A stretch of 64,000 bases of DNA from Pseudomonadota bacterium. GTDB lineage: Bacteria; Pseudomonadota; Alphaproteobacteria; Micropepsales; Micropepsaceae. Of this stretch, positions 1-64,000 are shown piece by piece. Every line of letters begins with the position of its first letter. The stretch's first letter is position 1. The notes beneath the pieces are model-generated. The model was not told the origin of the DNA. It searched no databases and was given only the letters and a program-made list of their open reading frames with translations. The position numbers and the translations under genes are program-made. The stretch lies in NCBI GenBank assembly GCA_021804785.1, contig JAJZGY010000004.1, positions 1-64,000 on the forward strand. Reading direction: 5' to 3'.

Positions 1-849
1 CATCCAGTATGGCAGTTCGGCGGCACGCTGATCTGAGCTGTGATAGGCACAGGCATAGGCCCATTCGCGCAAGGCTGTCTGGATAAAGCGTTCGGCCTTG
101 CCGTTGGTTTTGGGCGTATAGGGCTTGGTGAAGATGTGCCTGAGGCCCAGCCGCTTGCAGGCTTTGGCGAAGGCTTTGGAGCGGTAGCATGAGCCATTGT
201 CGGTCATGACGCGTTCGACCCTCACACCCAGGCTGGCGTAGTAGGCGATTGCAGCCTTCAGGAAGGCGACAGCACTCTCTTTACGTTCGTCCGGCTTGAT
301 CTGGGTGAAGGCGATACGCGAGGCATCGTCGATGCAGACATGCACGAACTCCCAGCCCGCCCCGGCAGTGCGGCATCCCTGGCGCTGCCCGGTGACCCGA
401 TGGCCGCTGCGGCTGAACTTGCCAAGCTTTTTGATGTCGATGTGGATTAATTCGCCGGGGTTCTCGCGCTCATAGCGGCGCACCGGTTCGGCCGGCTCCA
501 GGGCCTTGAGCCTGTTCAATCCCAGGCGCTTGAGGATACGGCTGACGGTGGCCGGCGAGACGCCGGTCTGTGCCGCGATAGCCTGGCCGGTCAGGCGCTG
601 GCGGCGCAGCACTTCGACGCGCTCGATGATCGCCTGCGGCGTGGCCGACCTGAACCGCTTCGGCCGTGAGCTGCGATCGGCAAGACCACCTGTGCCTTCC
701 AGCTCATAGCGCTTCACCCATTTGCGCACCGTGCGCGGGCAGACGCCTACGGCTTCGGCAACGGCCTGCGGCGTCTGCCCGCTCAGCACCATTTTTACAA
801 TCCGCTCTCGACCATGCGACGTGAGGCGGGCATTCTTATGGACGTTCAT
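1..849 (-). CDS. IS481-family DDE transposase, C-terminus outside window
   Basis: The minus strand is open from an ATG at 849 to the window edge (283 codons), with GGAGG just upstream. An N-terminal helix-turn-helix region binds the element ends (AVAEAVGVCPRTVRKW near residue 30 and a second HTH, TGVSPATVSRILKRLG). An rve/DDE catalytic core follows, with the first Asp in IHIDIKKLGKF, the second in VMTDNGSCYRSKAF and the Glu in TPKTNGKAERFIQ. The DDE triad is complete and I see no frameshift in the visible part, so this copy could be active. The family is normally about 310-350 aa, so little is missing. Confidence 0.92.
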   Translation of the reverse strand, partial: MNVHKNARLTSHGRERIVKMVLSGQTPQAVAEAVGVCPRTVRKWVKRYELEGTGGLADRSSRPKRFRSATPQAIIERVEVLRRQRLTGQAIAAQTGVSPATVSRILKRLGLNRLKALEPAEPVRRYERENPGELIHIDIKKLGKFSRSGHRVTGQRQGCRTAGAGWEFVHVCIDDASRIAFTQIKPDERKESAVAFLKAAIAYYASLGVRVERVMTDNGSCYRSKAFAKACKRLGLRHIFTKPYTPKTNGKAERFIQTALREWAYACAYHSSDQRAAELPYWM

Positions 850-935
850 CCGGTTCCTCCCCGAGTGGGCTGTGGCTTTGACACCTTCAGCTTCTCTCGG
901 ATGGGGCCGGGTGGACAACCTGTTGAAAGCTCACA
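1..935 (-). mobile_element. IS481-family insertion sequence, cut by left window edge
   Basis: The element contains the transposase below and ends at 935 with a terminal inverted repeat that reads, on the minus strand, TGTGAGCTTTCAACAGG. This closely resembles the TGTGA...TTCAA-AGGTTG ends of IS481. It is followed directly by CCTAGA (936-941), which fits the NCTAGN target and 6-bp duplication known for IS481. The other end and the second copy of the duplication lie outside the window. Confidence 0.9.
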
Positions 936-936
936 C

Positions 937-1584
937 CTAGATCAGGTAGGCGACGGCCCGCTTGTGAGGGCCAAGGTGTGCCCAGGTACGGCTGTCGGCG
1001 ATACCAAACGCCGCCATGTCGACGGATGCCACTGCGAGGCATTTGCGCAGAAAGTCCGCACTCGGCACGAGGACGGGCGCACCGGATCTTCCTGCCGCCG
1101 CCAGCGCCGCCTTCATGGTCGGGATGGTGGCGGCAATCGCGTAGATGCTGGCGGGATTGACGTGCAGGCTCGCCCAATAGGCGTTCTGCTCTGCGATCAG
1201 TGCTGCCCCGACGCGATCCGAGACACCAAAATCAGCGAAGTTGCTGCGTGCGAGGAGGGGCGTGAAAAGCAGGATCGAGCCCTTTGGTACCACGAGCTGT
1301 ACTACTGCCGGTGCAAACATGGCTGAGCAATCGGCGGCGCAGAACCCGTTGACGCGGAGAGTGAGCTTGCGCGCGCGGATGACATGTCCAAGAGCCACCA
1401 TGCTTTTGAGATCACCGCCAGTCAAACTGACCATCAGCGCGTTGATCGCTTTGCCATTGGCTGCAGATCATTCGCGCTGGACCGCCTGTACCGTTGGTGG
1501 CTGGACATTACCTGAAACCGAGATCTCTTTTCCTGACCAGGTCACCCCAGCTGATGCATCAGCCTGGGACAGGGGCACTGTCAT
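937..1584 (-). pseudogene. Exported ClpP/crotonase-like (COG3904-type) protein, disrupted
   Basis: From an ATG at 1584 a reading frame runs through a TGA at 1470-1468 and on to 937. The part before the stop has a short export-like start and GKEISVSGNV; the part after it has SLTGGDLKSMVALG, LTLRVNGFCAADC and FAPAVVQLVVPKGS. That order matches COG3904-type periplasmic proteins of the ClpP/crotonase fold. The frame is the same on both sides of the TGA, so this looks like one gene with a nonsense mutation. The IS481 element then cuts off the C-terminus: the present TAG stop lies in the CTAG target. Real start and full length are uncertain. The assignment is by remembered motifs, not a search. Confidence 0.6.
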
Positions 1585-2148
1585 GAGGGCCTGCAATGCG
1601 CCTGAGCAAAGGCGCCGCAGGTTCAGCTGTGTCCAACCGCGTGAGAATCGGAGTATCGCGGGAAACTGTCAGCTAAATGCGCTCATCAAGGGACGAAGAC
1701 CTTTCAACGCGTGTATGAATATTGACAGTACAGCAAAACCCCGATCAACTTGTCTAATCCTTTGATGGTCTTTGTCTGTTTTCTGTCGATAAGCTCAGGC
1801 CCTACTCGTTAAAAATCGTGCTCCAGTTTCTGGCTTGACTGGTCAAGCGTGTGCATTTCCTGAATGGTCTGACGGGCGCGTCGGGAGGCAACGCGACGGT
1901 GCGACGCCCAGGGGCATGCCAGGCTGGACTAGCGGGAGGCTCGTAGCGATGCGGTGGTGGCGAATGGTCACCGCTGGTTCAGCTGGGGAGGGTGGCCTTC
2001 AAGCGCCGATAATTTGCCTGATGCGAGTGTGGTTGCATCCGGCACCTTGACCGCGCTAGAAGCCTTGCGCGGAGGAGTACCGCAGGGTGAAGCGTTGACC
2101 CTCGGGATAGTTGGGTCTGACACTCGCCAACCAAATCAGATCCTTAAT
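1585..2148. other. Intergenic stretch before tRNA-Gln; no convincing gene
   Basis: There is no ORF with clear family features. A plus-strand frame of about 70 codons ending at 2163 (from ATG 1954, residues such as SADNLPDASVVASG) has moderately coding-like codon use. However, it runs into the tRNA gene and matches nothing I recognise, so it may be a decayed fragment. The part around 1680-1830 is more AT-rich. Confidence 0.4.
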
Positions 2149-2222
2149 TGGGGGATCGTCTAACGGTAGGACCGCGGACTCTGACTCCGCTAGTCTAGGT
2201 TCGAATCCTAGTCCCCCAGCCA
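2149..2222 (+). tRNA. tRNA-Gln (anticodon CUG)
   Basis: This is a 74-nt cloverleaf with encoded CCA. The acceptor stem TGGGGGA pairs with TCCCCCA, G is the discriminator, and CCA ends at 2222. The anticodon stem GCGGA/TCCGC (2174-2178, 2186-2190) encloses the loop CTCTGAC, giving anticodon CTG (2181-2183), which reads CAG. The T-arm has GGTTCGAATCC. It stands alone and is followed by the AT-rich hipBA segment, a common arrangement for integration next to a tRNA 3' end; I found no second copy of the 3' end in the window. Confidence 0.97.
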
Positions 2223-2338
2223 ATCTCAATCCGGGACCCCGCCAGCGCACTTGGAGGGGTTGGCAACATCTGGCGTTTTGCCGGTAGACGGAGCGGGGTT
2301 GCGATGTGCCGATTACTGACGCCTAATTACCTACCAAT

Positions 2339-2360
2339 AATTCGCCAAATTTGTTGATTT
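2339..2360. promoter_or_regulatory. Putative HipB operator O1 (weakest copy)
   Basis: Left arm AATTCG, then CC-rich/AT spacer of 10 nt, then TGATTT. It fits the pattern AAYTCG-N10-CGAKTT with one mismatch in the right arm. It starts 40 bp before the next copy. Confidence 0.55.
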
Positions 2361-2378
2361 AAGACGGTTCTTTGAGAT

Positions 2379-2400
2379 AACTCGCCGAATACAACGAGTT
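2379..2400. promoter_or_regulatory. Putative HipB operator O2 (perfect inverted repeat)
   Basis: AACTCG-N10-CGAGTT is a perfect 6-bp inverted repeat with a 10-nt spacer. It lies 46 bp (start to start) before O3. Confidence 0.7.
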
Positions 2401-2424
2401 AGTATGTACTGATTATACTTTAAT

Positions 2425-2446
2425 AACTCGCCAAAATATACGATTT
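2425..2446. promoter_or_regulatory. Putative HipB operator O3
   Basis: AACTCG-N10-CGATTT has one mismatch from a perfect repeat. It lies 40 bp before O4, within the AT-rich stretch that probably holds the promoter. Confidence 0.65.
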
Positions 2447-2464
2447 ATATTGACAATCGGCCAA

Positions 2465-2486
2465 AATTCGTCATACTTGACGAGTT
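2465..2486. promoter_or_regulatory. Putative HipB operator O4 abutting the hipB start
   Basis: AATTCG-N10-CGAGTT ends one base before the ATG at 2487. No Shine-Dalgarno sequence is visible between it and the start, so bound HipB would cover the translation start or the 5' end of a leaderless message. Confidence 0.65.
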
Positions 2487-2837
2487 ATGGAAATCACTCA
2501 AAAAAACACCGATACCGCCATCCTTGAAGAGCTTGGTCGCCGCCTCGCTCAGGTCCGGCTTGACCGCAATCTGACCCAGGGAGACTTGGCGAACGCTGCC
2601 GGGCTTTCCAAACGGACAGTTGAACGCTCCGAGACAGGGGGGTCGATTCAGCTTTCAAGTTTCATCCGCTTGCTCCGCGCACTCGGCATAGCCCAGAACT
2701 TCGACCAACTTCTTCCGCCATTGCTTGCCAGTCCAATGGAACAACTGAAGTTGCGCGGGAAAGAACGCCGCCGCGCATCGTCGCGCAAACAGGCAACTCA
2801 AACTCCAAGCGAATGGTCTTGGGGGCGCGATAAGTGA
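2487..2837 (+). CDS. hipB: HipB-family antitoxin, XRE-type repressor
   Basis: A 116-aa protein. A Cro/C1-type helix-turn-helix spans about residues 14-68 (LGRRLAQVRLDRNLTQGDLANAAGLS, then SKRTVERSETG). A basic linker and a C-terminal tail ending WSWGRDK follow, as in many HipB-like antitoxins of the long-tailed kind. By family it binds its partner kinase and represses the hipBA promoter. The start at 2487 is fixed by the operator ending at 2486; no Shine-Dalgarno sequence is visible. Its stop overlaps the hipA start by GTGA, so the two are translationally coupled. The segment is more AT-rich upstream than its surroundings, consistent with acquisition. Confidence 0.88.
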   Translation: MEITQKNTDTAILEELGRRLAQVRLDRNLTQGDLANAAGLSKRTVERSETGGSIQLSSFIRLLRALGIAQNFDQLLPPLLASPMEQLKLRGKERRRASSRKQATQTPSEWSWGRDK

Positions 2838-4144
2838 CGACTGTTGCATCAGTCAATCTTTGGGGCCGGCGAATCGGCGCCGTCTCACTCGGCGACAACG
2901 AAACATACGCGGCGTTCCAATACGACGCTGCCTTCGCCCGAAGCGGCATCCAGGTCTCGCCGATCACAATGCCGCTGTCAGAGAAAATCTATACGTTTCG
3001 GGACCTACCAGTGCGCAGCTTCCATGGCCTCCCTGGTTTGCTCGCAGATTCGCTGCCAGACAAATTCGGAAACGCACTCATTGACGCATGGCTCGCGACG
3101 CAGGGTCGCGCGCCCGAGAGCTTCAACGCTGTTGAACGCCTTCTATACACGGGCGCACGAGGTATGGGCGCGCTGGAATTCAAACCCGCAATCGGACCAA
3201 GGGCTCGCACGTCGCAGAAGATCAAGATCGACGCTCTTGTCGCACTCGCATCCGAAGTCCTGACGCATCAAAAGACCCTTCAAACGTCTTTCGCAGGCAG
3301 CAACAAGGAACATGCGCTTCGGGAAATCCTACGCGTCGGCACTTCAGCCGGCGGTGCGCGCGCGAAAGCCGTGATCGCATGGAATCGAACAACCAATGAA
3401 GTGCGCTCGGGCCAGGTATCAGCGGGACCGGGCTTCGACTACTGGCTTCTCAAATTCGACGGTGTGGTTGGCAACAAAGATAAGGACCTGGATGACCCAA
3501 AAGGATTCGGGGCAATCGAATTCGCTTACTACAACATGGCTCTTGCCGCCGGAATAACCATGAGCGAGTGCCGGTTGTTGGAGGAAAACGGGCGCCGACA
3601 TTTCATGGCGAAGCGTTTCGACCGGCTCGACGACGGCACGAAACTGCACATGCAATCGCTAGCCGCTCTGGCGCACTATGACTTCAACAGCGCGGGCGCC
3701 TACTCCTACGAGCAGGCGATCTTCACGATGCGCCAGCTGGGTCTATCTATTGACGCGGTTGAGCAACAGTTTCGACGAACGGCATTCAACATCGTTGCCC
3801 GCAATCAAGACGACCACGTTAAGAACATCGCCTTTCTGATGGATAAAGCTGGCACGTGGAACCTGTCGCCCGCATTCGACATGACATACAGCTACAACCC
3901 ATCAGGTTTGTGGACATCGCAGCATCAAATGTCGATGAACGGCAAGCGTGATAGCTTCACGTTGGACGACTTCAATGCCTTTGCCAAAACGGCAGGAATG
4001 AAGCGCGGTCGGGCCAAGGTCATTTTGAACGAAGTGCAAAGCGCAGTGGCCAGGTGGCGGACCTTTGCGGCAAAGGCGAACGTGATGGATTCATGGCGCG
4101 AGCAAATTGCTCAAAATCTGCGTCTGTCGATGCCACCAAGCTAG
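2834..4144 (+). CDS. hipA: HipA-family serine/threonine kinase toxin
   Basis: A 436-aa protein starting at a GTG that overlaps the hipB stop. The N-subdomain-1 region (LPVRSFHGLPGLLADSLPD, residues about 56-75) is followed by a HipA-type kinase core. The mobile Ser loop is TSAGGARAK, with Ser171 in the place of the autophosphorylated Ser150 of E. coli HipA. The catalytic loop is NQDDHVKN, with Asp326, and the metal-binding Asp349 lies in AFDMTYS. E. coli HipA phosphorylates glutamyl-tRNA synthetase and slows growth; the target here is unknown. All key residues are present, so the toxin looks intact. Confidence 0.92.
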   Translation: MTTVASVNLWGRRIGAVSLGDNETYAAFQYDAAFARSGIQVSPITMPLSEKIYTFRDLPVRSFHGLPGLLADSLPDKFGNALIDAWLATQGRAPESFNAVERLLYTGARGMGALEFKPAIGPRARTSQKIKIDALVALASEVLTHQKTLQTSFAGSNKEHALREILRVGTSAGGARAKAVIAWNRTTNEVRSGQVSAGPGFDYWLLKFDGVVGNKDKDLDDPKGFGAIEFAYYNMALAAGITMSECRLLEENGRRHFMAKRFDRLDDGTKLHMQSLAALAHYDFNSAGAYSYEQAIFTMRQLGLSIDAVEQQFRRTAFNIVARNQDDHVKNIAFLMDKAGTWNLSPAFDMTYSYNPSGLWTSQHQMSMNGKRDSFTLDDFNAFAKTAGMKRGRAKVILNEVQSAVARWRTFAAKANVMDSWREQIAQNLRLSMPPS

Positions 4145-4266
4145 TCCGGAGGCTCGGCGAAACGTTGCCGGTACGGCATTAAGTGTGTACCGGTTTTGCT
4201 CCATTATGCATCAAGCACACCTAGATTAGACTAAGAAAAACAACGCCTTGGCACGATGATTGCCGG

Positions 4267-4884
4267 ATGGCGATACCCCTTTCCGTATTCATGCTCCGCC
4301 GCAAGCGGAACGAAATCCGCGACGCGATTGCGAACTACGAGGCCAAGCTGAGGGAAGCCCGCGCCTATCTGGCTGCAGTCCTTTCGACCTTGAGGCTGTT
4401 TGAGGTTAGCGGGGAGCCTGCCGATTTCACGCCCTACATGGACCTAAACAGGCTTTTCCGGCGGGGTGAAACGACTGAGCTATGCATGGCTGCGCTTGCC
4501 GCCGAAGGGCCTCTAGACACACGCCAACTAACGCAGCGCGTCATGGCGGCAAAGGGGCTAGACCTGAATGACAAGGTGCTGGCGCAAGCCATAGCCCTTC
4601 GGGTAGTTCAAACCCTTCGGGTGCGCGCCAAGCGCCGCAAGGATATTGACGGTTCGTTGCGGCGGCGGGGCGTCTGCGTCTGGCAACTCACTTCGGAAGG
4701 TGGTGCCGCGTATAGCCCTTCCAATTGCGAGAAACCGGGTGCGTTGCCGCCAAGTTCACGATCCGCACCAACTGCGTACCGTTCGCCTCACGGCGGTGTT
4801 CAAACTATGGAATTAGCGATCGCGAAAATCTCGACTACGGCCGGTTTCGGGAGCGGATCACGGGCGCCGGCGATTACGACATAG
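4267..4884 (+). CDS. Uncharacterised protein, conserved first part with odd tail
   Basis: A 205-aa ORF. Residues 1 to about 150 look like a small protein family seen in Rhizobiales: a basic, coiled-coil start (residues about 10-50, RRKRNEIRDAIANYEAKLREAR), the segment LFRRGETTELC, then a helical region with TRQLTQRVMAAKGLD, ending RRGVCVWQL. In that family, as I remember it, proteins stop soon after this point. Here about 50 more residues of low-complexity, Ser/Pro/Ala-rich sequence follow, which look like read-through of a lost stop. The arrangement suggests a winged-helix-like DNA-binding fold, but that is inference. It lies 122 bp after hipA on the same strand. Confidence 0.55.
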   Translation: MAIPLSVFMLRRKRNEIRDAIANYEAKLREARAYLAAVLSTLRLFEVSGEPADFTPYMDLNRLFRRGETTELCMAALAAEGPLDTRQLTQRVMAAKGLDLNDKVLAQAIALRVVQTLRVRAKRRKDIDGSLRRRGVCVWQLTSEGGAAYSPSNCEKPGALPPSSRSAPTAYRSPHGGVQTMELAIAKISTTAGFGSGSRAPAITT

Positions 4885-5081
4885 CCGAACTCGCCTCGCT
4901 TCTTCGCAAGGACCAAAGGCCCGACCTTGAGGATATGGTTCAACGTGTCGTCGATGGATTCAGGTTTCCCGGGGAAATGACCGAGTTAGAAAAAAGCCTG
5001 ACCGGGGACGATGCGAGACGAAGGGGCACCGATGCCGAGGCGCTCCGTGCCGGAGCGGCGGAAAGAGCTGACCGTCAATAG
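4725..5081 (+). CDS. Possible small ORF, unknown
   Basis: A 118-codon frame (TTG start possible at 4725) overlaps the tail of the previous ORF in another frame. The middle (ENLDYGRFRERITGAGDYDIAELASLLRKDQRPDLEDMVQRV) looks like real, soluble, helical protein, while its start and end look like noise. It may be the remains of a gene whose 5' part was lost in a junction around 4700-4780. I recognise no family. Confidence 0.3.
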   Translation: MRETGCVAAKFTIRTNCVPFASRRCSNYGISDRENLDYGRFRERITGAGDYDIAELASLLRKDQRPDLEDMVQRVVDGFRFPGEMTELEKSLTGDDARRRGTDAEALRAGAAERADRQ

Positions 5082-5104
5082 AGCCGCTCGTGGCCGGGTA
5101 GAGG

Positions 5105-5329
5105 TCAGCTTCCTTGCCTGCTATCCCTCGCGACCGAGCGAGATGGCCCATGCAGTTCGACGAAGAACGCAATATCCTGCGGATAGGCCTGCCAGAACAT
5201 GCCGGCGAAACCGAACTCAAGGAGCTGACGCTCCAGGCTTGCGGAAGTTTCGATATACCAGCGTGTAAATTGATTTGGGTTGAGCATTATGACGCCATCG
5301 ATCTTCACGGCGAATGGAGAATGGTTCAA
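5105..5329 (-). CDS. Possible ORF fragment on the minus strand, unknown
   Basis: A 74-codon frame with a protein-like stretch (QFTRWYIETSASLERQ, then LLEFGFAGMFWQAYP). The opposite strand (5114-5428, residues EERNILRIGLPEHAGE) is equally open, and I cannot tell which, if either, is coding. The piece lies just beyond the 3' end of the desaturase gene. Confidence 0.2.
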   Translation of the reverse strand: MNHSPFAVKIDGVIMLNPNQFTRWYIETSASLERQLLEFGFAGMFWQAYPQDIAFFVELHGPSRSVARDSRQGS

Positions 5330-5349
5330 TTTGGCGTCACGCTACCCAA

Positions 5350-6453
5350 TTACCCCGCGCAGCGGGGCGGGTTATGTTGGTCTTGCAAGGCGTTCCGACG
5401 GGAGGGACTGAAATCCGCCTGCACATGATCCCACCAGCAGCGAAAGTAAGAGCGCGGTTCAGCCTGATTGAATATCTCTGGCGCCAGCGCCTTCAGCCTA
5501 GGTAGCCGTGTCCAAGGCACCTGTGGATAGGTGTGATGCTCGTGATGGTAGCCGGTGTTGAACAGCACCCAGTTTAGCCAGCCATACTGGGAGCGCGTGG
5601 GATTTTCCGTGTCGTCCCCGGGGTGCTCGGCAAGCGACTGGCCCAGGTTTGTGATGCCGGCCTTACCTCGGAAGATCGACAGAGACCAAACCTGATAGAG
5701 CGCCGCTGTCCAGCCGAAGGCCAGCCAGAGGAACAGCAGCGCTGCCACTGATACCGCGACGAACAGCGCCCTCTCCGATGGGTCCGGTTGCGTCGGGGCC
5801 GTGCGCCGCGCGGAATCGCGCACTTTCAGTCCTGTGGCCCGGCGATAGATGGGTAGGAAGATGCGGTCGCTCACAAGAAAGCCCAGCGGCAGCAGCGCCA
5901 CCGCAAGCTGGGAAATCACCATCAGCCTTTCCAAGCGGGGATGTGCATGGCGGAACCGTCGGCGCGCCAGGAAGCGGCAATTGTCCTCATGCTCATAATC
6001 ACGCTCGTAATTGCCTAGGAAGGGATGGTGCAGCGAGATATGTTCATGCTGGTAAGTGAGCTGCAGCGAGAAGCTGATCAGGATAACCTCGAGCAGCAGA
6101 TCGAAGGCCAGCTTGGCGCGGGAAGCACGGAACACCAGGCGGTGGGCGGTCTCGTGCAACAAGGCGCCCGCCGCATGCATTGTCAGCTGGCCGACGAAAA
6201 AGGCTGTCAGGAAGACGACAAGAAGATTGGTGCCGGCCACCCACCAGCAGACCGTCCAGTGCAGCGCCAGGATGACTAGTGCACCATAAAGGCTGCGATG
6301 ATCTGAGCCGACTAGTGCGGCGGCCTGCGGATGGGTGCTCAAAAGCTGTTGGCGCAATTGGATGTGCCGTCGCGCCTGAGGGGATGGGGTATTTTCCCGC
6401 GAGACCAGCCCGACGCCAAACTGTCCGGGTGCGGCTGCGACCTGTTGCTCCAT
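5350..6453 (-). CDS. Membrane fatty acyl/sphingolipid desaturase, DES1-like
   Basis: A 367-aa membrane di-iron desaturase. The three histidine boxes are complete: HETAH (100-104), HISLHH (138-143) and HHEHH (303-307). Hydrophobic stretches lie at about 58-95, 114-134, 178-200 and 230-256. The C-terminus (FNTGYHHEHHTYPQVPWTRLP, then LKALAPEIF) follows the sphingolipid delta-4 desaturase (DES1/DEGS) pattern GYHxEHHxxPxxPxxxLPxxxxxAPE more closely than that of stearoyl-CoA desaturases. It probably acts on a long-chain base or acyl chain in the inner membrane; substrate is inferred. GAGGGG precedes the ATG at 6453. It is divergent from the PhyH gene. Confidence 0.8.
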   Translation of the reverse strand: MEQQVAAAPGQFGVGLVSRENTPSPQARRHIQLRQQLLSTHPQAAALVGSDHRSLYGALVILALHWTVCWWVAGTNLLVVFLTAFFVGQLTMHAAGALLHETAHRLVFRASRAKLAFDLLLEVILISFSLQLTYQHEHISLHHPFLGNYERDYEHEDNCRFLARRRFRHAHPRLERLMVISQLAVALLPLGFLVSDRIFLPIYRRATGLKVRDSARRTAPTQPDPSERALFVAVSVAALLFLWLAFGWTAALYQVWSLSIFRGKAGITNLGQSLAEHPGDDTENPTRSQYGWLNWVLFNTGYHHEHHTYPQVPWTRLPRLKALAPEIFNQAEPRSYFRCWWDHVQADFSPSRRNALQDQHNPPRCAG

Positions 6454-6752
6454 TATCCCCTCACGGCGGCGGGAGCGCCGTTCCCGCAGTTATGCTCTGC
6501 CGACACAGTGTACAAGATACTCATCAGACGGCCAGATGCCAGTTCAACCTAGACTAAACCGAGGGGGTAAGGCTAGCTTACACCGCTTTTCGAACAAGTC
6601 ACCGCGCCGAAACGCCTCGACCTGTCGCATCCGCATGCTCACAGTATCCACAAATAGCCTGGCCAATCAATTTGATTTGATGCAATGGCGCCCGTGGCGC
6701 GAACATCACCTTTGCCGATGCCCGCAACACGCGTTCGCCCACGGAGGTAAAG
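6454..6752. promoter_or_regulatory. Divergent intergenic region with palindrome and FNR/FixK-like box
   Basis: This 299-bp gap separates the desaturase and PhyH genes. It contains a perfect palindrome AATCAA-T-TTGATT (6665-6677). Overlapping that is TTGA-TTTGAT-GCAA (6672-6685), which fits the FixK/FNR form TTGA-N6-GCAA and lies 67 bp before the PhyH start. No promoter hexamers are clear. The role is inferred. Confidence 0.4.
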
Positions 6753-7517
6753 ATGGATTTTTCCCCACAGCGCGAGCAGTTCGCGAAGGAAGGCTATGCG
6801 GTGTTCGAGCGCGTGCTCGAGGGCCCTCTCCTCGAGATGCTGCGCGCGCAATGCACCCAGATGATCGCGCGCGAAGATGCGCGGCTCGATGCACTGGGCA
6901 CGGACGTGGACGGCATTTCCCACCGCGGCAAGCGCTATTTCGTCGGCGAATGCCAGCGCGCATTGCCCGATCTGCGCAAGATGCTGTTCAGCCAGGTGAT
7001 GGCGGATATCTGCCGCACCACTCTGGGGGACAAGGCCTATTTCTTCTACGACCAGTTCGTCGTCAAAGGGCCGGATAAGGGTATGGCGTTCAGTTGGCAT
7101 CAGGATTCGGGCTATGTCGTGGGTAATGGCGGCCCGGCTGATCACAAGCCCTATGTAACCTGCTGGTGCACCCTCGACGACACGACCATCGCCAATGGTA
7201 CGGTGCGACTTCTGCCCTTTTCAATGATGCCGGAGAGCCGCGAGCGCATCCTGCCCCACGCGCGTCAGCCCGGGACCAATGATCTCGTGGGATGGACCGG
7301 AGATGACGAGGGTCTCGTGCTCGAAGTGCCCGCCGGCAGCGTGGTCGCCTTTTCGAGCCTCGTTTTGCACGCGACGGGCGGCAACACTACGCCGAATATG
7401 CGCCGTGTCTATCTGGCGCAATATTCTCCCGAGGTGATCCTCAATCCGGGCACACGCGATCTGCGGCGCGATGCCATCCCGCTCCTGAAGCGCGGTCAGC
7501 AGGTCATGTTCGCGTAA
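6753..7517 (+). CDS. Phytanoyl-CoA dioxygenase (PhyH)-family oxygenase
   Basis: A 254-aa Fe(II)/2-oxoglutarate-dependent dioxygenase of the PhyH family. The iron triad is present: His116 and Asp118 in SWHQDSG, and His206 in LVLHATGGN. An Arg at 217/218 (PNMRRVY) suits 2-oxoglutarate binding. Family members hydroxylate acyl-CoAs, small molecules or natural products; the substrate here is not predictable. GGAGGT lies 4 nt before the ATG. It reads away from the desaturase, and both need Fe and O2, so a shared lipid-modification role is possible but unproven. Confidence 0.85.
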   Translation: MDFSPQREQFAKEGYAVFERVLEGPLLEMLRAQCTQMIAREDARLDALGTDVDGISHRGKRYFVGECQRALPDLRKMLFSQVMADICRTTLGDKAYFFYDQFVVKGPDKGMAFSWHQDSGYVVGNGGPADHKPYVTCWCTLDDTTIANGTVRLLPFSMMPESRERILPHARQPGTNDLVGWTGDDEGLVLEVPAGSVVAFSSLVLHATGGNTTPNMRRVYLAQYSPEVILNPGTRDLRRDAIPLLKRGQQVMFA

Positions 7518-7603
7518 TACGATCCTGCAACCCGCGCATGATGGCCGATTCGCGGGCGCCTGATCTGCGAGCAGCAGTTCGTGCAGAAGCGACCGGCGCC
7601 AGC

Positions 7604-7810
7604 ATGACGACATCCCGAAAGCTTCGCAGCGCCCGTTGGTTTGTGCCTAACGACATACGCGGTTTCGTGCATCCTCAGCGCCGTCGTCAAGAGTTGAAGC
7701 GAAGTGAGCCCTGCCACATCCATCCCCGCGGCGTCGCTCACCTTGCAGATCTGTCCCTGAAGGCGATCGAGTTTCCGGATTGTCAGCGCCGCGTTGTCAG
7801 ACCGAAGTCG
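7604..7810 (+). pseudogene. Fragment resembling IlvD/Edd sugar-acid dehydratase N-terminus
   Basis: From ATG 7604 the frame reads MTTSRKLRSARWF, then PNDIRGFVH, then PCHIHPRGVA and LKAIEFP. These blocks resemble the start of arabonate/xylonate-type dehydratases (KLRSxxWF-xxDxxGFxH, then the NPCxxH segment and FPLEFP), but the stretch between VH and PCHIH is shortened. Nothing of the remaining ~500 residues is visible. If right, this is a deleted relic; the match is from memory and partial. Confidence 0.35.
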
Positions 7811-7845
7811 ACCTCGATATCGTACGGGTGTGACGCGATTGACAT

Positions 7846-7870
7846 GTGGAATTCTGCATCGCGATTCCAC
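7846..7870. repeat. Short inverted repeat GTGGAAT-N11-ATTCCAC
   Basis: Perfect 7-bp arms (7846-7852 and 7864-7870) with an 11-nt spacer lie in non-coding sequence between two gene relics. Spaced repeats of this kind occur in the ends of IS21-type elements and in operators; I cannot say which this is. Confidence 0.4.
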
Positions 7871-8048
7871 CGATTGCAGACGCCGATACTGTGGGTCGCC
7901 AACTATTTCAAGGATTTTCCCCTACGGTAATTCTGACGGTACACACAGGAATTTCCCTGCAACATCAATGGCCATGGATTCTAGCTCTCAACCTACCTGC
8001 ACGCGTCTGACCGGAGATGTAGGTCGCGGAACCTGCCCACGGGATAGG

Positions 8049-8212
8049 TTACATCCTCAGGTCGATCAGTTTGTCGATGGTTTGCGAGGCTTTCTGTCCC
8101 AGATCGAAGTATCCCAGAGCATGCTGCATGAAGACGACAAGCCATGCACGCTCGCCGACCTCCTTGATGCTGACGGTTTGGCCCCTTAACACCTTTGCGA
8201 CGCGGATTATCT
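8049..8212 (-). pseudogene. C-terminal remnant of an rve-type transposase
   Basis: The minus-strand frame ending at the TAA at 8051-8049 reads GQTVSIKEVGERAWLVVF, then MQHALGYFDLGQKASQTID. This matches the C-terminal tail common in alphaproteobacterial rve transposases (AGQxxGIKEVDDGIWLVxF, then MxYDLGYxDLExxTLQTID). The catalytic core is absent: the frames upstream to about 8290 carry no DDE motifs. It is the end of an old insertion whose remainder was lost. Confidence 0.6.
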
Positions 8213-8476
8213 TGTGCGGCGGGCCGTGACTTTGGCGCTGGGTTCTCCTTGTGCTTCAGCCGAACCACCCTGGGACCGAAGCTAAAGATGCCCATAAGGC
8301 GTGCGGGAGGACGAGAAGCCCTTCCTCGCCAAAATTTTGATCTTGCAGGTTGAGCCAGTACGCATGTCATGCAGCACACCTGACGCAACGGCAGCGAAGG
8401 AAAGCGCTTCGCTGGTGCAGCGTAAGCGCCTAGAGTGGTCCCATCGGACATCGCCAACCAAGACAAGGAGATTGAC

Positions 8477-9649
8477 ATGGCAGAGGCCTATATCGTGGCT
8501 GCGGCACGTACCGCGGGCGGACGCAAGGGCGGACGACTTTCCGGCTGGCATCCGGCCGATCTGGCGGGCACCCTTCTGGATGCCTTGATGGAACGGACCG
8601 GCGCTGATCCCGCGCTGATTGAAGACGTGATCATGGGCTGTGTCGGTCAGGCTGGCGAGCAGGGCTTCAACGTCGCGCGCGGCGCGGTCCTGGCCTCCAA
8701 GTTGCCCGAAAGCGTACCGGCTACCAGCGTGGACCGTCAGTGCGGGTCCTCGCAGCAGGCGCTGCATTTCGCAGCCCAGGGCGTCATGAGCGGTACCCAG
8801 GACATCGTGATTGCCGCGGGGGTGGAAAGCATGAGCCGCGTGCCCATGGGGCTGCCGGTTGTGCTGCCGGCGAAGAACGGCTTTGGTCACCCCAAGAGCC
8901 CGCGCCAGGAAGCGCGCTATCCCGGCATCCAGTTCAGCCAGTTCATGGGCGCCGAGATGATCGCCAAGAAATACAACCTGTCGAGGGACCAACTTGACCA
9001 GTTTGGCTTCGAAAGCCAGCAGAAGGCCATTTCAGCTACCAACGCTGGCGCCTTCAAGGACGAGATCGTGCCAGTGGAAATCACCACTGCCGATGGCAAG
9101 AAGGAAATGCACACCGTTGACGAGGGGATTCGCTTTGATGTCACCTTGGACGGTATCAAAGGTGTGAAGCTGGTCAGCGAGGGTGGGCGCATTACTGCGG
9201 CTACCGCGAGCCAGATCTGTGACGGCGCGTCCGGTGTGATGATCGCAAACGAGCGTGGTCTCAAGGCCCTCGGCCTCGAGCCCATGGCGCGGATCGTCAA
9301 TCTGACCCTCCTCGGTCACGACCCCGTCGTCATGCTGGAGGCGCCTCTGCCAGCCACCGAGAAGGCGCTGAAGCGCGCCGGCATGAAGATCGGTGACATC
9401 GATCTTTTTGAGGTCAATGAAGCGTTCGCGTCGGTGCCATTGGCCTGGTTGCGTACAACTGGCGCTGATCCGGCAAGGTTAAACGTCAATGGCGGTGCAA
9501 TCGCGCTGGGCCATCCGCTTGGTGCGTCGGGTACAAAGTTGATGACAACGCTGGTTCACGCGCTGAAGGCTCGCGGCAAGCGTTACGGTCTGCAGACGAT
9601 GTGTGAAGGCGGTGGACTTGCCAACGTCACCATCATTGAACGGCTGTAA
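8477..9649 (+). CDS. Acetyl-CoA acyltransferase (thiolase)
   Basis: A 390-aa cytosolic thiolase. The nucleophilic Cys89 is in VDRQCGSSQQA, the catalytic His lies in ALGHPLGASG (about residue 344), and the second Cys in MCEGGGLANV near residue 379. NEAF is present in the usual place. It either cleaves 3-ketoacyl-CoA or condenses acyl-CoAs; sequence alone does not decide. The overall form (AAARTAGGRKGG, GCVGQAGEQGFNVAR) is like thiolases grouped with lipid or steroid side-chain degradation. The start at 8477 has AAGGAG six bases before it. No other beta-oxidation gene is adjacent. Confidence 0.9.
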   Translation: MAEAYIVAAARTAGGRKGGRLSGWHPADLAGTLLDALMERTGADPALIEDVIMGCVGQAGEQGFNVARGAVLASKLPESVPATSVDRQCGSSQQALHFAAQGVMSGTQDIVIAAGVESMSRVPMGLPVVLPAKNGFGHPKSPRQEARYPGIQFSQFMGAEMIAKKYNLSRDQLDQFGFESQQKAISATNAGAFKDEIVPVEITTADGKKEMHTVDEGIRFDVTLDGIKGVKLVSEGGRITAATASQICDGASGVMIANERGLKALGLEPMARIVNLTLLGHDPVVMLEAPLPATEKALKRAGMKIGDIDLFEVNEAFASVPLAWLRTTGADPARLNVNGGAIALGHPLGASGTKLMTTLVHALKARGKRYGLQTMCEGGGLANVTIIERL

Positions 9650-9669
9650 GCTGATCCCATCTCGTGGTT

Positions 9670-9697
9670 CGCCCCCCTCCTGGTGAGGGAGGGGGCG
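9670..9697 (+). terminator. GC-rich hairpin after the thiolase gene
   Basis: CCCCCTCC (9673-9680) pairs perfectly with GGAGGGGG (9688-9695), loop of seven, with two further CG pairs beyond a bulged C. It lies 20 bp after the stop. No T-run follows, so termination is only probable. Confidence 0.45.
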
Positions 9698-9888
9698 CGA
9701 TGCCCGTGAGATGAGACCGCCACGCGATGACGGTCCGATCCGGATCAGGCTGATGACTGGTGCGTGATCTGGTGTGTCAATGCGGCTTCAGCTTTGACTT
9801 TATATTGGAGTATCCCCTCAGGCTGCTTGGGGGTGGATCTCATATGGCTCCCCGTGCGCATGCGGGCGGACCCGGCAACAAGTGTTTG

Positions 9889-9917
9889 CTGGACCGGATG
9901 GTGTCAATCCGGCCCAG
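9889..9917 (-). terminator. Hairpin after the flavin monooxygenase gene
   Basis: CTGG-A-CCGGAT pairs with ATCCGG-C-CCAG around a 7-nt loop, 10 bp beyond the stop of the minus-strand gene. No U-tract follows, so this is a weak call. Confidence 0.4.
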
Positions 9918-9927
9918 CTGATGGCTG

Positions 9928-11442
9928 TCAACTATAGCGGAATTCAGGTCCATTGAGGTCAATGTTGGGCAATTCGTCGCGCTCGCGCCAGTAATCCTGG
10001 GTATGCTGCCAGTCGCGCTTGTCACCCGCCTTTGGCATCAGGTGTTGGGCCCGCATCAGGTAGTTGGGATTGAAATTGTCCGGTTCCATCCAAGGACCGA
10101 TTTTCATTTCCCGGTCTTCGGGTCGCAGCGCCACCTCGATTTTCCTGACGCCCTTCTTCTGCATATGCGTGAGCAGACGACAGACAAAGTCGCCCAGCAT
10201 GTCCACGCGTAGCGTCCAGCTGGCACGGAAATAGCCCATGACCCAGACCATGTTGGGAACCCCGGTGAACATCATTCCGCGGTAGGTCACGGTGTCGTGC
10301 CAGTCTACCGGCGTGCCATCGACCTCGAAGGTAATTCCGCCCATCATCAGGAGATTGAAACCGGTGGTTGCGACGATCATATCGGCTTCGATCTCGTCGC
10401 CCGATGCAGTACGCACGCCCTTCTCGGTAAAGCTCTCAAGCTCGTCAGTGTAAACGCTGAGCTTGCCTTCAGCCGCGCAGCGGAAGATGTCGCCTTCCGG
10501 ACAAAACGCGAGACGTTGCTGCCAGGGGCGATATTTGGGCGTGAAATGAGGTTCAAAGGCAAAATCCGGCTTGCCGGAGAAATGCCGGATTAATGTCTTT
10601 AACTCCTCAAAAACCGCATCTGGCTCTTCGAGGCAGCGCTTGGTCATCGCATCCTGGTCGAACATGATCTGCGCGCGCACCACACGGTGAATGGTTGGCT
10701 CGTCGATACCGATCTGCCGCAGCCGGTCAGCCAGTTCGTTTTTGTTTTCGGCGCAGTAGAAGTAGGTCGGCGAGCGCTGCAGCATGGTGACATGCGCGGC
10801 TTTCTCGCAGAATGCCGGGATTACCGTCGCCGCCGTGGCCCCCGAACCGATGACAAGAATGCGCTTGCCCGCGTAGTTGGTTTTCGGGTCCCAAAGCTGG
10901 GCGTGAATGAACTGGCCCTTGTACTTCTCCCGGCCCGGCCAGTCTGGGATGTAAGGATGCTCGTGGTCGTAGTAACCTTGGCACATCCAAAGGAAATTGG
11001 CGGTGAAGGTCACGTTTGCGCCATCGGACTTGCGCGTGGCCTCAATGGTCCAGAGATTGTGCTTGCTGTTCCAGGCACAGCGCGTGATGCGATGCCCGTA
11101 GCGGATATGCCTGCCAAGATCGTTTTCCTCGATCACCTCTTTCATGTAGGTGAGGATGGCCTGGGCGGAGGCCACCGGCGTCCCCACCCACGGCTTGAAG
11201 CGATAGCCGAAGGTGTAGAGATCTGAGTCCGAGCGTACGGCGGGATATTTGTGGGTTTCCCAGGTTCCGCCGAACGTATCCTTCATCTCCAGAATGACGA
11301 AGCTTTTGTCCGGACATTGGTCCTTGAGGTGGTAGGCCGAGCCGATGCCAGAAATCCCTGCACCCACGATGAGGACATCAAAATGATTGCTGTTCTGCGG
11401 CGACTTTTGTTGTGGTCGTTCAAGCGTCGCGGTTCCTGACAT
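9928..11442 (-). CDS. Class B flavin-dependent (Baeyer-Villiger-like) monooxygenase
   Basis: A 504-aa FAD/NADPH enzyme of the EtaA-like class. The FAD-binding GAGISG lies near residues 27-32 and FGGTWETHKYP at about 57-67. The fingerprint-like YKGQFIHAQLWDP is in the linker, and a second Rossmann motif GSGATA for NADPH follows. Such enzymes insert oxygen into ketones or oxidise thio compounds; the substrate is unknown. GGGAG precedes the ATG at 11442. The gene stands alone, convergent with the thiolase and divergent from the copper operon. Confidence 0.88.
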   Translation of the reverse strand: MSGTATLERPQQKSPQNSNHFDVLIVGAGISGIGSAYHLKDQCPDKSFVILEMKDTFGGTWETHKYPAVRSDSDLYTFGYRFKPWVGTPVASAQAILTYMKEVIEENDLGRHIRYGHRITRCAWNSKHNLWTIEATRKSDGANVTFTANFLWMCQGYYDHEHPYIPDWPGREKYKGQFIHAQLWDPKTNYAGKRILVIGSGATAATVIPAFCEKAAHVTMLQRSPTYFYCAENKNELADRLRQIGIDEPTIHRVVRAQIMFDQDAMTKRCLEEPDAVFEELKTLIRHFSGKPDFAFEPHFTPKYRPWQQRLAFCPEGDIFRCAAEGKLSVYTDELESFTEKGVRTASGDEIEADMIVATTGFNLLMMGGITFEVDGTPVDWHDTVTYRGMMFTGVPNMVWVMGYFRASWTLRVDMLGDFVCRLLTHMQKKGVRKIEVALRPEDREMKIGPWMEPDNFNPNYLMRAQHLMPKAGDKRDWQHTQDYWRERDELPNIDLNGPEFRYS

Positions 11443-11786
11443 GTCTACTCCCTTTTTTGCGCTTGGGGGCCATGCGGCAGCCTCGCCGCGCCCCAGTTTT
11501 TGCGAGAACGAATAGCTTGTGGGACGGCTTTGGGCCGGGAATTGATTTTAGTCAACTTTCCTTGGCGGCGGCGCAGCCGTTCTGCGCAACGTCAGGGAAT
11601 CCTTCGATATATTATTGCGGGAGGCGCGGAGACGATCAGGTTTCTGCAGTCGTTCGACCTCGCTGCGTTTGCGATTGCAGGCTCTGTGCCGGCCCGTACC
11701 GCCTGTGAGCCTGTGCGCCCGTGTGCAACGCAGTCTGATCTGGGTACGGTGGGAGGCCCTTCTCGGGGCAATCGCAGGCCTTTGGC
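11443..11786. other. Intergenic region between monooxygenase and copper operon
   Basis: These 344 bp hold no convincing ORF. The left part would carry the monooxygenase promoter, which I cannot place; the copper promoter begins at 11787. Confidence 0.5.
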
Positions 11787-11817
11787 TTGACCTTCCAGTT
11801 GCTAGAAGCCTTATGGT
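11787..11817 (+). promoter_or_regulatory. MerR-type copper promoter with CueR-like operator
   Basis: The -35 TTGACC (11787-11792) and -10 TATGGT (11812-11817) are 19 bp apart, the over-long spacing typical of MerR-family promoters. The spacer holds a dyad, CCTTCCAGTTGCTAGAAGCC, close to known CueR boxes (ACCTTCC-N7-GGAAGGT). It lies 30 bp before the chaperone start. Confidence 0.8.
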
Positions 11818-11846
11818 GCGCCATGTGGTTTGCAAGGAGTAAAGGC

Positions 11847-12107
11847 ATGGGCGCGACAACGATGCAGGGCGGAACTCAACAGTCTGGTCCGGCCATTGAG
11901 CTTGCGGTCTCCGGTATGACCTGTGAGGGCTGTGCCAGGGCTGTGACCCGGGTTTTGAGCAATGTACCAGGTGTTGCTGCTGCCAAAGTTGACGTTGCCG
12001 CAGGCCGGGCAAGTGTCACGGGCAATGTGCGTTCTGAGGCGCTGATTGAAGCGGTGGTGGCCGCGGGTTACGGCGCCAAACTCACTGGCGACGCTGCCAA
12101 GGCATAG
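11847..12107 (+). CDS. copZ: Copper chaperone, heavy-metal-associated domain
   Basis: An 86-aa soluble protein with a single HMA domain (about residues 15-80). Its metal site is GMTCEGC, and the domain has the usual ferredoxin-like pattern ([19 protein letters not shown], then AGYGA). By family it carries Cu(I) to the ATPase encoded next. ATG 11847 is preceded by AAGGAG at 11835-11840; an upstream in-frame ATG lies inside the promoter and is rejected. The gene is first in the copper operon, 4 bp before copA. Confidence 0.9.
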
Positions 12108-12111
12108 GCCA

Positions 12112-14517
12112 ATGAGCGTCACCGAAACCGGTGTACCCGCGTCCTCGCATCTGGTTTTGCCCATAAAGGGCATGACCTGCGCGACCTGTGCGGGGCGAGT
12201 TGAACGGGCGCTTGATGCACTGCCGGGTGTACAGGCGACGGTCAATCTTTCCAGCGACGAGGCGGACGTGCTGTTCGATGCGGCGCGTGTTGAGCCTCTA
12301 AGGCTGGTCGAAGCCGTAGAGCGCGCCGGTTACGATATACCGCATGAGACTCGTGAACTCGCCATCATCGGTATGACCTGCGCAACCTGCGCCGGGCGGG
12401 TAGAGAAAGCCCTCCGTGCGGTTCCTGGTGTTACAGGAGCTGAAGTCAATCTAGCAACTGAGAAGGCGATGGTCGAAGGTTACGCCGGTGTGCTTCGTCC
12501 GGCTGATCTGATCGCCGCAGTTCGGCGCGCCGGCTATGAGGGCGAGCTTCTCACGGGGGATGCTGAGCGGGATCGGGCATTGCTTGTCGCCGAAACCAGA
12601 CGGCTAACGCGCGAGAGCTGGCACATCGCGGTTGCGGTGATACTGAGCGCGCCCCTGCTCCTACCCATGGTTGGCATCGCGCTGCCCGCCTGGCTGCAAT
12701 TGGTGCTCGCGACCCCTGTTCAGTTCGTCCTGGGGGCCCGCTTTTATGTGGGGTCCTATAAGGCGCTGCGCGCTCGGACGGGAAACATGGACCTGTTGGT
12801 CGCGCTTGGAACCTCTACTGCCTATTTTTACAGCCTTTATGTGATGCTGGCGGGTCAACCAGGCACCCACCTTTATTTTGAGGCGGCGGCTGTGGTGATT
12901 GCCCTTGTTATGGTCGGCAAGGGGATGGAACTGCGCGCCAAGCGGTCGACCACCGCGGCGATACGTGCGCTCATGTCCTTGCGGCCAGAGCGGGCACGTG
13001 TCGCGCGTGAAGATGGGGAAATTGAGGTTCCGGTTGCAGCTGTCGCGGTCGCAGACGTGGTGGTGGTGCGTCCGGGCGAGAGGCTTCCGGTAGACGGCAT
13101 TGTTGTGAACGGGTCCAGTGACGTCGACGAAAGTCTGCTTACCGGCGAAAGCCTGCCGGTCGCAAAGCGTAAAGGCGACAAGGTCACGGGTGGTTCGATC
13201 AATGGCAGCGGTTTGCTGCGTGTTGAGACAACAGCCGTAGGCGAACACTCGACACTGGCACGCATTATTGCCCTCGTGGAACATGCCCAGGCGAAAAAGG
13301 CGCCGGTGCAGCGGCTAGTCGACAGGGTTGCCGGCATCTTTGTGCCCATCGTGGTGATGTTTGCAGTCCTGACATTCCTTGGCTGGTGGCTTCTATTGGG
13401 TCAGCTGACGGCGGGGATCATCGCCGGCGTTGCTGTGCTGGTTATCGCCTGTCCGTGCGCGCTTGGTCTTGCCACCCCGACCGCGCTGATGGTTGGAACC
13501 GGCGCTGCAGCGAAGGCTGGCATTCTTATTCGTGATGCAGAGGCACTTGAGTGCGCCCACAGCCTCGATACCATCGCACTCGATAAGACTGGTACCTTGA
13601 CGGAAGGTCACCCAAGGGTAACGGACATTGTGACGGCAGGCATTACGGAGGGTGCCCTTTTGAGTTTGGCCGCGGCGGCGCAGACCGGCAGTGAGCATCC
13701 TCTGGCGCGCGCCATTCTCTTGAAAGCGGACGGCTTCGAGCTACCCAGGCTCGAAAGCTTCCAGAGCCGTCCGGGTATGGGCCTGATGGCCCAGGTTACA
13801 GGGCGTGCCCTGGCGATCGGTAATCGGCGGTTGATGGACAACTGCGGGGTTCCGCGTGAGGGGTTTGAAGCTCAGGCTGTTGGTCTGGAAGAGCTGGGGC
13901 GCACAGTGATGTGGGTTGCAGATGTTGGTGAAAGCCCGAGCCTTTTGGGGCTCATAGCTGTTGCAGATCCGTTGCGGCCTACCGCCCGTGCCGCGATCGA
14001 GCACCTGACGCGGATCGGTATCCAAACCGTGCTTCTGACAGGCGACAATATGCGCACGGCAAGGGCGGTGGCTGCAGAAATTGGCATCAAGCAGGTGCTG
14101 GCAGGCCTGCTACCTGCCGAAAAGGCCCGCGAAGTCGAGCGCCTTCAGGCTGAGGGCAAACGCGTCGGTATGGTGGGCGACGGTATCAATGATGCGCCAG
14201 CGCTCGCTCAAGCTGATATCGGGATCGCCATGGGGAGCGGCGCAGATGTGGCGATGCAGACAGCGGGGATCACGCTGATGCGCGCTGATCCTCTTCTGAT
14301 TGGTGACGCGATTGCGGTCAGTCGAGCCACCTATAACAAAATCCGCCAGGGTCTCTTCTGGGCTTTCTTCTACAATGTGGTTGGCATGCCGGCTGCGGCG
14401 TTGGGGTTGCTAAATCCAGTGATCGCCGGTGCGGCAATGGCATTGTCCTCCGTTAGCGTGGTGTCCAACGCGCTGCTGTTGCGTCGCTGGCGGCCTGCCA
14501 CGCGTCCGCGAGGTTAA
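12112..14517 (+). CDS. copA: Copper-exporting P1B-type ATPase
   Basis: An 801-aa inner-membrane pump that exports Cu(I) using ATP. Two N-terminal HMA domains carry GMTCATC (Cys23/26 and Cys90/93). The transmembrane Cu site is CPC (447-449), the phosphorylation motif DKTGTLT has Asp491, SEHPLA is in the nucleotide domain, and the hinge is [11 protein letters not shown]-terminal YN (FFYNVVG) and [11 protein letters not shown] complete the Cu(I)-type P1B-1 signature. I chose ATG 12112 because the HMA domain starts soon after; an in-frame ATG at 12046 lies inside copZ. It ends 3 bp before cueR. Confidence 0.96.
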
Positions 14518-14520
14518 GCA

Positions 14521-14940
14521 ATGGCAAATGACACGTCGCAGTACGTGACCATAGGGGAGGCGGCGTCGCGTTCCGGCATGCCCTCCAAAACCATCCGATT
14601 TTATGAACAGATCGGTCTCATCAAGCCTGCTCAGCGCTTTGCCAACCAGTATCGCGCCTATAGCGAAGAGGACGTGCACACCCTGTCGTTCGTCCATCGG
14701 GCGCGCAATCTGGGTTTTTCACTTAAGGACATCCAGGCACTGTTGTCTCTTTACCGGGACCGACGCCGGGCCAGCCGGGATGTAAAGCGTCTGGCGTTGC
14801 AGCATATTGCGGAAGTTGATCGTAGAATTTCCGAGTTGACCGCGATCCGCAATGCGCTCGCTGGCCTGACCCAGAAGTGCCACGGTGATGACCGGCCACA
14901 ATGCCCGATCCTAGATGAGCTCGAAGCTATCGAACACTAG
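14521..14940 (+). CDS. cueR: Copper-responsive MerR-family regulator
   Basis: A 139-aa regulator. Its winged helix-turn-helix (VTIGEAASRSGMPSKTIRFYEQIGL, split across residues about 10-35) is followed by a coiled-coil dimer helix. The metal-binding loop CHGDDRPQC gives the two Cys spaced by seven residues seen in CueR. It should twist the 19-bp-spacer promoter at 11787 when Cu(I) binds. Being last in the operon it controls, it is placed for positive autoregulation. Confidence 0.92.
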   Translation: MANDTSQYVTIGEAASRSGMPSKTIRFYEQIGLIKPAQRFANQYRAYSEEDVHTLSFVHRARNLGFSLKDIQALLSLYRDRRRASRDVKRLALQHIAEVDRRISELTAIRNALAGLTQKCHGDDRPQCPILDELEAIEH

Positions 14941-15710
14941 CAGGCGCGATTTGAGTCTGCCTCAAGCTGCTTTTCCGCGACGGGAGGGCGTTGGCGCACA
15001 CGCACATTGGGCGTGAGATGATCGGTATGACGAAATGAGGCTGTGCCTCGCACAGATGTTCTCTCATATGGCGCGGGATAGTTCGCACCGCGGCGATCAG
15101 CTTTCTTCCCTGTCAAAGAGCTCGCCAAAGAGTACGTGGACGTTTGCCTTGGCAGATGACAGTACTGTGCGGCCACACCTTGTGGTCCTGTATATGCGCC
15201 GTCCCGATCGGCCTTGGCGCACCGACGACGAGGTTAGGTAGCCTTTTTGCTCCAGCCCGTGGAGCAGCGGGTAAAGCCTGCCCGTGGCGAGGGATGGCCC
15301 ACAACGCTCGCTCGTCCCTCGTCGCTCCATGGAGATTGCTGCGATACGAACTCTGGCCGTGTGGAAGCATGTCAGCGAAGCGCAGCGGCCCCTGGCTTTC
15401 AGTCCGCCCGCCGGGCGCTGCAACGATGGGGCGCTTAAGCGCCTTTGTGGACATTGCCGGCCAGGAAAGTGCGGCTGGCCCGCAGGGAGTGCCCTGTCCC
15501 CAGAACTGCGACAAGTTGCGCCCTGCGACAGTTGGGCCTTGGACGGTTTGTCCTATCGCCAGTGTTGCGGGTGCGAGATATGGCGGGGCATGTGTGCACA
15601 GCCCTGACGGGGTTGTCATATTCGAAATGCATCAGGCGACTTAAAAATTGTACAATAAAATCAGATATATAGCTGAGAGCGATGGTGTCCGCCCGGCTTG
15701 GGGAGGCCGC
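14941..15710. other. Gap between copper and cyo operons
   Basis: Apart from the PadR-like remnant, these 770 bp hold no gene. An AT-rich stretch at 15640-15675 is the likeliest place for the cyo promoter, but I cannot assign -35/-10 boxes with confidence. Confidence 0.4.
15097..15423 (-). pseudogene. Truncated PadR-like regulator
   Basis: The frame's second half resembles the PadR winged helix: GPSLATGRLYPLLHGLEQKG, then YLTSSS, then GRSGRRIYRTTRCGRTVLSS and FGELFDREES at the end. The first helices expected before GPSLATG (usually LLxxGPxHGYxI) are missing or scrambled (FHTARVRIAAISMERR), and no good start is visible. I read it as a 5'-damaged gene; a short functional form cannot be excluded. 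Confidence 0.4.
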
Positions 15711-16682
15711 ATGTCCGGGCTCTACGGTATGGCGCGTCGGCGCAATTGGTTGCGTCGCACAAGAAATATCGCGCTGCTGGGCGCCATAGCCCCGCTGCTT
15801 GGCGGTTGCCATTACGCGCTGCTGGATCCGGCTGGACCGATCGGTCAGGACGAGCTCAACATCATTTACCTCGCCACCGGGCTGATGCTGCTCGTCGTGG
15901 TTCCGGTGATCGTCCTTACACTGCTGTTTGCCTGGCGCTATAGGGCCTCGAACACGAAGGCGACCTACCGGCCGGAATGGTCGCATTCCGGGAAGATCGA
16001 GGTTGTTATCTGGTCGATCCCTGCGATCATTGTCGCCATTCTGGGCTATGTGACCTGGACGACGAGCCATACCCTCGATCCTTATCGCCCGATCGCATCG
16101 GCCAACAAGCCTGTCGAAGTTGAAGTCGCCTCGCTCAATTGGAAGTGGCTTTTCATCTACCCGCAATTGGGCATCGCCACGGTCAATGAGCTGGCTTTTC
16201 CGGTTGATACCCCAGTTGAGTTTCGCCTGACGTCATCGCGGGTGATGAATGCCTTCTTCATCCCGCGCTTGGGTACCCAGATCTACACCATGGCTGGCAT
16301 GCAGACGCGACTGTCCCTCATGGCCGACAGGGTGGGGACCTATCAGGGGATGTCCTCGAACTTCAGTGGCGACGGCTTTTCCACTATGCGCTTTGCCGCC
16401 AAGGCCATGAGCGCAAAGGATTTCGGAGCCTGGGTCGAGAAGGTACGCGCCTCCCATGAGGCACTGACCCTGTCTGCTTACCGCAAGCTTGCCAAACCCA
16501 GCGAGAATCTCCCAGTTGAGCATTACGCCACCGTGGCGCCCCACCTCTTCCACGACATCCTCAATCTTTGCACCGATGGCCAGACCTGCATCGACGCGCA
16601 GCACATGGCCCGGCGCATGACGTCCCATGGTCATGAAATGGCGATGGCCAAACGTCCTCACACCTTGGCCCACGGATCCTGA
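15711..16682 (+). CDS. cyoA: Cytochrome bo3 ubiquinol oxidase subunit II
   Basis: A 323-aa membrane-anchored subunit. A lipoprotein signal ends in LLGGC, then two membrane helices (about 52-75 and 95-117) precede a periplasmic cupredoxin domain ([51 protein letters not shown]). CuA ligands are absent, as in quinol oxidases. GGGGAGG lies five bases before the ATG. The C-terminal tail is His/Met-rich. Its stop is one base before cyoB. Confidence 0.93.
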
Positions 16683-16683
16683 C

Positions 16684-18660
16684 ATGTTCGGCAAACTTAC
16701 CCTCGCAGCCATTCCCTATCAGAACCCGATCATCTTGGGGGCTGTCGCCTTCATGGTCATCTGTGTCATCGCCGTCCTGGCGCTGGTCACCTATTTCCGC
16801 TTCTGGTCGACGCTCTGGAACGACTGGCTGACGTCTGTTGATCACAAGCGTATCGGCGTCATGTACATCGTTCTCGCGACGATCATGCTGCTTCGGGGCT
16901 TTGCCGATGCTCTCATGATGCGCTTACAGCAGGCCTTGGCCTCGGCCGGAGGGCCGGGCTATCTGCCTCCTGAGCATTTTGACCAGGTGTTCACCGCCCA
17001 CGGCGTCATCATGATTTTCTTCATGGCCATGCCGTTCATCGTCGGGCTCATGAATGTCGTGGTCCCGATGCAGATCGGCGCCCGCGATGTTGCCTTTCCT
17101 TACATGAATTCTCTCAGCTTTTGGCTCACCGTGGCCGGAGCCATCCTCGTCAATCTGTCCTTGGGCATCGGTGATTTCGCCAAAACGGGTTGGCTCGCCT
17201 ATCCGCCTCTCTCCGAACTGCACATGAGCCCGGGAGTAGGCGTCGACTACTACATATGGTCGCTGCAGATCGCCGGTATTGGCACTTTGCTCGGCGGGGT
17301 CAATATGATCACCACCATCCTCAGGATGCGTGCGCCCGGCATGACTTTGATGCGCATGCCGATCTTCACCTGGACGTCACTGTGCTCGAACATGCTGATT
17401 GTTGCTGCCTTTCCGGCGCTAACGGCGACGCTGGCCATGCTTTCGCTCGACCGCTATCTCGGCATGCACTTCTTCACGGCTGGGTCCGGCGGCAATCCGA
17501 TGATGTACATCAACCTCATCTGGATCTGGGGGCACCCGGAGGTCTACATCCTCGTTCTGCCCTGCTTCGGCGTCTACTCCGAGGTTGTTGCCACGTTCTC
17601 GGGCAAGCCCCTGTTTGGCTACACCTCGATGGTTTACGCGACGGTTTGCATCACCGTCCTGTCCTTCATGGTGTGGCTGCATCACTTCTTCACCATGGGT
17701 TCGGGTGCTGACGTCAATGCCTTCTTCGGCATCATGACCATGATCATCGCGGTTCCCACCGGTGTGAAGATCTTCAACTGGTTGTTCACGATCTACCGCG
17801 GTCGTTTGCGCTTTGAACCACCTGTGCTGTGGACACTCGGCTTCATGGTGACATTCACGATCGGTGGCATGACAGGCGTGCTGATGGCGGTTCCGCCGGC
17901 AGACTTTGTGCTGCATAACAGCCTCTTCCTAATCGCCCATTTCCACAATGCGATTATCGGTGGCGTGGTATTCGGCGTCATGGCTGGAATGAACTATTGG
18001 TTTCCCAAGGCTTTTGGCTTCAAGCTTGATCCGTTTTGGGGAAAAGTCTCCTTCTGGTGCTGGATCATCGGCTTTTACGTCGCATTCATGCCCCTTTATG
18101 CACTTGGTCTGATGGGCATGACACGCCGCCTGGATACTCCGCATAACCCCATCTGGCATACCTATCTGGTCGTTGCGATGATCGGTGCAGTTATCATCTT
18201 CCTCGGGATCCTTGCCGAACTCGTGCAAATTGCCGTCAGCCTGCGCAACCGGGAAGTACTGCGCGATGTCACCGGCGACCCCTGGCAGGGTCGTACGCTC
18301 GAGTGGGCGACCTCTTCTCCGCCCGCTTATTACAACTTTCCCACCACGCCGATCGTGACTGCTCGGGATGCCTTCTGGGACATGAAGCAGCGTGGCGTAG
18401 CGATGCAGCCTTTGGGCACCTACCACCAGATCCATATGCCGCGGAACACGGCGACCGGACTGATTATAGCTGGCTTTGCAACCGTGCTCGGATTTGCGCT
18501 CATCTGGCACATCTGGTGGCTTGCTGGTGCCACCTTTGTGGTCGCCTTCGGTGTTGCGATCGGCAAGTCGTTTGACGAGGACCGTGACTATTATGTGCCG
18601 GTCGAAGAGATCGAGCGCACCGAAAAGAGATATTTCGCACAACTGCCGTCGGAGGGCTGA
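16684..18660 (+). CDS. cyoB: Cytochrome bo3 ubiquinol oxidase subunit I
   Basis: A 658-aa heme-copper oxidase core that reduces O2 and pumps protons. Residue numbers match E. coli CyoB: haem b His106 and His421, haem o3 His419, CuB His284, His333, His334, and the linked Tyr288 in HPEVY. Quinol-site residues Arg71, Asp75, His98 and Gln101 are present, which supports ubiquinol rather than cytochrome c as donor. The upstream in-frame ATG at 16627 lies inside cyoA and is rejected. cyoC starts 4 bp after it. Confidence 0.97.
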
Positions 18661-18664
18661 ACTC

Positions 18665-19300
18665 ATGACCGCGATTGCACCCGCACTTGAGGACACTGCT
18701 TCCGGGATCGATCTCGGTGCCCACGCAGATGGTCATCACGACACTCAATCCAAGGTAACTCTGGGTTTCTGGATTTACCTGATGAGTGACTGCATCATCT
18801 TTGCCTGTCTGTTCGCCACGTTTTCGGTTCTGCGTCACGCTACGGCTGGAGGGCCGGACGGACGTGAGATTTTTGATCTGCCTTATGTGGCGGTGGAGAC
18901 GGGTTGCCTCCTGGTATCAAGCTTCACTTATGGTCTCGCCATGCTGGCGATGAACCGGGACGATCGCAGCTGGACCATGGGTTGGCTCGTGGTCACTATG
19001 CTTCTGGGCATGACGTTCGTTGGCATGGAAATCCACGAGTTTGCCGGCCTGGTAGCAAAGGGATTTGGCCCGGATCGCTCCGGCTTCCTGTCGGCCTTCT
19101 TCACCTTGGTGGGAACGCACGGATTGCATGTCACGGCGGGCATAATCTGGATGATGGTGATGATGGGTCACCTCATGCGGCGTGGCCTGACCGAAGCCAA
19201 CCGTACGCGACTGATGTGCCTCAGCCTGTTCTGGCACTTTCTCGACGTCATCTGGATCGGAGTGTTTACGGTCGTATATCTGATGGGAGTAGCCCACTAA
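18665..19300 (+). CDS. cyoC: Cytochrome bo3 ubiquinol oxidase subunit III
   Basis: A 211-aa protein with five membrane helices (starting near residues 31, 66, 98, 143 and 185). The family Glu is in MEIHEF, and THGLHVTAG and [18 protein letters not shown] are typical of subunit III. It stabilises subunit I. The stop overlaps the cyoD start in TAATG. Confidence 0.94.
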
Positions 19301-19668
19301 TGCATGGTACCCAAGGTAGAGCCGCAACCTCCGGTCATGACCATGACGGCGCCGATCATGGCACTCTGGGCTCGTATGTCACCGGTTTCATTCTGTCGGT
19401 GTTGCTGACGGCGGTTCCCTTTGCGCTCGTTATGACACATGCCCTGCCCGCCGGACAGGCTATTGCTCTTGCCCTTGTTCTTGGGGCGATCCAGATGGTG
19501 GTTCATCTCGTTTTTTTCTTGCACATGAACGCGGCGTCCAGCCGAAGCTGGAACATGGCAGCTCTCGTTTTCACGCTCATCATCCTTGGAATCGTCGTGG
19601 TTGGATCGCTGTGGGTCATGCACAATATGAATGCCAACATGATGCCAGGCATGATGTCGGGCTCATGA
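19300..19668 (+). CDS. cyoD: Cytochrome bo3 ubiquinol oxidase subunit IV
   Basis: A 122-aa protein with three membrane helices (GSYVTGFILSVLLTAVPFAL, a second from about residue 53, and MAALVFTLIILGIVVVGSLW), a His-rich N-terminus and a Met/Asn-rich end. This is the usual CyoD layout, with LVFFLHM in helix II. The start overlaps cyoC by one base and the stop overlaps regB in ATGA. No haem O synthase gene (cyoE) follows; it must lie elsewhere. Confidence 0.92.
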   Translation: MHGTQGRAATSGHDHDGADHGTLGSYVTGFILSVLLTAVPFALVMTHALPAGQAIALALVLGAIQMVVHLVFFLHMNAASSRSWNMAALVFTLIILGIVVVGSLWVMHNMNANMMPGMMSGS

Positions 19669-21047
19669 ACGTGGCGGGACCTGCATGGGCCGCAAGTCCG
19701 GCCCAGCATGTGCTCCGGCGATGGCGCTCCTTAAAAGAGCGGATGCAGCCGGATGCCATTGAGCAGACTGCAAATACAAGAAACCTCAGGCTTCTGGTGT
19801 CACTGCGCTGGCTGGCGGTGGCCGGCCAGATCGTCATCATCGGTGTGGCGCGGCAATGGCTTCATCTGGATCTGCCACTGTTGCAGATGGCCACGGTCAT
19901 ACTGTTTCTCATCGGCCTCAATCTTGTCAGCCTCCATCTTTCCCGCAGCGCCATACCGCTTTACGACGCGGAGCTGTTCCTCGCCTTGTTGCTCGATGTT
20001 GCGGCGCTAACGGTGCAACTTTATCTCAGCGGCGGAGCGACCAACCCTTTTATCGGGCTCTATCTTCTGCAGGTCATTCTCGGCGCTGTGCTGTTGAGGT
20101 CGCGCTGGACCTGGACCTTGTTTGTTCTGACTGGCGTGTGTTTTCTGGGCCTGATGCGCTATTACCGGCATGTCGGACTGGACCATTACGCCAAAAGCAG
20201 CGTGTTCAGCTTCATGGACCTGAGGGTTGAAGGCAGCTTTGTCTCCTTCGTGCTGGCGTCTGTCTTGCTGATTTTTTTCCTTTCGCGCATCAATCGTAAC
20301 CTGCGTGAACGCGATCGCCGCCTGTCGGATCTGCGCCAGCAGCGTGCCGAAGAGGAGCATATCGTGCGTATGGGGCTGCTGGCCTCGGGCGCAGCCCATG
20401 AACTGGGTACTCCGCTCTCCATGCTGTCTGTCATCGTCAACGACTGGCTGCGTGTTCCAGAGCTGGTAAACAACGTGGAACGCGCCGCGGATATTGCCGA
20501 GATGCAGCAGGCACTGGGTCGTTGCAAGCAGATCGTCTCGCGCGTGCTTCTGACAGCTGGAGAAGCCCGTGGTGAGGAGGCTGAACGCACCACGCTGATC
20601 GGTTTTTTTGACCGGATGGTGGCCGATTGGCGCTCCAGCCAGTCTCCGTCCTGGCTGGAATACACCAACGCAGTTACGAGCGATGCCTTGATCGTGTCCG
20701 ACACGGTTCTGGTCCAGGCCCTGTTCAACACCTTTGACAATGCACTCGAAGCATCGCCCGACTGGGTCGCCATCACGGTCGCTTGTGACGAGGAATGGGT
20801 TGTTATTGAGGTGCGTGACCATGGTCCGGGGTTTGCTCCCCATATTCTGGCAAATTTTGGCAAGCCTTATCAGTCGACAAAGGGAGTCGACGGCTGCGGC
20901 CTCGGGCTTTTTCTGCTCGTCAATGTCATACGCAAGCTGGGCGGCACTGTGACGCCTTCCAACGATGCTGCCGGTGGTGCAGTCGTTATCATGCGACTGC
21001 CTCTCAAGGCACTCTCGCTAGAGGATGGCAGGTATGACCTCCGATAA
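19665..21047 (+). CDS. regB: RegB/PrrB/ActS-type redox sensor histidine kinase
   Basis: A 460-aa sensor kinase with six predicted membrane helices (about 45-215). It carries the RegB ubiquinone-site motif GGATNPF (123-129). The H-box is HELGTP with His245. Cys287 in GRCKQIV aligns with the redox-active Cys265 of Rhodobacter RegB (RCRDIL). A HATPase domain follows (N-box NTFDNALEAS, DHGPGF, GCGLGLFL). By family it reports quinone redox state by phosphorylating RegA. The ATG at 19665 overlaps the cyoD stop, so kinase and oxidase share a transcript. Confidence 0.93.
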   Translation: MNVAGPAWAASPAQHVLRRWRSLKERMQPDAIEQTANTRNLRLLVSLRWLAVAGQIVIIGVARQWLHLDLPLLQMATVILFLIGLNLVSLHLSRSAIPLYDAELFLALLLDVAALTVQLYLSGGATNPFIGLYLLQVILGAVLLRSRWTWTLFVLTGVCFLGLMRYYRHVGLDHYAKSSVFSFMDLRVEGSFVSFVLASVLLIFFLSRINRNLRERDRRLSDLRQQRAEEEHIVRMGLLASGAAHELGTPLSMLSVIVNDWLRVPELVNNVERAADIAEMQQALGRCKQIVSRVLLTAGEARGEEAERTTLIGFFDRMVADWRSSQSPSWLEYTNAVTSDALIVSDTVLVQALFNTFDNALEASPDWVAITVACDEEWVVIEVRDHGPGFAPHILANFGKPYQSTKGVDGCGLGLFLLVNVIRKLGGTVTPSNDAAGGAVVIMRLPLKALSLEDGRYDLR

Positions 21048-21570
21048 GGCGCTGCTGGTCATTGTCGAAGACGACATTGACTTCGCCCAGGCTCTGCGGC
21101 GGGCCTTTGTGCGGAGAAATTATGACGTGGAGGTGTGTCCCGAGCCTGGTGTTCTGCATGAACTTCTGGAGCGGCGGACACCGGATAACGCGGTGGTGGA
21201 TCTCAAGCTCTCGGGCCATTCAGGGCTCGAGTGTGTGCGCTGGCTCCGCGCCAACAGCACCGATACCAAGATTGTGGTGCTGACCGGCTATGCGAGCATC
21301 GCGACCGCCATAGAGGCTATCAAGCTTGGCGCTAGCTATTATCTCGCCAAGCCCTCCAATGCCGATGACATCGAAGCGGCATTTCAGCGCGAAGAGGGTG
21401 ATCCCCATGTGGATCTGAGCGCCCGGCCAAGTTCGATCAAGACGGTGGAATGGGAGCACATCCACCGTACATTGGCCGAGACCGGCTTCAACATTTCGGA
21501 GACGGCGCGCCGTCTCGGCATGCACCGGCGCACCCTGGCCCGCAAACTGATGAAGCAACAGGTCAAATAG
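21034..21570 (+). CDS. regA: RegA/PrrA/ActR-type response regulator
   Basis: A 178-aa regulator. The receiver domain has the acidic pair VEDD and phospho-acceptor Asp56 (VVDLKLSGHSGL), with Thr in VLTGYAS and Lys in AKPSNADD. A linker follows, then a Fis-type helix-turn-helix ISETARRLGMHRRTLARKL, the signature of the RegA group. I prefer the ATG at 21034 because AGAGG lies nine bases before it; ATG 21025 is too close to that site. It overlaps the end of regB. Confidence 0.93.
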   Translation: MTSDKALLVIVEDDIDFAQALRRAFVRRNYDVEVCPEPGVLHELLERRTPDNAVVDLKLSGHSGLECVRWLRANSTDTKIVVLTGYASIATAIEAIKLGASYYLAKPSNADDIEAAFQREEGDPHVDLSARPSSIKTVEWEHIHRTLAETGFNISETARRLGMHRRTLARKLMKQQVK

Positions 21571-21872
21571 GCCGGACCGCCAGTGGTACCGAGGCTGTGT
21601 ACAACTTATAGTAGAAAAGCGGACGCATCAGGGTGGCGCGGTGGCACTCCGGCGCCAGGGCCAGCCACCTGCAGTCGAAGCATTAACTTCACCGCTCTAA
21701 GGATGGTTATGGAATTATCCGTCAAGATCGGGCACATGCTAGGGGCATAAAGGAACCTTGGACAGGCTCAGGCGCTTTGCTTGGGGCGGTGGCCAGGATT
21801 GATCTGCCTCAGCGTTCCCAGAGCAGGATCAATGCGAATCTATAATCCTTGGGGACGGGACGAGAGGGTGAG
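21571..21872. other. Intergenic region after regA
   Basis: These 302 bp hold no ORF I can support and no clear terminator. GAGAGGG just before 21873 serves the next gene. Confidence 0.4.
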
Positions 21873-22169
21873 ATGAGTGACATGTCCGACGTGCAGCGTG
21901 ACGCCGAGGCGCGTGTCCGCAAGATCGCCGATGAGATCAAGACGCTGCGGGATGATCTTGCCCGCATGGGCTCGATTGTCGAGGAACTGGTGCGGCGGCG
22001 CGCCAATGACGCTGTCGATGAGGTGACCCGCAGGGCCGAAAAGGCGCTCGAGGACGCCGGTCGGCTTTCTGGTGAAGCGGCCAAGGTGATTGAGGCCAAT
22101 CCGCTGACCACGGTCGGGAGCGCGTTCGGTCTGGGCATTCTGATCGGCCTTCTGTTCGGCCGCCGCTGA
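21873..22169 (+). CDS. DUF883/ElaB-YqjD-like membrane-anchored protein
   Basis: A 98-aa protein: a long charged helix (about residues 5-70, RKIADEIKTLRDDLARMG and repeats of that kind) and one C-terminal membrane segment ending in FGLGILIGLLFGRR. This is the ElaB/YqjD/DUF883 layout, whose members tether to the inner membrane, some binding ribosomes. Two bases separate it from the next gene, with which it is commonly paired. Confidence 0.75.
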   Translation: MSDMSDVQRDAEARVRKIADEIKTLRDDLARMGSIVEELVRRRANDAVDEVTRRAEKALEDAGRLSGEAAKVIEANPLTTVGSAFGLGILIGLLFGRR

Positions 22170-22171
22170 TC

Positions 22172-22615
22172 ATGGCGCGGCGCGGAGGGGGGAGCCGGTC
22201 GGGGTTCGGCTTTGTGGTTACACTGGCCGCGGTCGCGGCCGCATGTGCGGCCATGATGGTAGCCACCGCGTTCGGTTGCCTGGCCCTGTTCTTCTACATA
22301 CGGACGGTGATGGGCGCCGGGCTTGCCGCATTGGCTGTCGCCGGATTTGCGGTTTTCCTGACCCTTCTGATGGCGGTGCTCGTTTATGCCCTGCCCAAGC
22401 CCAGTCTGCTCGGCACCATGTTTCCGGCTGAGGCCGACCTAGTCGGCCGGCTGGGAGAAGCCTTCCAGATGGGGCGCAATCTCGGGGAGGAGGGCCAGAG
22501 CCTGCTGCGCTCCAAGCTGAGCAATGTCATGCTCGCGGCCATCGGTGCCGGTATTCTGCTTGGCTACAGTCCGAGGCTGCGCCGGGCCATCTTTTCCTTT
22601 CTGAAGCGCAACTGA
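22172..22615 (+). CDS. Small membrane protein, YqjE/holin-X-like
   Basis: A 147-aa protein with two adjacent membrane helices (about 13-42 and 48-73) and a third weak one near residue 120-135, between which lies a soluble stretch (VGRLGEAFQMGRNLGEEGQS). It resembles the phage-holin-superfamily-3/YqjE proteins that accompany DUF883 proteins. There is no phage context, so I do not read it as a holin. The function is unknown. Confidence 0.6.
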   Translation: MARRGGGSRSGFGFVVTLAAVAAACAAMMVATAFGCLALFFYIRTVMGAGLAALAVAGFAVFLTLLMAVLVYALPKPSLLGTMFPAEADLVGRLGEAFQMGRNLGEEGQSLLRSKLSNVMLAAIGAGILLGYSPRLRRAIFSFLKRN

Positions 22616-22681
22616 GCGCTCCCTCTTGCACCTTGAGCGCCGAGTCCGATACTGGCTTGGTCGGACCGGCCCCGGAGAGGC

Positions 22682-23722
22682 ATGAAGATCGACGATCAGA
22701 GTCTTGCCAGCTGGCTCGTCAGCATCGCCGTGGTTTTGGCGTTGCTCTATTACGGGCGTGCGCTGCTCGTACCGCTCGCCTTTGCACTGATGTTGTGGGC
22801 GGTGTTGAATGCCCTCACCAGGGAGCTGCAGCGCATCGGTCTGCCCGCAGTTCTGGCTTGGCCGCTCGCCTTCGCCCTGATCGGGGCGGCGCTTTACTTC
22901 GTTGCTGTTGTGATCGGCAACGAAGCCGCAGCGATCTCGACCGAAGTCCCGGTCTACAGCGCCAAACTGCAGGCGTTCTGGCACAGAGTTCCGTTCCGCT
23001 CCTACGTGCCGGTTCTCGATCTACCCACGCTGATCCGACAGTACAACCTTCCCGGCGTTCTCGGGCAGATGGCCGCCTCGATCGGCGGCACCTTATTTGA
23101 GATCATTCTGATCGCGATCTATGTCGGCTTTCTACTCGCTGAGCAGCCCCATCTGTCCGGAAAGCTCGCGCGGCTGCAGGCTAACGCCCAAACCCGCGGC
23201 GAAACCGCGAATGTCGTTCGCGCGGTAGGTTTCCAGATCCAGTCCTACATTGGGGTCTGTACCTTTCTGTCAGTGGTGATGGGAAGTGTCACCTATCTGG
23301 TTCTGAAGCTACTGCACATCGACTTTGCCGGATTTTGGGCCTTGGTGATGTTCCTAATCACCTACATTCCGACCGTGGGAGCCATCGTCGTTGTTCTGCC
23401 GGCACTGGCAGCGCTGGCCCAACTTGGTGATCCTGCCGTTGCCATTGCCGTGGCGCTGGCGCTGAGTGCGGTACATTTCCTCCTGACCAATGTGCTTTCA
23501 ACCATCCTGCTCGGTCGTTCGCTCAATCTAAGCCCATTCGCGATCATCATTTCCCTCACCTTCTGGGGACTGATCTGGGGCATTGCAGGCTTGTTTCTCG
23601 CGGTACCCATGACCGGCGCGCTGGCCATCGCCTGCCGGCATCTGGATGGCATGGAGTGGATTTCTGAATTGCTCGCAGGGCCTCCCCCGCGCAAATGGCG
23701 GATCGCAAAGCTGCGTCTGTGA
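22682..23722 (+). CDS. AI-2E-family (PerM/YdiK-like) membrane transporter
   Basis: A 346-aa protein with about eight membrane helices in the family pattern: two pairs at the N-terminus (from residues 10 and 57), a periplasmic stretch, then [19 protein letters not shown] and [12 protein letters not shown], and a last pair with [18 protein letters not shown]. Family members export varied small molecules or ions; the name does not prove autoinducer-2 export. It is 66 bp after the previous gene. Confidence 0.85.
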
Positions 23723-23826
23723 ATTTATGCGGTGCATGTCCTGTAGAAATGCCTGATGGCATCGGCCATTGTCAGCATGGTGCTGTTGATATAATTCTCC
23801 GCCCGGTTTGCGAGTGTACAATCAGC

Positions 23827-24735
23827 ATGTCCCGTCCCTCACTCAGTCATCTGGAACGCTTGGAAGCGGAGAGTATCCATATCATGCGCGAGGTTGTCGC
23901 CGAATGCGACAAGCCGGTGATGCTGTATTCGATTGGCAAAGATTCCGCGGTGATGCTTCACCTGGCGCGCAAAGCATTTTCTCCCGCAACGTTGCCGTTT
24001 CCACTGCTGCACGTCGACACCACCTGGAAATTCAGGGCGATGTATGAAATGCGCAACGACGTGGCCAAGCAGGCTGGGATAGATCTCATTGTTCATGTCA
24101 ATGAGGAGGGATTGAAGGCGGGCGTCAATCCCTTTACCCATGGCTCGGCGGTGCATACCGATGTCATGAAAACCCAGGGGCTCAAACAGGCCCTCGACAA
24201 ACACGGGTTTGACGCTGCCTTTGGTGGTGCCCGTCGCGATGAGGAAGCCAGCCGCGCCAAGGAGCGCATTTTTTCCTTCCGCGCTGCGGGGCACCGCTGG
24301 GATCCCAAGAACCAGCGTCCGGAACTGTGGAATCTCTACAATGCTAGGAAGACCAGGGGCGAGACCATCCGGGTTTTCCCGCTCTCCAACTGGACCGAGC
24401 TTGATATCTGGCAATACATCCTCATCGAAAACATCGCGATCGTGCCGCTTTACTTCGCGGCGCCGCGTCCAGTGGTAGAGCGCGATGGCGCGCTCATCAT
24501 GGTCGATGACGACCGCATGCCTCTTGCCCCCGGTGAAATGCCCCAACTGCGCAGGGTTCGCTTCCGGACGCTCGGCTGTTATCCACTCACCGGTGCAGTT
24601 GAAAGCAGTGCGACCAGCGTCGCGCAGATCGTAGGTGAGATGCTGCGGACCACTACCTCGGAGCGACAGGGACGGGTCATCGATCGCGACCAGTCCGCCT
24701 CGATGGAGAAGAAGAAGCAGGAAGGGTATTTCTGA
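23827..24735 (+). CDS. cysD: Sulfate adenylyltransferase subunit 2
   Basis: A 302-aa PP-loop enzyme. The ATP-pyrophosphate loop is [13 protein letters not shown] (about residues 38-50), and [17 protein letters not shown] and [13 protein letters not shown] are CysD signatures. With the CysN GTPase it converts sulfate and ATP into adenosine 5'-phosphosulfate. ATG 23827 fits the family's usual start ([13 protein letters not shown]). The stop overlaps the next start in TGATG. Confidence 0.96.
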
Positions 24736-26648
24736 TGCGTGGGGCTACCTCTACTGCCATGAACGATGCCGACATCGAAGCCTATCTCGAGCGCCAGCGT
24801 CACAAATCGCTACTGCGCTTTATCACCTGTGGCTCAGTTGATGACGGCAAATCCACGCTGATTGGCCGCCTTCTTTATGATTCCAAGCTGATTTTTGATG
24901 ATCAGCTGGCGGCGCTGGAGCGCGACTCCAAGAAGGTGGGGACGCAAGGTGGCGATCTTGATTTTGCGCTTCTGGTCGACGGGCTCGCAGCCGAGCGTGA
25001 GCAGGGCATTACCATTGACGTCGCCTATCGCTTCTTTGCCACCGAGACGCGCAAGTTCATTGTCGCCGATACGCCTGGTCACGAGCAATATACGCGCAAT
25101 ATGGTCACCGGGGCCTCGACCGCGGACCTTGCCGTCATCCTAATCGATGCCCGCAAGGGGGTACTCACCCAGACCCGTCGCCATTCTTTTCTCGTGCGCC
25201 TGATGGGCATTCGTCATGCCGTCCTGGCCGTCAACAAGATGGATCTGGTCGGTTTTTCCAAGGATCGCTTCGAGGAGATCGTGGACGATTATCGTGCTTT
25301 TGCTGACAGCATCGGCCTTGGTGATGTCCTAGCGATACCGATATCCGGGCTCAAGGGCGACAATGTCAGCGCGGTATCCGCGCAAATGCCCTGGTATAGC
25401 GGGCCCAGCCTGATCGCACATCTGGAGACGGTCCCGATCGACGAGACCCGCCTGCTGCAGAAACCCTTCCGCCTGCCGGTGCAATGGGTAAACCGGCCCA
25501 ATCTCGATTTTCGTGGCTTCGCAGGCCAAATCGCCAGCGGAACGGTCAGGACAGGTGAGGCCGTTCGCGTGCTTCCCTCCGGCAAGACGAGCACGATTGC
25601 GCGCATTGTCACGGCTGATGGCGATCTTGCCCAGGCCATTGCCGGCCAGTCGGTTACACTCACCTTCGTCGATGAAATAGACTGCTCGCGCGGCGATGTG
25701 ATCGCGGCGGGGGCAAATCCGGCCGAAGTTGCCGACCAGTTCGAGAGCACGATTGTGTGGATGGCCGAGGACAAGATGATCCCAGGCCGTCCCTACTGGC
25801 TCAAGCTTGGCACCCGCACGGTGGCGGCGACGATCACGGACATCAAATACCGGATCAACATCAACAGCCTCGAGCGTCTGGCCTCGCGCGAACTTGACCT
25901 CAACGAGATCGCCGTCTGCAACATCGCGCTCGATGCCCCCATCGCCTTTGATCCCTACGAAGAAATCCCCGCGCTTGGCGGCTTCATCCTCATCGACCGT
26001 ATCCGCAATACCACCATCGGTGCCGGCATGCTTCATTTTGCCTTGCGCCGAGCCCACAACATTCACTGGCAGTCGCTGGATGTCACCCGCGAGAGTCGTG
26101 CCGAGGCCAAGGGACAAAAGCCGGCGGTGCTATGGTTTACCGGCCTGTCGGGGGCAGGAAAGTCGACCATAGCCAATCTCGTGGAAAAGCGGCTCCTGGC
26201 TGAAGGCAAGCACACTTACCTGCTGGACGGCGACAATGTCCGTCATGGGCTTAATCGCGATCTTGGTTTCACGGAAGGGGATCGTGTGGAAAACATCAGG
26301 CGTGTAGGTGAAGTCGCCAAGCTGATGGCCGACGCTGGCCTGATTGTCCTTGTTTCCTTCATCTCGCCGTTCCGCTCCGAACGCGACATGGCACGGGCGC
26401 TGATGGTGGAAGGAGAATTCTTCGAAATCCACGTTGCCACCCCTCTGGCCGTTGCCGAGGCCCGCGATGTCAAAGGTCTTTACGCCAAGGCGCGTGCCGG
26501 AAAGTTGAAGAATTTCACCGGTATCGACAGCCCCTATGAAGCGCCACTTGCCCCCGAAATCATCATCGACACGACCGTGCTTCGGCCCGAAGAGGCGGCG
26601 GATCGGATCGTCGAGGCGCTGAAGATGGCAGGCCGGCTCAACGCCTAG
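24735..26648 (+). CDS. cysNC: Fused sulfate adenylyltransferase subunit 1 / APS kinase
   Basis: A 637-aa fusion. Residues about 25-435 form an EF-Tu-like GTPase (P-loop GSVDDGKST at 33-41, [12 protein letters not shown]) with two beta-barrel domains. Residues about 455-637 form an APS kinase (P-loop GLSGAGKST near 470, [19 protein letters not shown]). Together with CysD it makes PAPS from sulfate in two steps. Such fusions are common in alphaproteobacteria, where PAPS serves sulfation or assimilation. ATG 24735 overlaps the cysD stop; an in-frame Met at residue 9 is an alternative start. Confidence 0.96.
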
Positions 26649-26651
26649 CGC

Positions 26652-27479
26652 CTAGGCTGTCTTCTGTTTCATGGCATAGATGTTCTCCGCACCAGGAAAG
26701 CGGCGGGCGCGGACATCCTCAGCATAGGCTTTGACCGCGTGCTCGATCTGCGGACCGAGCGTGGCGTACTGGCGAACAAATTTCGGCGGGTTTGGATTAA
26801 GGCCGAGCATGTCTTCCATGACCAGGATCTGCCCGTCGCATTGCGCCGAGGCACCGATACCGATGGTGGGAATCGCGATTTCGGTGGTGATTTTGGCTGC
26901 CAATGGCTCGGCCATGCCTTCGAGTACCACCGCGAATGCGCCGGCCGTGTCGATGGCGCGGGCGTCGGCCTCGATTGCCGGCCATTCCGCTTCGGTTCGA
27001 CCCTGGGTCTTGAAGCCGCCGAGGACGTTGAACATCTGGGGCGTAAGGCCGATGTGACCCATCACGGGAATGCCGCGTTCGCTGAGATAATGTACGGTTT
27101 CCGCGATGCGGGTGCCACCCTCCATCTTGACCGCTTGACAGCCGGTCTCCTTCATCACCGTCACCGCATTGCGAAAAGCGATCTGGGGTGATTCCTCATA
27201 GCTGCCGAACGGCATGTCGACGACGACAAGGGCGTGCTGTGAGCCGCGCATGACGGCCTTGGCGGCAGTAATCATCATGTCGAGCGTAACAGGAATGGTA
27301 CTTTCCAGCCCGTGCATGACATTGCCGAGACTGTCACCGACGAGCATCAGATCGACATGGGCGTCGAGCAGTCGCGCGGTATGGGCGTGATAGCAGGTCA
27401 GACAGACGACCGGGGCCTTGCTCTTGCGGGCGCGAATCTCGGGTACGGTTACGCGCTTGGTCGTGACGACGGCGGACAT
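26652..27479 (-). CDS. panB: 3-methyl-2-oxobutanoate hydroxymethyltransferase
   Basis: A 275-aa enzyme of pantothenate (coenzyme A) synthesis that adds a hydroxymethyl group to 2-oxoisovalerate. Family motifs are [26 protein letters not shown] (metal-site Asp), [16 protein letters not shown] and GHIGLTPQ, and [14 protein letters not shown]. It ends 3 bp from the convergent cysNC gene. panC is not adjacent. Confidence 0.95.
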
Positions 27480-27660
27480 TTGGCCTCTCCGGCATTATCG
27501 CGTGGGCAGCTTACTCCTTTCTGCTGTGAGTGCGAAACCTCTCGCCGCGGCTGGGACCGCTGCCAACCCATGGCACAGGGACGCATCACGGCTGTATGGC
27601 GCGCAGGGGATGTGTTCTGGAGGGATTACGGCGTTGGATGGCTAGCCAAGCCCGCCAAAG

Positions 27661-27688
27661 CAAAACGGCCGGAGCAATGCTCCGGCCG
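27661..27688 (-). terminator. Intrinsic terminator of rpsF-rpsR-rplI
   Basis: CGGCCGGAGC (27666 on) and GCTCCGGCCG form a perfect 10-bp stem around a 3-nt loop. On the minus strand it is followed by TTTTG. It lies about 35 bp after the rplI stop, the right place to end the ribosomal operon. Confidence 0.8.
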
Positions 27689-27724
27689 CGGCTGAGATGT
27701 TCAGGACGGTATCGATGAAGGGGC

Positions 27725-28309
27725 TTAGGCCTCTTCCCCTTCGGCGGTCGCGTCAGCTGCGTTCGCGCCTTCCTCGAAAATGTCCTCTGCGCTGACGGCA
27801 GCTTCTTCTTCCTCGGCAACCTCGGCAAGGACATCCTCGCCTCTGGCCTGGCGTTCGGCTTCATCCTCGGTCCGCGCCACGTTGATCTGGACTTCGACGC
27901 GGACTTCGGGATGCAGCACGACAAAGACTGGGAACAAACCGATAGTCTTGATCGCCTTGTCGAGTGGCACCTGGGTGCGGGAGATCGAAAAGCCACCAGC
28001 AATGACCGCCTCGGCGATATCGCGCGGTGACACCGAGCCATAGAGCTGGCCACGATCGCCAGCCGCACGCAACAGCATGAAGCTTTTTCCGCTCAGCTTT
28101 TCTGCAACCGCCTGGGCTTCGGCTTTGCGTTCCAGGTTGCGGGCCTCGAGCTGGGCTTTCTGGCTGTCGAAATATTTACGGTTACTGTCAGTGGCGCGCA
28201 GGGCCTTTTTCTTGGGCAGCAAATAATTGCGGGCAAAGCCATCGCGGACTTTGACCTCATCGCCCATCTGGCCAAGCTTTTCGACGCGTTCAAGCAGGAT
28301 CACATGCAT
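27725..28309 (-). CDS. rplI: 50S ribosomal protein L9
   Basis: A 194-aa ribosomal protein. The N-terminal rRNA-binding domain has [19 protein letters not shown] and [14 protein letters not shown] long connecting helix and the C-terminal domain ([19 protein letters not shown], then [12 protein letters not shown]) follow. After about residue 150 comes a Glu/Ala-rich acidic tail of about 45 residues, longer than in E. coli (149 aa) but seen in alphaproteobacteria. It is third in the operon, 10 bp after rpsR. Confidence 0.97.
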
Positions 28310-28319
28310 GGCCGCTTCC

Positions 28320-28559
28320 TCACTTCACGACATAGGGCAGAAGCGCCATGAGACGCGCCCGCTTGATCGCCTGCGCCAGCAGCCGCTGCTTCTTGGCAGA
28401 GACGGCGGTGATCCGGCTGGGGACGATCTTGCCCCGCTCGGAGATAAAGCGCTGCAGCAGCTTGGTATCCTTGTAATCAATCCGCGGCGCATTGGCGCCG
28501 GAGAAGGGGCACGTCTTCTTGCGGCGGAAGAACGGGCGGCGGGCTCCAGCCTGGCTCAT
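28320..28559 (-). CDS. rpsR: 30S ribosomal protein S18
   Basis: A 79-aa ribosomal protein, of typical length. [19 protein letters not shown] and [21 protein letters not shown], then [16 protein letters not shown] are S18 signatures. Its ATG overlaps the rpsF stop (ATGA). S18 binds S6 on the 30S platform. Confidence 0.97.
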
Positions 28560-28927
28560 TCTACGGTCTCCTTGGTCTCGCGTTCTTCGCTGTCGCGGTT
28601 GTTCTCGCGTTCACGGCGCGCCTTGTTGGACGACTGCTCAAACTTGTCGACCTTTACGGTCAGATAGCGCAGCACGTCTTCATTGATCTTGAGCTGGCGC
28701 TCGAGCTCGAAGATGGCTTTGGCCGGGGCATTGATGTTGAGCAGGACGTAATGTCCTTTGCGGTTCTTCTTGATACGATAGGAAAGGCCGCGCAGACCCC
28801 AATATTCCTGCTTCTCGACCTGTCCGCCTTCGCCTTCAATAATGGTCTTAAGATGAGTGGCGAGTGCATCGACCGCCTGCGCGCTGATATCCTGGCGCGC
28901 GATCAGGAGATGCTCATAGAGAGCCAT
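28556..28927 (-). CDS. rpsF: 30S ribosomal protein S6
   Basis: A 123-aa ribosomal protein. [34 protein letters not shown] and [15 protein letters not shown] are typical of S6, followed by a charged tail ([14 protein letters not shown]). I chose ATG 28927 because the protein begins at the family's first strand; the longer frame upstream to 29014 has no support. It is first in the operon. Confidence 0.96.
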
Positions 28928-29338
28928 GATCCGTCCCTGGTTAGGCTGGCGGGGCCAAGCCGGCGGGCATGCCGGGCTGACCATGGTTCCCCAGAACGCC
29001 GGACCATCCGGCATAGACCCTCAAATGAAAGTGGTCTTCTGGCGACCGCTAGCCGCTTGAAGGGGGGGCCTATAGCGGAAAGCCAGGCCGCGGACAAGGG
29101 GCGGACGCGGACCGGGGCCAAGGCGCCCGCGCTGCGCCGGCCTCACGCGGAGGTGCGAGCCTGTCCTGTTTTGAGGTCGGACCCCAAACGCCCTCTGTTG
29201 TTGCGGCCAGGCGCGTAGTACAGCTCGCCAATGGCACACGGTCGGGGCGAGGAGCCAGAAGCGCGCCAGGGGCGCGGGAACGCTCGTGGGCTTGCGCCAG
29301 ATCAAGGACGAGCAAGAACAGCAGGCCATGGTGCGTGC
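28928..29338. promoter_or_regulatory. Divergent region rpsF/hemN with FNR-type box
   Basis: These 411 very GC-rich bases separate rpsF from hemN. TTGCG-CCAG-ATCAA (29292-29305) matches the FNR consensus TTGAT-N4-ATCAA at 8 of 10 arm positions and lies 33 bp before the hemN start. Long frames here on both strands are shadows. I cannot place the rpsF promoter. Confidence 0.45.
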
Positions 29339-30685
29339 ATGACACTTCCGCTTTCTCTCCTGGACGCGCGCGTACCGCGCTACACGTCCTATCCCACCGC
29401 CCCGCATTTTCATGCCGGGGTCGACCGCAACGTCTTCGAGCGCTGGCTGCAGGAACTCCCAGCCGACATGCCACTGTCGCTCTATGTCCATATGCCCTTC
29501 TGCGACACGCTGTGCTGGTTCTGCGGCTGTCACACCACGGTGATCAATTCCCATGCACCGGTGGTTCACTACCTTGGTGATCTGGCGAGCGAGATTGGTC
29601 TTGTTGCCTCTGCACTGGGAAGCAAGCGGCCCGTCAGCCACCTGCATTTTGGCGGTGGCTCGCCCACGATTATGGCCTCTGAGGACTGGCACAGGCTGAT
29701 GGAACTCCTGCGCCAGAAGTTCGAGTTTCTGCCAGGCGCAGAGATCGCGGTCGAGATCGATCCACGTGGACTTACCGATGAGATGATTGCGACGCTGGCT
29801 GAGATCGGCGTCACCCGCGCCAGTATCGGCGTGCAGGACCTGGATGACGCCGTACAGCGCGCGATCAATCGCATCCAACCCTTTGACTGCACGAAGAGTG
29901 CGGTGGATCGGCTGCGTGCGGCTGGTATTTGTGGTCTCAATATCGATCTGGTTTACGGGTTGCCGCAGCAGACCGAAGCCGGTCTCTTGCATACGCTCGA
30001 TCAGGTCCTGACCCTTGCGCCGGATCGTCTGGCGGTCTTCGGCTATGCCCATGTGCCCCACTTCAAGAAGCACCAAAATCTGATCGACGAACGCAGCCTG
30101 CCAGATCTTGAGGCGCGGGCCAGCCAGTTCGAGCTTGCCCAGTCGCGGATCGCTGCGGCGGGCTACCAGCCCATCGGGCTTGATCACTTTGCCCGCTCCG
30201 ATGATGGTCTGGCGATCGCCTGGCGAGAGGGACGTCTCAAGCGCAATTTTCAGGGCTATAGCGACGATGCTGCATCTGCTTTGATCGGTTTCGGGGCTTC
30301 GTCCATCAGCGCTCTGCCGCAGGGTTATGTGCAGAATATCCCTGCTGTTGCCCAATGGCGCGCGATGTTGCGACGTAATGTCCTGCCCATCGCACGTGGA
30401 GTGGCGCTGAGCGTCGACGACCGCCTGCGTGGTGCTGCCATCGAGCGGCTGATGTGTGATCTTGAGGTCGATCTTGCCGAGGTTTCGGCCCGCTTTGGAG
30501 AAAGCGCGGACGCGTTTGCTGACGTATGGTCGCGCCTGGAACCTCTGGCAGAGCACGGTCTGGTCGAGATCGATGGCAACAGGCTTCGGGTGAGGGATGA
30601 AATGCGCGCAGGACTGCGTCTCGTCTGTGCAGCGTTCGATGCCTATCTGAATGACGGCAACGCACAGCATGCCCGCGCGGTGTAG
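29339..30685 (+). CDS. hemN: Oxygen-independent coproporphyrinogen III oxidase
   Basis: A 448-aa radical-SAM enzyme that makes protoporphyrinogen IX without O2. The cluster motif is C55-x3-C59-x2-C62-G-C64, the true HemN form, unlike HemW which lacks the fourth Cys. HFGGGSPT, RASIGVQDLD, GLNIDLVYGLPQQT and GLDHFAR follow in family order. Length and the N-terminal RYTSYPTAPHF also fit HemN. ATG 29339 agrees with the family start. An FNR-like box lies just upstream, in line with the known anaerobic control of hemN. Confidence 0.95.
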   Translation: MTLPLSLLDARVPRYTSYPTAPHFHAGVDRNVFERWLQELPADMPLSLYVHMPFCDTLCWFCGCHTTVINSHAPVVHYLGDLASEIGLVASALGSKRPVSHLHFGGGSPTIMASEDWHRLMELLRQKFEFLPGAEIAVEIDPRGLTDEMIATLAEIGVTRASIGVQDLDDAVQRAINRIQPFDCTKSAVDRLRAAGICGLNIDLVYGLPQQTEAGLLHTLDQVLTLAPDRLAVFGYAHVPHFKKHQNLIDERSLPDLEARASQFELAQSRIAAAGYQPIGLDHFARSDDGLAIAWREGRLKRNFQGYSDDAASALIGFGASSISALPQGYVQNIPAVAQWRAMLRRNVLPIARGVALSVDDRLRGAAIERLMCDLEVDLAEVSARFGESADAFADVWSRLEPLAEHGLVEIDGNRLRVRDEMRAGLRLVCAAFDAYLNDGNAQHARAV

Positions 30686-30791
30686 CTAGCGGCGGCTGGT
30701 ACAGCCGGATCGCGCTGTCAGCGCTGCAACTCTGCCGGACAATCCTCGCCCCCTTTCTCTGGAAGGGAGGTATGACCCTGCCGCCAGCGGG

Positions 30792-31457
30792 TTAGAAGCG
30801 CGCCCGTGCCCGAAGCCGCGTCTGATCCATGACCGCAATGGCCCGATAAGCGAGGCGGATGACGCCCTCAGCTTCCAGTGCCCGCAGGTGCAGATTGACG
30901 GTCTTGCGCGACAGGCCGGTGAGCTCGGCGAGCTGGGACTGGCTGACGCGAATTGGGTCGTGACTTGCGGACAGCATAATAAGCCGGGCGGCTACGCGCG
31001 CCGGCGGTGGCAGGTGGATCATGGCTCCGGCCAGCGTCAACGCACTCGCCAGCTGGTTGTAGAGAAGTTCAGTGAACCCGCGCCACACGCCGGCCTCGCT
31101 GCGCGCGATCTCGGCCAGCGCATGATCAGGGACATGCAGCAACGTGGAGTCCTCGCCGGCAATGGCGGTGACCAGACGTGGGCCGCCGCCAAAGCGCGCC
31201 GCCTGACCAAAGAGTTGTCCGGCCTGAACGATCTCGATCAGGACATCGCTGTCTCCGGTGGCGAGCATCAAATGCGCCGAGCCGGTCACGACGCCGTAAA
31301 GCCCGTTCAGCGCATCGCCGGTGCCGTAAATCCACTGTCCGGCCTCAACGCTGGTGATCTGGGCGCGAGCCAGGAGGGCCTGACGCAAGCGCGGGGGCTG
31401 GTGCGCGAACCAGTTGTCACGGGCGATAATCCTTTCGGCGCGGGCGCGGTCGATCAT
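30792..31457 (-). CDS. Crp/Fnr-family transcriptional regulator without Fe-S cysteines
   Basis: A 221-aa regulator with an N-terminal cyclic-nucleotide-like beta-barrel (about 20-130: GQWIYGTGDALNGLYGVVTG, then GQLFGQAARFGG) and a C-terminal winged helix (SQSQLAELTGLSRKTVNLHL). It contains no cysteine at all, so it cannot hold the FNR iron-sulfur cluster. The effector is unknown. It is convergent with hemN and divergent from the alkyl sulfatase gene 83 bp away, which it may control. Confidence 0.85.
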   Translation of the reverse strand: MIDRARAERIIARDNWFAHQPPRLRQALLARAQITSVEAGQWIYGTGDALNGLYGVVTGSAHLMLATGDSDVLIEIVQAGQLFGQAARFGGGPRLVTAIAGEDSTLLHVPDHALAEIARSEAGVWRGFTELLYNQLASALTLAGAMIHLPPPARVAARLIMLSASHDPIRVSQSQLAELTGLSRKTVNLHLRALEAEGVIRLAYRAIAVMDQTRLRARARF

Positions 31458-31467
31458 GGCTCAAGAT

Positions 31468-31483
31468 TGTAACGATCGTAGCA
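31468..31483. promoter_or_regulatory. Imperfect palindrome between regulator and sulfatase genes
   Basis: TGTAACGATCGTAGCA is symmetric at 12 of 16 positions around CGATCG. It lies 10 bp upstream of the Crp/Fnr-type gene start and 58 bp from the sulfatase start. Candidate operator only. Confidence 0.3.
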
Positions 31484-31540
31484 GTCTGGCAATGGCCACA
31501 TGCCTAATCTCGGCCCACGGTTTTCAGTGAAGGAAAGACC

Positions 31541-33400
31541 ATGAACAGCCTCGAAGAAGTGCGCAGTCTTGTGGCGAGCGACGACGGCAAGGATTTTGCG
31601 TTTGCCTCCCGCGGCTTCATCGCGACCCGAAAGGACCCCAAAATCATGCGAGACGACGGCCGGGCTGTGGCCTTTGACCTGTCGTCATACGGCTTTCTGG
31701 AGGGTTCGGCGCCGGCCAGTGTCAATCCAAGCCTATGGCGACAGGCCCAAATTCTGACCAAGCATGGCCTCTTCAAGGTCCATGAGCGCATCTTCCAGGT
31801 CCGCGGCTTTGATGTTTCCACGGTCTCGTTCATCGATGCGGGAAGCGGCTGGATCGTGGTCGACCCCTTGACCACCCAAGAGGTCGCCCGTGCGGCGCTT
31901 GAACTCGTACGTGAGCATGTCGCCGACAAGCCGGTATTGGCGGTGATCTACTCCCACTCGCATATTGATCACTACGGCGGGGTGGGCGGCGTCGTCGATG
32001 CCGCGGCGGTGGCGGCAGGCAAGGTCAAGGTGATTGCCCCGGAAGGGTTTCTCGAACACGCGGTTTCGGAAAACATCATCGCCGGTCCGGCCATGCTGCG
32101 TCGCTCCCGCTTTCAGTTCGGCCATACGCTGCCACGCAGCAAGGACGGTGAAGTCACCAGCGGACTTGGTCCCTGTCCTTCATTGGGTTCACTGTCGCTG
32201 ATCGCACCGACCCATCTTGTCAATCACACCGGTCAGGAAATGACCATCGGTGAGGTGGTGCTGCAATTTCAGCTGACGCCAGGAACTGAGGCGCCGGCGG
32301 AGATGAATTTCTTCTTGCCGCAGCTGTCGGCAGTGTTCATGGCAGAAAACGCCAATCTGACCATGCACAACCTGTTGCCCGCGCGCGGTGCGTTGGTGCG
32401 CGACTGCAAGGCATGGGCAGATTATCTCACCCAGTCCATCCGGTTGTGGGCTGATCGCTCTGACGTGATGTTTGCGGCGCATGGCATCCCGCGCTTCGGC
32501 CGTGAGGAGATCTCCAATTTTCTGAAGTCGCACCGCGATGCCTATAAATTTCTTCACGACCAATCGGTACGCCTCATGAATGAGGGCCATACCGCAAGCG
32601 AAATCGCCGAAGTGCTGGTGTTGCCTGATGTCCTGCGCAAGCAGTGGTTCAATCGTGGCTATTACGGCACGATGAGCCACAATTCGAAGGCCGTGTATCA
32701 GCGTTATCTCGGCTGGTATGATGCCAATCCGGTAAACCTCAATCCGCTGCCGCCTGAACCCGCAGCCAAGAAATATGTCGAGGCACTGGGGGGCGCGGAC
32801 CGGGTTCGGGAGTTGGCCCGTCACGCCGTGACCGCCGGTGAGCTGCGCTGGGCAGCCATGCTTCTCAATCATGCGGTGTTCGCCGATGGCACGGATACCG
32901 CTTCACGCGCCATGCTCGCCGATGTCTACACCCAGCTGGGTTTTGAGAGCGAAGCAGGAACCTGGCGTAATATCTATCTGACCGGTGCGCAGGAACTGCG
33001 TGACGGGGTCGCACAGCTGCCAGCTATCGGCTTCAGCCCCGATGTGCTGGCTGCGACCACAACGTCGATGCTGTTCGATTTCGCCGCGGTGAGGGTAAAT
33101 CCGCAAAAGGCGGCGGCGCGCTCCTTTGCGATACGCCTGCAGCTGACGGATCGGGCGGAGAGTCATCTGCTCAGCGTCGGCAATGGCGTGCTCGTGCATG
33201 AGATGAATGCGGATGGCAAGGCCGACCTTACCATTGCGATGCGCCGTCCTGATCTCTTGCGGACATTGTTTCTCAAGCAGCCCTGGGCCGATGAGGTAAA
33301 GAGCGGTCACATCCGCATCGAGGGCGACGAGAACCTCTATGCAGCACTGGTGGATCTGATCGAACCGATCGTCAACAATTTTGCCGTGGTCACGCCTTGA
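31541..33400 (+). CDS. Alkyl sulfatase, SdsA1/BDS1-like metallo-beta-lactamase
   Basis: A 619-aa zinc hydrolase for primary alkyl sulfates. The metallo-beta-lactamase motif is HSHIDHYGG (His139, His141, Asp143, His144), followed by MAENANLTMHN and FAAHGIPRFG for the second metal and the sulfate pocket. A helical dimerisation domain (about 380-500, YLGWYDANPVNLNPLPPEP) and a C-terminal SCP2-like domain (about 505-619) complete the SdsA1 order. I see no signal peptide, so it is probably cytosolic, unlike secreted SdsA1. It is divergent from the Crp/Fnr-type regulator. Confidence 0.92.
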   Translation: MNSLEEVRSLVASDDGKDFAFASRGFIATRKDPKIMRDDGRAVAFDLSSYGFLEGSAPASVNPSLWRQAQILTKHGLFKVHERIFQVRGFDVSTVSFIDAGSGWIVVDPLTTQEVARAALELVREHVADKPVLAVIYSHSHIDHYGGVGGVVDAAAVAAGKVKVIAPEGFLEHAVSENIIAGPAMLRRSRFQFGHTLPRSKDGEVTSGLGPCPSLGSLSLIAPTHLVNHTGQEMTIGEVVLQFQLTPGTEAPAEMNFFLPQLSAVFMAENANLTMHNLLPARGALVRDCKAWADYLTQSIRLWADRSDVMFAAHGIPRFGREEISNFLKSHRDAYKFLHDQSVRLMNEGHTASEIAEVLVLPDVLRKQWFNRGYYGTMSHNSKAVYQRYLGWYDANPVNLNPLPPEPAAKKYVEALGGADRVRELARHAVTAGELRWAAMLLNHAVFADGTDTASRAMLADVYTQLGFESEAGTWRNIYLTGAQELRDGVAQLPAIGFSPDVLAATTTSMLFDFAAVRVNPQKAAARSFAIRLQLTDRAESHLLSVGNGVLVHEMNADGKADLTIAMRRPDLLRTLFLKQPWADEVKSGHIRIEGDENLYAALVDLIEPIVNNFAVVTP

Positions 33401-33522
33401 AGGACCTCACGCCTGGGCTGTGCCCCGGCGCTGCAACGGTGAACCGGGTAGAGATCGTGTGCGTCGGCGGCTGATGTCCCCTGACAAAGGACCTGCCGTC
33501 TCATGGGTGAACGCGCCCGCCA

Positions 33523-33549
33523 CACCCTCCCCCTCACGTCGGGGAGGTG
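33523..33549. repeat. GC-rich intergenic hairpin before fabD
   Basis: CCTCCCC/GGGGAGG arms around a short loop lie in the 206-bp gap before fabD. It resembles the hairpin at 9670-9697. No T-run follows. Confidence 0.35.
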
Positions 33550-33606
33550 CGTGTGGCCACCCGTCCGGCTTGACAGCTCGCGCGCCATGGCGTTTCTGCC
33601 CGGCCC

Positions 33607-34569
33607 ATGAGCAGGGCATTTCTTTTCCCCGGACAGGGCAGTCAGGCGGTCGGCATGGGCAAGAGCCTTGCCGAAGCCTATGCGAGTGCACGGCAAACCT
33701 TTGAGGAAGTGGATGATGCGCTGGGCCAGCGCCTGTCCAGCCTCATGTGGGAAGGGCCTGAGAGCGAGCTGACGCTGACAGAGAATGCGCAGCCAGCGAT
33801 CATGGCCGCCTCGATGGCGGTGGTGCGGATCCTCATGACCGATGGCGGCCTCGAGCTTGGCCGCTACGCGCGCATTGTGGCCGGTCATTCGCTGGGCGAG
33901 TACACTGCGCTTGCGGCGGCGGGAGCCTTCAGCCTGGCTGATGCGGCCCGCCTTCTGAAGACCCGCGGCCAGGCGATGCAGGCGGCGGTACCGGTAGGGG
34001 TGGGAGCGATGAGTGCCCTTCTGGGTGCCGACCCCGAACTTGCCGAAGCGGCGGCCCGTGAGGCCGTGGCGGCGGCCCTTCCGGGAGAAGGCTCGCCTGT
34101 CTGTGTCGTTGCCAATGATAACGCGCCCGGCCAGGTGGTGATTTCGGGAACTGCAGCGGCAGTGGCACGTGCCGGTGAGATCGCCCGCGCCAAAGGTGCC
34201 AAGCGCGCCATGCCGCTCGCGGTGAGCGCACCCTTCCACTGCCCTTTGATGAAGAAAGCCGCCGATGTCATGGCCGAGGCTCTTTCGCAGGTCACCATTC
34301 GTCCACCAGTGGTCCCTCTGATTGCCAATGTCACCGCCGCTGAAGTGTCTGAGCCTGAGCGCATTCGTCAGCTTCTGATCGAGCAGGTGACCGCCCGCGT
34401 ACGCTGGCGCGAAACCATTTTGTCCTTCCGCGATCTTGGAATTGATGCGACGGTAGAATTTGGTGGAAACAAGGTGTTGACCGGCATGGTCAAGCGCACG
34501 GACAAGGATCTGATGCCGATCACGCTTGATTCTCCCGCCGACATCGAAGCTTTTGCAAAATCCCTTTGA
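33607..34569 (+). CDS. fabD: Malonyl-CoA-ACP transacylase
   Basis: A 320-aa enzyme that loads malonate on acyl carrier protein. [15 protein letters not shown] starts the protein, the catalytic Ser is in [10 protein letters not shown], the Arg is in [10 protein letters not shown] and the His is in [17 protein letters not shown] is conserved. It begins the fab cluster; its stop overlaps the Shine-Dalgarno region of fabG. Confidence 0.96.
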
Positions 34570-34577
34570 GGATGGCG

Positions 34578-35318
34578 ATGTTCGATCTATCCGGAAAAGC
34601 CGCACTCATTACCGGTGCCACTGGCGGCATTGGCGGCGCGGTCGCACGCTGCCTGCACGCTAATGGAGCGCGGGTTGCACTTTCGGGAACCCGTACTGAA
34701 AGCCTGGCGCAGCTGCAGAGCGAACTTGGCGAGGGCGCCCAGGTGATTGCCTGCAATTTGGCCGACAGCGCCGCGGTGGAGGCTTTGCCCAAGACCGCAG
34801 AAGCCCAGCTCGGCGCGCCGATCGACATCCTCATCAACAATGCCGGAATTACCCGCGACAACCTCTTCCTGCGGATGAAGGATGAGGAGTGGGATCAGGT
34901 CATCGCGGTTGATCTGACTGCCGCTTTTCGACTGTCGCGCGCCGTCTTGCGTGGCATGATGAAGAAGCGCTGGGGCCGCATTATTTCAATTACCTCGGTG
35001 GTCGGTACGATGGGCAATCCTGGTCAGGGTAATTATGCGGCGGCCAAGGCCGGACTCGTGGGCATGAGCAAGTCGCTGGCGCAGGAGGTGGCAAGTCGCG
35101 GCATCACCGTCAATTGCGTCGCCCCAGGCTTCATTGCAACGGCAATGACTGAGGCGCTGAGCCAGACGCAGAAAGCCCAGATCGATGCGCGTATCCCGGC
35201 CGGTCGCATGGGGTCGGCAGCGGAAATCGCTGCGGCCGTGCTTTTTCTGGCCAGCGAGGAGGCCGCTTACATCACCGGCCAAAGTCTCCACGTCAATGGC
35301 GGCATGGTGATGATTTGA
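34578..35318 (+). CDS. fabG: 3-oxoacyl-ACP reductase
   Basis: A 246-aa short-chain reductase using NADPH. The cofactor motif is TGATGGIGG (about 11-19), then NNAGITRDNLFLRMK. The catalytic Ser-Tyr-Lys lies in SITSVVGTMGNPGQGNYAAAKAG, the FabG form. I chose ATG 34578 over the nearby in-frame TTG and ATG because GAGG sits 6 bases before it and the length fits FabG (244-248 aa). Confidence 0.95.
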   Translation: MFDLSGKAALITGATGGIGGAVARCLHANGARVALSGTRTESLAQLQSELGEGAQVIACNLADSAAVEALPKTAEAQLGAPIDILINNAGITRDNLFLRMKDEEWDQVIAVDLTAAFRLSRAVLRGMMKKRWGRIISITSVVGTMGNPGQGNYAAAKAGLVGMSKSLAQEVASRGITVNCVAPGFIATAMTEALSQTQKAQIDARIPAGRMGSAAEIAAAVLFLASEEAAYITGQSLHVNGGMVMI

Positions 35319-35467
35319 TAGTTTTTTCAATACGTTAACACCGTGTGGCGGGGCGAGGTCCTTTATGTTACGAAGCAAGCCCGTTGCCGTTCACGCGGGA
35401 TAATGGTCCTGCCGCGGGCCATCCAACGACTAGCGGCGCAGACAACGAACGAGAGGTTGCAAATACA

Positions 35468-35704
35468 ATGAGCGATACTGCGGAGCGCGTGAAGAAGATC
35501 GTCGTCGAACACTTGAACGTCGACGCCGACAAGGTGACGGACAGCGCATCTTTCATCGAGGATCTGGGGGCGGACAGCCTCGATACCGTCGAACTGGTGA
35601 TGGCATTCGAAGAGGAATTCGGCATCGAGATTCCCGATGATGCGGCCGAATCGATCGTCACCGTGGGAGATGCGGTCAAATATATCGACAAGGCTCAGGC
35701 TTAA
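35468..35704 (+). CDS. acpP: Acyl carrier protein
   Basis: A 78-aa acidic carrier. The phosphopantetheine attachment Ser37 is in [13 protein letters not shown], and VIPD-like [12 protein letters not shown] follows. The separate 149-bp leader before it suggests its own promoter, usual for this very abundant protein. Only the ATG at 35468 gives the right length. Confidence 0.97.
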
Positions 35705-35749
35705 CCCGCTTGAGCCACCTTCGGGCCTGAGGCAAGACCAAGGGATACG

Positions 35750-37009
35750 ATGCGCAGGGTAGTCATCACCGGGTTGGGTTTGGTTACGCCGCTGGCCTGC
35801 GGCGTGGAAGCGACGTGGCAGCGCCTGATTGCAGGTCAGTCGGGTGCGCGGCCGATTACCAAATTCAGGACCGATGATCTGGCGACCAAAATCGCCTGTG
35901 ACGTCCCGCGCGGGGCCAGTGGTGATGGGCTGTTCAATCCCGATGATTGGCTCGATCCCAAAGAACAGCGTCGCATCGATGATTTCATCCTGTTCGGCCT
36001 TACGGCTGCGCAGCAGGCGGTTACTGATTCGGGTTATGTGCCTGCTACCGAGGAAGAGCGTTGTCGCACCGGCGTGCTGATCGGTTCGGGGATTGGTGGA
36101 CTTCCTGGCATCGAAGAGGCCTCGCTGCTTATTGCCGAGAAGGGGCCGCGGCGACTGTCGCCCTTCTTCATTCCGGGGCGGCTGATCAATCTTGTCTCCG
36201 GCTATGCCTCGATCCGTTTCGGTTATAAGGGCCCCAATCATGCTGTGGTTACGGCCTGCGCGACCGGGGCGCATGCGATCGGGGATGCAGCGCGTCTCAT
36301 TGCGTTTGACGACGCGGACGTCATGCTGTGTGGAGGTGCGGAGGGCGCGATCTGTCGTGTGGGTATCGCCGGGTTCAATTCCTGTAAGGCTCTGTCGACC
36401 GCCTATAACGACCAGCCGCAGAAGGCCTCGCGTCCCTACGACAAGGACCGCGACGGATTTGTGATGGGCGAAGGCGCGGGTGTTTTGATGCTCGAGGAAT
36501 ATGAGCACGCCAAAGCCCGCGGCGCCAAGATTTACGGCGAGGTCAGGGGCTACGGACTTTCGGGCGACGCCTATCATATCACGGCGCCCAGTGAAGATGG
36601 CAATGGTGGCTTCAGGGCGATGCAGATGGCTCTGAAGCGTTCGGGACTGACTGTAGGCGATATCGACTACGTCAATGCCCATGGCACCTCGACGATGGCC
36701 GACGGCATCGAGCTTGCTGCGGTGGAACGCTTTCTCGGTGAGGCGGCGCCCAAGGTTGCAATGTCCTCGACCAAGTCATCGATCGGTCATCTGCTTGGCG
36801 CCGCCGGCGCGGTAGAGGCGATCTTCTGTCTTCTGGCTATGCGTGACGGAGTCGTGCCGCCCACCATCAATCTTGACCACCCGGACTTTTCGCCCAGGCT
36901 GGACCTCGTCGCCAACACCGCCCAGACCCGGCCGGTGCGGGTGGCATTGTCCAATTCATTCGGATTTGGCGGCACCAATGCCTCGCTGATCCTGTCAGCG
37001 GTGGACTGA
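35750..37009 (+). CDS. fabF: 3-oxoacyl-ACP synthase II
   Basis: A 419-aa condensing enzyme that elongates acyl-ACP. The catalytic Cys170 is in VTACATGAHAIG, with His in VNAHGTSTMADGIE and His in SSIGHLLGAAG. SNSFGFGGTNAS closes the active site. It starts at the first strand (RRVVITGLGLVTPL) and lies 45 bp after acpP. Confidence 0.97.
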   Translation: MRRVVITGLGLVTPLACGVEATWQRLIAGQSGARPITKFRTDDLATKIACDVPRGASGDGLFNPDDWLDPKEQRRIDDFILFGLTAAQQAVTDSGYVPATEEERCRTGVLIGSGIGGLPGIEEASLLIAEKGPRRLSPFFIPGRLINLVSGYASIRFGYKGPNHAVVTACATGAHAIGDAARLIAFDDADVMLCGGAEGAICRVGIAGFNSCKALSTAYNDQPQKASRPYDKDRDGFVMGEGAGVLMLEEYEHAKARGAKIYGEVRGYGLSGDAYHITAPSEDGNGGFRAMQMALKRSGLTVGDIDYVNAHGTSTMADGIELAAVERFLGEAAPKVAMSSTKSSIGHLLGAAGAVEAIFCLLAMRDGVVPPTINLDHPDFSPRLDLVANTAQTRPVRVALSNSFGFGGTNASLILSAVD

Positions 37010-37015
37010 TCGCCG

Positions 37016-38002
37016 TTGCGCCGGGCCGCGATCGCCACTGTCATTGTCGTTCTGGTCCTCGCGGCCGGGATCCTGCTCTGGACAGATGCACAGTATACCG
37101 CCTCCGGTCCCGTCGCGCGCCATGGCCATCAGAGCATTGTTCTCATCCGCCCTGGAATGGGAGGCGCCGGCATTGCCCGTACGCTGAAGGCCGCGGGGGT
37201 TATCCGCAATGCGATGCTCTTCCAGCTGGAAGTACGTCTCAAGGGGGAAGGGGCCGAGCTTAGGGCGGGCGAATATGCCATTCCCTCCAAGGCCAGCATG
37301 GCCGACATCGCCGCCATTCTCATCGCTGGCAAAGTGGTCGAGCACAAGCTGACGATCCCTGAAGGATTTACCAGCCAGATGGCCTACAGTGTGGTGCAGG
37401 CTAACAAGGTACTGGTCGGCAAGGCTGGAGCGGTGCCAGCCGAAGGCTCGCTTTTGCCCGACACCTACCTTTTCACCCGGGGCACCACAAGGGCTCAGCT
37501 TCTGGCCCGCATGCATCGGGCGCAACTGCGCTTTCTGGCCAAGGTGTGGCCGAAGCGGGCGCCGGGGCTGCCGCTGAAGACCGCCGAGCAGGCGGTGACT
37601 TTGGCCTCCATCGTCGAAAAGGAAACCGCCTTACCGCTTGAGCGCCGCCATGTTGCCGCTGTGTTCGAGAACCGCCTTCGCCTGGGCATGAAGCTGCAGT
37701 CGGACCCCACCATTATTTACGGCATCACCAAGGGCTATCCTTTGGGCCACCCCATCCTCGAGAGCGAGCTTTCGGCAGTCACCCCCTACAACACCTATGT
37801 GATCGACGGTTTGCCACCCACGCCGATCTGCAATCCGGGGCGGGCCTCCATCCTCGCCGTGCTGCACCCCCTCAAGTCCAAGGATCTTTACTTCGTGGCC
37901 GACGGCAAGGGTGGGCATGTTTTTGCGGCCACGATCGCACAGCAGGACAAGAACGTTGCCCACTGGCGTGAGATCCAAAAGGCCAAGAAGGGGAACCAGT
38001 GA
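37016..38002 (+). CDS. mltG: Endolytic murein transglycosylase
   Basis: A 328-aa inner-membrane enzyme with one N-terminal membrane helix (about 4-22). A LysM-like part (about 40-105) leads to the YceG catalytic domain. The catalytic Glu is in LASIVEKETALPLERRHVAAVF, split here, followed by LQSDPTIIYG and YNTYVIDGLPPTPICNPG. It cuts nascent glycan strands. A TTG start at 37016, 6 bp after fabF, gives a clean membrane anchor; no closer ATG does. Confidence 0.93.
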   Translation: MRRAAIATVIVVLVLAAGILLWTDAQYTASGPVARHGHQSIVLIRPGMGGAGIARTLKAAGVIRNAMLFQLEVRLKGEGAELRAGEYAIPSKASMADIAAILIAGKVVEHKLTIPEGFTSQMAYSVVQANKVLVGKAGAVPAEGSLLPDTYLFTRGTTRAQLLARMHRAQLRFLAKVWPKRAPGLPLKTAEQAVTLASIVEKETALPLERRHVAAVFENRLRLGMKLQSDPTIIYGITKGYPLGHPILESELSAVTPYNTYVIDGLPPTPICNPGRASILAVLHPLKSKDLYFVADGKGGHVFAATIAQQDKNVAHWREIQKAKKGNQ

Positions 38003-38057
38003 CGGTTTTCCCGCTGGCACCGCTTTGGGTATGCTTGTTTCTTTAGGGAGCTCAATC

Positions 38058-38942
38058 ATGTCCATCATCAGCATGACGGGCTTTGCCGAGAGCCACGGCG
38101 CGCAGGGTGCTCTCAGCTGGCGCTGGGAAATCAAGAGCGTCAATGGTCGTGGTCTCGATATTCGCCTGCGTACGCCCCCCGGCTTCGACAGCATCGAGCC
38201 TGCCGCACGGCTGTTGGCGGGGGAACGGTTCAAGCGCGGCAATCTGCAGGCCACGCTCACACTGGACATGCAGGAAAGCGGGCGCGGCTTCAGGGTCGAT
38301 CCGGTGGCGCTTGCCGCCGCAATTCGTATTGCACAGGAGCTCTGTGATCAGCATGGCCTGGCCCCAGCGCGGGTCGACGGTCTTTTGGCACTCAAGGGCG
38401 TGATCGTTGTCGATGAACTTGCGAATGATCCGGAGGAACGTGCGGCGCGCGATGCAGCCGTCCTGGAAAGTCTTGCTGTTGCCCTCGACAGTCTGCGGCG
38501 CTCACGGCGCGCAGAAGGAACCAAGCTGGCAAAGCTGCTGGCGGGTATGCTGGATGAAATCGAACAGCTGACCGCCAAAGCTTCCGGCCTCGCGAGCGCA
38601 ACACCTGAGACCTTGCGCGCCCGGCTCAGGTCCCAGCTGGGAGAGTTGCTCGCCGACACGGCGATCTCCGAGGAACGCCTCGCACAGGAAGCGGCGGTGC
38701 TCGCGCTGCGCGCCGACATACGCGAAGAACTTGACCGGCTCAACGCCCATGTCAGCGAGGCCAGGCGCCTGCTTGCTGCCAGCGAGGCGATCGGCCGGCA
38801 GCTTGACTTTCTGTCTCAGGAGTTCAACCGCGAAGCCAACACGTTATGTTCGAAATCTGCGGACATCGAGATGACCCGCATCGGCCTTGCACTGAAGGCG
38901 GTGATCGATCAATTGAGAGAGCAGGCGCAGAATGTCGAGTAG
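38058..38942 (+). CDS. yicC: YicC-family endoribonuclease
   Basis: A 294-aa protein of the YicC family (YicC-like N-terminal plus DUF1732 C-terminal domain). MSIISMTGFAES, WEIKSVNGRGLDIRLR and the end REQAQNVE are hallmarks, and EFNREANTLCSKS is the conserved C-terminal block. E. coli YicC has endoribonuclease activity on certain RNAs. AGGGAG seven bases before ATG 38058 fixes the start. It comes just before gmk, its usual neighbour. Confidence 0.92.
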   Translation: MSIISMTGFAESHGAQGALSWRWEIKSVNGRGLDIRLRTPPGFDSIEPAARLLAGERFKRGNLQATLTLDMQESGRGFRVDPVALAAAIRIAQELCDQHGLAPARVDGLLALKGVIVVDELANDPEERAARDAAVLESLAVALDSLRRSRRAEGTKLAKLLAGMLDEIEQLTAKASGLASATPETLRARLRSQLGELLADTAISEERLAQEAAVLALRADIREELDRLNAHVSEARRLLAASEAIGRQLDFLSQEFNREANTLCSKSADIEMTRIGLALKAVIDQLREQAQNVE

Positions 38943-38971
38943 AGTGGGCGATTTGCTACCGGGAAGTGCTC

Positions 38972-39607
38972 ATGACTGAAGAAATCCGCCGCCGCGGTCT
39001 CATGCTAGTGTTGTCTTCGCCTTCCGGTGCCGGCAAGAGCACCTTGTCGCGGCGTCTGATCGAGAGTGACGGCAATCTGGTGATGAGCGTATCGGCAACC
39101 ACAAGGCCAAAGCGGCCCACCGAAGTCGACGGACGCGACTATCACTTCGTCAGTGCGGATCGCTTCGAGGCCATGCGCAAGGAAGATGCGTTTCTCGAGC
39201 ACGCGATGGTCTTCGGGCACAGTTATGGCACACCGGCGGCGGCGGTCCATGAAGCCCTTGAGGCTGGTCGCGATGTGCTCTTCGACATTGACTGGCAGGG
39301 CGCCCAGCAGCTCAAGGAAAGAGCGCGCGACGACCTTGTCAGCGTGTTCATTTTGCCGCCGAGCCATGCTGAGCTTGAACGCCGCCTTAAAACGCGGGCA
39401 CAGGACTCGCCAGAAACCGTGCGGACACGCATGTCCAAGGCGGCCAATGAGATCAGCCACTGGCCAGAATATGATTATGTCATTGTCAATCACGACATCG
39501 AGATGGCGCAGGCCCAGCTTGAAGCTGTGCTGAGCGCAGAACGGGTGCGTCGCACCCGCCAGATCGGTCTGTCCGAATTTGTGGGCAGACTGGTACGCAG
39601 CAGCTGA
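38972..39607 (+). CDS. gmk: Guanylate kinase
   Basis: A 211-aa kinase converting GMP to GDP. The P-loop is SSPSGAGKSTL (about 16-26), the GMP-binding part has SATTRPKRPTEVDGRDYHF, and DIDWQGAQQL follows. The lid carries TRMSKAANEISHW. ATG 38972 is 29 bp after yicC. It faces the convergent amidohydrolase gene with only 21 bp between stops. Confidence 0.96.
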   Translation: MTEEIRRRGLMLVLSSPSGAGKSTLSRRLIESDGNLVMSVSATTRPKRPTEVDGRDYHFVSADRFEAMRKEDAFLEHAMVFGHSYGTPAAAVHEALEAGRDVLFDIDWQGAQQLKERARDDLVSVFILPPSHAELERRLKTRAQDSPETVRTRMSKAANEISHWPEYDYVIVNHDIEMAQAQLEAVLSAERVRRTRQIGLSEFVGRLVRSS

Positions 39608-39628
39608 CAGTCCGGCCAGCTCCTGCGC

Positions 39629-40675
39629 CTAATGGCCAAGTTCCAGGCGGTAGACCTGTTTGGCGGTCCCGCTGAACAGGGCGGTCTTCTCCTCCGCGGA
39701 ATAGCCCTCGGCGCAGAGCTTAAGTGCGTTCCAGAGTGTGGCGTAGTCACAGCTGAAGGAATCGACCGGGAAATTGCTTTCGAACATGCAGCGATTCGGC
39801 CCGAAACTCTGGATGCAGACATCGATATAGGGCCGCCAGGCGCGGGCCAGTGCTTCGGCTGAGGCCGGACGGTGTGCATAGGACCATTCAAAGCCAGCAA
39901 ATGGCATGGCAAGGCCGCCGAGTTTGACATGGACATTGCTGCATTGGGCAAGAGCGCGAATGCCCTGCTGCCAGTCCTTGAAGCGTGCCTCGCGTTTGGA
40001 GGTGTACATGCCGATGCCAAGCGGCGTGCCGACATGATCGATGACAATCCGGGTTTCGGGAAAGGCGCGCGCCAGATCAACCACTTCCGGCAATTGCGGC
40101 TCCAGAAACCAGGCATCGAAAGAAAGTCCGAGCTTGTGCAGCAGCCCAAAGCCCGAGCGAAAGGCGGGGTCCGTGTAAAGTCCCTGGGGTACGCGGCCGT
40201 GCAGCGGGCCCAGAACGGCGGGATCTTCCGACCACGCGGCACTTTGCCGGATGCCGCGGAAGCGGCCATGTCCGGCTGCAATGTGGGCACGCAGGACGTC
40301 CTCCGCCCGCTCACCCTGACGCAGATCGACATGGCCAACAATGCCGGCGCAGGCCCGTACCGGGCCGTAAATGCCGCTGGCGCTCATGGCCGCGATGCCA
40401 TTGACGAATTCGGTTTCGCCCACGCAGCGCAATGCCTCCGGGCCATCGGCACGATACATCGCACCGCATTCCATGTAGACCGTAGCGACGACGTTGTGGC
40501 CGCTCTTGAGGTCTTTGAGTAGCTCGTCGAAGAGATAGCGCGGCGTGTTGCGAATGATGTCCATGAAGCCGTGCTGCAGGGGAGGTAGGTCCTGCAGCAC
40601 TCCGGTAGGCCGGTCCCACAGATGGTGGTGTGGATCAACGATCGGCAGGTCTGGTTCGAGAATTTCGTCAGCCAT
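39629..40675 (-). CDS. Amidohydrolase-2-family hydrolase (lactonase-like)
   Basis: A 348-aa metal-dependent TIM-barrel hydrolase (amidohydrolase 2). The N-terminal metal motif is IVDPHHHLWDRPTG, with HVGTPLG in the middle and FESNFPVDSF with the late Asp at about residue 305. These resemble L-fuconolactonase and 2-pyrone-4,6-dicarboxylate lactonase relatives. Substrate is unknown; a lactone from sugar or aromatic catabolism is likely. ATG 40675 begins at the metal motif. It is 177 bp downstream of, and co-oriented with, the alcohol dehydrogenase gene. Confidence 0.8.
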   Translation of the reverse strand: MADEILEPDLPIVDPHHHLWDRPTGVLQDLPPLQHGFMDIIRNTPRYLFDELLKDLKSGHNVVATVYMECGAMYRADGPEALRCVGETEFVNGIAAMSASGIYGPVRACAGIVGHVDLRQGERAEDVLRAHIAAGHGRFRGIRQSAAWSEDPAVLGPLHGRVPQGLYTDPAFRSGFGLLHKLGLSFDAWFLEPQLPEVVDLARAFPETRIVIDHVGTPLGIGMYTSKREARFKDWQQGIRALAQCSNVHVKLGGLAMPFAGFEWSYAHRPASAEALARAWRPYIDVCIQSFGPNRCMFESNFPVDSFSCDYATLWNALKLCAEGYSAEEKTALFSGTAKQVYRLELGH

Positions 40676-40852
40676 TATCGTCTCCCTGCAACAACAATTT
40701 GGTGCGAGCGCGTCACATGTGACTTCGCGCGCGCGATGAAGTGAGAGCATCGCAGGCGTGCCGCCAAGCGTCTCCGAAACCCCACACTCCGCCCAGCGCG
40801 GCGAGCCCCGTGGCACCCGCGCCGAAATACGCCAGGCAATCTGCGTGCCCAG

Positions 40853-41902
40853 TCACGGGGTGAGCACAACGCGACCGATAATCCTGCCGGCTCTAAGATC
40901 ATCGAGCGTCTTGGAAGCTTCGGCGAGAGGGCGGGTCTGATAGGGAATGGGATCTACCTTGCCGGCCCGCACCAATTCCATCATTTCCTTGGCCTCGGGC
41001 AGGGAGCCGACAAACGAGCCGGCGATGGTCAGTGCCCGCATTGGAAACAGCGGCAGCGGCATGGTCATGGCGCCACCGAAGAGCCCGACGATGATGATGC
41101 GCCCACCCTTGCGAACGATGGCATTGGCGAAGGCAAAACTCTGCTCCGAGCCGACAAAATCGACCACCGCATAGGCGCCGCCGGTTTCGGCCATAAACCG
41201 CTTGGCGACACCATCATCCTTGGTGTTGTAAGTGGCTACGGCACCGGCTTTTTGGGCGGCATCGAGCCGTCCTTGATCAATATCCGCAGCGATGGGACCG
41301 CGGCCAAACAGGGCCTTGGCGAACTGTACACCCATCATGCCCACGCCGCCGCAGCCAAGGACTACCACCGGATCGCCCGCCGTCACCTTGCCGACTTTTT
41401 TCATGGCGCCGAAAGCAGTCAGCCCCGAGCACATATAGGCTGCGGCAAGTGCTGCTTCGGTTTTGCCGAAATCCAGAAGATATTTGGGATGGGGAACGAG
41501 CACGTGGCTCGCATAGCCGCCCGGTACATTGGATGAGCAGCCAAGCTGGCGTGGCTTGAGGCAGAGATTTTCCTCACTGCGTGTACACGCCGCACAGCTG
41601 CCACAACCGATCCAGGGAAAGGCCGCGTAGCGGGCGCCGATCTTGACGTCCTTTGCCTCGGGACCGGTGGCGACAACCTTGCCTTGAATTTCATGGCCGA
41701 GCGTGTGCGGTAGCTTCAGGGTCGCCAGAGGCAGGCGATTGCCACCACCCAGGTCAAAGTAACCATCATGAATGTGAACATCGGAGTGACAAACGCCAGC
41801 GTGTTCGACCTGGAGCAGAACTTCACTGCCTGTGGGTTCGGGTGTGGCAGCTTCGATGGACTGAAGTGGTTTTCCGAACTCGACAATAGCCTGGCTCAGC
41901 AT
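40853..41902 (-). CDS. Zinc-dependent alcohol dehydrogenase
   Basis: A 349-aa medium-chain dehydrogenase. Catalytic zinc ligands are Cys38 (GVCHSDVH) and His70/Glu71 (TLGHEIQG). The structural zinc site has four Cys in CGSCAACTRSEENLC, and the NAD(P) motif is VLGCGGVGMMGV. The last part is typical. Substrate is unknown. AGGAG 12 bases before ATG 41902 fixes the start; the longer frame to 41965 has none. The gene pair with the amidohydrolase is inserted between gmk and rsmA. Confidence 0.9.
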   Translation of the reverse strand: MLSQAIVEFGKPLQSIEAATPEPTGSEVLLQVEHAGVCHSDVHIHDGYFDLGGGNRLPLATLKLPHTLGHEIQGKVVATGPEAKDVKIGARYAAFPWIGCGSCAACTRSEENLCLKPRQLGCSSNVPGGYASHVLVPHPKYLLDFGKTEAALAAAYMCSGLTAFGAMKKVGKVTAGDPVVVLGCGGVGMMGVQFAKALFGRGPIAADIDQGRLDAAQKAGAVATYNTKDDGVAKRFMAETGGAYAVVDFVGSEQSFAFANAIVRKGGRIIIVGLFGGAMTMPLPLFPMRALTIAGSFVGSLPEAKEMMELVRAGKVDPIPYQTRPLAEASKTLDDLRAGRIIGRVVLTP

Positions 41903-41961
41903 GGCGCACGGGTCTCCTGAGATCTGATCTTTTGTCACTGTGGCACGGGTGCGCCTTGGGC

Positions 41962-42846
41962 TCAACGCCTGATCGCGGTGTCGTCGAGCGCACGCGCCAG
42001 TGCGGCAAAATCTGCAATATCAAGTTCTTCGGCGCGCGCGGTGGGCGGTATTCCGGCATGGAGCAGGGGGCCCTGAACATCGGCAAAGAGCGCCTTCAGG
42101 CTTTGGCGCAGCATCTTGCGCCGATTGCCGAAGCCTGCTGCTGTCACCCGTTCCAGAGCGCGCAAAGAACAGGCTGCCCGGGGTGTCGGCAGTGGCTCGA
42201 TGCGCACCACCGACGACATCACCTTGGGCGCTGGGGTAAAGGCGCTGGGATGCACATCAAACAGGAGCTGCGGTTCCGTACGCCATTGGGACAGCACGGA
42301 GAGCCGACCATAGGCCGAGGTGCGAGGCGTTGCCACGAGGCGCAGCGCCACCTCGCGCTGAAACATCAAAGTCAGGCTGTGCCAGAAGGGAGGCCAGGAC
42401 GCCGCCGACAGCCATTTGACGAGCAGCGCACTGCCAATGTTGTAGGGCAGATTGGCGGCGATGCGGACTGGTCCGGTGACCCCTTTGGCAGCGAAGAGGG
42501 CGGCCTCGTCGAGCGCAAGCGCATCGGCCTCGATCACCTCAAGACGGCCGGGGTAGGCTAGGGCAAGTTCGTTTAGGGCCGCGATGCAGCGTGGATCGCG
42601 CTCCACCGCGATTACCCGCGTGGCGCCTTCGGCCAGCAGCGCCCGGGTCAATCCGCCTGGCCCGGGACCCACTTCGTAGATGGTGGTGGCGCTGAGGGGA
42701 CCGGCGGCTCTGGCGATGCGGCGGGTCAAGTTGAGGTCGAAGAGAAAATTCTGCCCCAGCGATTTGCGCGGCGCGATTGCGTGGCGGGCCACCACCTCCC
42801 GCAAGGACGGCAGCTCCGGTTCAGCCAACTCTGTCCATCCGCGCAT
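41962..42846 (-). CDS. rsmA: 16S rRNA dimethyladenosine transferase
   Basis: A 294-aa methyltransferase that dimethylates two adjacent adenosines near the 3' end of 16S r[13 protein letters not shown], the SAM motif [14 protein letters not shown] and the catalytic [11 protein letters not shown] are all present; C-terminal [12 protein letters not shown] fits. I chose ATG 42846, overlapping pdxA by 26 bp, as the last start giving the family's N-terminus. Confidence 0.95.
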
Positions 42847-43804
42847 CGGCGATCTGGGCCGCCATGGTGATCGCTGCCAGCATGCTGCGGACATCCGCCC
42901 GGCCGCTGCCAGCCAGATCAAGCGCGGTGCCATGATCGGGCGAGGTGCGAACGATGGGCAGGCCGAGAGTCACGTTCACCGCCTCCCAGAAATGCAGGGT
43001 CTTGATCGGGATCAGAGCCTGATCATGATACATGCAAAGCGCGGCGTCATAGTGACAGCGTGCCTCAGCATGAAACAACGTATCAGCTGGCAGGGGGCCG
43101 CGGACATCCAGTCCCTCTTCTCTCAAGGAGCTGACCGCCGGGCGGATTTGGGCTTCGTCTTCGCTGCCGATGTGTCCGCCCTCGCCGGCATGGGGATTGA
43201 GCCCGGCAATCGCCAGACGCGGCCGGGCAATGCCAAAGTCCTGCGCGAGGGCTGAAAGGACGATGCGTGCGGTCGCGCAGATGGCGGCGGAACAAATCTG
43301 CGCCGGTACCTCGGCGAGCGGGATATGAACGGTCAAGGGCACCACCCGCAGTTGTGGGCCGGCCAGCATCATCACGGCCCGTGGTGCCTGGGTCAGCGCC
43401 GCGAGGTATTCGGTGTGGCCCGGAAAGGCGAACCCGCCATCCTGCATGGCCTGCTTGTTAATGGGGCCGGTCACGAGCGCTGCCGCGTCTGCCGTCATGA
43501 TCTGGGCGACGGCAAAACTGATCGCGTTGGCGACGCTGCGGGCATTGTCCGGGCTCGCCTGGCCCGGCCGGCGTCCCGCGGGCGCGTTCCCACTGTCGAG
43601 GAGAGCGTCGGGCTCCACCCGGCCACAGTGCAAGAACACCTCGGGGTCGCCGACCAGGCGCAAGGGATGGCTGCCCACCCGCCCCTTCAGCGCGTGATAG
43701 GCGCGCACCGCCAGTTCCGGACCAACGCCGCCTGGCTCTCCCATGGTGATGAGAACCGGAGCCTGACGGGAGGGTGCGGCCTCAGCGGGTCTCAATGTCG
43801 GCAT
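42821..43804 (-). CDS. pdxA: 4-hydroxythreonine-4-phosphate dehydrogenase
   Basis: A 327-aa enzyme of pyridoxal phosphate synthesis. [37 protein letters not shown] and [18 protein letters not shown] are signatures; His residues of the metal site lie in the GHTEYL and [12 protein letters not shown] segments. Start ATG 43804 overlaps the end of surA by 23 bp, giving coupled translation. Confidence 0.95.
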
Positions 43805-45263
43805 GGCGGCGCAGATGGCGCAGGAAGCGACGGGCCAGAACGGCCATCTGCTCCTGATAAAGCTGGTTTGCCACTTCGTCCCGGGTCGGAACCTTATAGG
43901 CGATGACTTGGGGCGGCCGCTTGTCACAGCGTACGATGAGCTCGATGCCGGCACTTGATTCGAAGGGCTGTGTCGCCTCTCCGGCGGTGGTCTTGGACAG
44001 TGCCTGGCGGATCTGCGCACTTAGATTGGTCAGGCGCATTGTCCCGAGGTTCATGTAGAGGGCGCCGCGCATGTGCTGCACCAGGTTGGGCAGCATCTTG
44101 CAGTCGACAATGCGGCTGCGCAGCACCTCGGCGGCCAGGACGGCATTTTTGAGCAAAGCGGGCGGGGGCTTAGGTCCGATGGGCAGGAGCACGCGGGCAA
44201 GCGGCAGCACGCCGGGCGGATAGGCCGGGGCCTCGGGCTTCTGCTGCGCCATCTTGGAGCCGGCAGGAACCTGGATTTCGCGCAGGGCGAGGACGTAGTA
44301 GCCACCGGGGCCGAGAATCGGCTTGGAAATCTCGCCGGTCTTCAGCTTCAGGAGGGCGGCCTCAAGTGGCGGAGCCAGCTGGTCGGCAGTGATGAAACCA
44401 AGATTGCCACCGTCGGCAGCAGTTGGGTTCTGGCTGACGCTACGCGCCACGCTGGGAAAGGGCGCACCATTGCGGATCTGCGCCAGGACCGCGTCCATCG
44501 CCGCCTTGACCTTGGCCTTGTCCGCCGGGCGGTCGATGGCCAGGAAGATTTCCGAAACCTCGTAGCGGGGCTTGTTGGCGTTGCGCTTGATGCGCTTCAT
44601 TTCATCATTGACGCGTTTCGGGGAAACCTCGGCCTCATCGCCATAGCGGCCCTGAACTGTCTTCGACCATGCGATCTGTGCGGCAATCTGACCGCGCAGC
44701 GTCGACATCTGCACGCCCGCCGCCGCGAAGGTGGCTTCGAGCTTGGCCTTGTCGATGTGGTTTTCGGTGAGGATGCGATTGATGGCGGTGTCGACTTCAC
44801 CGGCGCTGACGCTGATGTTGTGCTTTTGCGCTTCCAGGAGCTGGATGCGTTCGGTCTCCAGCTGCTTAAGGATCTCCGCGCGCAAGCTCTTCATCTGCTT
44901 GGCATTGGGATGGGTGCCGGTTGTCACCAGAAACAGCTTGAGGCGCTGCTGGACATCCATTGTGGAGATCGCCGTGTCATTGACGATCGCCGCGACGCTG
45001 TCGCCCTGAAGGCTGGGGGGCAGCACGGGGAGTTGGTTGGCGGACGGGCCGCTTGCGAGTGTGGAGGCGCTGGCGGGCTCGTTGGCGGCAAGTTCGGTGC
45101 CCTTCGGGGCCGCACGGCCTCCTGCGTAGAGGGGCGCTGCACTTGCCCAAACGGCGATGCCGACAAGGCCGGCCGCAACAGCGATGCGAGGTTTACAGGT
45201 CAACGATGTCTTCGTTTCTTCTCGGGTTAACGAACGGGTACCGGGCTTGAGCCCGCACTCCAC
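43782..45263 (-). CDS. surA: Periplasmic chaperone / peptidyl-prolyl isomerase SurA
   Basis: A 493-aa periplasmic protein that folds outer-membrane proteins. A signal peptide (about 24-47: PRIAVAAGLVGIAVWASAAPLYA broken at the end) precedes a SurA N-domain (VAAIVNDTAISTMDVQQRL). One parvulin domain is clear (RYEVSEIFLAIDRPAD to GGNLGFITADQLAPPLEAAL). The second parvulin domain is degenerate. The annotated start is the first ATG; a shorter version is possible. It sits between pdxA and lptD, as usual in alphaproteobacteria. Confidence 0.9.
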   Translation of the reverse strand: MECGLKPGTRSLTREETKTSLTCKPRIAVAAGLVGIAVWASAAPLYAGGRAAPKGTELAANEPASASTLASGPSANQLPVLPPSLQGDSVAAIVNDTAISTMDVQQRLKLFLVTTGTHPNAKQMKSLRAEILKQLETERIQLLEAQKHNISVSAGEVDTAINRILTENHIDKAKLEATFAAAGVQMSTLRGQIAAQIAWSKTVQGRYGDEAEVSPKRVNDEMKRIKRNANKPRYEVSEIFLAIDRPADKAKVKAAMDAVLAQIRNGAPFPSVARSVSQNPTAADGGNLGFITADQLAPPLEAALLKLKTGEISKPILGPGGYYVLALREIQVPAGSKMAQQKPEAPAYPPGVLPLARVLLPIGPKPPPALLKNAVLAAEVLRSRIVDCKMLPNLVQHMRGALYMNLGTMRLTNLSAQIRQALSKTTAGEATQPFESSAGIELIVRCDKRPPQVIAYKVPTRDEVANQLYQEQMAVLARRFLRHLRRHADIETR

Positions 45264-45353
45264 CCACTACAGGGGCCGATCGCAGCGGCAGAATAAGGAA
45301 ATCTGCGGCCGCTTCAAGGCGCCCCGGGGCAGGACAGGGGTTTGAGGGCAAGC

Positions 45354-47588
45354 TCAAGGAATGGAAGCCTGCTGGATCGGCTCGGAAAAGGCATTGCGGG
45401 GGAACAAAGGCGTGTTCTGGTCGGCCTCACCGCCAAATTTGGGAATGATGTTGAAAAGGATCGAGGTCGATGGGGCAACATCCAGAAAGCGCGTATAGCT
45501 GCGCTGATAGGCGATGGAAAGGCCGAGGCAATCATTCTGCCAGCCGATTCCCAGTTCGGTATCGAGCATCTGCGAGTTTTGCAGATCGCGCCGCGCTGCG
45601 GCAAATGCGGACCAGTGGGTGCCGATGCCCAGGGTCAGCGCTCCGTTGATTTCGGCGCGCGGGGCCCCAAGGCTCACCGCCTGCCGGTCCAGGCGGATAT
45701 AGCTGACGTCGAAACTGGAGCGGCCATAGGTGCCGTGGAAATAGACTTCGTCACGGTCCACCGTGCCGGTGTTGGGATTGAGATCAAGGCGCTGCGTCAG
45801 GCTCAGATAGGGAAAAAACCGCACCCGATAGCGGGTGACGATGTCGGATCGTGTGCCATAGAGCCCGGAATTGACGCCAAAGATGGGATCCGCCTTGGGC
45901 CTGAGGACCTGGCCCACCAGTCCCTCAATGCTGCCGCCAGGGAAATAGGCTTCTGCTTCCACGCCGACATTGGTTCTGGGCCCGCTCTCCCACAAGGAAT
46001 AACCGGGCATGCGTGAGACGCTGAAGATGTCGGTGTCGTCGAGCTCGAAATCGGTGGAATCCTCGTTGGGAATCCCGCTGGGATTACCGCCATAGGGTGC
46101 GGCGATCAGCTGGACGATGGGCTGGAGCACGTAGGAATGTCCGGCGCGGCCCTCTGTGATGAAGGGCCAGCGCCAATCCGCGACCAGCATGGGTTGGGCG
46201 CGGTCGATGTAGTGCACGCCGGCAGGAATGGGGTTGCCCTGCAGATCGGTCACAAGACCCGGATTGTTCGGGTCACCCGTCACACGCCACAGATCGGCGC
46301 GGGCCTGAGCGCTCAGGGTGATGAGCTGTCCATCGGAGGTGATCATCGGCAGCTGCCAGCGCATCTCGGTGGAGAGCCGCTCGTCGCTGGCCCCGACATT
46401 ACGCAGGACGCTTGCGCTCGTGACATTGAAGCGGAACTGGCCTCCTGCCACGGTCTGGGGCGGGATGTAGGTGTAGTCGATCGATGGCAGAACAATGGGA
46501 ATTTCGTTTTGATTGACGCGCCCAACCCGCAGGTCCTGAAAATAGAAGCCGCTCATCAGAAAACGACTGCGTCCTGACATAGCCTCCAGATAGACGTCGT
46601 TGTTGAGGGTGACGTCGTTGGAGATGTTGAAACGCTTCAAAAATGTCTGATTCGAGGTGAGAGCAGCACTGTAACCAACATGCCAGATGTCGCCGATGGG
46701 GATCTGGCCGGCACCGAACAGTGCACTTTGCCAGGACCAAATGCCATTGGACGGAGCATAGCCTATGTCCGGTTGCAGCCACAGGCCGCCATTATTCAAG
46801 CGCTGACGGTATTCGCCACGCACGATGTCACCAGCCGCGCTCGTGATCATGGGCTCGATGGTTGCGTCCTGCGAATTGTTGATGGCGATGTAGTAAGGCA
46901 GAAGGACGAATGAGCCGAGTGATGAGGAGGTTCCGGCGGAGGGCCGCAAAAGCCCGGACAGATGTTTTACGGTGGGATCAGGGTGGACGAGGATCGGACT
47001 GTAAAATACCGGCACGCCCCACAGTTCGATCAGCGCGTTTTGATAATAGATCCGGTGTTCGGACTGGTCATAGATAACCTTGCTCGCCTTCAGTGCCCAG
47101 GTCGGCGTCGTGTGTCCGGTACGCACGCACAGTGCGCAAGGGGTGTAGGCGGCGTTGCGCGCGACCACCATGGAGCCCTTCTTTATCGCACTTCTGGCCA
47201 CCACCCGTCCGCTTTTGCCGATGAGTGCACGAAAGCCTGAAAGGGCGCCGTCTCGCAGATTGTTGCTGAGCACGACATGATCGGCAAAGGCGACGTTGCC
47301 GTCGGGAGCAAGCAGGCTGACCTGACCCTTCGCGGTAACCTTGTTCGCCTTTTCGTCATAGACGACCGTCTTAGCCAGCAGGATCTGCGCCTTGTCGTCG
47401 ATTTCGACATGGCCTTCGGCCACGACCACATCATGCGCACTGTCATAGGTGATGCGGTCGGCTTTCAGGAGAATCTCATTGCTGCTGGAAACGGGCGCAG
47501 CGCTCCTTGCGTCCGCCGGCGGCCCCAAAAGGGTGACGAGGACGGCAATGAGGCTCACCCCTGCGCGCAGTGCGCCGGCGCGTGCCAT
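45354..47588 (-). CDS. lptD: LPS-assembly outer-membrane protein LptD
   Basis: A 744-aa outer-membrane barrel that inserts lipopolysaccharide. A signal peptide (1-28, LLGPPADA cleavage area) leads to an OstA-type jellyroll (about 38-140: DRITYDSAHDVVVAEGHVEI, LLAKTVVYDEKANKVTAKGQ). The barrel with LPTD-typical WALKASKVIYDQSEHRIYYQN and VFYSPILVHPDP follows. CALC near residue 156 is a candidate disulfide pair. Two bases separate it from lptG. SurA, its chaperone, is encoded next. Confidence 0.94.
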   Translation of the reverse strand: MARAGALRAGVSLIAVLVTLLGPPADARSAAPVSSSNEILLKADRITYDSAHDVVVAEGHVEIDDKAQILLAKTVVYDEKANKVTAKGQVSLLAPDGNVAFADHVVLSNNLRDGALSGFRALIGKSGRVVARSAIKKGSMVVARNAAYTPCALCVRTGHTTPTWALKASKVIYDQSEHRIYYQNALIELWGVPVFYSPILVHPDPTVKHLSGLLRPSAGTSSSLGSFVLLPYYIAINNSQDATIEPMITSAAGDIVRGEYRQRLNNGGLWLQPDIGYAPSNGIWSWQSALFGAGQIPIGDIWHVGYSAALTSNQTFLKRFNISNDVTLNNDVYLEAMSGRSRFLMSGFYFQDLRVGRVNQNEIPIVLPSIDYTYIPPQTVAGGQFRFNVTSASVLRNVGASDERLSTEMRWQLPMITSDGQLITLSAQARADLWRVTGDPNNPGLVTDLQGNPIPAGVHYIDRAQPMLVADWRWPFITEGRAGHSYVLQPIVQLIAAPYGGNPSGIPNEDSTDFELDDTDIFSVSRMPGYSLWESGPRTNVGVEAEAYFPGGSIEGLVGQVLRPKADPIFGVNSGLYGTRSDIVTRYRVRFFPYLSLTQRLDLNPNTGTVDRDEVYFHGTYGRSSFDVSYIRLDRQAVSLGAPRAEINGALTLGIGTHWSAFAAARRDLQNSQMLDTELGIGWQNDCLGLSIAYQRSYTRFLDVAPSTSILFNIIPKFGGEADQNTPLFPRNAFSEPIQQASIP

Positions 47589-47590
47589 GC

Positions 47591-48682
47591 TCAGCCATCC
47601 TCCTGGTGAAACACCAGCGTCATCCCCAGAAGGATGGCGGCAGCGGCTGGCGCTGAGGCGGCCAGAACTACCGGCACGATTCCTGATTCGCCGAGTGCCC
47701 GCGTCAAGTCGCTGAAGAAATAGACCCCAAAGCCGCAGAGTACGCTGTAGAGCACGACGCGGCCTATTCCGCCCAGCCGTGCCAGGCGCAGGGAAAAGCT
47801 CGCGGCCATGAACACCATGGCTGCGAACATGGCTGGAAGCATCAGAAGTGAATCAAAATATAACACATAGCGTGTTGCCGAGAAGCCTGCGGCCTGTGCC
47901 GCGTCGATGAAGTGCGGCAGATTCCAGAACGAGATGGTTGTCGGCGGCGCGAAGCTTTCCTGGATGTGCTGAGGGGTCAGCGTGGTGGCAAGACGATAGT
48001 GCGGGTAAAATTTGACGTGACCCACCGCATCGCTGACATAGGCCTGATCAAGATCCCAATAACCGGTTTTGAGATCTGCGCTGCGTGCATCGATGCGGCC
48101 GGTAAAGGCGTCTTTCGCTCCGTAGAGGAAGACGATGGCGTCGTAAAGTCTCACCCCCTGATCGGCGACTCGGAGGGCATGTATCACCGACTGGTGTTCC
48201 CGGTCGCCCTGACGCAGCCACAGGCCGTTCTGCGAGACGTCAAGCTGGGAGGCCTGGCCGTGCAGATATTTGGCCTCAAGGCTCGCATATTGCTGCAGCA
48301 GGAGCGCGGAGACCGGGGTGATCGCGAGCACGCTGACAACACCCATCAGCACGGCAACGCTGAGTGAGGGCGCGAGCAGGTTCCAGGCGGAAACCCCTGC
48401 GGCGCGGATGGCCAGAAGCTCGTGGCTGCGTGAGAGGCGCACGAAGCTGTACACCCCGCCCAAGAGCACCGCAAAAGGCAGGAGGCTGAGACCCAGATTG
48501 GGCAGTTCCAAAAGGCTCATGCCGATCACAAGGCTGGTGTCGATGTGCCGGCCAGCCGTGTGGTTGAGGAGGCCAACCAGCGCGATCGACCAGGCCAGGA
48601 ACATGATGGCGCTGAACACAATGCCCACGCCGATGAGGAATTGGCGCGCCAGATACCGATAAAGTGTCCACGACCAGATCAC
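47591..48682 (-). CDS. lptG: LPS export ABC permease LptG
   Basis: A 363-aa inner-membrane permease of the LPS transporter LptB2FG. Six membrane helices, three at each end (from residues about 12, 58, 98, 265, 300 and 330), flank a periplasmic jellyroll. It begins with LYRYLARQFLIG, and SRSHELLAIRAAGVSAW is the coupling-helix region that meets LptB. The start overlaps the lptF stop by 4 bp. Confidence 0.92.
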   Translation of the reverse strand: MIWSWTLYRYLARQFLIGVGIVFSAIMFLAWSIALVGLLNHTAGRHIDTSLVIGMSLLELPNLGLSLLPFAVLLGGVYSFVRLSRSHELLAIRAAGVSAWNLLAPSLSVAVLMGVVSVLAITPVSALLLQQYASLEAKYLHGQASQLDVSQNGLWLRQGDREHQSVIHALRVADQGVRLYDAIVFLYGAKDAFTGRIDARSADLKTGYWDLDQAYVSDAVGHVKFYPHYRLATTLTPQHIQESFAPPTTISFWNLPHFIDAAQAAGFSATRYVLYFDSLLMLPAMFAAMVFMAASFSLRLARLGGIGRVVLYSVLCGFGVYFFSDLTRALGESGIVPVVLAASAPAAAAILLGMTLVFHQEDG

Positions 48683-49809
48683 GCCGTCGGCTCCGGTAGC
48701 GCCCGCCTGATGCGCCAGCTGTGGTGCCAGCCGCTCAGATAGAGCGCCGCTGCGGCGAGCGAGGCCAGAGGCACCAGATAGATGAGGATGATCATCATGG
48801 GATCGCGCGCGGCCAGCCCCTGTATGCCATAGCCGAGGATACGTATCCCTCCGGCGATGGTCGAAGCAAGGAACAGACGCAAGGCATAGGCGCCACGGGC
48901 CCGCCGGCCCTGGGTCACGGCCGCCAGCGCAATGAGGGCGAAGACGAGGCTGTAGAGTGGTTCGGCAAGGCGGTTATGGCCCTCCGCCACAAAGATGTTC
49001 TCCAGCTTCTGGCGATCGGGCAGTGACGCCGGCAGATGGGGCCAGAACAGCTGGTTCAGATAGCGTTCGTGAATCTGCAGGATACCTTGCGAACGGGCAT
49101 TGGCGAACTGGTCGAGGTCAAAGACATAACTTCTGAATTTGAGCACGGACAGTTTGGCGCCGCGCTGCGAAGACTGCTCAATGGTACCGTGACGCATGAT
49201 GAGGCGTGCGCCCATTGGGGTCTGTGCCAATAAGCCGCTTTGGGCGATGTAGGTGATGGGGTGGGCGGTATCGCGATTGTCATGCACGAGAATGCCATGA
49301 ATCTGGCCGTCCGAGGACAGATCGCGAATGAACACGGTGAGGCCTGGTGCCGGGGTATTGAACGTCCCCTCGGTGAGGATCGCCGCCCCGATATCAGCAC
49401 GGATATTGATTTCCTGCTGCTCCATGGCCTGTTGTGTGAAAGGCATCAGCCACAGGGTGTTGAAATAGGTGAGTGCTGTCACCATTAGCCCGACCATGAG
49501 AACCGGCACGGCGAGTTGAAACGAACTGTAGCCGGCGGCAGTCATGGCAACCAGCTCGCTGTCGGAGTTGAGCTTGTTGAGGCCGAACATTGTCCCGGCA
49601 AAAAAGGCAATGGGCAGGATGATGACGAGCAGATCCGGTAGCATCAGCAGGGTCAGGTAGAAAAAGGTCGGTGCCGACTGGCCGCGATTGATCACCAGAT
49701 CCAGCAGGCGCAGCGACTGCGACAGCCAGACCACGGCGCTCAGCACGAAGGCAAAAAAAGCCGTGGGCCCGATCAACTGGCGCAGCACGTAATGGGATAG
49801 GCGCGGCAT
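48679..49809 (-). CDS. lptF: LPS export ABC permease LptF
   Basis: A 376-aa partner of LptG with the same six-helix plan. LSHYVLRQLIGPTAFF starts it and NKLNSDSELVAMTAAGYS is the coupling region; the periplasmic part lies at about 130-270. It is the first gene of lptF-lptG-lptD-surA-pdxA-rsmA, all overlapping or within 90 bp. Divergent from pepA across 165 bp, where its promoter must lie. Confidence 0.92.
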   Translation of the reverse strand: MPRLSHYVLRQLIGPTAFFAFVLSAVVWLSQSLRLLDLVINRGQSAPTFFYLTLLMLPDLLVIILPIAFFAGTMFGLNKLNSDSELVAMTAAGYSSFQLAVPVLMVGLMVTALTYFNTLWLMPFTQQAMEQQEINIRADIGAAILTEGTFNTPAPGLTVFIRDLSSDGQIHGILVHDNRDTAHPITYIAQSGLLAQTPMGARLIMRHGTIEQSSQRGAKLSVLKFRSYVFDLDQFANARSQGILQIHERYLNQLFWPHLPASLPDRQKLENIFVAEGHNRLAEPLYSLVFALIALAAVTQGRRARGAYALRLFLASTIAGGIRILGYGIQGLAARDPMMIILIYLVPLASLAAAALYLSGWHHSWRIRRALPEPTA

Positions 49810-49974
49810 GGGTATCCGAATTAGGGCTCTGGCCGGCGTCTCTGCGGCCTTTCATGCAGGTTACGATTGGTCCTAAACTAGCATTTTCCTGCCGCCGCCC
49901 GGCAATCCTTCTGTGCCCGACAGCGCAAAAGTGCAAGTCTCATCCGTGGCATGGCCCTTCCTGGAGTCGAACCG

Positions 49975-51477
49975 ATGCAAATCAGCTTTTCCGCGCCCTC
50001 CACCACCAGCGGTGGTGCTCTCATCGTGGCCGCCCTTGCCGGCGGGGCCTTCACCGCCTCGGCGGCGGAGGCCGATCGCATGGCCGGTGGGGCGCTCAAG
50101 CGCGCCCTCGAGGTCAGCCGCTTCTCTGGCAAATCGGGGCAGTCGCTGGAGATCTTGGCACCATCAGCGGTCAAGGCCTCTCGGATCATCCTCGTTGGCC
50201 TTGGCGCTGTGGAGGAGCTTGACGGGCTCAGGGCCGAGCAGATCGCTGCGGATGTCGTGGCGCGTCTGCTCGCTTGCGGGGAAAAGAGCGTCCACTTTGC
50301 GATCGACCGGCCGCGGGGCCTCAAACTCGGCGATGCCGAGCTTGCCGCCCACCTGGCGATGGGCGTGGAGCTGCGTGCCTACAGCTTCGACAAATATCGC
50401 ACGCGGCAGCTGGAAGAACGGGCGGCAACGGTGAAGAAAGTGAGTATCGGCACCAAGGACGTGGCCGGTGCCCGCAAGATCTGGCGTGAGTTTGCGGCGG
50501 TGGCTGAGGGAATCTGTCTGGCGCGCGACCTCGTCAATGAGCCGCCCAACGTGCTGTTCCCGGCTGAATTCGCCCGCCGGACCAAAAAACTCACAGCGCT
50601 TGGGCTCAAGGTCGAGGTTCTTGGCGCGGCACAGATGAAGAAGCTTGGCTTTGGAGCCCTGCTTGGCGTGGCCCAGGGCAGCGCCCATGAGCCGCAGCTG
50701 GTTGTGATGCAGTGGCTGGGGGCGCGCAATCGCAAGGCCCCGCCGATCGCGTTGGTTGGCAAGGGTGTCTGTTTTGATTCGGGCGGGCTGTCGCTGAAGC
50801 CGGCAGCCTCGATGATGGGCATGAAGGGCGATATGGGCGGTGCAGCCGCGGTGACTGGAACCATGCATGCACTGGCGGCGCGCAAGGCCCGCGTCAATGC
50901 CATCGGCGTCATTGGTTTGGTTGAGAACATGCCCTCCGGCACCGCCCAGCGTCCGGATGATGTCGTGACCTCACTCTCCGGCCAAACCGTCGAGGTTCTC
51001 AACACCGATGCGGAAGGCCGACTGGTACTTGCCGATGCTCTTACCTATACCCAGCGACGCTTCAAGCCGCGGCTCCTGATCGATCTGGCGACACTGACCG
51101 GTGCCATCATGGTGTCACTCGGGGCGGAGCACGCCGGACTGTTTGCCAATGATGATAACTTGGCCGCACAGCTGGCGCAGGCAGGTAAGCAGGAAGGCGA
51201 GCTGGTGTGGCGGATGCCGCTGTCGCCCAATTACGACAAGCTGCTCAAATCCAAGATTGCTGACATGAAGAACATCGGCAGCGGTCCCCATGCCGGTGCG
51301 ATCACTGCGGCACAGTTCCTGCAGCGCTTTATCACTGACAAGCAGAGCTGGGCGCATTTGGATATTGCCGGGGTCGCCTGGCAGGATGGCGAGCAGAAGT
51401 CGCTCGCCCCGTCCTGGGGTGTCGGCTGGGGTGTGCGCATTCTCAACCGCCTGAGTAAGGACCATTACGAAGTTTAG
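49975..51477 (+). CDS. pepA: Leucyl aminopeptidase (M17)
   Basis: A 500-aa cytosolic metallo-aminopeptidase. The two-metal site is complete: VGKGVCFDSGGLSLKP (Lys and Asp), MKGDMGGAAAV, and the family stamp NTDAEGRLVLADAL. The N-terminal macro-like domain covers about 1-165. ATG 49975 has GGAG nine bases before it; the ATG at 49951 has no such site. PepA also binds DNA in E. coli, not shown here. holC follows 15 bp later. Confidence 0.95.
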   Translation: MQISFSAPSTTSGGALIVAALAGGAFTASAAEADRMAGGALKRALEVSRFSGKSGQSLEILAPSAVKASRIILVGLGAVEELDGLRAEQIAADVVARLLACGEKSVHFAIDRPRGLKLGDAELAAHLAMGVELRAYSFDKYRTRQLEERAATVKKVSIGTKDVAGARKIWREFAAVAEGICLARDLVNEPPNVLFPAEFARRTKKLTALGLKVEVLGAAQMKKLGFGALLGVAQGSAHEPQLVVMQWLGARNRKAPPIALVGKGVCFDSGGLSLKPAASMMGMKGDMGGAAAVTGTMHALAARKARVNAIGVIGLVENMPSGTAQRPDDVVTSLSGQTVEVLNTDAEGRLVLADALTYTQRRFKPRLLIDLATLTGAIMVSLGAEHAGLFANDDNLAAQLAQAGKQEGELVWRMPLSPNYDKLLKSKIADMKNIGSGPHAGAITAAQFLQRFITDKQSWAHLDIAGVAWQDGEQKSLAPSWGVGWGVRILNRLSKDHYEV

Positions 51478-51492
51478 CCCGGTGCGCTCGTC

Positions 51493-51954
51493 GTGACAGA
51501 GACGTTGTTCTATCATCTTGAGCGGCGCACGGTTGAAGGAGTGCTGCCCGAACTGCTGGAGCGCACGCTGGCACGGGGCTGGCGGGCGCAGGTCTGCTGC
51601 GACACTGTCGAACGGGCAGAGGTGCTCGATACTTTGCTGTGGACCTATCGCGAGGACAGTTTTTTGCCGCATGCTTGCGTCGGCGATGGACTTGCCAGTG
51701 ATCAGCCAATTCTCATCAGCATGCAGAGGGAGCTGGCAAACCATCCGGATGTCCTCTTTCTCGTCGGTGGGGAGATGCCGGTGTGGGACAGCCCGGAACT
51801 TGCACAGCTCAGTCGCATCGTTCTTTTGTTCGATGGCTCCGACACGACCAGGCTCGCCGCGGCCCGCGCGGCATGGAAGGCTGCCGAGGCGGCCGGTCAC
51901 ACCGTGACATACTGGCGCCAGAACGCGGCGGGCAAATGGCAAAAGCAAGCGTGA
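51493..51954 (+). CDS. holC: DNA polymerase III chi subunit
   Basis: A 153-aa protein of the clamp-loader complex that links it to single-strand-binding protein. LFYHLERRTVEGVLPELLERT starts the fold and LWTYREDSFLPHACVGD is the conserved chi block. The GTG start at 51493 is the only one that fits. The chi-psi partner is not expected in alphaproteobacteria. It follows pepA, its usual neighbour. Confidence 0.9.
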   Translation: MTETLFYHLERRTVEGVLPELLERTLARGWRAQVCCDTVERAEVLDTLLWTYREDSFLPHACVGDGLASDQPILISMQRELANHPDVLFLVGGEMPVWDSPELAQLSRIVLLFDGSDTTRLAAARAAWKAAEAAGHTVTYWRQNAAGKWQKQA

Positions 51955-52015
51955 AACGCGCGCGCCGTCGCCGCGATCGTGGACTTTAGGTTCAACGAAG
52001 ACAAAGGAGGGGGCG

Positions 52016-53341
52016 GTGTTTAACTTGCGCGGGCGCGGACAGCTACTACGCATACTGGGCGTCAGCTTTGGCATAGCCGTCGCCCTCGGAAACATGATTG
52101 GCGCCGGTATCCTGCGGGCTCCCTCCGCGATCGCGGCGACCATGCCCGATGGCAGGCTGATCCTCCTTCTGTGGATCATCGGCGGGCTTCATGTCCTGTT
52201 GAGCATCAACATCCTGTCCGAACTGGGTACGGCGATTCCACAGAGTGGCGGACCTTACCTCTATGCGCACCGCGCCTTCGGTGACATTGCCGGCCTCGTG
52301 GTGGGGTGGTCGCAATGGATGAGCAAGCTTGCGGGCATCGCCGCGACCTCGATCGCCTGCGCTGAGTTCCTGCCGATTGTCATCCCTGCTGCGGCCCGTT
52401 ACACCCTGGCCGTGGCACTCGGCGTGCAGGGCGCGCTCTATCTGCTCAATGGTGTTGGCCTGAGGCCTGGGCGAACGATGCAGGAGGCCTCCAGTCTGAT
52501 CAAGACGGCGATGCTCGTGGTGTTCATCGCCGCAGCCATTGCCGTGATTGCCCCTGCCGGGCAAGCCGGCACAACCCATCTGCATGCGGCTGGAACTGCG
52601 CTGGGCTGGGCCGTGGTGATCAATGCCTATTCGCTCATTCGTGGGGCCTATTCTGGATATGATGCGCCGGTCTATTTCAGCGAGGAGAATACGTCACCGA
52701 CGCGGAATATTCCGCTGTCGCTACTCTTTGGCCTCATCCTTGCCTTTGCACTGTATGTAGGCGTCAATGGCGCGCTCATTTATGTATTGGGCGTGCGGGG
52801 CGTCGCAGCAACGGCGTTACCCTTTAACACCGTACTCAATCAGTTGGGCGGCCCCTTGCCGGGAGTGATCTTTGCTCTGGGCGCGATGATTGCGGTGGCC
52901 GGCGTGGCCAATTCCGGCATCATGACGGCGCCGCGGATCCTATTTGCACTGGGTCGCGATGGACTGCTGCCCCGCTGGTTTACCGCGGTCAATGTCGGTG
53001 GCAGCCCCTATGCGGCGGTGCTGCTGACCGGGTTGTGCTCGCTGGCGCTCGCCGCCAGCGGTTCCTTCGCCACGGTCTTCGGACTCATCGCGCTCCTCGA
53101 TACGGTCGGCTATGTCCTCGTCGATGCTGCCTACTTCGCGCTGCGACGCAAGGAACCGGAACTGCCGCGCCCGTTCCACGCGTATTTTCATCCTGTGGCG
53201 CCAGCGCTGCTGCTCGTCGTCGATCTCGTTCTGCTGGTTTTGTTTTCCGGCGCCAACAGTCTTGCACTCTATTTTGCGGTGGGACTGACGCTCTTATGCG
53301 TGCCTTTGGCGGTACTGGCCCGGCGCGCCCGCCAGGCATGA
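52016..53341 (+). CDS. APC-superfamily amino-acid permease
   Basis: A 441-aa inner-membrane transporter with twelve predicted helices. The first helix carries GNMIGAGILRAPSAIA, the unwound substrate-binding motif of the APC family, and SEENTSPTRNIPLS lies in a loop near residue 222. Substrate is unknown. It starts at GTG 52016 with a strong AAAGGAGG (52003-52010). It is a single gene between holC and the TPR protein. Confidence 0.88.
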   Translation: MFNLRGRGQLLRILGVSFGIAVALGNMIGAGILRAPSAIAATMPDGRLILLLWIIGGLHVLLSINILSELGTAIPQSGGPYLYAHRAFGDIAGLVVGWSQWMSKLAGIAATSIACAEFLPIVIPAAARYTLAVALGVQGALYLLNGVGLRPGRTMQEASSLIKTAMLVVFIAAAIAVIAPAGQAGTTHLHAAGTALGWAVVINAYSLIRGAYSGYDAPVYFSEENTSPTRNIPLSLLFGLILAFALYVGVNGALIYVLGVRGVAATALPFNTVLNQLGGPLPGVIFALGAMIAVAGVANSGIMTAPRILFALGRDGLLPRWFTAVNVGGSPYAAVLLTGLCSLALAASGSFATVFGLIALLDTVGYVLVDAAYFALRRKEPELPRPFHAYFHPVAPALLLVVDLVLLVLFSGANSLALYFAVGLTLLCVPLAVLARRARQA

Positions 53342-53421
53342 AATTGTCGTAACGGTTGACAGGGATCGAAAAAGGCGGCCCTTAGCCACAAAGGGCTGCG
53401 CGCAAAGAGACATCGCCTTCC

Positions 53422-54177
53422 ATGCCCCTCGGCTTTAGTTTTGGCACGATCATCGTGCTTCTGATCGACTTTGCACTCAGCGCCCATGTCATGCGCAGCG
53501 GGCGCTCGTATCTTTGGATTCTGCCCATCGTGCTTTTTCCGCCCCTGGGCTGGATTGCCTATGTGGCCTATGCCGTGGTGAGCGGTGCGGTGAGCAGCGG
53601 ACAGGCGCGACGCTTTGCCGACGATATCGTCAACACCGTAGATCCCGGCAGAAGCTATCGCGAAAAGAAACGCGAGGTTGAGAAGGTTGGCTCGGTTGAT
53701 TCCAAGCGGGCGCTGGCTGAGGAGTGCATCCGCCGCGGGCTGTTTCCGGACGCGATCGACCTTTATCTCAGTGCCATGGCCGGGCCATTGGGTGCGCAGG
53801 ACACGGCGCTGCTCTTTGGATTGGCACGCGCCAAGCTTCTGGCCGGAGATGGCGCTGGCGCCGAAGCGGCGTTTGATGAACTCAAAAAGGCGGACCCGGT
53901 TGCCTTCAATGCAGATGCCGAACTCGATTACGCCCGCAGTCTTGCGCTACAGGGAAAGAACGAGGCCGCGCTCGCCCAATATGAAAAGATCCTGCCCAAA
54001 TATCCGGGTGAGGAGGCGCGCTGTCGCTATGGCCTTTTGCTGAAGACGCTTGGACAGGACGAGCGGGCGCGACGGGTGTTCCGCGAGATTGTCGACTCGG
54101 TGAAGGGTGCCCCCACCTATTATCGCCGCCGTCAGCGCGAATGGCTTGTCATCGCACGGCGTAATCTGTCGTCTTAG
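53422..54177 (+). CDS. Membrane-anchored TPR protein with PLDc_N-like start
   Basis: A 251-aa protein. Two membrane helices at about 4-22 and 29-52 with the pattern SYLWILPIVLFPPLGWIAYV resemble the PLDc_N domain found before cardiolipin synthases. After a charged linker come four or five tetratricopeptide-like helical pairs (residues about 95-225: RRGLFPDAIDLYLSAM, YARSLALQGKNEAALAQYEKI). The TPR part should face the cytoplasm and bind a partner protein. The function is unknown. Confidence 0.7.
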   Translation: MPLGFSFGTIIVLLIDFALSAHVMRSGRSYLWILPIVLFPPLGWIAYVAYAVVSGAVSSGQARRFADDIVNTVDPGRSYREKKREVEKVGSVDSKRALAEECIRRGLFPDAIDLYLSAMAGPLGAQDTALLFGLARAKLLAGDGAGAEAAFDELKKADPVAFNADAELDYARSLALQGKNEAALAQYEKILPKYPGEEARCRYGLLLKTLGQDERARRVFREIVDSVKGAPTYYRRRQREWLVIARRNLSS

Positions 54178-54212
54178 GGCGGCGGTGGCGCGCGCAGGAC
54201 AAGAAGTGGCCC

Positions 54213-56096
54213 TCAACGCACGCTCGTCAGGGCTGTCTCATAGGCTTCCTGTGCCTTCAGCCAGCGCTCTTCAGCAGCGGCCAGTTTCTTGACGGCGTCA
54301 GCCCGTTTCTTGGACACAGCGGTGCCTTTGAGCGGATCGCGGACGAAGAGAAGCGGATCGGTGAGGGCGCGGTCATATTTGGCGATCTCCTCGGAGAGGG
54401 TCGCAATCTGCCGTTCTTCGAGGTCGACCTGATCCTTGAGCGGACGCAGCTGACTGCGCCGCTGTGCCGCGTCACGCCTGACATCTTCCTTGGAGGGGCG
54501 CGCAGCCTCACTGATCTGCACGGATGGACGGTTCTCGCCCATGAGCAGATAGCGGCGGTAATCCTCGAGATCGCCATCGAAAGTGTGAACCTGGCCATCG
54601 GCGACGAGAAGCAGGCGCTCGGCTGTCGCTTCGATCAGCCTGCGGTCGTGGCTGATGAGAATGACCGCGCCTTCAAAGTCGTTGAGTGCGGTCAGAAGGC
54701 TCTCGCGGGCATCGATGTCCAGATGATTGGTGGGCTCATCGAGGATGAGCAGATTGGGATGATCAAGGGTCGCCAGGGCGAGCATCAGCCGGGCTCGTTC
54801 GCCGCCGGAGAGGGCGCCCACCTTGGTGGTCGCCTTGGCGGCGGAGAAGCCGAAACCGCCAAGCTGGCTCCTCAGATGCTGTTCACTTAGCCTTGGTCGC
54901 AGCAAGCCAAGAGTTTGCAATGGCGTCAGCTGTGCCTGCAGTTCTTCAAGCTGATGCTGTGCAAAATATCCTACGCTCAGTTTGCGCGCCCGAAACAGCG
55001 TGCCCCCCATTTTGTCGAGCTTGCCGGCCATGAGCTTGGCGAGAGTGGATTTGCCGTTGCCGTTCTTGCCCAAAAGCGCGATGCGCTCGTCCGGATCGAT
55101 GCGCAGGTCAAGCTGTGAGAGGATTGGTCGACCTGGTTCGTAGCCAACGCTGACCTGCTCGAGGGTCAGCAAAGGCGGGCTGGCGTCGAACGGAGCTGGC
55201 AGCCGGATCGGCGTTACCTGCTCATCAAGCGGAATGTCGATCTCTTCCATCCGCTCGAGCATCTTGATGCGGCTCTGGGCCTGGCGGGCCTTGGAGGCCT
55301 TGTAGCGGAAGCGGTCGACGAAGGTCTGGAGGTGTTTGCGCCGTGCCTCCTGACGTTTGGCGAAGGCAAGATCATTGGCGCGGCGCAGGGCCCGCGTCGC
55401 CGTGAAGCTGTCGTAATTGCCGCTGTAAAGCGTGAGGCGGCCATGTTCGAGGTGGAGAATGAATTCGCACACACTGTTGAGCAGGTCGCGATCATGGCTG
55501 ATGAGCAGGACGCTGCCGCGATAGCGTTTCAGATAATCTTCCAGCCACAATACGCCCTCAAGATCGAGGTAATTGGTTGGCTCGTCGAGCAGAAGCAGGT
55601 CAGGGGCAAGAAACAGGATCGCGGCAAGGGCCACGCGCATGCGCCAGCCGCCGGAAAATTCCGCACAGGGTCGCAGCTGGTCGCTGGCTGAAAACCCCAG
55701 GCCGGCGAGGATCGTCGCCGCCCGCGCTGGCGCCGCATAGGCATCGCGGGCTTCGAGGCGGCCATGGATTTCGCCCAGGCGATGGGGATCTGTGATATCT
55801 TCGGCCGCCTCCAGGAGTGCCAGCCGCTCCTGATCGGCGGCCAGGACCGTATCCAGAAGGCTCATCGGACCTGCGGGAACTTCCTGGGCGACTCCGCCCA
55901 GGCGCCAGACCGTCGGCAGGGTGATGGTACCCCCATCGGCATGGAGCTCTTTCTGGATAAGCTTGAACAGCGTGGACTTGCCCGCCCCATTGTGCCCGAC
56001 AAGCCCGATCCGGCGCCCGGCAGGCAGTCTGGCGCTGGTGCCTGACAGTATTTCGCGCCCGGCGATGCGATAAACCAGATTGTCGATATTGATCAT
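54213..56096 (-). CDS. ABC-F family ATPase
   Basis: A 627-aa soluble protein with two ABC domains and no membrane part. Walker A motifs are GHNGAGKSTL (near 35) and GKNGNGKSTL (near 350); signatures are EFSGGWRMRVAL and LSGGERARLML; both DEPTN boxes are present. An arm-like helical linker (about 240-310) and a charged C-terminal coiled coil (from about 535) complete the YheS/Uup-like plan. ABC-F proteins act on the ribosome; a resistance role cannot be read from sequence. Start ATG 56096 begins at INIDNLVYRIAG. Confidence 0.9.
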   Translation of the reverse strand: MINIDNLVYRIAGREILSGTSARLPAGRRIGLVGHNGAGKSTLFKLIQKELHADGGTITLPTVWRLGGVAQEVPAGPMSLLDTVLAADQERLALLEAAEDITDPHRLGEIHGRLEARDAYAAPARAATILAGLGFSASDQLRPCAEFSGGWRMRVALAAILFLAPDLLLLDEPTNYLDLEGVLWLEDYLKRYRGSVLLISHDRDLLNSVCEFILHLEHGRLTLYSGNYDSFTATRALRRANDLAFAKRQEARRKHLQTFVDRFRYKASKARQAQSRIKMLERMEEIDIPLDEQVTPIRLPAPFDASPPLLTLEQVSVGYEPGRPILSQLDLRIDPDERIALLGKNGNGKSTLAKLMAGKLDKMGGTLFRARKLSVGYFAQHQLEELQAQLTPLQTLGLLRPRLSEQHLRSQLGGFGFSAAKATTKVGALSGGERARLMLALATLDHPNLLILDEPTNHLDIDARESLLTALNDFEGAVILISHDRRLIEATAERLLLVADGQVHTFDGDLEDYRRYLLMGENRPSVQISEAARPSKEDVRRDAAQRRSQLRPLKDQVDLEERQIATLSEEIAKYDRALTDPLLFVRDPLKGTAVSKKRADAVKKLAAAEERWLKAQEAYETALTSVR

Positions 56097-56253
56097 GCCG
56101 CTCCCATAGCGGGTGCGGCGGGCGCTGGGCAAGCAGCGAAGGCCTTGCGTACGCCCGGTGCCTTGCGGCCAAGGGTGGGCGGGCTGTGGTTGCACCCTTT
56201 TATAGGCCCCGCTATAGAGCGGCCGAAAATCCCCCCTGATCAGGAGTCTTATC

Positions 56254-56676
56254 ATGGCCTTGGAGCGTACGCTCTCCATCATCAAGCCCGATGCCACGCG
56301 GCGCAATCTGACCGGAGCGATCATTGATCGCTTCGAAAAAGCCGGGCTGCGCGTGATCGCCTCCCGGCGTCTGCGTTTGTCCCAGGCCCAGGCCGAGGCT
56401 TTTTACGCGGTGCATCGTGAGCGGCCGTTCTTTGCCAGCCTGGTTGCCTTTATGACCTCTGGTCCGGTCGTGGTGCAGGTGCTCGAAGGCGAGAATGCCA
56501 TTGCGCGCAATCGCGAGGTCATGGGTGCCACCAATCCTGCCAACGCGGCTTCTGGCACCATCCGCAAGGATTTTGCCGAAAGCATCGAGGCCAATTCGGT
56601 ACATGGCTCGGATGCACCGGAGACTGCGCTGCAGGAAATCAAGTTTTTCTTTTCGGATCTGGAGATCGTGGGCTGA
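56254..56676 (+). CDS. ndk: Nucleoside diphosphate kinase
   Basis: A 140-aa kinase that balances nucleoside triphosphates. The phospho-His lies in NSVHGSD at about residue 117, and [29 protein letters not shown] and [13 protein letters not shown] are conserved. Length is typical. It is divergent from the ABC-F gene with 157 bp between the chosen starts. Confidence 0.97.
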
Positions 56677-56721
56677 TCCGCTAAAGTGCTCGTCGCGCGA
56701 AGAAACGTGCAAGGAGCACCC

Positions 56722-57561
56722 ATGCAGGGCAAGACAGTGGTCATTACCGGCGCAACCTCGGGCATTGGCGAGGTTGCCGCCGATCGCCTCGCCCAACGAG
56801 GTGCCCGTATCGCCTTCATTGCCCGCGATAGGGCCCGCGGTGAGGAGATGCTGAAGCACCTCGACGCAATTGCCGGTCACAGCCCCCATTGCGTGTTTTA
56901 TGCCGACATGTCGTGTCTCTCCGAGATGCGGCGGGTGGCTGGGGAGATCGCGGTGGCCTGTCCGCAGATCGATGTGCTGATCAACAATGCGGGGGCGATG
57001 TTTGCGCATCGTCAGCTAACCCAGGATGGTCTCGAGGCGACCTTTGCCCTCAACCACCTCGCTTATTTTGTGTTGACGACGCAGCTGCTCGCCCAGATCA
57101 AGGGGCCGGCGCGGATCATCTGCACCGCCTCCGCCGCGCATAAAGGGGCGAAACTGGATTTCGACGATCTGCAGAGTGCCAAGGCCTATACAGCGTGGGG
57201 CGCCTATGGGCGCTCCAAACTGATGAACATCCTCTTTACGCGCGCATTGGCGCGCCGTCTTCAGGGCAGCGGGGTGACCGCAAACTGTCTGCACCCGGGT
57301 TTTGTCAACACCAGGTTCGGCGACAACAACAAGGGCGTGATCGGCTGGGGCCTTGGTCTTGCAAAGAACCTCGCTTTGTCGCCGGCACAGGGAGCCGAAA
57401 CCCTGATCTACCTTGCCAGCTCGCCCGAAATTGCCGCCGAAAGTGGCAAATATTTTCACAAATGCCGGGTCGAAGCCCCCAGCCGCGAAGCCCGCAATGA
57501 TGCGGATGCCGCGCGGCTGTGGCAGCTGTCGGAAGCCCTTGCTGGGCAAATTCTCAGCTGA
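56722..57561 (+). CDS. Short-chain dehydrogenase, retinol-dehydrogenase-like
   Basis: A 279-aa oxidoreductase. The cofactor motif TGATSGIGE (10-18) and FIARD suit NADP(H). NNAGAMF and the catalytic Ser-Tyr-Lys (TASAAHKG, then YGRSKLMN) are complete. It resembles the retinol dehydrogenase/WWOX-like group, so the substrate may be a lipid alcohol or aldehyde; not proven. AAGGAG eight bases before ATG 56722 fixes the start. It sits 45 bp after ndk and converges on purN with an 8-bp overlap of the two ends. Confidence 0.85.
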   Translation: MQGKTVVITGATSGIGEVAADRLAQRGARIAFIARDRARGEEMLKHLDAIAGHSPHCVFYADMSCLSEMRRVAGEIAVACPQIDVLINNAGAMFAHRQLTQDGLEATFALNHLAYFVLTTQLLAQIKGPARIICTASAAHKGAKLDFDDLQSAKAYTAWGAYGRSKLMNILFTRALARRLQGSGVTANCLHPGFVNTRFGDNNKGVIGWGLGLAKNLALSPAQGAETLIYLASSPEIAAESGKYFHKCRVEAPSREARNDADAARLWQLSEALAGQILS

Positions 57562-58159
57562 AGACCGCCCGGTCGGCTTCGAGGCGGACACGTCCTGAGG
57601 CCAGCAGCCGTAACGCCTGGGGATAGATCCGATGTTCTTCCTCAAGGATGCGGGCGGCCAGTGTCTCTTCGGTGTCATCTGGTGCCACGCGCACGCAGGC
57701 CTGCTCGATGATGGGGCCAGCATCGAGTTCAGGCACGACAAAATGGACGGTGCAGCCGGAAATACGTACGCCTGCGGCCAATGCGCGCGCATGGACATTG
57801 ATGCCCTTGAAGGCAGGCAGGAGCGAGGGATGGATGTTGATGATGCGTCCGCTCCACGCGCGGACAAAATCGTCGGACAGAATGCGCATGAATCCGGCCA
57901 GGCAAACAAGCTCAATGCCATGCCGGCGTAGCGTGGCATCGATCTCGGCATCGAACTGCGGCCGTGTCTTGCCCTGATGAGGTATGATGGCAACGGCGAT
58001 GTTGTGGGCCTGTGCCAGCTCGACACCTTCTGCCTGCGGCTGGTTTGAAATCACGAGTGCGATGCGCGCGGGATATTCGGGGCTGGCCGCCGCGGCGATC
58101 AGCGCCGCCATGTTGCTGCCACGACCGGAAATGAGGATGGCGGTGGGCTTTGCCGTCAC
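57554..58159 (-). CDS. purN: Phosphoribosylglycinamide formyltransferase
   Basis: A 201-aa folate-dependent enzyme for the third step of purine synthesis. [12 protein letters not shown] starts it; catalytic Asn and His are in [13 protein letters not shown] and the Asp in [14 protein letters not shown]. Its start overlaps the purM stop by 4 bp. Confidence 0.96.
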
Positions 58160-59226
58160 AGCGAGAGGGCGCCCTGATATCGCACCAGGGCCGCGCCGTC
58201 ATGTCGGACCAGCCGTCCAATCCGGTAGGCTCTTTCGCCCACCAGGCCGAAGGCGTCAATGGCGAGGCCAGCTTTCTCGGCATCGCAGATGGCGATCAGG
58301 CCCAGGCCGCAATTGAAGGTCCGCAACATTTCTTCGGCCGCGATGTTGCCGCTTTGCGCCAGCCAGGAAAACACAGGGGGCACGCTAAAACTTGTCAGAT
58401 CGATCTCGGCGCACAATCCGTCGGGGAGCACGCGCGGCAGATTCTCTGTGATGCCGCCGCCGGTGATGTGGGCAAGCCCCTTGATGGCGCCGCTATGGAT
58501 CGCCTCGAGGGCTGATTTCACGTAAAGCCGGGTTGGTACCATCAAGGCCGCGCCAAGGCTCATCTGCGGTGCAAACGGCGCCGGAGCACCAAGTTCAAGC
58601 CCGCTGTTCTCGACGAGGCGGCGCACCAGCGAATAGCCATTGGCATGCACACCCGAGGAGGCGATGCCGATGATGACATCGCCCTCACGCATGGCCGACA
58701 ATCTGGGTAACACCGCACCGCGTTCCACCGCTCCGACGCTAAAGCCGGCCAGATCAAAGTCACCCTTCGCGTAAAGACCGGGCATTTCTGCGGTCTCTCC
58801 GCCGATCAGGGCGCAGCCGGCTGCCTTACAGGCCCGGGCAATACCTTCGACGACGCGCGCCGCAGCTTCCACATCAAGCTGGCCACAGGCGTAGTAATCA
58901 AGAAAAAACAGGGGCTCGGCACCCTGCACCACGACGTCATTGACGCACATCGCCACCAGGTCCTGACCGAGACCGTCGTAGAGCGCGGTGTCAATGGCCA
59001 GTTTGAGCTTGGTACCTACCCCATCGGTGGAGGCCACCAGAACCGGATCGCGAAACCCCGCAGCCTTGAGATCGAACAGTGCGCCAAAACCGCCTAGTTC
59101 GGCATCGGCGCCGGAGCGGCGGGTCGCCTTGGCAGCGGGCGCGATGCGCGCCACCAGTGCCTCACCTGCATCGATGTCAACACCGGCATCCCGGTAGGTC
59201 AGACCTTTGGCCTTATCGCCTGTCAT
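58156..59226 (-). CDS. purM: Phosphoribosylformylglycinamidine cyclo-ligase
   Basis: A 356-aa enzyme that closes the imidazole ring. [50 protein letters not shown] and [10 protein letters not shown] are signatures; [13 protein letters not shown] follows. It is first in purM-purN and divergent from the DUF2066 gene, 125 bp apart. Confidence 0.97.
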
Positions 59227-59351
59227 GGCTTGCTCCTCGAAGCGGCAAGGATTTACGGGCGCCGGGGCGGGCGCGCAAGCACCGTCCGCGGCTTTCTTCG
59301 CCGCGCGTCGACCACTATAGTGCCCCCTCTTCGCCCGTCAGCAGGTTATTC

Positions 59352-60428
59352 ATGCGCACTCCGCTTGCCTTGGTTCTGATCTTCGCCGCGGCCGTCTCGC
59401 TGCTGCGTCCCGCTCTGGCGGCAAGCCCGTTTAACGTGACCGAGAACGTCAAGGGCTCGGGGGCCTCCACGCTTGAGGCCTATAACAATGCCGTCGACAG
59501 CGGTCGACGCAAGGCCTGGGTGGAACTTGTCCATCGGTTGACGCCCCAGAAAGAGTGGGCGGCGTTGACGGCGATCGACGACAGTACGCTGCAGAGCATG
59601 GTGCAAAATTACCGGTTGAGCAACGAAGCCCGCTCGACCACCCGCTACGTGGCAACCGTAACCTATGTCTTTAACCAGCCACTGGTCCGGCGCTACTTCC
59701 GCAACAACAACATCAGCTATTCGCTGGCGTCCGCGACACCGATGCTGGTGGTGCCGATGTCTCCGGCCTATGACCCGCATTCTCTGTGGAGCAATGCCTG
59801 GTCCTCCGTCCATGTCGCCGGTGGCGTAGTGCCCTTGGTCCTGCCCAAGGCGGACATGCTCAATACGGCCGCGCTGAGTCCCTTGGACTTTCGCAGTGCA
59901 GGCTGGAGCGATGTCGCCCCGGCGGCGGCCCGCGCCGGAGCGGATGAAGCGGCGCTGGTGCAGGCCGGACCTGCGAACGCCGGCCATCTGGCGGTCGGGA
60001 TTCGCCTGCTCTATGCCAACCAACCGGCCCAGGCGCTGACCCCGCTTGACGTTCCGGTGCCTGCCAATCTGACGCCGGCGGCTGCCTATGCCCTGGCCGC
60101 CGGGGCCGCAGCGAAGGCGATCGGCGTGGCCTGGACTACGAGTACGGCGGTTGATTTTGGCAAACCCTCCACACTGACCGTCAATCTCCAGGTTCCGTCG
60201 CTGAGCGCTTGGGGTGCGCTGCAAAGCCGCCTCGAAAAATTGCCAGTGATCGAGGCGGTGCGCATCAGGGCCGTTGAAATCGGTCAGTTGCAGGCCGATA
60301 TCGATTACGCAGGAACACAGGCGCAGCTGAGCGCATTTCTTTCTCAGGCAGGATATACGCTGGACAATCGCAAGGGCGATTGGTGGCTCGATCCGGCGTC
60401 TGGGCCGTCCTCTACGGGTTCAAGGTGA
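59352..60428 (+). CDS. Exported DUF2066-family protein
   Basis: A 358-aa protein with a clear signal peptide (1-23, MRTPLALVLIFAAAV to PALA-A). After it come a first region rich in short strands (NVTENVKGSGASTLEAYNNAV, an early SIMPL-like repeat) and a C-terminal copy of similar flavour. It probably works in the periplasm. In alphaproteobacteria such proteins regularly sit between purM and a CDP-alcohol phosphatidyltransferase, as here. The function is unknown. The frame upstream of ATG 59352 is purM antisense and is rejected. Confidence 0.8.
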   Translation: MRTPLALVLIFAAAVSLLRPALAASPFNVTENVKGSGASTLEAYNNAVDSGRRKAWVELVHRLTPQKEWAALTAIDDSTLQSMVQNYRLSNEARSTTRYVATVTYVFNQPLVRRYFRNNNISYSLASATPMLVVPMSPAYDPHSLWSNAWSSVHVAGGVVPLVLPKADMLNTAALSPLDFRSAGWSDVAPAAARAGADEAALVQAGPANAGHLAVGIRLLYANQPAQALTPLDVPVPANLTPAAAYALAAGAAAKAIGVAWTTSTAVDFGKPSTLTVNLQVPSLSAWGALQSRLEKLPVIEAVRIRAVEIGQLQADIDYAGTQAQLSAFLSQAGYTLDNRKGDWWLDPASGPSSTGSR

Positions 60429-60985
60429 CGCGTCGGAATTTCAATTTACCCAATCTTTTGACTGGCTTGCGCCTTCTGACCGCGCCGGTGGTCGCGCTTA
60501 TGCTGTGGCGCGGCGATGATGCGATGGCGCTTGTCCTGTTTGCCGCCGCAGGCTTGAGCGATGCGGTCGATGGCTGGCTTGCCAAGCGCTTCGGCTGGAC
60601 TACACCGCTTGGCCGACTGCTCGATCCGGCCGCCGACAAGCTCTTGATGCTGTTTGCTTTTGGTACGCTTGCGGTGATTGGTGAGGTGCCCTTGTGGCTG
60701 GCCGCGGTGGTGATCGGCCGCGACGGTCTGCTCATTGTGGCGGTTGGCCTGGGCTGGGCTCTTGGGCGGCCCTTCGCCATCGAACCATCGGCGCTGGGTA
60801 AGGCCTCGACCGTGCTGCAGGTGGTATTCGTGGCGGTAACGCTGGTGGCGCGCAGTCTCGACCTCTATTGGCCGGTCGGGCATGCGGCGCTGATGCTGGT
60901 GGTGGCGGCCCTGACCTTGGGGTCGGGGTTTCTCTACGGAGCCCGTGGCCTGCAGGCGCTGCTCTGCTCGGCACGGCCGGTCTGA
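60425..60985 (+). CDS. CDP-alcohol phosphatidyltransferase
   Basis: A 186-aa membrane enzyme with about five helices. The family motif is met in DAVDGWLAKRFGWTTPLGR, then LLDPAADK (D-x2-DG-x2-AK-x8-G-x3-D-x3-D). The alcohol is not fixed by the motif: it could be a PgsA-like glycerophosphate enzyme or a cardiolipin synthase type; I leave the symbol blank. GTG 60425 overlaps the previous stop (GTGA). Confidence 0.88.
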   Translation: MTRRNFNLPNLLTGLRLLTAPVVALMLWRGDDAMALVLFAAAGLSDAVDGWLAKRFGWTTPLGRLLDPAADKLLMLFAFGTLAVIGEVPLWLAAVVIGRDGLLIVAVGLGWALGRPFAIEPSALGKASTVLQVVFVAVTLVARSLDLYWPVGHAALMLVVAALTLGSGFLYGARGLQALLCSARPV

Positions 60986-60996
60986 AGGCAAAGCTC

Positions 60997-61662
60997 GTGG
61001 CCTCACAACTGCCGTTGCCCTTTGTTCCGGATCCGCGCTTGACGCGGGCAGCCTTCATTGAGGCCAGCGGCAATGTGCAGGCGGTGCGCTTCATCGATCG
61101 CTGGCCACACTGGCCAGCTGCAGTGGCTGCGCTCCATGGTCCGCCGGGCTCTGGCAAGTCGCATCTGACGTCAGCCTGGATCAAGGCGGCCGACGGCCTC
61201 GTGGTGGCGGCCGGCTCCCTGGCAGAGCTGGCTCCGGCGGCGCTGAAGGGACGGCGGGCCCTTGCGGTGGAAGATGTCGACCGCGCGGCGCCGAGCCTGG
61301 CCCGTGATCGGGTTCTCTTTGCTTTGCTCGAGGAGGCCGCAGCTGGCGGCGCGCTGCTTTTGACCGGCCGCAGTCCGCCGGCGCACTGGCCGGTGGCCTT
61401 GCCCGATCTGGCCTCCCGTTTTGCGGCCCTTTTGGCTTTTCCGCTTTGGGAACCGGACGAGGCCCTGTTGCGGGCGCTGGCCCACAAGCTCTTTACCGAT
61501 CGGCAGTTGCGGGTGCCGGAGGTGGTGGTGGACCGCATGCTCCATTTTCTGGAGCGCTCTCCGGAAGCCATTCGGAACTTTATCGAATTGGCGGATAGGA
61601 AGGCACTGGCAGAGGGCAGGCCGATCACCCTGGGCCTGATCCGCGAGCTGCTTGCCGGCTAA
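60997..61662 (+). CDS. hdaA: DnaA-inactivation protein HdaA
   Basis: A 221-aa DnaA-like AAA protein. A sliding-clamp-binding motif QLPLPF lies at residues 4-9, which is the mark of Hda/HdaA. Walker A is GPPGSGKSHL and the last helices match DnaA domain III (LERSPEAIRNFIELADRKA). With the clamp it stimulates ATP hydrolysis by DnaA after initiation. GTG 60997, 11 bp after the previous stop, is the only start that puts the clamp motif at the very N-terminus. ppk follows, as is usual. Confidence 0.92.
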   Translation: MASQLPLPFVPDPRLTRAAFIEASGNVQAVRFIDRWPHWPAAVAALHGPPGSGKSHLTSAWIKAADGLVVAAGSLAELAPAALKGRRALAVEDVDRAAPSLARDRVLFALLEEAAAGGALLLTGRSPPAHWPVALPDLASRFAALLAFPLWEPDEALLRALAHKLFTDRQLRVPEVVVDRMLHFLERSPEAIRNFIELADRKALAEGRPITLGLIRELLAG

Positions 61663-61832
61663 GGACGGCAGAACCCTGGCCTTTGCCGAGGTGGAATCCT
61701 GCCGTGCTGCACAAGCACTGTGGCGGATGCTAGAAGGAGAGGCTTAAGGGTTAAAGAACCCGCTGCGTGCTAGCCACGTAGCTTCACATCAGCCCGTCGG
61801 CTGGCGCGTATTCAGTCCGACAAGAGGTGGTC

Positions 61833-64000
61833 ATGGTCAGTGCAGGTTCGGCTTCGGCAACTGCGGATGGTACCCTGCCGCTCAGCGGGTCGCTGGGGGG
61901 TGGGCGTCGCGGCGGGGCAGGTGCGCATTGGCCGGCCCAGGCGCCAGATCCGGCAACGATCAGCCCGGAGAGCTCTGACCGCTTTGTGAACCGCGAGCTC
62001 AGCTGGCTGCAATTCAACCGACGGGTGCTCGAGGAGGCACGCAATCCACGCCATCCGCTGCTTGAACGCCTGCGCTTCCTCTCGATTTCAGCCTCCAACC
62101 TCGATGAATTCTTCATGGTTCGCGTGGCCGGCCTGAAGGGGATGGTTACCGCCGGGGTGACGAGCTTGAGCGATGACGGCTTGACCCCGGCGCAGCAGAT
62201 AGCCCGCGTCGATGAAGTCGCTGCGGCGCTGATTGCCGATCAGCAGGAGATCTGGTTCGAACTCTGCCACGAGTTGCGCAGCGCCGGAATTTGGCTCCTG
62301 AAGCCGGAGGAGTTGAACGCGGAAGATTACGCTCTGCTCGACGTCTATTTCCGCGAGCAGGTCTTTCCAGTGTTGACCCCTCTTGCCCTTGACCCGGCAC
62401 ATCCCTTCCCATTCATTCCCAATCTCGGCTTCACCTTGGCCCTGCAATTGCTGCGCAAACGCGATGGCAACCAGATCAACGCTCTGCTGCCGGTTCCCGC
62501 GCAGCTGCAGCGCTTCATTCGCGTCTCCGGGCCTGAAGCACGCTTCCTCTCGCTCGAGCATGTGCTCGGTCTTTACCTCGATCGGCTATTCCCGGGACAC
62601 ACCGTGATGGGATCGGGCCTATTGCGCCTGATCCGCGACAGCGATGTCGAGGTGGAGGAAGAGGCCGAAGACCTCGTGCGGCTGTTCGAAACCCTGCTCA
62701 AACGCCGTCGCAGAGGTTCGGTCATCCACATGGAATGCAGCGCAGCGATGCCTGAGGATCTGCGCAGTTTCATGGCGGATGAACAGAAGCTCAAGGGCGC
62801 CGAGCTTGTGCTCGTGGATCATCTTCTGGGCCTTGCCGATACCAGGCAGTTGATTCTCGATGATCGACCGGAACTGCTCTTTCCTCCTTATATCGCCCGC
62901 TATCCCGAACGCATCCGAGACCATGGTGGGGATTGTTTTGCGGCCATCCGTGCCAAAGATATTGTGGTTCATCACCCCTTCGAGAGCTTTGATGTGGTGG
63001 TGCAATTCCTGCGCCAGGCAGCAGCGGATCCGGACGTGGTCGCGATCAAGCAGACGCTTTATCGCACCTCGCAGGATTCACCGATCATCAAGGCATTGAT
63101 CGAGGCGGCGGAGGCGGGCAAATCCGTCACCGCACTGGTCGAGTTGAAGGCGCGTTTTGACGAAGAGGCCAATATCAAATGGGCGCGCGATCTGGAGCGG
63201 GCTGGCGTGCAGGTGGTCTATGGCTTCATCGAGCTGAAGACACACGCTAAAGTCAGCCTGGTAGTGAGGCGTGAAGGCGGCGTGCTGCGTACATATGTGC
63301 ACTTTGGCACCGGCAATTATCATGCGGTCACCGCCAAGGTTTATACCGATCTATCGCTGTTTTCTGCCGATCCGGTGCTTGGCCGTGATGCCGCGCAGTT
63401 GTTTAATTTCATTACCGGCTATGCCGAGCCAGTGGGACTCGAGAAGATCTCGGTGTCCCCGCTCAATCTGCGCAACAAGCTGATGGCGTGCATCGAAGAG
63501 GAGATCTCCCACGCCAGACATGCCCGTCCGGCGACGATCTGGGCCAAGCTCAACAGTCTCGTCGATCCCGGCATCATCGATGCCTTGTACCGTGCAAGCG
63601 GTGCCGGCGTTCAGATCCGCCTCATCATCCGTGGCATTTGTTGTCTCAGGCCGCAGGTTGCCGGGCTGTCGGAGAACATCGAGGTCAAATCGATTGTCGG
63701 ACGCTTTTTGGAGCATGGGCGCATCGTCTGCTTTGGCAACGGGCATGTTCTGCCGTCGCCGAAGGCCAAGCTTTTCATTTCTTCGGCTGACTGGATGCCG
63801 CGCAATCTTGATCGGCGGGTCGAGGCTCTGGTGCCGATCGAAAACCCCACAGTCCACGAGCAGATCCTGGACCAGATTCTGGTGGCATTGCTCAAGGACC
63901 GGGCGCAAAGCTGGAGCATGAACGCGGACGCAACCTATACCCGCGATCCGGGTGCTGCGGATCCGCAGGCATTCTGTGCCCATACCTATTTCATGACCAA
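61833..64000 (+). CDS. ppk: Polyphosphate kinase 1, cut by right window edge
   Basis: At least 722 codons are present. After a variable N-terminus of about 48 residues comes [20 protein letters not shown] and [21 protein letters not shown], the PPK1 start. The autophosphorylated His is in KTHAKVSLV (His471 here), and [16 protein letters not shown] and IRGICCLRP follow. The last residues before the edge ([10 protein letters not shown]) are near the family's normal end. It makes polyphosphate from ATP reversibly. GAGGTGG lies 5 bp before ATG 61833. The gap from hdaA is 170 bp. Confidence 0.95.

Follow-up and report, generated by a model that had tools for sequence, protein, structure and literature searches.

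Conserved HipB-type operator palindromes and a probable autoregulatory promoter with a predicted leaderless message in a chromosomal hipBA operon

Introduction

HipBA is the founding persistence module. Structures 4yg1 and 5k98 belong to the operator system of E. coli K-12 type HipB, and 4pu3 and 4pu4 to the HipBA-operator complex of Shewanella oneidensis, a ternary assembly of HipB, HipA and operator. In the literature searched, few systems have had their HipBA operators described, and these vary from one system to the next. E. coli HipB was reported to bind four operators cooperatively (PMC3376134). For Caulobacter hipBA1 and hipBA2, three palindromic operators are reported (PMC7029023, PMC8545095), and Legionella HipBST has three operators separated by 53-bp gaps, the six-base repeats of which have another sequence that matches neither known HipBA operator (PMC10653801). 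Leaderless messages whose promoter carries the operators of an autoregulator are also known, including those of the restriction-modification C protein C.Csp231I (PMC4824078) and PaaR2 (PMC8630535).

Here, we have analysed a hipBA locus in a 64-kb window (the term is used below for the whole stretch of DNA analysed), in which four palindromes, named O1 to O4, precede hipB. It shares with E. coli hipBA the arrangement of four palindromes as two pairs, a Cro-like HipB and a HipA kinase encoded downstream, and in our own alignment the half-sites of both systems are in nearly the same register relative to the dyad. The half-site itself is different (TCGYCA in the window versus TATCC in E. coli, as in TATCC-N8-GGATA), and no match to the E. 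coli operator was found near hipB at up to two mismatches. Thus far the locus agrees with the first-pass annotation, which proposed the four-site logic of E. coli with another half-site; however, the geometry differs as well, since the sites are spaced 40/46/40 in the window and 28/39/28 in E. coli (the latter measured in this analysis). Moreover, the last site adjoins the ATG in the window whereas it ends 21 bp before hipB in E. coli, and the window differs further in having the -10 hexamer inside the last operator and a message predicted to be leaderless.

The other systems are comparable in part. Caulobacter hipBA resembles the window in having several regularly spaced inverted repeats before hipBA, although three sites rather than four are reported for it. 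In Legionella HipBST, the HipB operators are likewise regularly spaced and overlap the promoter, and binding has been shown by gel shift, whereas the toxin is split, the sites are three in number, the gaps are longer, and O2 and O3 are asymmetric. HipB of Shewanella oneidensis has the same fold as the window protein and is a distant relative of it (about 27% in the fold match), a comparison that covers the protein fold. C.Esp1396I is also a fold match of the window HipB; unlike the window, C proteins and PaaR2 belong to different operons with no HipA kinase, and C proteins also act as activators. Our literature search, which some key operator papers lay beyond, found no description of a TCGYCA half-site, a 40-bp lattice, an operator at the start codon or a residue-base code. 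Taken together, the window array is best regarded as a putative HipB autoregulatory array of known type that differs from E. coli in half-site, spacing and promoter placement.

The hipBA module and its surroundings

Both genes of the module lie on the forward strand. hipB (2487..2837) encodes a 116-aa Xre/Cro-type antitoxin with matches to HTH_31 and HTH_3, that to couple_hipB falling below the cut-off, and hipA (2834..4144) encodes a 436-aa HipA-family kinase toxin for which both HipA_C and Couple_hipA are above the cut-off. The HipA sequence contains the motifs RNQDDHVKN and SPAFD. The small HTH antitoxin gene is located directly upstream of hipA, the GTG start of which overlaps the hipB stop by 4 bp. 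The ATG at 2487 is the sole reasonable start of hipB, given an in-frame TGA (2478-2480) just upstream; no Shine-Dalgarno-like run is present within the 18 bases before it, as had been noticed earlier.

In the AlphaFold2 model of HipB, the HTH blocks, including that of the recognition helix, have a mean pLDDT above 90. Structure comparison matched the fold of this model to HipB of Shewanella, P. fluorescens, Legionella and E. coli, and also to restriction-modification C proteins. Two C-terminal tryptophans, W110 and W112 (W110-S-W112, codons at 2814..2822), are invariant in 52 aligned sequences and may be compared with W88, which is conserved in E. coli HipB (PMC3376134). Sequence searches with HipA found only HipT(Lp)-type structures, implying that this branch of HipA has no close solved relative. 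Gene order, domains, HipB fold and C-terminal tryptophans all indicate that the locus is a hipBA module of the type II toxin-antitoxin class.

The upstream neighbour is a tRNA-Gln(CTG) gene on the forward strand (2149..2222, identified by ARAGORN), which bounds a 264-bp intergenic region upstream of hipB. This region is AT-rich (44% GC versus 61% for the window) and may be acquired DNA. A mobile island formed via tRNA duplication was considered and rejected, there being no second tRNA-Gln 3′ end within the window. The same genome encodes a second HipA_C protein (L142, G000:C57:251-901) with 27% identity in the matched stretch, and its locus has no TCGYCA operators.

Operator array in front of hipB

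Direct reading of the sequence and a pattern search both confirmed four 22-bp palindromes starting at 2339, 2379, 2425 and 2465. The upstream pair consists of O1 (2339..2360, AATTCGCCAAATTTGTTGATTT) and, 40 bp from it, O2 (2379..2400, AACTCGCCGAATACAACGAGTT); O3 (2425..2446, AACTCGCCAAAATATACGATTT) follows at 46 bp from O2, and O4 (2465..2486, AATTCGTCATACTTGACGAGTT) at 40 bp from O3, so that the 40/46/40 spacing initially described is exact. The last base of O4 immediately precedes the hipB ATG (2487-2489), again as originally read. The proposal that the sites are near four helical turns apart does not hold for all of them, 40 bp being approximately 3.8 turns and 46 bp approximately 4.4 turns at 10.5 bp per turn. 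The formula first proposed for the four copies, AAYTCG-N10-CGAKTT, needs two amendments: although O2 has perfect 6-bp arms, O1 carries one mismatch (TGATTT instead of CGAKTT), and the N10 spacer is not free sequence, as the matrix from relatives described below places a conserved YCA inside it and extends the half-site to TCGYCA.

Within the 64-kb window, AAYTCG-N10-CGAKTT has no further match at up to one mismatch; the pattern matches number 12 in all against 13.5 expected, those with two mismatches being at chance level. Among the matches listed for the whole genome, O4 is the sole perfect match to AANTCGYCANNNNTGRCGANTT. A regulon elsewhere in this genome was accordingly rejected as a candidate, since the listed matches include no second perfect site and those with two mismatches occur as single sites and not as arrays.

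A 22-bp palindromic weight matrix was trained on 79 relatives with the window left out, and its core is TCGYCA-N4-TGRCGA with A/T at both ends. When 63,979 positions of the window were scored with this matrix, the top four were O4 (23.8 bits), O3 (20.8), O2 (16.7) and O1 (15.7), followed by a score of 11.9 bits. This next site is a lone one at 20185-20206 within a predicted reading frame, and is probably due to chance. Even a matrix derived from 19 Verrucomicrobiota loci alone gave the top three ranks to window sites, with the remaining one at rank 5.

Conservation of the array among relatives

Scanning 84,980 genomes yielded at least 80 hipBA loci whose HipA is 67-73% identical to that of the window; judged by record titles they span about ten phyla, a breadth to be read loosely because the titles given to some metagenome bins do not look trustworthy. 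Within the window's own order, HipB has weak homologues (best 39%), which makes a comparison among close species impossible. The comparative search that had been suggested upstream of related hipB genes bore out the motif, the paired array and the ATG-adjoining site, all of which are kept across these phyla, and the motif is visible even by eye in the upstream regions.

Among the relatives listed, neighbouring sites are 40 or 41 bp apart in 113 intervals, and the remaining intervals are mainly 26-28, 36 and 43-50 bp. The gap between the two pairs is 26-28, 36-38 or 42-50 bp, and these gap clusters stem from few clades. The full array (40/41, gap, 40/41) is present in 37 of the 78 loci listed, with 46 bp as the commonest gap and exactly 40/46/40 in ten loci; in the other 41, a complete four-site array is absent at the threshold used, most of them having two or three sites. 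The last site ends no more than 2 bp from the start codon in 68 of the 78 loci, and control windows placed elsewhere in the same loci contain 0.02 sites each. The outer base of the right half is far less conserved in the last operator than in the others (44/70 paired versus 166/186), perhaps as a compromise with the transcription start.

More distant relatives of HipA have half-sites of other sequence. For example, the distant hipBA modules L185 and L188 (on alphaproteobacterial plasmids), L117 and L118 have R at the position of E46 and half-sites of the AGGYCA/CGGYCA type. In addition, hipBA modules of the same family were observed on predicted viral contigs in IMG/VR (L148, L149 and L150), two of which have L or V in place of E46 and T as the corresponding base of the operator. 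A scan of viral contigs with the HipB alignment gave one weak locus.

Covariation of operator bases with HipB residues

K42, R43 and E46 belong to the recognition helix of the AlphaFold2 model (residues 42-49; the codons of K42 to E46 are at 2610..2624 on the forward strand), and all three covary with the operator. To avoid circularity, only the inner bases and the 40/41 spacing served to locate sites, and the outer triplet was tabulated afterwards against the recognition-helix residues. E46 is accompanied by C at -6.5 in 221/228 cases and Q at the same position by C in 44/52, while R goes with G (13/16) and I, L or V with T (13/16). Similarly, R43 occurs with G at -5.5 in 300/308, whereas in the two loci with S at position 43 only one of eight half-sites has this G, and K42 together with E46 is associated with T at -7.5.

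The types are intermixed in the HipA tree, where two well-supported clades apart from each other have T at -6.5 (L112/L113 and L149/L150) and R43 is lost in two separate rows (L148 and L016). The independent contrasts that back the covariation number 1-2 on well-supported branches and, depending on the residue, 2 to 11 on all branches; given so few on the well-supported ones, the covariation is strong by pattern and does not reach formal phylogenetic significance. This correspondence of residues and bases ties HipB to the sites, and it lends strong indirect support to the prediction that HipB binds and represses its own promoter.

Promoter and predicted transcription start

A consensus scan of the forward strand returned a sigma70-like TTGACA-N16-CATACT (2450-2477) as its sole match. 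The -35 hexamer TTGACA (2450..2455) lies between O3 and O4, with 3 bases separating it from the end of O3, and the -10 hexamer CATACT (2472..2477) lies inside O4; the latter matches the consensus at 4/6 positions and the two together at 10/12. The transcription start predicted from this promoter, about 6-10 nt downstream of the -10 hexamer, falls at 2483..2487, so that O4 would cover both the -10 hexamer and the start. Because the start is thereby placed inside O4, 0-4 nt before the ATG, the hipB message should have next to no leader and is probably leaderless.

As a simple hexamer-count scan proved noisy in the relatives, positional averages relative to O4 were used instead. TTGA occurs at the offset found in the window (-15 from O4) in 16/35 short-gap or pair-only relatives versus 1/29 long-gap ones, and CAT at the -10 offset of the window in 17/35 versus 5/29. 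In long-gap relatives, TTGACA tends to lie at the O2 edge, with a TATAA-like -10 adjoining O3, and some of them have a Shine-Dalgarno sequence within the last operator or next to it. In L049, L067, L069 and L077 the last operator itself contains the Shine-Dalgarno sequence (e.g., TCGCCAAAGGAGACGA), so that HipB and the ribosome would bind one and the same stretch. The window combines a long gap with the leaderless-type promoter, and so does L074. The earlier idea of an operator lying over a leaderless start therefore survives for the window, whose promoter would place the start in O4, and the position is kept in many short-gap or pair-only relatives; however, the leaderless form is not family-wide, many 46-gap relatives having their promoter between O2 and O3.

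Alternative explanations

That O1 to O4 are chance palindromes in AT-rich DNA is vanishingly improbable: the intergenic region is indeed AT-richer than the window, but a single site scoring 15 bits or more turned up in only 3 of 5,000 shuffles of these 264 bp and two such sites in none, the matrix blind to the window placed all four sites first, and exactly the same spacing recurs in ten relatives. It is also very improbable that another host regulator, rather than HipB, binds the sites. Such a view can point to the fact that the link between HipB and the sites comes from sequence comparison, yet the motif accompanies hipBA in about ten phyla, the operator bases covary with the HipB helix, and the perfect site in this genome belongs to the hipBA array alone among the matches listed. 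Inverted repeats of this kind might otherwise be RNA hairpins serving attenuation or translation control and not DNA operators, and O4 as RNA does fold into a 9-bp stem. The pairing test on the last operator led us to reject this reading, which is extremely improbable: the commonest combination at -4.5 of the last site is a C-A mismatch (23/70), paired cells at this position are no more frequent than in shuffles, and the opposite halves lack pair covariation, the bases covarying with HipB residues instead. Furthermore, other copies of the motif lie in untranscribed DNA upstream of the promoter, and the O4 stem would be absent from a leaderless transcript.

A closer competitor accepts the operators but lets transcription start upstream of or within O3, so that O4 would lie in a leader of approximately 50 nt, where HipB bound to it might act as a roadblock or an O4 hairpin might affect translation. 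The centre gap of the window is 46 bp, and many relatives with this gap have TTGACA at the end of O2 and a TATAA-like -10 abutting O3 and seem to start transcription upstream of O4, with a leader of about 50 nt; O4, if transcribed, would form a strong hairpin beside the AUG (z about -3.0); and an isolated TATACT on the forward strand (2414..2419), before O3 and near the place of the -10 in long-gap relatives, is a possible, if weak, remnant of such a promoter. We nevertheless consider an upstream start unlikely, since this TATACT has no -35 partner, the window has no Shine-Dalgarno site, and TTGACA-N16-CATACT sits exactly at the leaderless position.

Proposed regulation and significance

Considered as a whole, the locus is very probably explained best as the autoregulatory promoter of a chromosomal hipBA operon with four HipB palindromes and a leaderless message. 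The sites, their layout, conservation and covariation, and the promoter-like hexamers are shown by the sequences. For the binding of HipB and its cooperativity, for repression, and for the start of the transcript, its leaderless translation and the coupling of hipA, we infer the following course of events. HipB dimers, probably with HipA as co-repressor, would bind the four TCGYCA-N4-TGRCGA palindromes as two 40-bp pairs, with specificity read mainly by K42, R43 and E46. The proximal pair would bracket the promoter, O3 just upstream of the -35 hexamer and O4 over the -10 hexamer, the transcription start and the bases up to the ATG, and occupation of both would block RNA polymerase; the distal pair, O1 and O2, may make binding more cooperative by way of a higher-order assembly of HipB and HipA. 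Once the HipB level falls, a hipB message with a leader of 0-4 nt would be made and translated from its 5′ AUG, and translation of hipA would be coupled to that of hipB via the overlapping GTGA.

A broader proposition, which in our judgement could equally well prove right or wrong, is that the operators of one widespread HipBA family form a conserved lattice, in which two 40-bp pairs flank a centre gap of variable length (26-28, 36-38 or 42-50 bp), and that this lattice supports a DNA-bridging assembly of HipB and HipA with a geometry unlike that of E. coli. HipB specificity would have been switched repeatedly by one to three substitutions in the recognition helix, all operators of an array changing in step, and the promoter would have moved between two positions, giving rise to leadered and leaderless forms.

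The family offers a natural recognition code within one kind of HipB (C for E, G for R and T for I, L or V, as well as G for R43) that can be read over about 80 loci, and its operators keep a fixed geometry that differs from the E. coli one. Two open questions thereby become directly testable, namely how specificity changes in an autoregulator whose several operators must change too, and which higher-order HipB-HipA complex is supported by the 40-bp pairs. In addition, repression would be linked to the first antitoxin codon by an operator that covers a leaderless start.
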